Positions 1 to 33,445 of a stretch of DNA of 33,445 nucleotides are shown piece after piece (position 1 is the stretch's first letter; each line of letters starts with the position of its first letter). A program made the translations under genes and the position numbers. The notes under the pieces are model-generated. The model did not search any database. It was not told where the DNA came from and saw only the letters and a list, made by a program, of their open reading frames with translations. The stretch comes from Bacillota bacterium (lineage in GTDB: Bacteria; Bacillota; Clostridia; Peptostreptococcales; Anaerovoracaceae): contig JAQXIX010000033.1 of NCBI GenBank assembly GCA_029008005.1, forward strand, positions 1-33,445. Reading direction: 5' to 3'.

Positions 1-17
1 CTCCACCAGATTTACGG

Positions 18-45
18 CTCCGGTCAGAAATGGCCGGAGTTTTTT
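18..45 (+). terminator. Rho-independent terminator of a gene left of the window
   Basis: An 8-bp stem (18-25 with 32-39, one G-U pair) closes a 6-base loop and is followed by six T residues at 40-45. The orientation serves a plus-strand transcript entering from the left edge. No gene for it is visible in the window. Confidence 0.8.
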
Positions 46-78
46 ATTGCTGTGTTTTTTTCAGGCGTTTCCAGGTGT

Positions 79-302
79 TTTCAGGCCTCAAATTGCCATA
101 TAAAAAACTATACGGCCGGTTTTGGCAAAAATTATACAAACAGAAAAATAATTTTTGCTATATGGCAGTTTTTGCTCAAAAAAGCCGGATTTTAAGGCTA
201 TTTTGCCATATAGGATTTTATTGAAGTGCATATGGCAGTTTCAGGCCTCAAATTGCCATATACATTAAAAAGAAGCTCGTTATGTATAATTTTTGCCATA
301 TT
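79..302. repeat. Cluster of TGCCATATA direct and inverted repeats (non-coding)
   Basis: A 24-base sequence is repeated exactly at 79-102 and 239-262. Its 3' end, TGCCATATA, recurs at 204-212 and, with one change, at 294-302. The reverse complement occurs at 159-167 (exact) and 229-237 (one change). Copies 231-237 and 254-260 could pair into a hairpin with AGGCCT at its tip. I see no credible coding sequence with a ribosome binding site in 46-356, so this gene-free stretch holds only these repeats. They could be regulator sites, RNA hairpins or remains of a small mobile repeat; the sequence does not decide. Confidence 0.7.
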
Positions 303-356
303 CGAGTTCAGTAAAGCCGATTCCGGCAATTGTTAACCCTTAGCGTAATATAACGC

Positions 357-390
357 AAAAAGACCGCTGCTCCTGTCGGCGCAACGGTCT
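357..390 (-). terminator. Terminator of the APC permease gene
   Basis: Read on the minus strand, a 6-bp stem AGACCG/CGGTCT (361-366 with 385-390) extends past one mismatch by 3 more pairs. It is followed by a run of U from 361 down to 357. It lies about 40 bases past the permease stop codon. Confidence 0.8.
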
Positions 391-429
391 CGTTATGTGG
401 TGTTTTATGTAGTTTGTCTTAATCCGAAT

Positions 430-1827
430 CTATTCCTGGGCTTCGTGTCTTTCTTTCCAGTACTCGCCCTTCTTGTAAATCTTCTTGAAGAATATGTATG
501 CCGGTATAGCTGTGAGTCCGAGAAGTATTCCGATTCCCGAAATGGCAATATCCGAAATGATACTGTAAATATAAAGGATAATCGGAACGCAAAGCCATAC
601 ACAATACAGCTTGTTCGGAAGAGGTACCTTAAATGCCAGCTTCTTGTCCGGTTCTTTGATACGCATCCTCATGTTCGATATGAAAACGAGACAGCAAGGG
701 ATTGCGTATATTGCAGTTGCAACTTCAACGAGAATCTGGAACGGGCTGTCATCTCCCTGTGAGTATGCCGCCCACAGTGACAGTGCAGTACTTACTGCTG
801 ATATAATAATTATCGCAGCAATCGGAGTTCCTCTCTTCTTGCTTTCTCTCGAGAAAATTTCGAAGAATGTTCCCTTCTTACTGAATGATGACATAACGTG
901 TGCATATGCCATAATGTATTCGCAGAGAATCATCATTGATGCCAGAGTACCGGCTGCAACCATAGCCCACTTAAGCGGAGCGCCACCGAGTATTTCACAG
1001 GCAACAACGAAAGTGATGTTTCCGTCAGCTGTTCCCCAGTTTGCCCAGCTGCCCGGTTGGATTTCATTTATTGCTCCTACTGCCGGAACAACCCAGAGCA
1101 TGTACATAAGTGCAATAATCGGAATAGAAATAAGGATTCCCATAGGTACAATTCTTTCACCGTTTTCAATATCTCCCGAAGCACATGAAATAGTTTCATA
1201 TCCCTGGTTGAACCATATTCCGATCAGAAGTCCCTGACCTGCAGACTGGATGAATGACATATCTTCATGCTTAAGAGGAGTTACCATGCTGGCAGGATCT
1301 TCAAGGTGCATGAACGCACAGATAACCATTATGATAAACGGAATAAAGCAAAGGAATGTAACCACTGTTGCCATATTACTGATTACTTCAATACCGAGAA
1401 TATTGATAATAGCAAATATCGCAATCAGACAGGCACAAATAAGGAAGAACACAAACGAACTTACTTCCACGCCCACAAGCGAAAACATTTCCTGAAGGTA
1501 AGTGGCAGTTAAAACCGCGAAAGTACACGGTTCAAAGAAGCCCGCAATAGTATATGCCCATCCGCTGGCAAAACCGGCTTTTTCTCCGAGTCCGTTTCTT
1601 GCCCATATATACATGCCGCCGTCTTCCGGATATGCTGATGAAAGTTCGGCTGATGACAAGCTGAAAGGCAAAGACCAGAAAAACGGAATCGCACAGAAAG
1701 TAATCATTGTGACACCCGGTCCGACAGTTCCTACCAAATCTTCAATCCCAAAACCACCACCTGCTACAGTTACGCATACCATCATGGCAACGCCCATAAC
1801 AGGAATTTTCTTTTTTTTGCTCTCCAT
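430..1827 (-). CDS. APC-superfamily amino acid/polyamine permease
   Basis: Predicted 465-residue integral membrane transporter with about 12 hydrophobic segments, a normal length for APC-superfamily proton- or antiport-driven amino acid carriers. Residues 23-31 read GGGFGIEDL, which resembles the conserved first-helix motif of the polyamine-uptake-type branch (known from plant PUT and related bacterial proteins), so polyamine or cationic amino acid transport is the best guess; the substrate is not proven by sequence. The ATG at 1827 is preceded by AAGGAGC at 1832-1838. The C-terminus is short, basic and probably cytoplasmic. It is divergent from a LuxR-type gene starting at 2065, which makes that regulator its likely controller (inference), and it has its own terminator at 357-390. 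Confidence 0.85.
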   Translation of the reverse strand: MESKKKKIPVMGVAMMVCVTVAGGGFGIEDLVGTVGPGVTMITFCAIPFFWSLPFSLSSAELSSAYPEDGGMYIWARNGLGEKAGFASGWAYTIAGFFEPCTFAVLTATYLQEMFSLVGVEVSSFVFFLICACLIAIFAIINILGIEVISNMATVVTFLCFIPFIIMVICAFMHLEDPASMVTPLKHEDMSFIQSAGQGLLIGIWFNQGYETISCASGDIENGERIVPMGILISIPIIALMYMLWVVPAVGAINEIQPGSWANWGTADGNITFVVACEILGGAPLKWAMVAAGTLASMMILCEYIMAYAHVMSSFSKKGTFFEIFSRESKKRGTPIAAIIIISAVSTALSLWAAYSQGDDSPFQILVEVATAIYAIPCCLVFISNMRMRIKEPDKKLAFKVPLPNKLYCVWLCVPIILYIYSIISDIAISGIGILLGLTAIPAYIFFKKIYKKGEYWKERHEAQE

Positions 1828-1867
1828 AATTGCTCCTTGGTTAAGAAATTAACTATATTCTTTAACG

Positions 1868-1880
1868 TATCAAATTGATA
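1868..1880. promoter_or_regulatory. Perfect palindrome, candidate operator between permease and LuxR gene
   Basis: TATCAA-A-TTGATA is a perfect 6+1+6 palindrome, 41 bases upstream of the permease ATG and about 185 bases upstream of the regulator. Position and symmetry suit a repressor or activator site for the permease, but there is no second copy to confirm it. Confidence 0.4.
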
Positions 1881-2064
1881 ATAACGGCGGTCTCCTTAAA
1901 AAACAATTACCTAAGCCTAATCATTCAGTACCATATGTATAACTCCATACTACTATAACCTACTCATTTTTAATTAATTACTCCTTATCTACTTCTTATG
2001 CGGAAAAATATATGTTATCATTTAAGTACAAAAGTGTTAAAAAAATGACTACTTGAGGTGTGAC

Positions 2065-2820
2065 ATGGATTATAATACGGAGCTCAATCTTAACAGCATA
2101 ATTTACCAGATTTATAATACTGATGATTTCGAAGAAATGAAAAAGACTGTCGCCACCCTTATACGCGGGCTTATTCCGTGTACTTGTGCCAGCATTCTCA
2201 TGACAACAGGTAAAGACGGCGATGTATTCTGCGATCCTATTACCATTCCCGACAGCTATGAAAAAATCGAACACGAATATATCAAATGTCAGGACGCCGA
2301 CGGCAGCCTTTGGGTAGTGAGAAAAAAACAGTCTACCGTATTTCGCGACACAGATCTGATGCCGGAAGACAAGAGAGAGCAGACAGAATATTACAAGAGA
2401 TGCTTCAAGCCCTTCGGAATTCACTATTCTGTTGATCTGACAATAACAAACGGTCAGAAAATCATGGGAATCATGTCTCTTTACAGAACAAAGGGCGAAG
2501 GAGATTTCACCTTTGACGAAATCTGCATACTCAAACTGCTAAGCATCCATCTCGACGCCAGATTCGCGAAGGAACTGAAAAAGCACGACGCTAAATCAGA
2601 TTCCTTTGACATATCCGCGCTCACAAAAAAATACTCCCTGACTGCGAGAGAGTCGGAAGTATTGGAACTCATATTAAATAACTGCGATAATTCGGAAATC
2701 GAATACAGACTTTGCATCAGCCCCAACACGCTGAAAAAGCATCTGCAGAATCTCTACAGAAAAGCAAACGTGTCGGGCCGAATACAGCTGGCTGCATTAA
2801 TGCATTCCCTTCTGAATTAA
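2065..2820 (+). CDS. LuxR-family transcriptional regulator with N-terminal sensor region
   Basis: The 251-residue product has a GAF-like, mixed alpha/beta N-terminal region (about 15-165) and a typical LuxR/GerE helix-turn-helix at about 185-249, including LTARESEVLELI and the recognition-helix segment SPNTLKKHLQNLYRKANV. The N-terminal region lacks the response-regulator acidic pocket, so it probably binds a ligand or partner rather than being phosphorylated. An in-frame TTG at 2053 is possible, but the ATG at 2065 has GAGGTG at 2055-2060 and is preferred. It is divergent from the permease gene, an arrangement that usually signals direct control of the neighbour. The hydrophobic ligand or signal is unknown. 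Confidence 0.85.
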   Translation: MDYNTELNLNSIIYQIYNTDDFEEMKKTVATLIRGLIPCTCASILMTTGKDGDVFCDPITIPDSYEKIEHEYIKCQDADGSLWVVRKKQSTVFRDTDLMPEDKREQTEYYKRCFKPFGIHYSVDLTITNGQKIMGIMSLYRTKGEGDFTFDEICILKLLSIHLDARFAKELKKHDAKSDSFDISALTKKYSLTARESEVLELILNNCDNSEIEYRLCISPNTLKKHLQNLYRKANVSGRIQLAALMHSLLN

Positions 2821-2844
2821 ACAGTAAGAATCGAATAGTTGAAA

Positions 2845-3174
2845 TTAAAGGGTGTCACCGTCGTATTCCGACTCCCTTTTTTCTTTGTATTCGCTGCGAA
2901 CATTGGAAATTTCCTCTTCGAGCGATGCTATTTCATCCTTAAGGGAATCGATTTTCTCGCAAAGGCTCTTAACAGTGCCGTCTGCATTTTCGTCATCTCT
3001 GAACAGATCGTAGCAGCGTTCTCCCAGTTCCTTCTTCGTTCCCGAAAGATCGCTCTTCAGCGAAGACACCTTGCTCTTAAGTTTGCCCACTTCAACAAGT
3101 TCTTCCGCCTTGTTTCCTGCCTTGTTGGCAACATCAACTGCTGTTTTACCCAGTTTATTGAAAAAATCCTGCAT
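2845..3174 (-). CDS. Small coiled-coil protein, function unknown
   Basis: A 109-residue, highly charged, Lys/Glu-rich soluble protein. Residues 1-30 (MQDFFNKLGKTAVDVANKAG...) form an amphipathic helix. About 35-50 and 68-100 (CEKIDSLKDEIASLEEEISNV) show heptad spacing typical of coiled coil. No signal peptide or membrane segment is visible. I recognise no named family; it resembles small helical zinc-ribbon-less relatives of YvlB/YtxH-like stress proteins only in composition. The start is supported by GGAGG about 8 bases upstream. It is last in the rluA-type/lepB/smpB operon, 15 bases after smpB. Confidence 0.75.
   Translation of the reverse strand: MQDFFNKLGKTAVDVANKAGNKAEELVEVGKLKSKVSSLKSDLSGTKKELGERCYDLFRDDENADGTVKSLCEKIDSLKDEIASLEEEISNVRSEYKEKRESEYDGDTL
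2847..2882 (+). terminator. Terminator of the LuxR gene, inside the converging gene's 3' end
   Basis: AAAGGG (2847-2852) pairs with CCCTTT (2874-2879), an inner GTCG/CGAC stem lies between them, and T residues run on to 2882. It sits 26 bases past the LuxR stop. It overlaps the last codons of the minus-strand coiled-coil gene. Confidence 0.55.
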
Positions 3175-3189
3175 AGTATTTCCTCCGTT

Positions 3190-3633
3190 CTATTTTCTCA
3201 TTGCCTGCTGCATTTTCCTGTCTGCATCTCTTTTGGCAATATCATGGCGCTTATCATACGCCTTCTTTCCTCTGGCAACAGCGATTTCAACCTTCGCTCT
3301 GCCTCTGTCATTAATATACATTCGCAAAGGCACAATAGTCAACCCCTGCCGTGTTATCAGCTCCGTCAGCTTGCGTATTTCTTTCTTATGGAGAAGGAGC
3401 TTTCTTTCTCTCAGGGAATCAACATTAAAAATATTTCCCTGTTCGTAAGGAGCGATATTCATTCCGTATATTATCAGCTCTCCGTCTCTTATTCTGGCAT
3501 AGCTTTCTTTTATGCTGACCTTGCCCTGTCTCACAGACTTGATTTCCGTTCCTGTAAGCACAATGCCGGCTTCGTATGTATCTTCTATGAAATAGTCATG
3601 CCTTGCTTTCTTATTGTTGGCAACAATTTTCAT
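3190..3633 (-). CDS. smpB: SsrA-binding protein SmpB
   Basis: SmpB binds the tRNA-like end of tmRNA (ssrA) and brings it to stalled ribosomes for trans-translation. The 147 residues are full length for the family. Seen here are the opening [32 protein letters not shown], the central oligonucleotide-binding barrel (residues 20-120, including the NIAPYEQGN segment), and the basic C-terminal tail from about 122 ([20 protein letters not shown]), which becomes helical in the ribosome. AGGAG precedes the ATG at 3633. It lies 14 bases after lepB in the same minus-strand operon. The usual ssrA partner gene is not found next to it in this window. Confidence 0.97.
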
Positions 3634-3647
3634 CAGTTTATTATCTC

Positions 3648-4190
3648 CTAAAGTTTTCCGATTTTATTAAACGGGAACAGCCTTACTACAGCTTTCCCCA
3701 TAACGGTATCCTCATCCACAAATCCCACCGACGGATCCCTGCTGTCTCTGCTGACCATTCTGTTATCCCCAAGACAGAACACTTTATCATCGGGAACCAC
3801 CATGTTGTTAATTTCCTCGCCTTCCGGCCAGGTGATTCCTTCGCCGTCAACATAAGGCTCGTCAAGCTGCCGGCCGTTCACGTAAACGTATCCGTCCTTA
3901 AGAGTAACGGTATCGCCCTCCACAGCTATCACTCTCTTAATGAGAAGCTTCGTTCCCTGAACACCGTCGGTTCTCGGAAGATCCGAATCGAATACAATGA
4001 TATCCCCTCTCTGCGGATGTTCCTTATTCATGTAAGCCAGTTTGAACACAATAAGATAGTCGTTTCCGTAGAGAGTCGGTTCCATGGAATGTTCTCTCAC
4101 AACAGTAGGTTTAATAACAAAAGATATGGCAACAACAATTACTACTGCAATAATAATGTCGATTACCATCGATTTCAAAAATTTAATCAT
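3648..4190 (-). CDS. lepB: Signal peptidase I
   Basis: Membrane-anchored serine protease that cleaves signal peptides of exported proteins. It is 180 residues long, the short Gram-positive type with one N-terminal membrane anchor (about 8-27). The catalytic dyad is visible: Ser35 in HSMEPTL and Lys85 in KRVIAVEGD. The conserved box [12 protein letters not shown] comes later in the chain, followed by the family's VGFV..DTVMGKA end. Its ATG overlaps the stop of the pseudouridine synthase gene in an ATGA (4187-4190), so translation is likely coupled. TAGGAGA lies upstream inside the previous gene. Confidence 0.96.
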
Positions 4191-5161
4191 ACTGAATCTC
4201 CTATTCCTTTCCCCAAAAGCTTTTTGCCGATTCTCCCGAATGCCTCAGGCACCGGAATCCTGATATCCATACCGTTAAGAGCCTCTAATCCCTCGGGCAT
4301 GTCTTCGAAGGTAAGCCTGTAGGCATGGAGAAGCTGTGTGGACAGCCCGTATTCCTTAAGCCTGCGATTTACCTTGTAATCACCGTATTTAGCATCGCCC
4401 GCCAGAGGATATCCGGCCGATGAAAGATGCGCTCTTATCTGATGTGTTCTCCCCGTCAGAAGTTCGACCTCCACAAGTGAATATCTGCCGCTGCTGAAAA
4501 CAGGTCTTACAACGGTATTGGAGTATTTACCCTCCTTATCTGCCGAAACGGTGTTTGTTTCCGAATCCTTGCTCAGACTTTCTTCGATATGCATTTCTTC
4601 TCTGAAGTCACCGCATACGATTGTCAGATAATACTTCGAAATCGATTTTCTCTCACGAATAAGCCGCGTAAGTTTCCTCAGACTTTCGGCGGTTTTCCCG
4701 AAAATAACAAGCCCCGTCGTATTCCTGTCAAGCCTGTTTACAGGCGAAGGCGTAAATGTCTTCTCCACAGAAGGATCATACTCTCCCTTTTCCTGAAGAT
4801 ATCCGCACACCTGATTCATCAGAGTGTTTTTCTTTTCGTGAGAGTCGCCGTGTGTCAGAAGTCCCCACGGTTTTTCGACTATGAGAACCTTTTCATCCTC
4901 ATAGGCAATCTTAAAATTTCGTCTTGCGGCTTTTCTCTTCACTGGTTTCGTGAACTCGCTCATCTGCTCGTCGCTGATATACAGAGAAATTTCGTCTCCG
5001 TCGGCCAGAACGGTTTCGTTTTTCGCCCTTTTGCCGTTAACCTTAAGGTCTTTGCGTATTATCTTGTAAACAGTGCTCAGCGGCGCGCGTTTCATGTATT
5101 TTCTCATGAAACGATCGAGCCTTTGCCCTGCATCATTTTCGTTTATCCTGATTGTAATCAT
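4187..5161 (-). CDS. RluA-family pseudouridine synthase (RluC/RluD-like)
   Basis: Converts specific uridines in 23S rRNA (possibly tRNA) to pseudouridine. The 324-residue form starting at 5161 is preferred: MITIRINENDAGQRLDRF begins a standard S4 RNA-binding domain (about 1-65). The catalytic domain follows, with VNRLDRNTTGL around Asp145, the catalytic aspartate of the RluA family, then SKYYL and the GRTHQIRAHLSSAGYPLAGDAKYGD block. A longer reading from 5197 adds 12 residues outside the S4 domain and would start upstream of the promoter. Which rRNA site it modifies cannot be told from sequence. First gene of the operon with lepB and smpB. The best promoter puts the transcript start within a few bases of this ATG. 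Confidence 0.92.
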   Translation of the reverse strand: MITIRINENDAGQRLDRFMRKYMKRAPLSTVYKIIRKDLKVNGKRAKNETVLADGDEISLYISDEQMSEFTKPVKRKAARRNFKIAYEDEKVLIVEKPWGLLTHGDSHEKKNTLMNQVCGYLQEKGEYDPSVEKTFTPSPVNRLDRNTTGLVIFGKTAESLRKLTRLIRERKSISKYYLTIVCGDFREEMHIEESLSKDSETNTVSADKEGKYSNTVVRPVFSSGRYSLVEVELLTGRTHQIRAHLSSAGYPLAGDAKYGDYKVNRRLKEYGLSTQLLHAYRLTFEDMPEGLEALNGMDIRIPVPEAFGRIGKKLLGKGIGDSV

Positions 5162-5168
5162 ACTCTTA

Positions 5169-5197
5169 ATTATACAACCATAGCACCTGCCAGGCAA
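5169..5197 (-). promoter_or_regulatory. Promoter of the pseudouridine synthase-lepB-smpB operon
   Basis: On the minus strand, TTGCCT (5192-5197), a 17-base spacer and a consensus TATAAT (5169-5174). The expected start site is near 5162, directly at the ATG (5159-5161), leaving almost no leader. No good Shine-Dalgarno is present at this distance. Confidence 0.65.
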
Positions 5198-5203
5198 TAA
5201 TTG

Positions 5204-5226
5204 TGTTATACTTTATACGGAGGTGA
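5204..5226 (+). promoter_or_regulatory. dapB extended -10 promoter and ribosome binding site
   Basis: TGT-TATACT (5204-5212) is an extended -10 element (TGn before the hexamer), with a weak -35 as expected for that type. The start site should be near 5219, which is the beginning of GGAGGTGA (5219-5226), 7 bases before the ATG. The mRNA leader would be only about 14 bases. It overlaps the divergent promoter at 5169-5197. Confidence 0.5.
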
Positions 5227-5232
5227 TTTCAC

Positions 5233-5994
5233 ATGACTGATAAAATAAAAGTTATTATTACTGCCCCTAAAGGCGCCATGGACAGCCTTATCGTTCAGGA
5301 GGCATATAAAGACGAAAACATTGAAGTTGTCGGCTGCATCGGAGCTCCCGGCAGAGATTACATAGGCAGCGATGCAGGGCTTGTGTGCGGCCTGGGCAGT
5401 GAAATCGGTGTTACTGTCAGCGACAATCTTAATGAAATCATAGATACCTGCGATGTAGTAGTCGACTATTCCACTACAGGCCTTTCCATGGAAGTTCTGG
5501 ATTCATGTCTCAGACACGGCAAAGGGCTTCTGTGCGGCACCACAGGCTTCAGTGACTATGAAAACGCAGCATTCGCAAAGGCTTCAGAAACAATACCCAT
5601 CATGAAAACGGCCAATACCTCATATGTTGTAACCGTAATGCGCCGTCTTCTTGCTGAAGCCGCAGAAAAAATCGGTGCTAAATGCAAAATTGAAGTAATC
5701 GAAATGCACGACCAGAGAAAGCTTGACGCTCCAAGCGGTACGGCAATCGAAATGGGTAAAGCCATGGCTGCTGCAGCACCTGACAAAACTTACGATGATA
5801 TAGAGTTTCATTCCGTAAGAGCCGGCAATACTCCAAGCTCCCACCGGGTTATATTCGGATGCATGGGCGAAAAAATGGAAATCTCTCACGATGCTTATGA
5901 CTGGCGCTGCTATGCAATCGGTGCATGTGACGGAATCAAATTCCTCAGTACAGCTGCACCGGGCAGAATATATACGATGGATGATGTAATATAG
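5233..5994 (+). CDS. dapB: 4-hydroxy-tetrahydrodipicolinate reductase (DapB family)
   Basis: NAD(P)H-dependent step of lysine/diaminopimelate synthesis. The 253 residues are near family length. The family signature is complete: EVIEMHDQRKLDAPSGTA matches E-[IV]-x-E-x-H-x3-K-x-D-x-P-S-G-T-A. VVDYST and CGTTG also fit the nucleotide-binding domain. Odd points: the N-terminal dinucleotide loop, normally G-x-x-G-x-M-G, reads APKGAMD, so the first and last glycines are missing. The second His of the common HH pair is Asp. The C-terminal RAG-N-TPSSHRVIFG replaces the usual R-G-G..G-H-V-F. It may therefore be a divergent clade member with altered cofactor preference. Strong GGAGGTGA at 5219-5226 and a terminator at 6008 show it is monocistronic. 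Confidence 0.85.
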   Translation: MTDKIKVIITAPKGAMDSLIVQEAYKDENIEVVGCIGAPGRDYIGSDAGLVCGLGSEIGVTVSDNLNEIIDTCDVVVDYSTTGLSMEVLDSCLRHGKGLLCGTTGFSDYENAAFAKASETIPIMKTANTSYVVTVMRRLLAEAAEKIGAKCKIEVIEMHDQRKLDAPSGTAIEMGKAMAAAAPDKTYDDIEFHSVRAGNTPSSHRVIFGCMGEKMEISHDAYDWRCYAIGACDGIKFLSTAAPGRIYTMDDVI

Positions 5995-6007
5995 GTCATA
6001 ATGAGCG

Positions 6008-6047
6008 AAAAAACTGCTGCAACGAAATCTTAATGCAGCAGTTTTTT
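6008..6047. terminator. Bidirectional terminator between dapB and fba
   Basis: A 9-bp stem ACTGCTGCA/TGCAGCAGT (6013-6021 with 6034-6042) is flanked by five A (6008-6012) and five T (6043-6047). It can therefore stop the plus-strand dapB transcript and the converging minus-strand fba transcript. Confidence 0.85.
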
Positions 6048-6060
6048 ATTTAATAAATTT

Positions 6061-6990
6061 TTATCTCTTGTCTGTTGCGCCCAGAACGTCCTTAATCTTG
6101 TGAGCAACCATGTCACGTATTGCATCTCTGGCAGGTCCAAGATATTTTCTAGGGTCGAAATCCGACGGATTTTCGGCAATGTATCTTCTTATTTCCGCTG
6201 TCATTGCAAGTCTTAAATCCGTATCTATGTTGACCTTGCAGATTCCGTATTTCGCAGCTTCCTTTATCATTTCCTCAGGCACGCCCTGTGCTCCCGGAAT
6301 GCTTCCGCCGTACTGATTGCAGCGTGCGACAAACTCCGGCATAACAGTAGATGCTCCGTGGAGAACCAATGGTGTATCAGGAATCAGCTTATGGATTTCC
6401 TTGAGTCTTTCAAAGTCCAGTCTGGGTTCGCCTTTGAATTTATAAGCGCCGTGGCTTGTTCCGATTGCAACTGCCAGTGAGTCAACGCCTGTTTTCTCTA
6501 CGAATTCGGCAGCTTCTTCAGGCACCGTGAAAGTAGCGTCTCTGGCATCAACATTAACAGCATCTTCAATTCCCGCGAGCTTGCCCAGCTCCGCTTCAAC
6601 AACAACTCCGTGAGCGTGAGCATATTCAACAACTTCACGTGTTATGCGGATATTCTCTTCAAAAGGATGCTTGGAGCCGTCTATCATTACTGATGTGAAT
6701 CCGTCGTCAACACACTTGCGGCAGATTTCGAAATCCTCGCCGTGGTCAAGATGAAGAGCAACATCAACACCTGTATCGATTACAGCCGCCTCAACAAGCT
6801 TCAGAAGGTATGCCGGCTTGGCGTACTTTCTCGCACCGGCGGAAACCTGCAGGATCAGAGGTGCATTTTCCTGACATGCAGCCTCAACGATACCCTGAAT
6901 TATCTCCATATTATTAACATTGAACGCCCCTACGGCATAATCGCTTTTCAGAGCCTTTGCAAACATATCTTTCGTTGTAACTAAAGCCAT
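6061..6990 (-). CDS. fba: Class II fructose-1,6-bisphosphate aldolase
   Basis: Zinc-dependent glycolytic aldolase cleaving fructose-1,6-bisphosphate to glyceraldehyde-3-phosphate and dihydroxyacetone phosphate. It is 309 residues long, typical of the class IIB bacterial form. Catalytic and metal residues are visible: Asp82 and His83 in LHLDHGEDF, Glu134 in VEAELGKLAG, His180 in GTSHGAYKF and His211 in LHGAST. NIDTD near residue 256 contributes to phosphate and substrate binding. GAGGAGG lies just upstream of the ATG at 6990. The gene is 17 bases after a small membrane-protein gene at the end of the mfd run, and ends at the shared terminator 6008-6047. Confidence 0.96.
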   Translation of the reverse strand: MALVTTKDMFAKALKSDYAVGAFNVNNMEIIQGIVEAACQENAPLILQVSAGARKYAKPAYLLKLVEAAVIDTGVDVALHLDHGEDFEICRKCVDDGFTSVMIDGSKHPFEENIRITREVVEYAHAHGVVVEAELGKLAGIEDAVNVDARDATFTVPEEAAEFVEKTGVDSLAVAIGTSHGAYKFKGEPRLDFERLKEIHKLIPDTPLVLHGASTVMPEFVARCNQYGGSIPGAQGVPEEMIKEAAKYGICKVNIDTDLRLAMTAEIRRYIAENPSDFDPRKYLGPARDAIRDMVAHKIKDVLGATDKR

Positions 6991-7007
6991 TTTTTCCTCC
7001 TCGCATT

Positions 7008-7196
7008 CTATGATTCATGTACTAAATTATACTGTTCTGTTATCTGTACCTGAGCATTCTGTTTCACCGCCATTTTCTCCGGATAATCCATGATTATGCC
7101 GACTCGCGTGTAAATAAGAAATGCTGCCGCAACAAGTATCACAATTACTATGATAATGTCATTGTTGTTGTAAAAAAAATCTTTTATTCTGTTCAT
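7008..7196 (-). CDS. Small single-pass membrane protein, function unknown
   Basis: 62 residues if started at the ATG at 7196, MNRIKDFFYNNND, which has GGGAGAGTGGAG upstream. A longer reading from 7268 would overlap the end of mfd and is not needed. One membrane segment, IIIVIVILVAAAFLIY (about 14-29), is followed by a short polar tail rich in Gln/Glu (KMAVKQNAQVQITEQYN). With a charged N-terminus it is probably oriented with the tail outside. I do not recognise a family. It lies between mfd and fba with small gaps, so it is likely co-transcribed. Confidence 0.6.
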   Translation of the reverse strand: MNRIKDFFYNNNDIIIVIVILVAAAFLIYTRVGIIMDYPEKMAVKQNAQVQITEQYNLVHES

Positions 7197-7224
7197 TTGC
7201 TCCACTCTCCCACACATTTGTACT

Positions 7225-10200
7225 CTACCACATTTTAAAGAATATGTCCATTTCCTTGAGTATGGCATTCACATACTTTCGTCTGCCCTTCACGGATTCC
7301 GGAACGGCTGCACCGACGGTAATTCTTATGTACGGGCTGCTTCCCCCGTGAAATCTGATTTTCTCGCCGTAAGACTCCACAAGCCTCTCAATGAGTCCCT
7401 CAGGGAAAACTGCACTGGGATAAACGGAAATCTTAAGCTTGTATCCTTCCTGTGATATTTCGCGTACCCCTGCCTTTGACGCCATCTTCCTTATTCTCGA
7501 TATACGTATGAGATTCATGGTGTCTTCCGGAATATCTCCGAATCTGTCCATAAGTTCGTCAATTACATCGGATTCATCCTCTTCATCCTCTATCAGTGCG
7601 ATTTTCTTATACATCTGAAGACGAAGAACCTCGTCGGCAATATATGATTTCGGTATTATAGCCGTAACAGGAAGATTAATCGCCGTTTCTTCCGCATCCG
7701 ACGATTCTCTTTTATTGACGGCATCTTCAAGAAGTTTGCAGTATAGTTCATATCCTACGTTAAGCATATGTCCCGACTGCTCCGTTCCAAGGAGATTGCC
7801 GGCGCCTCTCAGCTCCAGATCCTTCATGGCTATCTTGAATCCGGAACCGAATTCAGTGAAATCTTTTATTGCGCTCAGCCTTTTCTCCGCAATTTCGCTG
7901 AGAGCCTTGTCCCTTCTGTACATCAGATATGCATAGGCAACTCTTCCCGATCTGCCCACACGTCCCCGCAGCTGATACAGCTGAGCCAGGCCGAATCTGT
8001 CAGCATTGAGTATTATCATCGTATTCGCATTGGGAATATCCATTCCCGACTCGATGATAGTCGTAGACACGAGAACATCGTATTCTCCAGCCGCAAAATC
8101 CATAATCACATCTTCAAGCTGTTCTTCACTCATTCTGCCGTGTCCCACCGTAACTCTCGCCGAAGGAACAAGCTCACTGATGTGTGATGCCACGGAATTA
8201 ATGGAAGCCACTCTGTTGTGCAGTATGAACACCTGCCCCCCTCTGGAAATTTCTCTTTCCACGGCTTCTCTTATGAGGAAGTCATCTTCTTCCATTACGT
8301 ATGTCTGGACAGGATATCTGTCTTCCGGAGGTTCTTCTATCGTACTAATATCTCTTATTCCCGACAGAGACATGTGCAGCGTTCTGGGAATCGGTGTTGC
8401 CGACAGTGTGAGTACATCGACGTTTTCTTTTATCGTCTTAATACGTTCCTTATGCTTCACGCCGAATCTCTGTTCCTCATCGATTACCAGCAGTCCCAGG
8501 TCCTTAAATTCTACATCCTTGGAAAGCAGACGATGGGTTCCTATTACAAGGTCTATCCTTCCTTCTGCCAGGTCGTCTATTATCTGCTTTTGCTGCTGTT
8601 TCGTTCTGAAGCGAGAGAGCATCTCAACCTTAAAAGGAAATTTCTCGAATCTGTCCTTAAGCGTATAGTAATGCTGATTGGCCAGTAGAGTTGTCGGCAC
8701 CAGCACTGCCGCCTGTTTCCCTTCGGCCGCACATTTGAACAATGCTCTCGCTGCGACTTCCGTCTTGCCGAAGCCTACATCGCCGCAGAGAAGTCTGTCC
8801 ATGGAAGTGTCGCTTTCCATATCGCTTTTTATCTCTGCGACACATTTAAGCTGATCCTCTGTTTCGCAGTAAGGGAAGCTGTCTTCAAAATCCTTCTGCC
8901 ACTCTGTATCGTGACCGAAGGCGTATCCCTTTTCATTCATTCTGACCGCCGACACACGAATCAGTTCTTCTGCCATTTCGGAAACGGCCGCCTGAGCCTT
9001 TGCTTTAGTCGTCTTCCATTCGCTTCCCGAGAGCCTGTTGAGTTTAGGCGTTCCTTCGCCTCCTCCTATGTACTTCTGGAGCATATCCAGCTGATCGACA
9101 GGTATATACAGAGAGTCTGTTCCGGCATACTTCAGTTTCAGGTAATCCTTCTTAACACCCTGAACAACCAGTGGCTCAACGCCCATGAATTTACCGATTC
9201 CGTGATTCTCGTGAACTACATAGTCTCCTTCTTTAACATCTGCAAAGGAGCGAATCGCCCTTCCCGAATCCTTGTTTTTCCTGCGCCGTTTCCCGGATGA
9301 CGCTCTCCGTCCGCTGAAGATATCGCCTTCCCATATGTAACATTCCCTGCAGTAGGTAAGTTCCATACTGCCGGTAATGATTCCCTCTTTCACCTGCAAA
9401 AGCTCTCTCCGTGAAAATCCGGCTGTATCTATATACTCACGGATATTGGAAACTTTCTCCCTTGTCGCACAGACTATGGTGATTCTGAAATCACGAGCCA
9501 TATATCCTTCGATATCTGCCTTCATAACGTCCATTCTGCCGTTGTAAGTAGGCATCTGTCTGGTCTCAACCTGTCTCAGCTCATGGAGAAAAGGTGCGTT
9601 CTTTATTGTAGAAGTAAATGGTGTGAATATGTATCCGTCCCGGTTCAGCTCCTCAGGCAGCTCATACAGCCTGAAGAACATGTTCTTTTCGGGTAAATGG
9701 GCGAAATCCTCCTTGATGCCTTTGCCTGCCTGAAGTATCGCTTCAATATCATCACTTCGTTCGGCGGTGAATACGTCCAGGGTCTCCAGGATTCTCGCAG
9801 GATCGTCCACGAAAATCAGAGGTTTATCCATGTAGTCCCAAAGATACTCCGTTTCATCGTGAAAATATCCCGTAAGGCTTTCCAGATATCTGAGATTCCT
9901 CATGTTTTCAGCGTATTCCAGAAGCTGCTCTTTTCTTTCCGTTAGTTTTTCCGCAATTTCTTCGTCGTTTATCTTTTTGATTCTGCGGTCGTATGCCCGT
10001 CTGATTTTCTTCTCTGCCTTTTCGAACAGGCTTTTGTCTCTCACTACTCGGCAGCACCTGCAGATGTGAACTGAATCCAGCGTCTCGAGAGATCTCTGGC
10101 TGTCGGGCAGGAAGCTTCTGATTGAGTCGACTTCCGTGTCAAAAAGCTCAATTCTGATCGGGTTGTCATAATCCGGAGGGAAAATATCTATGATGCCTCC

Positions 10201-10650
10201 TCTTATGGTGTATTCTCCGGGCGCCTCTGTGACCGGCTCCCTTTCATAACCCATAAGCATGAGCCTGCATTTTATTTCTTCTATGTCAACATCGTCTCCC
10301 ATTTTCAGATCGATGGAATATTCGAGAAATTCATTCTTTGGCGGCAGTTTTCTCAAAACTCCCGTTACGGGAGCTATGACGATACAGTCTTCCCCGCTTG
10401 TAACCCTGCTCAGGATTTTTATTCTCTCAAACAAGGTGTCACTGCTTCTCGTATCGTACTGGAGAAGCGTCTCATCTTCCGGCGGAAGAATCATTATATT
10501 TTCGTCACTAAAAAAAGAAAGGTCCGTCTGTAACCGTTTAGCCCTGTTGTATGTGGACACAACGATCAGTTTCTGACCTTTATTACTGCCGGAAATATCA
10601 GCTATTAAAGGTGCGATACGACCTTCTGCTGCCCCTGCAATATTAATCAT
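7225..10650 (-). CDS. mfd: Transcription-repair coupling factor Mfd
   Basis: DNA translocase that removes RNA polymerase stalled at lesions and recruits UvrA. At 1141 residues it is full length. N-terminal UvrB-like damage-recruitment modules (about 1-350) are followed by the CarD-like RNA-polymerase interaction domain (about 465-545, [18 protein letters not shown]). The superfamily 2 helicase motor follows with Walker A GDVGFGKT (623-630), DEEQ box (724-727), [11 protein letters not shown], and motif [13 protein letters not shown]. The C-terminal TRCF domain has [10 protein letters not shown] and ends near residue 1141. It starts 8 bases inside the pth gene, with GAGGGAAGAG just before the ATG, so the two are translationally coupled. 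Confidence 0.97.
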
Positions 10651-11230
10651 TCTCTTCCCTCTTTTTCTTTTTACCTGTGTTAAATCTGTTCATCGCAACA
10701 TCAATTCCGTCTTCGATAATGGAAATAATCGCATCTGCTGCCTTGTCCAGAGTCTCAGCGAGAACATCTGCCTCCGCAGAAGATATTCTGCCTGTGACGA
10801 AATCCTTCCAGTCAAGTCCCCCGCTGGCGCCTATGCCGATTCTGACTCTCGGAAATTCGTCGGACTGCAGCTGATATATTACGGACTTCATGCCGTTATG
10901 GCTCCCTGCGCTTCCTTTCTTTCGGATGCGCAGGGCGCCTGTTTCAAGATCGAAATCATCATAAATCACTATGAGATCGCTCATCTCGACATCGTAATAT
11001 CTTACTACTTCCCTAAGTGATTCACCGCTGAGATTCATATACGTCTGCGGCTTAACAAGAAGCACTTTTTCTCCTCCTATGCGCCCGTCACCCGTAAGCG
11101 CCTTGTGCTTAAGCTTGTTAACTTTAATTCCGCATTTTTCAGCCAGTCTGTCAACAACAAGAAAGCCCATGTTGTGTCTTGTTTTCTCGTATTCTTTTCC
11201 CGGGTTTCCCAGACCTGCTATAACGTACAT
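10643..11230 (-). CDS. pth: Peptidyl-tRNA hydrolase
   Basis: Releases peptides from peptidyl-tRNA that dropped off ribosomes, recycling tRNA. 195 residues, normal for bacterial Pth. [27 protein letters not shown] contains the substrate-binding Asn9 and the catalytic His19. [13 protein letters not shown] and [28 protein letters not shown] are the other two family blocks. The short basic/acidic tail KKKKREEND is typical padding. AAAGGAG precedes the ATG. It sits 24 bases after prs and overlaps mfd by 8 bases, the classic prs-pth-mfd order of Firmicutes. Confidence 0.97.
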
Positions 11231-11254
11231 TTTAAACTCCTTTTGATGTTTTAT

Positions 11255-12223
11255 TTAGAATTTGATAGCCATATCATAGATTTTGCTGATCGAATCGTTG
11301 TTGTGGATTCTTGTCAGTGCTTCTGCGAAAATGGGACCCACAGAAAGTATCTTCATCTTGTCGATTCTCTTTTCTTCAGGAATAGGCATTGTATTGAGAA
11401 GAACGAGCTCCTCTATTGCCGATGCTTCTATTCTCTCTATTGCAGGACCTGAAAGAACAGGGTGTGTCGCACATGCTCTTACGCTCTTCGCTCCCATTTC
11501 CTTAAGTGCGTTCGCCGCATTGGTAATCGTTCCTGCAGTATCAATCATATCGTCGATAAGGATGCAGTTTTTGCCTTCGATATCTCCGATGATGTTCATG
11601 ATTTCACTTACATTCGGCTTAGGTCTTCTCTTGTCGACGATAGCTATCGGCGCATTGAGAGGTTCAGCCATATTTCTGGCTCTCGGTACACTGCCGTGGT
11701 CAGGTGATACGATTACTATGTCTTCCATATTCTGTCTCATGTAGTATTCTCTCATGATAGGCAGGCCGATCAGATGGTCTACCGGGATTGTGAAATATCC
11801 CTGAATCTGCGCCGCATGGAGATCCATAGTTATTATTCTGTCTGCTCCTGCCGCAACGAGCATATCTGCAACGAGTTTGGCTGTAATCGGGTCACGAGCC
11901 TTTGCTTTTCTGTCCTGACGCGCATATCCGTAATACGGAACAACTGCGCTGATTCTTCCTGCGGAAGCTCTCTTCATTGCGTCTATTGTAATGAGAAGTT
12001 CCATCAGATTATCATTTACCGGATCACATGTTGACTGTATTACGAAACAGTCAACTCCTCTTACTGTCTCTCCCAGGCTTACGGCAGTCTCTCCGTCGCT
12101 GAACTTCTTTACTTCAAGAGCTCCAAGGGGTTTGCCCATGAGAGAAGCTATCTCCTCTGCCAGCTCCGGGTGTGAATTTGCTGCGAAAACCTTGTAGTTG
12201 CCAAACAGGCTGTTCTTCATCAT
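11255..12223 (-). CDS. prs: Ribose-phosphate pyrophosphokinase (PRPP synthetase)
   Basis: Makes phosphoribosyl pyrophosphate from ribose-5-phosphate and ATP for purine, pyrimidine, His and Trp synthesis. 322 residues, class I size. Visible features are KKFSDGETAVSLGETVRG, the ATP/flexible loop YYGYARQDRKAKARDPITAK (about 97-116), MDLHAAQIQGYF, SPDHGSVPRA, and the PRPP-binding DDMIDTAGT (224-232). There are two adjacent ATGs; 12223 has GAGGAG at a 7-base spacing and is chosen. It lies 40 bases after murC and 24 bases before pth on the same strand. Confidence 0.96.
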   Translation of the reverse strand: MMKNSLFGNYKVFAANSHPELAEEIASLMGKPLGALEVKKFSDGETAVSLGETVRGVDCFVIQSTCDPVNDNLMELLITIDAMKRASAGRISAVVPYYGYARQDRKAKARDPITAKLVADMLVAAGADRIITMDLHAAQIQGYFTIPVDHLIGLPIMREYYMRQNMEDIVIVSPDHGSVPRARNMAEPLNAPIAIVDKRRPKPNVSEIMNIIGDIEGKNCILIDDMIDTAGTITNAANALKEMGAKSVRACATHPVLSGPAIERIEASAIEELVLLNTMPIPEEKRIDKMKILSVGPIFAEALTRIHNNDSISKIYDMAIKF

Positions 12224-12263
12224 TTGACTCTCCTCTAAAATAATCTATAAAAATGGTAACTGA

Positions 12264-13649
12264 TTATAAACGATCCATATCGAGAATCATCTCGCCGACT
12301 TTATAAACATCTCCGGCACCCATGGTAAGCACCAGATCGCCTGACTCGGCATTATTGTAAACAAACTGGGCGATATCCTCGAATTCCTTAAAATAGTAAA
12401 CCTCTGTATCCGTACCTTTTTCCCTTATTTTATTCATAAGATTTTTCGAGCTGATTTTATAAACGTTCTTCTCTCTCGCTGCATATATTTCCGCGAGAAC
12501 CACCTTGTCAGCCTCGTCAAATGACTCTGCGAATTCATCCATGAGCGCCAGAGTCCTCGTATATGTGTGCGGCTGAAAAATACACCACAGATTATTGTGT
12601 TTCATATTCTTCACTGCCGAAAGAGTTGCCTTGATTTCTGTCGGATGATGAGCATAGTCATCTATTATCCTTATGTTGTCTGAAGTCTTCCCCAGCACAT
12701 CGAATCTTCTGTGGGTGCCTTTGAATCTGCTGAGAGTTCCGGCAATTACATCGTCCTCCACGCCAAGAATATGACAACATGCAAAAGCCGCAAGAGCATT
12801 AAGAATATTGTGCTCTCCTGGCACTGAAAGACTGACTCTGCAGATTTTTTCACCGCGAACATTCACATCAAACTGGGGCATTCCCTCCTGGGTGAAGCTT
12901 ATATCTGTAGCATAATAGTCACTGCTCTCGTTTAATCCGAAAGTGACAGCGTTAGGCAGACCGTCGATTACGGATCTGACAAACGCATTTCCGTCATAGG
13001 CTATTACTGTTCCCTGTTCCGGTACCATGCGAGCGAATTTCTCGAAAGATTCCGCAATGTGGTTTATGTCTTTAAAATAATCCAGATGATCCGAATCGAT
13101 ATTCAGAATTATTTCTATGCTCGGTCTCAGCTCAAGGAAACTGTCTCTGTATTCGCAGGCCTCCGTAACAAAGTACTTGTGCTCTCCTATATACGAGTTG
13201 CCGCCTATTTCATCAAGGTTTCCCCCGACGAGAATAGTAGGCTCTTTCTTCGCATCTTTAAGTATGAGGGACACCATCGAAGTCGTTGTTGTCTTACCGT
13301 GGGTCCCCGAAATGGCGATGCTGTTTTCATACTCATCCATAAGTGCGCCGAGAGCCTGTGCCCTTGTAATTGCAGGGATTCCAAGTTCCCTTGCTCTGGC
13401 AAGCTCCGGGTTGTCGTCGCCTACTGCCACTGTATATACAACAAGGTCCGCTCCTTCGACATTCCTGGCTCTGTGCCCAAGATAAATATCGGCACCTTCT
13501 GCCATAAGCGCATCGGTAATATCGCTTTCTCTCATATCGGATCCGGTTACTTTATATCCCCTGGACAGAAAAATCTCGGCAACTCCGGAGAGACCGATTC
13601 CGCCGATTCCGATACAATGTATATTTCTATATTCAGATAAATTTATCAT
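12264..13649 (-). CDS. murC: UDP-N-acetylmuramate--L-alanine ligase
   Basis: Adds L-Ala to UDP-MurNAc, the first amino acid of the peptidoglycan stem. 461 residues with the three Mur-ligase domains: N-terminal Rossmann-like UDP-binding part (GIGGIGLSGVAEIFLSRGY, about 13-31), central ATPase with P-loop GTHGKTTTT (115-123) and the carbamylated-Lys/metal region, and the C-terminal domain with DDYAHHPTEIKATL. GGGAGG precedes the ATG at 13649. It heads the minus-strand run murC-prs-pth-mfd and is divergent from spoVG; a promoter with extended -10 is at 13678-13686. Confidence 0.97.
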   Translation of the reverse strand: MINLSEYRNIHCIGIGGIGLSGVAEIFLSRGYKVTGSDMRESDITDALMAEGADIYLGHRARNVEGADLVVYTVAVGDDNPELARARELGIPAITRAQALGALMDEYENSIAISGTHGKTTTTSMVSLILKDAKKEPTILVGGNLDEIGGNSYIGEHKYFVTEACEYRDSFLELRPSIEIILNIDSDHLDYFKDINHIAESFEKFARMVPEQGTVIAYDGNAFVRSVIDGLPNAVTFGLNESSDYYATDISFTQEGMPQFDVNVRGEKICRVSLSVPGEHNILNALAAFACCHILGVEDDVIAGTLSRFKGTHRRFDVLGKTSDNIRIIDDYAHHPTEIKATLSAVKNMKHNNLWCIFQPHTYTRTLALMDEFAESFDEADKVVLAEIYAAREKNVYKISSKNLMNKIREKGTDTEVYYFKEFEDIAQFVYNNAESGDLVLTMGAGDVYKVGEMILDMDRL

Positions 13650-13675
13650 TTAATTTCCTCCCAATTCAACAATAG

Positions 13676-13716
13676 GAATTATATCACAAAACGAAATTCT
13701 TTTTGCGATATAATTC
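13676..13716. promoter_or_regulatory. murC promoter -10 inside a perfect 10-bp inverted repeat
   Basis: Bases 13676-13685 and 13707-13716 are perfect inverted repeats (GAATTATATC / GATATAATTC), separated by 21 bases, so the centres are 31 bases or about three helical turns apart. The left arm contains, on the minus strand, TGA-TATAAT (extended -10, hexamer 13678-13683), giving a murC start near 13671 and a 22-base leader. The right arm contains a TATAAT on the plus strand. This suits a pair of half-sites for a dimeric regulator or a looping repressor. Confidence 0.5.
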
Positions 13717-13753
13717 TAATTTTGTAATTATCAGATTTATTTGCAAATTTACC

Positions 13754-13782
13754 TTGTTCGAGAAAACCTAATATTGTATAAT
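13754..13782 (+). promoter_or_regulatory. spoVG promoter
   Basis: TTGTTC (13754-13759), a 17-base spacer and a consensus TATAAT (13777-13782). The start site should be near 13789, giving a leader of about 38 bases before the spoVG ATG. Confidence 0.7.
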
Positions 13783-13797
13783 AAACCATACAATATT
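13770..13797. promoter_or_regulatory. Perfect inverted repeat overlapping the spoVG -10 box and start site
   Basis: AATATTGTAT (13770-13779) and ATACAATATT (13788-13797) are perfect 10-base inverted repeats with an 8-base spacer. They cover the -10 and +1 region of the spoVG promoter. Because the left arm lies upstream of the start site it cannot form an RNA hairpin in that transcript, so a protein operator is the natural reading. Confidence 0.6.
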
Positions 13798-13826
13798 GAA
13801 TCTTGGGGAAAGGCGGTTGTAAAGGT

Positions 13827-14096
13827 ATGAATATCACCGATGTTAGAATTCGAAAAGTCAATGAGGAAGGTAAAATGAAAGCAATCGTTTCAATTACCTT
13901 TGACGATGAGTTCGTGGTACATGACATTAAAATCATCGAAGGTCAGAACGGTCTTTTCATTGCAATGCCAAGCAGGAAAATCGGGGATGGCGATTTTCGC
14001 GACATTGCACATCCTTTGACTTCAGAAACAAGAAGCCGGATAAGGGATGCGATATTCGCGGAATATGAGAATGTCCTTTCTCAAAAAGAAGAATGA
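13827..14096 (+). CDS. spoVG: SpoVG family regulator
   Basis: Small nucleic-acid-binding regulator, known in Firmicutes to affect sporulation, capsule and cell-envelope genes. 89 residues from the ATG at 13827, [39 protein letters not shown], then [25 protein letters not shown], matching the family from end to end. An in-frame TTG at 13803 would add 8 residues not found in the family and is rejected. The ribosome binding site is GGGGAAAGG at 13805-13813, or AAAGG close to the ATG. It is alone between its promoter and a very strong terminator. Divergent from murC across a region rich in operator-like repeats. Presence does not prove sporulation. Confidence 0.95.
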
Positions 14097-14101
14097 GAAG
14101 T

Positions 14102-14143
14102 GAAAAAGAAGCTGTGCATATGAAACTGCACAGCTTCTTTTTC
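14102..14143. terminator. Strong terminator of spoVG
   Basis: A perfect 17-bp stem (14102-14118 with 14127-14143) closes an 8-base loop. The A5 and T5 tracts are built into the stem (14103-14107 and 14138-14142), so it can act in both directions. It begins 5 bases after the spoVG stop. Confidence 0.85.
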
Positions 14144-14193
14144 AAACTTTCAAAAATTTCGCTAAAAATATATGCATATTTATAAAAAAATTA

Positions 14194-14222
14194 TACACAA
14201 TATAATTTTTTTATGTTATTAT
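14194..14222 (+). promoter_or_regulatory. Promoter of the candidate small RNA
   Basis: TGT-TATTAT (14214-14222) is an extended -10, with TACACA (14194-14199) 17 bases upstream as a 4/6 match to the -35 consensus. The predicted start is near 14229. The flanking DNA is very AT-rich, so chance matches are possible. Confidence 0.4.
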
Positions 14223-14228
14223 GTGACA

Positions 14229-14323
14229 TGGGAAAGTCGCGCTTAAAAACTTCTTCTCATTCCCCAAAAACTTTGTCGACTTTCTCAAACACAGGGTTCT
14301 GTATATTCAGAACCCTTGTTTTT
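14229..14323 (+). ncRNA. Candidate small RNA, about 95 nt, between spoVG and the DUF169 gene
   Basis: A free-standing transcription unit is suggested by the promoter ending at 14222 and the intrinsic terminator at 14293-14323. Within it, GAAAGTCG (14232-14239) pairs perfectly with CGACTTTC (14277-14284), leaving a 37-base loop that contains two copies of AAAAACTT (14245-14252 and 14266-14273). The strong spoVG terminator upstream means read-through is unlikely to be the reason for the second terminator. An ATG at 14229 opens a frame but has no ribosome binding site and runs antisense into the next gene. It matches no RNA family I recognise; it could also regulate the converging gene as an antisense RNA. 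Confidence 0.4.
14293..14323 (+). terminator. Plus-strand terminator of the candidate small RNA
   Basis: A 9-bp stem AGGGTTCTG/CAGAACCCT (14293-14301 with 14308-14316) with a 6-base loop, followed by TTGTTTTT. The opposite side has no U-tract, so it serves a plus-strand transcript and not the minus-strand DUF169 gene ending at 14333. Confidence 0.75.
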
Positions 14324-14332
14324 ATTCTAATG

Positions 14333-15106
14333 TTATTCACCGGCACCCAGTACCGTGAAGCAGACATCCTGAAGATTTTCGTCTTTTCTCAGCCTGTTTC
14401 TGACAGGTTTCCAAACCGGTGCCTTAAAAAAGCACTCATCTGTATATGAAAGCATTTTTTCGAATTCCGGTCCCGTAATGCTGATCGCAATTTCGTTTTC
14501 CTCAACGAATTTTCTCTGGGCCAGATCCGTTCCTGTAATTACTGCTCGAGGTTTCTCGCTCTTTAGTTCGTTAAGAGGAATTCTTATCATTGATGCGCAG
14601 CCTGAAACGGTCGTTGCTATCACTCTGTCATACTCCGGCTTGTCATATCCGTGGAGCACTATCATTGCCGACAGCTGATCGGGATTACAGAATGCCACTG
14701 CGATATCACACTTGATTCCCTCTCTGTAGGGCTGGAATTTAAGAGCGTCATACCCGTCCATTACACCTTTCGGCAGACAATCGAACATAGCGTATGCCAT
14801 TTCCGGGTCGCACTTGAATCTTTCTCCGTCAGGCGTCCACTGCTGTTTGGAGCCTTTGCTCAGAAACAGCCCGAAGCCTCCCGGAATCATTGGTGGTTCA
14901 TCTTTAAGGCCGCTGTTATGTTCGAAGCCTTTGCACCCGCAAAATCCAACAGCCGATACAATCGTCTCTCCGGCAAACACTCTGTGGAGAATCTTGTATA
15001 TGCATCCGAAGGTGTGCTCCGGTGTTTCCTCTGATTTCCTTACTCTCGTAATTGCAATTATCTTATTCTGAAGTTTTAATTCCTTCACAAGTTCACTGTA
15101 TCCCAT
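14333..15106 (-). CDS. DUF169 family protein
   Basis: 257 residues if started at the ATG at 15106 (MGYSELVKELKLQNKIIAIT), which has AGGAG 7 bases upstream; a TTG at 15124 is the only longer start and lacks support. The C-terminal half fits DUF169 (COG2043): DIAVAFCNPDQLSAMIVLHGY, ATTVSGCASMIRIPLNEL, then the G..D.A.RKF..ENE..ISI pattern. Cysteines in VGFCGCKGFEH and elsewhere are numerous, which hints at metal or redox chemistry as in other members, but the activity of the family is not known. Its start overlaps the end of the large GGDEF/HD-GYP gene by 14 bases, so they form one operon and are probably translationally coupled. Likely cytoplasmic. Confidence 0.75.
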   Translation of the reverse strand: MGYSELVKELKLQNKIIAITRVRKSEETPEHTFGCIYKILHRVFAGETIVSAVGFCGCKGFEHNSGLKDEPPMIPGGFGLFLSKGSKQQWTPDGERFKCDPEMAYAMFDCLPKGVMDGYDALKFQPYREGIKCDIAVAFCNPDQLSAMIVLHGYDKPEYDRVIATTVSGCASMIRIPLNELKSEKPRAVITGTDLAQRKFVEENEIAISITGPEFEKMLSYTDECFFKAPVWKPVRNRLRKDENLQDVCFTVLGAGE

Positions 15107-18100
15107 TTTTCTTCTCCTGTTCAATAAATCGGTGAGAACAATTTCTCAGGGAATTCATAAGCTTCGGTGAAAAGGCACCGCATTCATCATTGAGTATCAT
15201 ATTCAGCGCTGTCTTCCGTTCATATGCATCTTTGTATGAACGCTTGTTTATCAGTGCGTCGAAGCAGTCTGCAACGGCAACAATCTGTGCTGAAATCGGA
15301 ATTTCGTCTCCTACGAGTCCGTCCGGATATCCGTTGCCGTCGTATTTTTCATGGTGCCATCTGCATATTTCCAGACTCGTATTGATATATTCGTCGTTCC
15401 AGTCGGACGGAGCCTTTTCTATTATCTTGCAGCCTTTGGCACAGTGGGTTTTCATTATTTCGAATTCACCCGGAGTAAGAGAGCTGTTTTTAAGAAGAAT
15501 CTCGTCCGGAATCATGATTTTGCCTACATCATGCAGAGAACTTGCTGCAGAAATCAGCTTTACCTTTTTCTCTGTCAGTCCGTACTCCGGCAGATCGTTC
15601 ATAACCTGTTCTGCGAGAATATATGTGAAGTCTTTTACTCTTTTAATATGTTCTCCGCTTTCAATATCACGAGCTTCCGTTATCTGACCGAACAAATCGA
15701 ATATTTCTTCGTTGATTCTGTTCAGCTTCTCGTTTTTCTCCAGTATTTCTCCCGTACGTTCCCTAACAATCTGTTCAAGCTGCTTCTGACGTTCTCTTTC
15801 GTCATTTATTTCTTCATCTGTGTTATGAAGACCGGCAACTATTCCTTTGAGATTGCCTTTTTCATCTTTATCGGCGACAAACTTCAGCTGGTAATGCTTA
15901 AGAGCCTCACCGATACACGCCCGGAAATTGATTATATACGAAGTTCCGTTTTCCAGAGCATTAACAACGTTATCCCGCGTTGACGCGTTCTTAAACAGTT
16001 TTTTATCCTCCGGATGTACTACCGCCTCACGGAGTATATCAAGCCTGTGGGAAAACTGCTTCTCGCATTTCCATCCGGGAACCGCTTTCTCCATAACGGG
16101 AGAAATGCGATAAATCTCCGAAATATCATCGAATTCCGATTCCTTCAAGGTGATGTACAATACCTCGTCATAATCACTTGCAAGTGCCGAAACCACTGCC
16201 AGTTTCTCTGCATTCTCGATTTCTTTTCTCTTTTTTCTGAGAATTTCTCCGTAAATAAAGGTCCCCAGAAACCGCAGTAAAGAAAAATCTCTGCTTTCCC
16301 TTCCGATGTCAGCGAGAGCCACAAATCCTGTCAGACTGCCGTTGTCAATAAACGGTACAGCTGCTACCAGACAGCGTTTGCCGTCTTCTGAATAAACAGA
16401 AACCTCTCCGTCCATTTTTAATTTTTCCGTCAGCTCTCTTTTGAATGTAATTTCTTTAATTATAAAATTCTCATCATGTTCTTGTTTAGATGTTTCCCAC
16501 TCGCACACTACATCAATTGTCTCTAGATTTTCATCGACACTGCATACGTACGCGCGAGCTGATTTATAGTAGCCTCCCACAACTGACAGCATTGCATTTA
16601 CCGATGTCTCAGGATCTGCTCCGCTGTTCATAAGATTAATGCACTGCCTTAAAATCAGATGAATTTCACGCTGCTTTTGCTGATAATTAAGCTCCTCGGA
16701 TCTGGCGTCCTCTACAGGTCCGAATGCAACAAGAATATTAACAGGTTCTCCGTCATGTTCGTCAAGCTTCTTGACAATGCACTTTTCCCACGGATCCTGT
16801 TCGTCTGTCGTCCTGTAAACAATTTCGTCAGGATAGCCATCCTTAACGTACTGCTTCAGTCGGTCTGCACTGCCTATGGCATTAAGAATGCCCCAGTCTT
16901 CAGGGTTAGTGAATTCTTCTTCGCAAGCCATTATTTCATCGTACTTGCCGGACATTCCCCAGTCAGCTCCGAATCCGCCTATTTTGTGAATACATCTGTA
17001 GTTGCCGGTCTTCGTATTAACTACATATGTCGAATAATATTCATCTAAAATCTTGCCGGAAGCAGCTGTTGACAGTATTTCTTCGTTGTTGTCCTTTATT
17101 CCGATAATACACTCGTGTACTGCCTTATCGCTGTTCAGTCTCGTAGCCGATACTTCGTAATATCTGAACCCTTCGGCATCCGGCACTCTGAAGGTTTCGG
17201 TGAAGGTTCTGTTCTCCGACAGCTTCCTCCTGATATTATCAATTGAAATTGCCTCCGTAATTCGAGACAGATCATCTTCAAGAACGTTACGTTCGGCAAA
17301 TAAGCGGAGTCTTTCGCTGTATCCCATTCTTTCCAGTTCCGTATCTTCAAGGAAAGCTTTTGTTTTCGGTCCGCTTTTTATTATATGAAGAATATCGTTA
17401 TCCAGATCGACCCTGAATACTGCAGTATACTTCTCAAGAAATGCGTTGTAGCTCAATCTCTCGCCGTCAGTCCTATGAAGCTTATCGACTGCGAACACAC
17501 ATGCCAGAAGAGAACTTCTGTCCTCATTATCCGCAAAGACAGTTCTAAGTCTGAACCATGCCGGGGTCCCGTCAACCATAAGGCGGTATTCCAGTTCAGA
17601 TGCACCTTTTTCTTCGATTTCTCTGACAATTCTATCTAAATTCAGGTATTCGGTCAGAAGAATCCAGTCCGGCTCATACACAATCGGTCTGCAAAGCTTC
17701 ATACTGCTCTCGAAGAAATTCTCCTTGCCGGTTTTCGGGAAGTTCAGTCTTCTTACATACTCTTCGTCATTAAACAGTGTTTTGTATTTCCCCGTTTCGA
17801 CATCGATAGCATACACCAGAATCGCATCATCATCCAGCTTGCCGATGATCTTCATCATTCTACGAAGAATATCTTCTTCAGTCCTTCTCTTTTCTTCTCT
17901 CTTCTTGCTGTTTATATTAATAAGGCCGAACAGTATTCCATCCGGGTCGTTTCTGTCCTGAACAAATTTAATTCTGTAATACAGAATTTCTCCTTCGGAA
18001 ACAATCCTGAAATCATGAAAATATATGCTGTTATTTCTCAGTTCACTTACGACTCTCTCTTTTTTCGTTGCCTCACGAAGCCGCTCCAGATCATCCTTAT

Positions 18101-19229
18101 GCACAATATCGGCAAAGAATCTTTTCATTTTTTCTGTATATGACAGAGAGCTGTCTATTTTATCCATATGTTTTCTAAGCCTGTCACCGGTCTGGAAACA
18201 TATGACTTCCTTGTCTTTCCTGCTGATATAACATGCATAATCCAGAGAACCGGACAGACCTGTTATTACTGCATTCTGCCTTTTGATTATCGAAATCTCT
18301 CTGCGGTGTGATGATAAAACAGTACAATCCGCCCGTTCATCATTAAGACTGTATATGCCTACCGTTCCGTCCTGGTTACTGCTTGTAAATTCATTTTCAA
18401 AAGCAACAGCGTTTTTTCTCAGCTTAGCTACATAAAGCTGTTTGTCTGCTTCTTCAAATGCAGCTCCCTTACTGCTGCTGTCGTAAGCACATCCGATACT
18501 GACACTTAAACTGAGCTCCGGAGCATCGGGAATTCTGATTTTAGCTATCGACTGTCTTATTGCATCCATCTTCCCGAGAAACACATCTCTCGGAATACTT
18601 GAAAAAGCAATAAGAAACTCGTCTCCTCCGAATCTGACGATCACATCGCTGTTTCTGGTATTTATCTGAATCTGCTTCACTATGGAGTTCAATGCCACAT
18701 CACCGGTCAGATGCCCATATGTATCATTAATTTCCTTAAAATCATCGATATCGACAATCGCCATTGCCGCTGAGGAATTAATTTCATTGTAGTGTTCTTC
18801 GAAATATCTCCTGTTAAGAGCACCTGTCAGAGGATCATTGTACAGCTGTTCCTGAAGGTCACTCATCAGACGGGCAAACTTCTTATCGTCATATGCTTCC
18901 GCCAGCACATTGTTCTCCATAAGGGAAATCGTTTCCAGAGAAAACGTTCTGTCTCCGATTTCCAGAGGGAAACAGATAACGTGATAAATATCTCCCTTGG
19001 AAACCTCAAACTTCTCGAGTCTCCTCTTTTGTCTGCAGGCTTTGTCTGAAACACAGTTATCACAAACCTGATCACGATGCCAGATCTTATGACAGGTTTC
19101 GTTTGTCAGCGAAATACTGCCGTCTTCATTTATTTTTACTATTCTCTTTGCCGCTGTATCGATAACTCTGACTATATCAAACAATTTGCCGAGTTCCGAT
19201 ATCAGGTTGAAGGCGTCTTTTCCTGTCAT
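15093..19229 (-). CDS. Bifunctional GGDEF / HD-GYP c-di-GMP protein with PAS and GAF domains
   Basis: A very large (1378 residues) cytoplasmic sensor with no membrane segment. In order: a Cys-rich PAS-like sensor (1-110; Cys at 46, 56, 59, 65 as CHKIWHRDQVCDNCVSDKAC); a GGDEF diguanylate cyclase (about 129-285) with intact GGDEF at 201-205 and an RxxD inhibitory site RNSD (192-195) five residues before it; a run of PAS-like segments (about 320-440, 450-580, 590-715, 725-840); a GAF-like domain (850-1000); another PAS (1010-1140); a coiled-coil linker; and a C-terminal HD-GYP phosphodiesterase (1175-1375) with HD at 1233-1234 and HHEKYDGNGYP at 1292-1302. It can thus potentially make and break c-di-GMP. 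AAAGGA precedes the ATG; promoter at 19255-19283. Confidence 0.92.
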   Translation of the reverse strand: MTGKDAFNLISELGKLFDIVRVIDTAAKRIVKINEDGSISLTNETCHKIWHRDQVCDNCVSDKACRQKRRLEKFEVSKGDIYHVICFPLEIGDRTFSLETISLMENNVLAEAYDDKKFARLMSDLQEQLYNDPLTGALNRRYFEEHYNEINSSAAMAIVDIDDFKEINDTYGHLTGDVALNSIVKQIQINTRNSDVIVRFGGDEFLIAFSSIPRDVFLGKMDAIRQSIAKIRIPDAPELSLSVSIGCAYDSSSKGAAFEEADKQLYVAKLRKNAVAFENEFTSSNQDGTVGIYSLNDERADCTVLSSHRREISIIKRQNAVITGLSGSLDYACYISRKDKEVICFQTGDRLRKHMDKIDSSLSYTEKMKRFFADIVHKDDLERLREATKKERVVSELRNNSIYFHDFRIVSEGEILYYRIKFVQDRNDPDGILFGLININSKKREEKRRTEEDILRRMMKIIGKLDDDAILVYAIDVETGKYKTLFNDEEYVRRLNFPKTGKENFFESSMKLCRPIVYEPDWILLTEYLNLDRIVREIEEKGASELEYRLMVDGTPAWFRLRTVFADNEDRSSLLACVFAVDKLHRTDGERLSYNAFLEKYTAVFRVDLDNDILHIIKSGPKTKAFLEDTELERMGYSERLRLFAERNVLEDDLSRITEAISIDNIRRKLSENRTFTETFRVPDAEGFRYYEVSATRLNSDKAVHECIIGIKDNNEEILSTAASGKILDEYYSTYVVNTKTGNYRCIHKIGGFGADWGMSGKYDEIMACEEEFTNPEDWGILNAIGSADRLKQYVKDGYPDEIVYRTTDEQDPWEKCIVKKLDEHDGEPVNILVAFGPVEDARSEELNYQQKQREIHLILRQCINLMNSGADPETSVNAMLSVVGGYYKSARAYVCSVDENLETIDVVCEWETSKQEHDENFIIKEITFKRELTEKLKMDGEVSVYSEDGKRCLVAAVPFIDNGSLTGFVALADIGRESRDFSLLRFLGTFIYGEILRKKRKEIENAEKLAVVSALASDYDEVLYITLKESEFDDISEIYRISPVMEKAVPGWKCEKQFSHRLDILREAVVHPEDKKLFKNASTRDNVVNALENGTSYIINFRACIGEALKHYQLKFVADKDEKGNLKGIVAGLHNTDEEINDERERQKQLEQIVRERTGEILEKNEKLNRINEEIFDLFGQITEARDIESGEHIKRVKDFTYILAEQVMNDLPEYGLTEKKVKLISAASSLHDVGKIMIPDEILLKNSSLTPGEFEIMKTHCAKGCKIIEKAPSDWNDEYINTSLEICRWHHEKYDGNGYPDGLVGDEIPISAQIVAVADCFDALINKRSYKDAYERKTALNMILNDECGAFSPKLMNSLRNCSHRFIEQEKKNGIQ

Positions 19230-19254
19230 AGCTTCTTATCCTTTCTGTTCATAC

Positions 19255-19283
19255 ATTTTACCATTCATCATAATAAAACACAA
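19255..19283 (-). promoter_or_regulatory. Promoter of the GGDEF/HD-GYP-DUF169 operon
   Basis: On the minus strand, TTGTGT (19278-19283), a 17-base spacer and TAAAAT (19255-19260), giving a start near 19248 and a leader of about 20 bases. It is back to back with the plus-strand promoter at 19288-19315. Confidence 0.5.
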
Positions 19284-19287
19284 AGGT

Positions 19288-19315
19288 TTGAATTATTAAT
19301 GCCTGATGTTATAAT
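19288..19315 (+). promoter_or_regulatory. Promoter of the Cys-rich membrane protein gene
   Basis: TTGAAT (19288-19293), a 16-base spacer and a consensus TATAAT (19310-19315) preceded by TGT, an extended -10. The start near 19322 leaves a leader of about 16 bases that begins just before AAGGAG (19327-19332). Confidence 0.65.
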
Positions 19316-19337
19316 TATCAGGTATTAAGGAGACATC

Positions 19338-20165
19338 ATGGCAAAATCATCAGACAGAAGTTCAAAAATGTTTATTATTTATTTTCTGCGGTTTATTGCT
19401 CGAGGGCTTATACTGCTGTCCGCAGTTTATCTCTATGTGTTTCACCGAAGCATGTTTATCTCGGTGCTGACAAATGAGTTTTTTCACCGGTTTACGCCTT
19501 TGCATGTAATCTGGTTTACCCTTATGCTCGGTATGATCGCACATCTTCTGCCAAATACGAAGATCACAATGAGCGGATTAAAATGCCAGCCCGTAACCTA
19601 CAGGGAGCCTGAAGACGGGTACGACAAACTGTCTCTCCTTGAATATGTTCAGGCGATGAATATCCGGGCGTGGCGAGTGCTTCTCATCTGGCTGTGTTTT
19701 AACGCTGTTTTCGGCATTCTGTGCCTGTCCGGTATTATTAGCAATGTCGAGCTGGTTATGCTGAGTCTGTGCTACTATGTGTGCGATCTCATATGTATGC
19801 TGTTTTTCTGTCCGTTTCAGAAATATATGATGGGAAATCGCTGCTGTGTAAACTGCAGAATATTTGACTGGGGTCATATGATGATGTATACTCCCATGAT
19901 TTTTATTCCCGGTTTTTTCAGCTGGAGTCTGCTGTTTACCGCCCTCTTCGTAATGATACGATGGGAGCTTGTATATGCCCGCCATCCCGAGCGTTTCTGG
20001 AGAGGTTCCAACGATTCGATCAGATGCGAAAACTGCAGTGACAGAATGTGCAGAATAAAGAAACCTCTCGTTTCCGAAATCGATAAAATAGCGTCCTCAA
20101 TGCCTCGCCCCGTTGATAAACTCGGTATCAGCGCCGAAGAGCTTGACAAAGAATTTGAGGAATGA
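19338..20165 (+). CDS. Conserved-looking polytopic membrane protein with C-terminal Cys cluster
   Basis: 275 residues, no family name recognised. Hydrophobic segments at about 12-33, 52-70, 113-135, 137-157 and 183-207 suggest five membrane spans, with N-terminus inside by the positive-inside rule. Striking features are CxxxxxxxxxCCVNC around the end of the fourth span (FFCPFQKYMMGNRCCVNCRIFDWGH) and a second cluster CENCSDRMC near residue 235, together a plausible metal or iron-sulfur binding set. The tail (PVDKLGISAEELDKEFEE) is soluble and acidic. The ATG at 19338 has AAGGAG at 19327-19332. Divergent from the GGDEF/HD-GYP gene with adjacent promoters, so co-regulation is plausible but unproven. 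Terminator at 20172. Confidence 0.7.
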   Translation: MAKSSDRSSKMFIIYFLRFIARGLILLSAVYLYVFHRSMFISVLTNEFFHRFTPLHVIWFTLMLGMIAHLLPNTKITMSGLKCQPVTYREPEDGYDKLSLLEYVQAMNIRAWRVLLIWLCFNAVFGILCLSGIISNVELVMLSLCYYVCDLICMLFFCPFQKYMMGNRCCVNCRIFDWGHMMMYTPMIFIPGFFSWSLLFTALFVMIRWELVYARHPERFWRGSNDSIRCENCSDRMCRIKKPLVSEIDKIASSMPRPVDKLGISAEELDKEFEE

Positions 20166-20171
20166 CAAAAG

Positions 20172-20197
20172 TGACGCCCTAAGGACGTCATTTTTTT
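20172..20197 (+). terminator. Terminator after the Cys-rich membrane protein gene
   Basis: TGACG-C-CC pairs with GG-A-CGTCA (20172-20179 with 20183-20190, one C-A mismatch) and is followed by seven T residues (20191-20197). The right arm includes the stop codon of the converging histidine kinase gene (20188-20190). Confidence 0.75.
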
Positions 20198-22713
20198 AAT
20201 GCTTTTGCCAGAACATCAAGGAGCATGTCCGTCTTAAATGGTTTAGCCACATGGTAATCCATACCTGCATCAAAGGCATTTCTCACATCTTCTTCCAAAG
20301 CATTTGCCGTCATAGCGATAACAGGAACTTTCGCCCGACTGTCCGGCATGCCACGGATGATTTTCGTGGCTTCATATCCGTTACGTCCGGGCATCTGAAT
20401 ATCCATCAGAATTGCGTCATAATATCCCGGCTCCGATTTTGACATCATATCCGTACACTGAACTCCGTCTGCGGCTCTTTCTATTAAAAAATCATATTCC
20501 TTAAGAAATTCGATTGCTATCTCCACATTTAGTTCATTGTCTTCCGCTAAAAGCAGCCTTTTGCCTCGGAAACAAGATTTGTCGTATTCCCACCCTTTTT
20601 CATGGGATTCGCCCTTCTCATTGTATTCCGCTATACGGTGCTCCAGACGTACGGTAACCTTCGTTCCTTCCCCCGGCTTGCTTTTCACATCTATGGTTCC
20701 ACCCATCATATCAACAAGTTTTTTGACAATATGCATGCCTATTCCCGTGCCTTTGACTTTAGAATCCGTGCTCGACCGTTCTCTTTCAAAGGCATCAAAA
20801 ACGCGAGACAGGAATTCTTCCGACATGCCTATTCCAGTATCCTCAATTGTCGATTCGAAAACTGCATATCCGGGGCCACTACCCGGCAGCTCCCTCAGCT
20901 TCATTGTTATTCTTCCTCCCGCAGGAGTATATTTAAATGCATTTTCAATAATATTCAGGAAGATTTCGCGTATCTTCGTTTCGTCGGCCATTATTATGTG
21001 ATGTTCTACCTCCGAGTCAATCTCCAGGGAGATATTCTTATTTTTAACGTGTGCCTCGAAAACGTTCATGACTGATTCAAGAACATCTCTTTCATCCAGC
21101 ATGGTTTCATTCAGAGTTTCTCTTCCGCTTTCGATTCCGGCAAGTTCCAGTATATTATTAATAAACGAAAGAAGAAAATCGCTTGAATCTTTTATCTTTT
21201 CAATATAGTCCTCTGCTTTTTCCCTGTTGTCCAGGTTTTTCTGCAGCAGCTCTGTATATCCTACGACTGCGTTCATAGGAGTCCTTATATCATGGGACAT
21301 ATTGAACAGAAAATCACTCTTGGCTCTGCTTGCCTTTTCGGCATCTTCAAGAGCCTTCTCGAGTATGGCACGCTGTTCTTCGTCGAGCCTGCGCAGCCGT
21401 TCTATTTCCATGTTCAGTTTTTCTTCATACTCAAGCCTTGTGTTTACAGTAGTAAATGTTGTTGCGTATGATACATCATCCTGCTCAATGAAATTCAGTA
21501 CTGTCATCAGCGGTCTGTGCTTTCCGTCACTGCTGCCTGTCGTTGAAAAGTACTCAAGAGTAACAGTATCACCTGCTTTATACTGTCTCAGCCTTTCCAG
21601 ATTTGCTTTACTGTGGATACCCTCAATACCCTCTACGTCTTTCATCTTTGACAGAATCTCTTTTTCCAGGTATTCGTCCCATTTATCGATAACATGAACT
21701 TCACGGATTTTTTCATTTTCCCGGATAAGACGAATCTGTGAATCTTCATCCAGATTAATTAACGCACATGTAACGAAATCAGGCGGCATTGAATTAAGAA
21801 AAATCTTATTTGCCCTGAGGGTTTTTCTGAGTTCCTCGTTATCATGAAGATTGCTTACATTTCTGAACAGAAAATGAATCAACGGATCGCCTTTGCTGCT
21901 CCTTCCGGAAAAAACATTTATCTCATACCATTCTTTGCGGCCGTCATTCATCCGAATCAGGAATTCATCTGTTCCCACATTCCCCGGCTTCCTGCAGCTG
22001 ATTTCAAGATTCTCTTTTGAAAGCAGGCGTTCTGCTCTTTTTCTGTACGCAGTGTCGGTTCTTTTGTAAAAATCTTTGTATACATCTTCATATTTGCTGT
22101 AACAGCTGAGATGTTCTCCGGTGCCGTCTTTTATATCTCCGGAAATAAAAGAAAACGTCCATGTATTTATGTCAACAGTCATGAAAAAACTGTACAAGGT
22201 TTTCGCCATATCCGAAATAACTTTTTCTCTGGCCGATATACTGCGCAGCTCATTCTGTATGTTCCTGTTCTTCTCATAGATGTTCGTAACATCCATGCAC
22301 ACACACATCATAACAAGTCTGCCGTCAGCATCGCGAACTACTTCTCCCTTGTCGATGACATATATACATGATCCGTCTTTTTTTAAGAATCTATAGGTGA
22401 CGTCGTATTTCTGCCCTTCATAATAATCCACACCGATTTCTTCATACAGTGCGGGAATATCTTCAGGAAAAACAGCATTTTCCACAAGACCTGAAGTGCT
22501 TGACTCAAATTCATCACGAGTTTCGTACCCAAGCATTTTAAGCATGTTGTGATTCACATAATACAGCGGAAGACCTTCCTCACAGTACACTCCAAGGGTA
22601 CCTATTCTCATGGCATCATAGTTTTCTATGAAATCCATACCATTACAATCGGAAGCACAATACGTCCGACCCCCCCCTTCACATTTTTTTACATTTTTGA
22701 TATATGAATCCAT
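20188..22713 (-). CDS. Hybrid sensor histidine kinase with receiver domain
   Basis: 841 residues, cytoplasmic (no membrane segment). In order: PAS (about 30-145), two further PAS-like sensor segments (175-290 and 300-425), a coiled coil (425-465), HisKA with the phospho-accepting His474 in NMSHDIRTPMNAV, HATPase with N-box Asn591 (NAFKYTP), G1 EDTGIGM (624-630) and G2 GTGIGMHIV (655-663), then a C-terminal receiver (717-838) with LLLAEDNE and phosphoacceptor Asp771 in MDIQMPGRNG, and conserved Thr and Lys later. All catalytic residues are present. The output must be a separate phosphotransfer protein and regulator, not found in this window. The ATG at 22713 has only a weak AAGAGAGA site. A G8 run lies in codons 12-15, see the separate entry. 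It stands alone in its operon. Confidence 0.93.
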   Translation of the reverse strand: MDSYIKNVKKCEGGGRTYCASDCNGMDFIENYDAMRIGTLGVYCEEGLPLYYVNHNMLKMLGYETRDEFESSTSGLVENAVFPEDIPALYEEIGVDYYEGQKYDVTYRFLKKDGSCIYVIDKGEVVRDADGRLVMMCVCMDVTNIYEKNRNIQNELRSISAREKVISDMAKTLYSFFMTVDINTWTFSFISGDIKDGTGEHLSCYSKYEDVYKDFYKRTDTAYRKRAERLLSKENLEISCRKPGNVGTDEFLIRMNDGRKEWYEINVFSGRSSKGDPLIHFLFRNVSNLHDNEELRKTLRANKIFLNSMPPDFVTCALINLDEDSQIRLIRENEKIREVHVIDKWDEYLEKEILSKMKDVEGIEGIHSKANLERLRQYKAGDTVTLEYFSTTGSSDGKHRPLMTVLNFIEQDDVSYATTFTTVNTRLEYEEKLNMEIERLRRLDEEQRAILEKALEDAEKASRAKSDFLFNMSHDIRTPMNAVVGYTELLQKNLDNREKAEDYIEKIKDSSDFLLSFINNILELAGIESGRETLNETMLDERDVLESVMNVFEAHVKNKNISLEIDSEVEHHIIMADETKIREIFLNIIENAFKYTPAGGRITMKLRELPGSGPGYAVFESTIEDTGIGMSEEFLSRVFDAFERERSSTDSKVKGTGIGMHIVKKLVDMMGGTIDVKSKPGEGTKVTVRLEHRIAEYNEKGESHEKGWEYDKSCFRGKRLLLAEDNELNVEIAIEFLKEYDFLIERAADGVQCTDMMSKSEPGYYDAILMDIQMPGRNGYEATKIIRGMPDSRAKVPVIAMTANALEEDVRNAFDAGMDYHVAKPFKTDMLLDVLAKALKK
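22670..22677 (-). repeat. G8 homopolymer near the start of the histidine kinase gene
   Basis: Eight consecutive G on the coding strand fall in codons 12-15 (GAA GGG GGG GGT CGG). A change of one base by slippage would shift the frame before the first PAS domain. In-frame ATGs at codons 26 and 35 lie downstream but lack good ribosome binding sites, so slippage should switch the gene largely off. Confidence 0.6.
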
Positions 22714-22742
22714 ACTGTCTCTCTTGTTATTTCCTTATCCCA

Positions 22743-22748
22743 ATTATA
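22743..22748 (-). promoter_or_regulatory. -10 box of the hybrid kinase gene
   Basis: A consensus TATAAT on the minus strand, with only a weak -35 match upstream, puts the start near 22736 and a leader of about 22 bases. A perfect TTGACA at 22788-22793 lies farther up without a matching -10. Nothing else is seen in the 22714-22853 gap. Confidence 0.4.
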
Positions 22749-22853
22749 ATTTATCTTGTGAAAAACCAAACCAATTCTATCACTTTATGTCAATAATCTC
22801 AATTCAAACTTTTGCGAAAATTCCTAAAAAGTAATATAAGGCTGCAATTCATA

Positions 22854-23264
22854 CTATTTTATTACCTGATATTCAACCTCATTAGGGTCAAATGACAATG
22901 CATCCGTTCTTCTCAGCTTCTTGTCAAAGTAAAGCTTGGCCTCTTCTCCGTTTTTCCAGTTTGCTGCAGCGATCTCGAAAGAATCAACGAATTTCTCACG
23001 CCTTACTACGCTAACCTTCATTGCTATAAATCTGAAATCCAATCCGGAAGTGTTTTTAAACTGGAAATACTGCCTTTTCTTACGGCCTTTTTTCTCTGTG
23101 TACACTTTGTCGTTTGTCACACACTGTTCTTCAATCCATTTGCTTACTCTCTTAAACTCCGAAATTGAACTTTCGTACATAAGCACATCGGCTAATGATG
23201 CGCCTTCACGACCGATTGCCTCAATGCGACTCTTTAAGTGCGCCAGTCTTTCTCTTATTTTCAT
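22854..23264 (-). CDS. Hypothetical protein, 136 residues
   Basis: The start at 23264 (MKIRERLAHLKSRIEAIGREG) is chosen because AAAGGAGG lies 6 bases upstream; the longer frame from 23288 has no site. The first 50 residues look like a helical, amphipathic or HTH-like region (SLADVLMYESSISEFKRVSKWIEE), and a basic middle (KVYTEKKGRKKRQYFQFKN) precedes a beta-rich end with the short acidic tail NEVEYQVIK. It is soluble, with no signal peptide. I do not recognise the family. Last in the xth-MFS-TauE operon, 33 bases after the TauE-like gene. Confidence 0.65.
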   Translation of the reverse strand: MKIRERLAHLKSRIEAIGREGASLADVLMYESSISEFKRVSKWIEEQCVTNDKVYTEKKGRKKRQYFQFKNTSGLDFRFIAMKVSVVRREKFVDSFEIAAANWKNGEEAKLYFDKKLRRTDALSFDPNEVEYQVIK

Positions 23265-23297
23265 AGTATCCTCCTTTATCATAACCACCTGAAACAG

Positions 23298-24050
23298 TTA
23301 AAAGAAAAAGTCTTTCACCAGTTTAATAAAAAGCAGCGTAAGTATGCAGTAATACATAGGACGTACGAATCTGGCGCCCTTCGTAATGGCCAGCGATGCC
23401 CCCACATAATTGCCTATTACGTATGACGGAACCGCCACCAGCACGTACAGCCAGTTTACGCACTTTGAAAAAGCGTATGTAATACTTGAAACAAAGCTTA
23501 CAAACATAGTTACGAAACGAGTATTGCCATTGGCCGTAACTAGATCGTATTTCAGGAATGCCGCAAAAGCAAGCATATAAAATGTTCCGCTTGCCGGTCC
23601 GTAAAAGGCATGATATGTTCCTACTACAAAGCCTATAACGGCAGACAGCACAAACATCCTGCGCCGTGACACTTCTCCCGATTTATTCTCCGCGCCCACA
23701 TCAGGCTTTAGTATTGAGAAAACCGTAAGCAGCGGTATCAGAACAAGTAGAAGAATCTGAAGATAACTTTCAGGTATCAGCATATTAAGCCTTGCTCCTG
23801 CGAATCCTCCTACAAGTCCGAAGGGAACTGCATATAAAGCATTTCTTACATCAATCTTCCCGCTCCTGTGAAATTTAACAACCGATGTTATTATTCCCGG
23901 AAATACCGATGTCTGATTGGTTCCCACTGCAATGTGAGCCGGAACACCTATTGCGAAGAGTACCGGAAGTGTAATCAGACCGCCGCCTCCACAGACAGCA
24001 TCGACAATACCTCCTACAAAGTAAGCCAAAATAACCAATATAATTTTCAT
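23298..24050 (-). CDS. Sulfite exporter TauE/SafE family permease
   Basis: About 250 residues with roughly eight membrane helices in two homologous halves, normal for TauE/SafE (DUF81) proteins, which move organosulfur anions such as sulfite or sulfoacetate. The N-terminal half carries the family's GGIVDAVCGGGGLITLPVL and AVGTNQ; the C-terminal half has GFVVGTYHAFYGPASGTF and ATNGNTRF. The true start is most likely the second ATG at 24050 (MKIILVILAYFVGG), which follows the MFS stop by one base and has GGGAAG upstream. The substrate is not resolvable. The overlapping or touching gene ends indicate a single transcript with the MFS exporter gene. Confidence 0.9.
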   Translation of the reverse strand: MKIILVILAYFVGGIVDAVCGGGGLITLPVLFAIGVPAHIAVGTNQTSVFPGIITSVVKFHRSGKIDVRNALYAVPFGLVGGFAGARLNMLIPESYLQILLLVLIPLLTVFSILKPDVGAENKSGEVSRRRMFVLSAVIGFVVGTYHAFYGPASGTFYMLAFAAFLKYDLVTANGNTRFVTMFVSFVSSITYAFSKCVNWLYVLVAVPSYVIGNYVGASLAITKGARFVRPMYYCILTLLFIKLVKDFFF

Positions 24051-24051
24051 T

Positions 24052-26616
24052 TTAATTCTTCCCATCCATTCTCTGTTTTTCTTTTCGTGTCGAATAACCG
24101 AGCAGCAATATAATTGCCGCCGCTGATGCTATTGCAACGAGAGTGTATATATCACTGAAGCCTTCATTTAATGTTCTGCGGAATACCGTTTCAATAGTAC
24201 TCCTTCGTTTTTCGATTGAAATAATGTAATTATCCTCTGCTTTTTCAAATGCTCCGGGAACAGCTTCCATGAGAGTTTTAAGTTTCCGGCTTAAATCATC
24301 AAGTTTCTCACCCGACTCTCTCATCTTATCCATGGCACTCGCCATCTCTGCTCTTGATGATTCCATTTCCCTTATTGAGGATTCCATATCCTTCAGCGCA
24401 CTATTCATTTCGCTTATATTCCTGTTTATATCTGATACGCTGTGTATTTTTGCCACCTTTTTCTTCGTGTCGGATGACATCTTGCTTTTGGCTGACGACG
24501 GCATCATATCAAGAAGAGACATTCCTTTCGGTATTTTACCTTCGGCAAGCTGATTCAGCATAGACTGAATGCTCTTCATTTGATTTATTGCACCTTCAAG
24601 AGCCTTTGCTTCTGGGGAGCCTCTTACTTCCTCAGGAATATTATCGTAGGCAGTCTGCATTGCATTTATCTGCGCATCAAGCTGACTTCTCGATTTTATT
24701 TCCTTGAGATTGTTCAGAACATCGGGAGGTATGTTCCCCCTTGCCTTATCGGGAATCAAGTCGGATGCAGACATTCCGTTCGGCAGGTTATCCGAAGAAA
24801 AAGCTTTCAGACCGGTGCGTGCATTCTCCAGCTGCTTCTTAGCGCCGTTAATCTGAGACATACCTGTTCTGATTCCTGAGATACCTTCTCCGATTCCGTT
24901 ATAACCTTCCTGCATTTCTGCTGCGGCATCGTCGATTTCGCTGCGTCCTTCTCTTATTCCTTCTATGCCTTTCGTCAGACCGGAATTGATATTTCCCATA
25001 ATTTCCGGTGCCATCAGTTGGAACATTTCCCCGGAGAAGATTTTAACATTATCTACTATGGTCGTTACGTCACTGTTCTGCAAAAGCTCCAGCATTTCGT
25101 CAGAAATCTCAAAATTCCTGTTTTCCTCGTCTACGCTTCCGATATTAATCGAATCAAGCTCGGGCAGTTCCATATCATCGGCAATTTCTATTCTGCCGGA
25201 CATTTCCGGATCCGATTTAATCTTATCGAATTCTTCCTGTATTTCCTCGTAATAAGGAAGCTTCCCTATCTTTATCTCTGCGGGAAGTTCCTGCATTATA
25301 TTGTCTGAAACATTCATCCCTGCATGTGCTATGAATCCGACCATTATTGCCGGAGCCACCGCCGTTCCAATCGATCGCACAAGGGATAAAGTCGCCAGTG
25401 CCGAATTTGATTCTTTCGGATTGGTGTTGGCAAGCATAATGTAGTTTAACGGAGTGCCCATGGTGAAGCCCAGACCTAACCCGACAATTCCCAGACCGAC
25501 CAGCACTGTTGCCATATTAGGATAAGGACATGTTACCAGCACAAGGAACAGCGCCCCGATTCCCGTAATGATAAATCCTGCACCCAGAACGGCCTTCGCT
25601 CCGTATCTGTCTACAAACTTTCCTGAAACAGGCGCTGCAACCCCGGTGAAAATACCAAGGAATATAACAAGATATCCACCGCTGCCCGTTGCCATATTCA
25701 GGGCATTTTCCGAAAGCTGCGGCACGAATATCACACCCATCAGCACAAACCCGCTTAGTATTGACAGTATCAATGCTATGGCAATGTTGCGATCTGTGAA
25801 ATATCCCAGATTAATCACAGGATTTTCCGCGTACTTTTCTACTATGATGAACAACGGCATCAATACTGCGAAAACCAAAAGATATACATATACTCCCGGC
25901 TCCCTGATGCTGTTTATGAAATCAAAGAAGTCAAGCATTTTCAGTCCGTACATCAGAGAGAAAATCATACATGTCAATATCACTATTCCGATAAGATCAA
26001 GCTTACCCGAATCACCTTCTCTGTTGTTCTTCAGAACCGCCAGCCCCGCTATGACGATAAATGCCGTAATGGGTACATTCAGATAGAAAATATACGACCA
26101 GTTTTCCGTGCCGAAAATATCCATAATAAGACTTCCGACCGATGCACCGAAAACATTGGCAATTCCATATACTCCGCCGACCATTCCCAGCGCCATACCT
26201 CTTTTTTCGGGAGGGAAGCTTGTTCCGAATTCCGATGTTGCAATCGGTACAATACCTCCACCGCCTATGGCCTGAACCGCTCTTGATACGACAAGCATCG
26301 TGAAGCTTTCAAAGGAATTCGAAAAGCCGCAGAAAAACGAGCCCAATCCGAATAATGAAATGCTGATAATATATATATACTTCCTGCCGTACATATCAGC
26401 CATCTTGCCCATTACAGGTATACTGGCTGCATAAAACAGCGTATATATTGTAATCATCCATATTCCCGTCGATGCATCAACAGCCAGATCTGACTGTATT
26501 ACTGTTCTAGCCGGTGTTACGATTCCCGTGTCAAGTGCTCCCATGAAAAGTCCGAGCAGATAGAGCACGAGCACCATTACGAAACGGCCTTTTGTTGTTT
26601 TTGCCTCAGTCTCCAT
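24052..26616 (-). CDS. DHA2-type MFS drug exporter with a long extracytoplasmic coiled-coil insertion
   Basis: 854 residues, versus about 450-550 for ordinary 14-helix (DHA2) exporters. The first 430 residues are a classical MFS core: motif C-like LDTGIVTPA (about 28-36), motif A GKMADMYGRKYIY (70-82), then twelve to thirteen membrane segments. The chain then leaves the membrane for about 385 residues (about 432-818) that are Ser/Lys/Glu/Met rich, heptad-patterned and free of hydrophobic segments, before a last membrane helix at about 822-841 and a short basic tail. By topology this piece should lie outside the cell. It contains an internal duplication (611-653 and 695-737; both begin [LI]P-x-GMS-x-x-D-x-x-P). 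Such domains in other exporters (MmpL/YhgE/Pip-type) help contact wall or secreted lipid, but this is inference. Translation is coupled to xth, 7 bases upstream; its own RBS is weak. Confidence 0.88.
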   Translation of the reverse strand: METEAKTTKGRFVMVLVLYLLGLFMGALDTGIVTPARTVIQSDLAVDASTGIWMITIYTLFYAASIPVMGKMADMYGRKYIYIISISLFGLGSFFCGFSNSFESFTMLVVSRAVQAIGGGGIVPIATSEFGTSFPPEKRGMALGMVGGVYGIANVFGASVGSLIMDIFGTENWSYIFYLNVPITAFIVIAGLAVLKNNREGDSGKLDLIGIVILTCMIFSLMYGLKMLDFFDFINSIREPGVYVYLLVFAVLMPLFIIVEKYAENPVINLGYFTDRNIAIALILSILSGFVLMGVIFVPQLSENALNMATGSGGYLVIFLGIFTGVAAPVSGKFVDRYGAKAVLGAGFIITGIGALFLVLVTCPYPNMATVLVGLGIVGLGLGFTMGTPLNYIMLANTNPKESNSALATLSLVRSIGTAVAPAIMVGFIAHAGMNVSDNIMQELPAEIKIGKLPYYEEIQEEFDKIKSDPEMSGRIEIADDMELPELDSINIGSVDEENRNFEISDEMLELLQNSDVTTIVDNVKIFSGEMFQLMAPEIMGNINSGLTKGIEGIREGRSEIDDAAAEMQEGYNGIGEGISGIRTGMSQINGAKKQLENARTGLKAFSSDNLPNGMSASDLIPDKARGNIPPDVLNNLKEIKSRSQLDAQINAMQTAYDNIPEEVRGSPEAKALEGAINQMKSIQSMLNQLAEGKIPKGMSLLDMMPSSAKSKMSSDTKKKVAKIHSVSDINRNISEMNSALKDMESSIREMESSRAEMASAMDKMRESGEKLDDLSRKLKTLMEAVPGAFEKAEDNYIISIEKRRSTIETVFRRTLNEGFSDIYTLVAIASAAAIILLLGYSTRKEKQRMDGKN

Positions 26617-26623
26617 AAATAAT

Positions 26624-27379
26624 CTATATTTCTATTTCCAGTACAACAGGGCAGTGGTCACTACCGTAAACATCCGTAAGTATCTGAGCATCTTTCAGCC
26701 TGTCATTAAGGCATTCCGATGTAAGAAAGTAGTCTATACGCCATCCGGCATTGTTCTTTCTCGCATTGAACCTGTAACTCCACCAGGAATATACGCCTTC
26801 GAGGTCAGGATAGAAGTATCTGAAGGTATCGGTAAATCCGGCATCCTGCAATTCTCCCATCTTACCTCTTTCTTCATCGGTGAACCCTGCATTTTTCCTG
26901 TTATTCTTCGGATTTTTCAAATCTATTTCCTTAAAGGCAACATTAAAATCGCCGCAGGTAACGACCGGTTTGCTTTCTTCCAGTTTTTTCAGATACGTGC
27001 GAAAGGCATCTTCCCATTCCATTCGATAATCAAGGCGTTTAAGCTCATTCTGCGAGTTTGGAACATAGACATTCACCAGATAAAAATCATCGTATTCAGC
27101 TGTAATTACTCTGCCTTCTCGATCATGCTCCTCGATACCTATTCCATATGATACCGAAACAGGCTCAATCTTCGTGAAGAGTGCCGTTCCCGAATAACCT
27201 TTCTTTTCTGCTGAGCACCAGTACTGATGATAACCCTCAAGGGGTACTTCAGCCTGTCCTTCCTGCATTTTCGTCTCCTGGACACACAGGATATCAGCAT
27301 CCTGTTCTGCTGCAAAATCAAGAAAACCCTTTCCCATTGCGGCGCGAAGTCCGTTAACGTTCCACGAAATCATTTTCAT
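26624..27379 (-). CDS. xth: Exodeoxyribonuclease III / AP endonuclease
   Basis: Mg-dependent exonuclease and abasic-site endonuclease for base excision repair. 251 residues from the ATG at 27379 ([13 protein letters not shown]); a TTG two codons earlier is not needed, and GAGAGGA is placed well for 27379. Visible endonuclease/exonuclease/phosphatase motifs: WNVNGLRA, the metal ligand Glu in [34 protein letters not shown], the RIDYFLTS block and the catalytic [12 protein letters not shown] at the C-terminus. First in a minus-strand transcript with the MFS exporter gene, TauE-like permease and an unknown gene; these have no obvious functional link to repair. Confidence 0.96.
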
Positions 27380-27478
27380 TGTCAAATTCCTCTCTGTATG
27401 TCAAACAGCTCTGATATTGCTCGTTTTATTATAGCCCTTTTGCTTTATATATTCAAACACCCGATTATGAATATTTAC

Positions 27479-27510
27479 AATAAAAAAGAAGCCCTGATGA
27501 GAACTTCTTT
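27479..27510 (-). terminator. Weak terminator after the GAF-GGDEF-HD-GYP gene
   Basis: On the minus strand AAAGAAG (27504-27510) pairs with CTTCTTT (27485-27491) around a 12-base loop and runs into a U tract (down to 27482). Only 7 A/U-rich pairs, so moderate strength. Confidence 0.45.
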
Positions 27511-27527
27511 AATTAAATATGCATTAT

Positions 27528-30053
27528 TTATGAAATGTTTTTCTGAAGCATTATTTCCTTCTCGTCTATGAGACTTACAAACAGCTTCGCCAGTTTCGGA
27601 TCAAACTGTTTACCTGCTCCCTCAGCGATTTCTCTGCTGGCATATTCTACAGACAATCCCTTTCTGTATGGTCTGTCTGTCGTCATAGCATCGAAAGAAT
27701 CAGCTATTGCGAGACATCTTGCAGATACAGGTATATCCTCACCTGCCATTCCTCTCGGATATCCGCCTCCGTCCCATCGTTCATGATGGCTTATGGTCGC
27801 CGGCACCAGATAATCCATTGACGGCAGATGTCTTATCATTTCAATCGATCCGTTGACATGCCCTTTTATCGTTTCGTATTCTTCATCTGTCAGTTTACCT
27901 TCCTTACCGAGTATGGCTTCCGGTATACTGATTTTGCCGATATCGTGAAGAAGTCCCGCTGCATATACCATTCTTATCTGATCGTCGCTCATTCCGTTGG
28001 CAGCCGCCAGTGTTGCTGCATATTTGGCAACATTTTTACTGTGCTGAGCTGTATAATGATCCTTAGCATCGATTGCAGCAATCAGTGCGTAAATTGTCTG
28101 TGAAGACTCACCGAGAACAGTATCGTCTCTTATTTCGCTTAGCTTCTCTACCTTTTTACGCAAGTTGTATGTCATGGAATCATTTGTCTTAAATACTACG
28201 ATATTGTCTTTTCCGTCGCTTTTAGCTCTGAACACGGCAAGATCTGTATTATCTATAAGCTCTCCGCATGTTGCCGCTGCGTGAGGTGCCACACATATTC
28301 CGCATGAAGCCGTGAGTTTCTTGTGAGATGCTCTCAGACCGTATCCGTTTATATCATGGATTTCTTTCTGAATATGCTCAGCAACCTTCCTCGCCATTCT
28401 TGCATCATGCTCAGGCAGAATTACAGCGAAAACCTTGCCGCTGTACCGGAATGCATATCCTGTTTCCACAGTAACCTGTTTGAGAATTTGCGAAACCTGT
28501 TTGAGAATTTCGTCTCCTTCATTGGCCCCGTAAAGCTGATTATATAATTTGAAATCATCAATATCCACAAAGAGAAGTGCCAGATTGTCGCGGCCTTCTT
28601 TGTTGAATTCCTTTTCGATAACCTTCGTGAAATATCTGTAGTTATAAAGCCCGGTCATTGCATCTGTCCTGGCTTCTCGTTCCACCTGTTCGTAAAGTCC
28701 CGCATTCTTCATGGCAATAGCCGAGATTGAACCCAGAGTTGCCAAAAATCCCATTTCGCTTACTGTATACGCACTGCTCTTTTCCTTGTTTGACAAAAGC
28801 ACGAAACCTACAATACTGCCGTTATCTTTGAGTGCCAGTATGCATGAAATCTCAAGCTGCTTAAACAGAAGCTTCTCGCTGTCCCACATTGAAAGATACA
28901 TAGAGCTGCTTTCGAAATCTCTGGTTGTGAAGCAGATTTCATTCTTCAGTGCATATTCAACGCACGGGATATCATCCCTGAGAGAGAATGATGCCGATGC
29001 CAGAGGACTCGAAACATATTTGAATTTGTACTCATTTCCCTCGTGCATACATATATACACATTTCTTGCCGATATTTCCTGCTTTATTGTATCGGACAGT
29101 ATGGTCATTATATTCTGGCTCTTAAGTGTCTGAGACACCTGCTGTGAAAATGAATCGATAAGTCTGTTCTGCTGTTCTTCTCTCGTGAAAAGAGCATCAA
29201 CAAGCTTGCCGAGGAAGAAGTAGCACAGTGCTACAAGAGCAACTATACACAGTATTATTACTGTAGTCGCCACCTTATATGTAAGACCTGCTTCTCGAAT
29301 CAGAATATCATCAAGCGGAAGCACTACATTCATAGCCACGATAAGGCATATCAATACAGAAATGCAAACTACAACGCCTTTTGAAACAAGCAGTGTGAGT
29401 CTGAACATTCTCTTTTTGTAAAGCGCCCAGACGAGGAAGCAAGCCGTTATTATTCCCGACAGTGTGTCATAAGGAAATATATTTCCCGGAATAATCTGCA
29501 GCAGATTTCCGAATGCGATTATGATACATCCTGCAGTAAGAGCAGTCATTCCGGGAGAACGTGTCCCCGTCTCCTTCTTTTTCCTGCGGATTACTGATGC
29601 GATAGATACTACAATACATGCGAAAAACGCATATGGTATTGCTATCTTCCAATCCATATTGTATTTGAATACCGTCCCTGCCGCGGTAACGACAGATTCC
29701 GGCGGTTTCAAGAATATGCCTAGCGCCGTGAACACCAGAATAACAACTGTTCCCACAGACCATATTATCTTCGTGAATGCTGCTTTTGTTTTAGTAAATG
29801 AGCATACGAAAAAGTATGTTAAAACAGCTATGCAGAACAGCGCCATTATTGATACGTAATACCAGAAGCCTAATCCCGGATATACCTGAAGGCGCATTAA
29901 AATAGAGCCGAGTGTCCAAAGGGTAAATGACGAAAGCAATGCAATAAACGCTTTGATTTCAGCTGTCTTTCTGGCGGCGATAAACGAAATAAATATTATC
30001 GCATATCCGCATAATGCTATTAAGTTGACATAAAGGAATGGTACGTTGTTCAT
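27528..30053 (-). CDS. Membrane GAF-GGDEF(degenerate)-HD-GYP phosphodiesterase
   Basis: 841 residues. About eight hydrophobic segments (8-27, 37-55, 66-86, 97-115, 138-155, 171-189, 196-212, 222-285) make a 7TM-like sensory N-terminus. GAF domain about 300-455, GGDEF-like domain 460-625, HD-GYP 650-835. The GGDEF motif reads SGKVF at 538-542 (context FRYSGKVFAVILPE), so all the catalytic residues are lost while the fold (LLFVDIDDFKLYN, ASCGI) remains; it may bind GTP as a regulator. HD-GYP is intact: LLHDIGKISIP (HD 703-704), HHERWDGGGYP (756-766), SFDAM. Predicted activity is c-di-GMP hydrolysis. Its ATG overlaps the stop of the GH3-family gene in ATGA (30050-30053), which binds its translation to that gene. 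Confidence 0.9.
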   Translation of the reverse strand: MNNVPFLYVNLIALCGYAIIFISFIAARKTAEIKAFIALLSSFTLWTLGSILMRLQVYPGLGFWYYVSIMALFCIAVLTYFFVCSFTKTKAAFTKIIWSVGTVVILVFTALGIFLKPPESVVTAAGTVFKYNMDWKIAIPYAFFACIVVSIASVIRRKKKETGTRSPGMTALTAGCIIIAFGNLLQIIPGNIFPYDTLSGIITACFLVWALYKKRMFRLTLLVSKGVVVCISVLICLIVAMNVVLPLDDILIREAGLTYKVATTVIILCIVALVALCYFFLGKLVDALFTREEQQNRLIDSFSQQVSQTLKSQNIMTILSDTIKQEISARNVYICMHEGNEYKFKYVSSPLASASFSLRDDIPCVEYALKNEICFTTRDFESSSMYLSMWDSEKLLFKQLEISCILALKDNGSIVGFVLLSNKEKSSAYTVSEMGFLATLGSISAIAMKNAGLYEQVEREARTDAMTGLYNYRYFTKVIEKEFNKEGRDNLALLFVDIDDFKLYNQLYGANEGDEILKQVSQILKQVTVETGYAFRYSGKVFAVILPEHDARMARKVAEHIQKEIHDINGYGLRASHKKLTASCGICVAPHAAATCGELIDNTDLAVFRAKSDGKDNIVVFKTNDSMTYNLRKKVEKLSEIRDDTVLGESSQTIYALIAAIDAKDHYTAQHSKNVAKYAATLAAANGMSDDQIRMVYAAGLLHDIGKISIPEAILGKEGKLTDEEYETIKGHVNGSIEMIRHLPSMDYLVPATISHHERWDGGGYPRGMAGEDIPVSARCLAIADSFDAMTTDRPYRKGLSVEYASREIAEGAGKQFDPKLAKLFVSLIDEKEIMLQKNIS

Positions 30054-31648
30054 TTCTGATATCTCAATATTGCGGAAAGGTCCGAAGCGCCGGCATTAAT
30101 TCTAGGCAGCTTTCTTCCCGTTTCTCTGCCATAAGCCTTAATGGTTCCATGTTTAAGTACTGTTATCTTCAATGGTTCCATGTTAAGAAGCTTCTTTAAA
30201 TCGTCGTAGTCGCTGTCGAAAGCTTTGAAGTAAGTTGACAGGTGGTCTGTCAGCACTCTTTTACTGATTACGTCGGATTCCTGAGCTTCTTCTGATATCT
30301 CTATGTACATATGCATGTACGGATTATCGTTTTTGTCGAATTCCTTACGCACTATCCAGTCATCTATACCGAGTTTAGATAATCTCACTGTTTCTGCCAC
30401 AGCAGCTTCGGTAATTCTTGTGAAGCTTGCTATGTCAATAATGCTGGGAACTCTATCGTAAAATGTGAATCTCGGCAGTTCGCCTGTCGGAGACGCACTT
30501 ACACAGTGATATACATCACCGATTCTGTATCTCATAAATGCCCCGCCGTGGAGTACGCTTAATACGATTTCGTAATTGCCCCCTTCCACGACCTCATTCA
30601 TGAGAACGGTCTGCGGCTTATATGAAGGATCGTTCAGATTTCTCATATACTCCTGTTCCGGAATAAACTCATAGAAGCAGGCATCCGGAAAAAGTGTCAT
30701 TCCTCTCTTAAGAAGCGATTCCGATCCTATACATGTTGCCTCTGTTCCTGCAGCTATTTCTATCGGTTCAATTCCCCATGCCTCAGTAAGCCTTTTGCGA
30801 TAATGACTTGCGTCGGCTCCGGTACATACAAAACCCTTTATATCAAATATGTCCTTAGGGTATATCTGTCTTCCTTCTTTACCTGCATTATATTTGGCTT
30901 TCAGGAATTTAAGTGCGATTTTCGGTGATATCGAAAACTTTGAGGAACTGCTTTCACCGGACTTAGCGCTTCCTCCTCCCGTCATTGCACTGAAGCTCTC
31001 TGTAATATAATTGGCTACAGCCGCATTGGCGAAGAAATAGTCTACGCCTCCCGAAAGAGCCATTTTAAATCCCTGCTTTATTCTTTTGCTGAAGCTGCCT
31101 ATGGACGCATCATTGCTCGGCAGCCACTGGAAATCAATATCCTCATCAAGAAGTGACGGGATAAGTCCTGTCATATAAGGAAGCGGTGCTCCTCCGTAAA
31201 GAACACGATCTCCCTTCTTAACGTTTATCTGTCCCTTCTGCTTCGCGGAAATAAGGATAGTCAATGCCGAAAGATTATGTCTGTATGTGTCCAGCATGCT
31301 TCTTGTGTAAGGAGCAACCTTAATAGGTTTAATTCCGCCTTCCCACGTTGTCTGTATCCATATTACAGGTTCTCCGGGAAGCATTTCCTTTTTTTTCGCA
31401 AGCAGAATATCTGCGTAATCATCATATGTCGTGAGCGGGAAATTGTCTCTGAAGTCATCTATTGTTTTATAAGATTTCCCCTTGAGCAGACTTTTTCCCA
31501 GGCCTGATTCCGACCACACCCTGAGCTGCTCGCTCATAAGCCTGTTCTGAATATCCATATAGGCATCTGTATCCAGGTCAATAAACCCGCAATATTCCTG
31601 CCATATTTTTTCACTTGAACTCTCTTTTAGTTTTTGCTGAAATCTCAT
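30050..31648 (-). CDS. GH3 family acyl-adenylating enzyme
   Basis: 532 residues, similar in size to bacterial GH3 proteins (plant GH3s, about 600, conjugate amino acids to auxin or jasmonate by acyl-adenylate formation). Motifs of that family are visible: PLTTYDDYADIL (about 71-82), the nucleotide motif 3 MRYRIGD (YRIGD 374-378), the AAGTEA loop (299-304) matching motif 2, and the basic end GTIKAYGRETGRKLPRIN (about 501-518). Motif 1, usually SSGTTxGxPK, is altered: IQTTWEGGIKPIKV (98-111), so catalysis should not be taken for granted. A Ser/Gly-rich loop (222-238) is probably flexible. Soluble, no membrane segment. It follows the ICMT-like gene by 2 bases (AGGGGATTTTAGAAAG lies upstream) and overlaps the HD-GYP gene by 4. 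The acyl and amino substrates are unknown. Confidence 0.82.
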   Translation of the reverse strand: MRFQQKLKESSSEKIWQEYCGFIDLDTDAYMDIQNRLMSEQLRVWSESGLGKSLLKGKSYKTIDDFRDNFPLTTYDDYADILLAKKKEMLPGEPVIWIQTTWEGGIKPIKVAPYTRSMLDTYRHNLSALTILISAKQKGQINVKKGDRVLYGGAPLPYMTGLIPSLLDEDIDFQWLPSNDASIGSFSKRIKQGFKMALSGGVDYFFANAAVANYITESFSAMTGGGSAKSGESSSSKFSISPKIALKFLKAKYNAGKEGRQIYPKDIFDIKGFVCTGADASHYRKRLTEAWGIEPIEIAAGTEATCIGSESLLKRGMTLFPDACFYEFIPEQEYMRNLNDPSYKPQTVLMNEVVEGGNYEIVLSVLHGGAFMRYRIGDVYHCVSASPTGELPRFTFYDRVPSIIDIASFTRITEAAVAETVRLSKLGIDDWIVRKEFDKNDNPYMHMYIEISEEAQESDVISKRVLTDHLSTYFKAFDSDYDDLKKLLNMEPLKITVLKHGTIKAYGRETGRKLPRINAGASDLSAILRYQK

Positions 31649-31650
31649 AA

Positions 31651-32232
31651 TTACTTTCTAAAATCCCCTATACATACACATATGCTTTTCCTGTTGGGAA
31701 TAAGAAAAGGTGTGCAGGTTTTATATTTGTCATACCCGTAAAAGCACACCGGGAAAACAAATATGTCCTCAAACAGCGCGAGGAGAACATTCAGCCCCGA
31801 CATAACAGCCACACCTGCTGCCGTCATTCCCGAAACCAGCCACAGGCACATATAAATCAGGATAAAGAACAAAACTCCCGGATGCCTGCAAAGTGCATAA
31901 AACTTTCGAGTATATGTCTGTCTCAAATTTTCACGGTTTACCCTGCAATAAGTTTCGCCCGGGTCAAAGGAAAAAAACAGTGAGTATATCTCTGCTGCAA
32001 TGAGAGGGATAATCAAAATCCAAAGGGCAATTCTTACTGCAAGATTATTCACTGCATACCCGTCACCCCATATACACATACACAAAGTGGCAGCTACAAG
32101 AAGAACAGCCCCTAAAAAGAAACTGATTTTCATCCACTTTCTCTTCAGTTTCCAGTCGTTTATGTCGTTTATAAAAAACAACACAAACCCTGCAATTCCA
32201 ATGATAATCAAACCTGATTCTCCTGTAGTCAT
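31651..32232 (-). CDS. ICMT/PEMT-like integral membrane methyltransferase
   Basis: 193 residues from the ATG at 32232 (MTTGESGLIII), alternatively GTG at 32244 (+4). About five membrane segments: 5-21, 35-54, 65-87, 117-135, 140-155 approximately. The C-terminal part shows the isoprenylcysteine carboxyl/phospholipid methyltransferase pattern: RHPG after a membrane segment, then a Glu-containing VFP-x-CFYGYDKYKTCTPFLIP, where the family has E..FP.Y..Y....P.LIP. In ICMT these residues hold S-adenosylmethionine. Expected reaction is methyl transfer to a carboxylate or amine of a lipidic substrate at the membrane. The GTG lies upstream of the predicted transcript start, so the ATG is preferred. 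First gene of the operon; gap to GH3 gene is 2 bases. Confidence 0.7.
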   Translation of the reverse strand: MTTGESGLIIIGIAGFVLFFINDINDWKLKRKWMKISFFLGAVLLVAATLCMCIWGDGYAVNNLAVRIALWILIIPLIAAEIYSLFFSFDPGETYCRVNRENLRQTYTRKFYALCRHPGVLFFILIYMCLWLVSGMTAAGVAVMSGLNVLLALFEDIFVFPVCFYGYDKYKTCTPFLIPNRKSICVCIGDFRK

Positions 32233-32244
32233 GGCATCTTTCAC

Positions 32245-32250
32245 ATTATA
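32245..32250 (-). promoter_or_regulatory. -10 box of the methyltransferase-GH3-HD-GYP operon
   Basis: TATAAT on the minus strand, directly preceding the GTG at 32244. A weak -35 (TTTACC, 32266-32271) is 15 bases upstream. The start near 32238 leaves about 6 bases before the ATG at 32232, a near-leaderless mRNA. Without a good -35 this is provisional. Confidence 0.4.
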
Positions 32251-32369
32251 GTATACATTAACAGCGGTAAAGTTACATCTGTTTTTTTGTCATTTCAAAC
32301 AGGTGATATCCCATTTTCTTTCTGTACTGTGTCATAAAACACTATAAAATTTCATTTAAATCAATATAT

Positions 32370-32395
32370 AGTGCCTGCATAAAAATGCAGGCACT
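32370..32395 (-). terminator. Hairpin after the carboxylesterase gene (weak terminator)
   Basis: A perfect 11-bp stem AGTGCCTGCAT/ATGCAGGCACT (32370-32380 with 32385-32395) with a 4-base loop, 9 bases past the esterase stop. No clean U-tract follows on the minus strand (ATATATTGATTT), so termination may be leaky and the esterase could be partly co-transcribed with the operon below. Confidence 0.55.
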
Positions 32396-32403
32396 ACTGT
32401 TAC

Positions 32404-33445
32404 TTACCAGACCTTATATGGTTCATCTCCGTGGATCCTTTCCATCAGCTCTCTGGCTGTCTTTGACGGATCCGACTCAAGCTTCCAGCCGTCTTTTTCT
32501 ATTACCATTGTGTTTCTGTAGGATGTATCATATGCCGACCATTCAGAGCCTTCAATTGACGGATTTCCTGACTTTGCGAAGTTTATCCAGGCTTCCTGTG
32601 CCTTTGCGGCAGTTTCCTCATCAACTTCACCTGCGTAGATTCCGTCATCCAGGTTGTTGAAAACATAGGCCAGTTCGATGGCGTGTACCGCGCTCTTGTA
32701 CATGCTGTCCTTGGTGGAAGGGACCTTCCAGAGATACATGTATGCATTACCGCCGGCATCCACAAACTTGTCTATGAAGCAGAAGTGCTCATAGCGCCAT
32801 GTTTCCGTAATAAATGCTGACTTGGCAAGAGCCTCCTTCTCGGCTTTGTCATCGGCATATTCTTCAGGCACATTGCCGGCAGCATATTCCATAAACTCAT
32901 CGATGGCGGCCTTTGCACTGTCATCTGAGGATTCCTTTACTTCATCTATCATGGCATCCATGCCTGCAACCCAGCTGTCGAACTTTTCTTCATCTGTTTC
33001 ACCCTCGGAATCCTCTCTGAAGTAATTCCATTCGTCCTGGTTGGTTCCGATCATCAGCTGAATGCCGCTTTCTGCAGAGGCCTTGATTGCCGCATCCATA
33101 TCTTCAGGAATCACATCTCCGTCAACAACGACTCCGCAGCATTCGTCGGCTATCCACTGCTCACCATCAAGCTTCATCCATTCATCTCCTGAAATCTTCA
33201 GAAGATCATCCATGTTCTCTGACCCAGAGGCTTCCATAATGTAATCCGCGAATTCCTGTGCTGCCTCTCTGTCCTTTGCAGGAATTACGCCGCTTTCTGC
33301 TATGGCTCTTTTGAAGAGGCCCTTTGCCTTTGGAGAAATTGTCAATGCTGTGGTGGACCATCCGCCTGCCGATTCTCCGAAAATTGTAACGTTGTCAGGA
33401 TCACCGCCAAATGCAGCTATGTTCTTCTGAATCCACCGGAGAGCT
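32404..33445 (-). CDS. Type B carboxylesterase (partial, start beyond window)
   Basis: The visible 347 residues are the C-terminal two-thirds of a carboxylesterase/lipase family type B protein (pNB-esterase-like), reading open to the right edge. Active-site parts seen: [30 protein letters not shown], in which Ser of GESAG is the nucleophile (near 33370), then acid residue region [10 protein letters not shown], and catalytic His in [13 protein letters not shown]. The end [14 protein letters not shown]...WSAYD is typical of the family. No signal peptide can be judged because the start is missing. It hydrolyses carboxyl esters; the substrate cannot be inferred. It precedes the methyltransferase-GH3 operon on the same strand by 171 bases, with a weak hairpin between. 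Confidence 0.9.

Follow-up and report, generated by a model that had tools for sequence, protein, structure and literature searches.

DSF (Rpf) quorum sensing runs through a synthase (RpfF), a sensor (RpfC) and an HD-GYP protein (RpfG). The fatty-acid kinase FakAB handles fatty acids as acyl-phosphate and supplies them to membrane lipids; incoming fatty acids are bound by its FakB-type proteins. In plants, conjugation of an acyl hormone by a GH3 enzyme can either activate or inactivate the hormone (PMC11253546). Among bacteria, the literature searched yielded one GH3-like enzyme with a worked-out role, OlsH (2025; PMC12493201), which belongs to the ornithine-lipid pathway of planctomycetes and has a membrane lipid as its product; the other GH3 papers, among the matches listed, were mostly plant or glycoside-hydrolase work. 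Here we describe an operon encoding a putative methyltransferase, a GH3-fold enzyme and a membrane HD-GYP protein (hereafter the trio), which suggests a chemical signalling circuit composed of two enzymes of lipid-handling type and a membrane protein that should break down c-di-GMP. The initial annotation had regarded this arrangement as possibly undescribed, and among the matches listed from a literature largely free of subscription papers and of preprints, we found no account of such an operon. In two papers mentioning both GH3 and HD-GYP, GH3 stood for glycoside hydrolase family 3 or the term matched only GH30.

Layout of the operon and its c-di-GMP context

The window, by which we mean the whole 33,445-nt stretch of DNA analysed, carries the trio on the minus strand, to which all trio coordinates below refer. 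The first gene encodes the ICMT/PEMT-like methyltransferase, a predicted membrane protein (31651–32244, with a listed GTG start at 32244); its start is probably the TTG at 32211, which is preceded 8 nt earlier by AGGAG and gives a length that matches relatives. The second (30050–31648) encodes the GH3-fold enzyme of 532 aa, and the third (27528–30053) a 7TM-(GAF)-GGDEF-HD-GYP protein of 841 aa. As first annotated, the open reading frame coordinates leave a 2-nt gap between the methyltransferase and GH3 genes and a 4-bp ATGA overlap between the GH3 and HD-GYP genes. Terminator-like hairpins lie upstream of the trio, past a carboxylesterase gene (32368–32397, minus strand), and behind the HD-GYP stop codon (27485–27510, minus strand); with a hairpin on each side, the trio reads as a three-gene transcription unit, and hairpins of this type occur at 9 sites in the whole stretch vs. 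3.3 in shuffles. In an Rfam search, neither the window nor any of 20 trio loci had a match reaching the gathering score, so this search gave no known riboswitch for the operon.

The scanned genes around the trio in the window encode the carboxylesterase, an endonuclease/phosphatase-family protein, an MFS transporter, a TauE protein and one protein without a family. The MFS transporter (24052–26616; 854 aa) shows weak coiled-coil-type matches over residues 647–814, and locus L038 has a similar gene, of 781 aa, close to its trio. A second c-di-GMP gene on the contig encodes a 1378-aa protein (15093–19229) with a GGDEF domain (18414–18839), and the adjoining 841-aa gene (20188–22713) reads like a hybrid histidine kinase. 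The genome (86% complete) contains seven GGDEF stretches, the trio's own among these, and one c-di-GMP-I riboswitch (L201, G000:C24, minus strand). The gene just after this riboswitch has a signal-peptide-like start, is cut by the contig end and may encode a c-di-GMP-controlled surface protein, indicating that c-di-GMP has a likely output in this genome.

Conservation and surroundings of the trio

The initial annotation had named absence of the trio from relatives as the observation that would speak against its proposal; we found the trio conserved across Bacillota. An initial protein search gave matches in 20 of 100 genomes, including the window's own and a weak one in G012 (E about 1e-3, outside the clade); G012 and G1056 (two contig-end fragments) were left out of the neighbourhood set. 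With a 17-member GH3 profile, the family turned up in samples of the order (39 of 392 genomes), the class (7 of 391) and the phylum (11 of 398), where the window genome is counted each time and some genomes stand in more than one sample. Gene neighbourhoods were examined at 61 loci from 57 genomes; five loci were taken as repeats of contigs already included and counted once. A locus was considered assessable when it included the GH3 end and, beyond it, no less than 600 nt upstream or 300 nt downstream, and linkage counts leave out loci cut by contig ends and, on the upstream side only, L113, whose GH3 frame is broken. The methyltransferase gene lay upstream of GH3 in 56 of 57 assessable loci (its end lying between 23 nt inside and 91 nt ahead of the GH3 match), the HD-GYP gene lay downstream in 57 of 57 (match start from 17 nt inside to 33 nt past the GH3 stop), and both flanked GH3 in 52 of 53. 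The sole locus without the methyltransferase, L109 (G190:C62), is an additional copy, the same genome also having a complete one (L089); in L109, GH3 and HD-GYP are preceded by a 309-aa protein unmatched by the trio profiles. In L114, from a single-contig genome (G497), the HD-GYP gene is frame-broken near its 5' end and the rest of the trio is present.

The methyltransferase profile gave 17 strong matches in 16 genomes of a 148-genome order sample (next gap 1.8e-53 to 6.9e-11), and all 16 also appear in the GH3 match list. The 7TM-GAF part found the same 16 genomes plus one partial match in G135, where neither a GH3 nor a methyltransferase match occurs near the HD-GYP gene. As a control, a GH3_M search of 147 class genomes found ordinary GH3 genes too, and 0 of 12 such loci (16 GH3 frames) had a methyltransferase or HD-GYP match in the 8–16 kb fetched; against this control, the upstream and downstream linkage reported above led us to reject chance adjacency. 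Ordinary clostridial GH3 genes in L148, L149, L150 and L151 occur as tandem pairs with a canonical-type motif 1 and no trio-type methyltransferase or HD-GYP gene nearby.

A quick maximum-likelihood analysis of 71 GH3 proteins placed the 55 trio members and the 16 ordinary ones on either side of a long branch with support of 100; the program warns of long branches in this tree. On the trio side, genome families were intermixed. Distances correlated at 0.956 between GH3 and HD-GYP and at about 0.71 between the methyltransferase and either, values that fit joint inheritance and transfer of the three genes as one cassette; we infer that the trio has been transferred horizontally. On plasmids, tblastn gave no match.

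The flanks of the trio vary between loci. Among the 14 largest clusters of genes within four genes of the trio, named by reading unless Pfam was run, GGDEF-type genes recurred in 12 loci, DegV in seven, two-component-type genes in six, FakA and ABC-type ATPases in five each, and others in three or four each; one cluster of four was discounted because it consisted of fragments of the trio's HD-GYP gene. The GGDEF-type genes, more numerous in L122 than at any other locus, possibly mark c-di-GMP gene clusters. Same-strand flank genes within 150 nt numbered 35, of which part were scanned: ten close ones were of unrelated kinds, one (L095) being a hybrid histidine kinase, and no exporter or uptake gene tightly linked to the trio appeared among the flanks scanned.

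Five loci from four genera of the window's family (L038, L040, L098, L101 and L113) have a DegV/FakB gene directly before the methyltransferase gene, overlapping it or at most 12 nt apart, and a FakA-like gene (DAK2-FakA_M) pointing the opposite way; the DegV genes of L043 and L107 lie four genes off on the other strand. Four of the five loci form one supported clade in the GH3 tree, and L113, with its broken frame, stands outside that tree. The FakA-like proteins of these loci are short (302–308 aa in four, 398 aa in one), with no C-terminal domain detected. A FakA search of nine genomes matched in the same five, one of which has a second match (a 548-aa frame elsewhere), and gave none in the remaining four, the window's own included. 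Given the acyl-phosphate role of the kinase, FakA/FakB beside the trio suggests that the substrate of the module is probably a fatty acyl group. The carboxylate or acyl link first proposed thereby gains independent support in five loci of one family, although the FakA/FakB pair is absent from the other loci read.

Sequence features of the three proteins

Residue counts below include only proteins with at least 85% profile coverage (57 methyltransferases, 55 GH3 and 46 HD-GYP proteins). Relatives and profiles, and possibly the predicted fold, point to kinship of the methyltransferase with ICMT and PEMT. Taken alone, the window protein has no Pfam family at E ≤ 0.01; among 18 members scanned at E ≤ 1, PEMT was matched in eight (best 8.3e-7) and ICMT in four (best 0.0025), and profile searches matched 4a2n (E = 0.001) and generic ICMT-like proteins (profile-profile probability 97.9). 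In the family alignment, the RHPG motif (31876–31887) retains R, H and P in 57 of 57 members and the Tyr of RHPxY in none, and the E-E of ICMT/PEMT kin becomes [QE]-[DE]; in eight generic kin, R, P and Y of RHPxY are invariant. Homology supports the ICMT-like assignment; the RHPxY cofactor motif does not.

For the second protein, GH3_M (1.8e-13, 50.8 bits) and the GH3 N-terminal domain (1e-5, 25.4 bits; cut-off 23.6) pass the curated Pfam cut-offs, GH3_C (21.7 bits) falls just below 23.6, and the predicted fold is that of GH3, all in agreement with the GH3-type identity initially assigned. The altered motif 1 flagged at the time is real and common to the clade: the region TTWEGGIKPIKVAPY (31307–31351) carries TTWEGGIKPIK in place of the canonical SSGTSQGRPK type, and is remodelled and kept across the clade, with W replacing G in 51 of 55; the three deepest members retain TSGK. 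Since canonical motif 1 is missing, we file the protein as a divergent GH3-fold clade and not as a canonical GH3 enzyme. Motif 2 (GTE, 30740–30748) is intact in 55 of 55, and motif 3 (GGAFMRYRIGD, 30515–30547) has two residues more than in ordinary clostridial GH3, with one more in the hinge. T100, K110, GTE, R-Y-R-x-G-D, DR and FTR are invariant in all 55. Identity to the window protein falls to 37% within the 17-member alignment, which leaves the deepest members outside. We rejected decay of the GH3 gene because the motif changes are strictly conserved among the 55 proteins.

Pfam finds HisKA_7TM, GGDEF and HD_5 in the third protein. Its earlier description as a membrane GAF/HD-GYP protein holds for the membrane and HD-GYP parts; GAF was not detected in the window protein at E ≤ 0.01 (GAF_2 was detected in 7 of 13 family members), and the GGDEF domain had been missed. 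Each of five members checked has 6–9 hydrophobic segments, mostly N-terminal to the GAF region. The HD-GYP metal motif HDIGK (27933–27947) and signature HHERWDGGGYP (27756–27788) are intact, with HD, HHE and GxGYP present in 46 of 46 and the D of ExxD in 45 (N in one). The GGDEF motif is degenerate, reading SGKVF (28428–28442) where a diguanylate cyclase has GG[DE]EF, and its third position is Lys in 34 of 46 and D/E in 12; the window protein should thus only degrade c-di-GMP. The intact HD-GYP motif fits the lowering of c-di-GMP proposed initially.

A candidate acyl signalling circuit and its relation to known systems

We put at roughly 45% the reading that the trio is one functional cassette, coupling acyl (probably fatty-acid-derived) small-molecule chemistry to c-di-GMP breakdown, with an equal, somewhat below even, expectation that the HD-GYP protein is controlled by an acyl-derived molecule which the GH3 and the methyltransferase produce or alter. 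In the scheme that we infer for substrate, methylation, ligand sensing and direction of signalling, the GH3-fold enzyme would activate an acyl carboxylate and couple it with a partner substrate, for which an amine such as an amino acid is the most likely candidate; the ICMT-like methyltransferase would act at the membrane on the resulting lipophilic product, in the simplest case methylating its carboxylate; and the 7TM/GAF part would read the product or its precursor and switch the HD-GYP phosphodiesterase. The c-di-GMP output would then follow the acyl pool, or the population if the product leaves the cell, and in the window genome it might be the riboswitch-controlled protein with the signal-peptide-like start. 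A bolder version, tentative and in our estimate somewhat unlikely, holds that the trio is a horizontally moving, self-contained cassette in which a GH3 whose nucleotide site has been rewritten acts with a non-canonical ICMT-fold enzyme to produce a hitherto unknown lipid signal, and a one-piece 7TM receptor reads this signal and destroys c-di-GMP, a bacterial counterpart of plant hormone conjugation, with GH3 possibly fed acyl-phosphate by FakAB instead of using standard ATP adenylation.

The main rival, which we regard as unlikely, is that the GH3 and the methyltransferase make an unusual membrane aminolipid that is structural and not a signal, with c-di-GMP adjusted by the 7TM HD-GYP protein in response to membrane state or lipid composition. 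In favour of this, the product in the OlsH precedent is a membrane lipid (PMC12493201), FakAB adjoins the trio in five loci, the methyltransferase and HD-GYP protein are predicted membrane proteins, and the flanks scanned show no tightly linked exporter. An alpha/beta-hydrolase gene (COesterase, the superfamily of OlsI) also lies upstream in the window, though past the terminator-like hairpin. Against it, the COesterase gene has no match in the open frames of 20 trio loci, and the patchy distribution (39/392, 7/391 and 11/398) and family-mixing GH3 tree look like an accessory, transferred trait. We consider it improbable that the two enzymes conjugate or cap an incoming carboxylate, for example a fatty acid from a host or neighbour, with the 7TM HD-GYP protein reporting the same acid: inactivation by plant GH3 enzymes (PMC11253546) and FakB-type proteins beside five trios accord with such removal, but removal alone does not obviously demand a strict three-gene order across a phylum, and the scanned flanks contain no tightly linked uptake gene. 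That the GH3 and the methyltransferase are non-catalytic ligand-binding or partner subunits of the HD-GYP sensor is very doubtful, for although canonical motif 1 is gone in most GH3 members and the RHPxY Tyr in all 57 methyltransferases, the GH3 changes are strictly conserved and not decayed, and the three deepest members keep TSGK.

If the trio is indeed an acyl signalling cassette, the strict pairing of a GH3 clade with a c-di-GMP phosphodiesterase throughout the phylum would link acyl-conjugate chemistry with second-messenger control, Bacillota would gain a possible DSF-type lipid signal, and the trio would offer a short gene list to guide a metabolomic search for the molecule. Like OlsH/OlsI of planctomycetes (PMC12493201), the trio has an operon-encoded GH3-fold enzyme with a probable fatty-acyl substrate; the partner there is an alpha/beta-hydrolase, whereas here the partners are an ICMT-like methyltransferase and an HD-GYP protein, the nucleotide motifs differ, and the window GH3 scores 25.8 bits against the OlsH model NF052613 (NCBIfam; cut-off 620). 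Compared with the plant acyl-acid amido synthetases JAR1, GH3.12 and GH3.15, the window GH3 is 14–17% identical, and motif 1 of the trio clade reads TTWxxGxxxxKxAPY; PaaK-type acyl-CoA/AMP ligases align over a shorter stretch in most rows of the comparison, and Pfam places the window protein in GH3. The methyltransferase differs from ICMT/PEMT enzymes and sterol/steroid reductases in lacking the RHPxY Tyr and in having [QE]-[DE] instead of E-E. From FakA/FakB fatty-acid kinase, DegV (FakB) and DAK2-FakA_M stand beside five trios, where FakA is short and shows no C-terminal domain. No RpfF- or RpfC-type gene was seen among the scanned window neighbours, yet the trio would work much as DSF (Rpf) does, with a molecule of fatty-acid type sensed at the membrane and its message relayed to an HD-GYP phosphodiesterase; in the trio, sensor and HD-GYP domain form one chain, and the synthase would be GH3 plus the methyltransferase.
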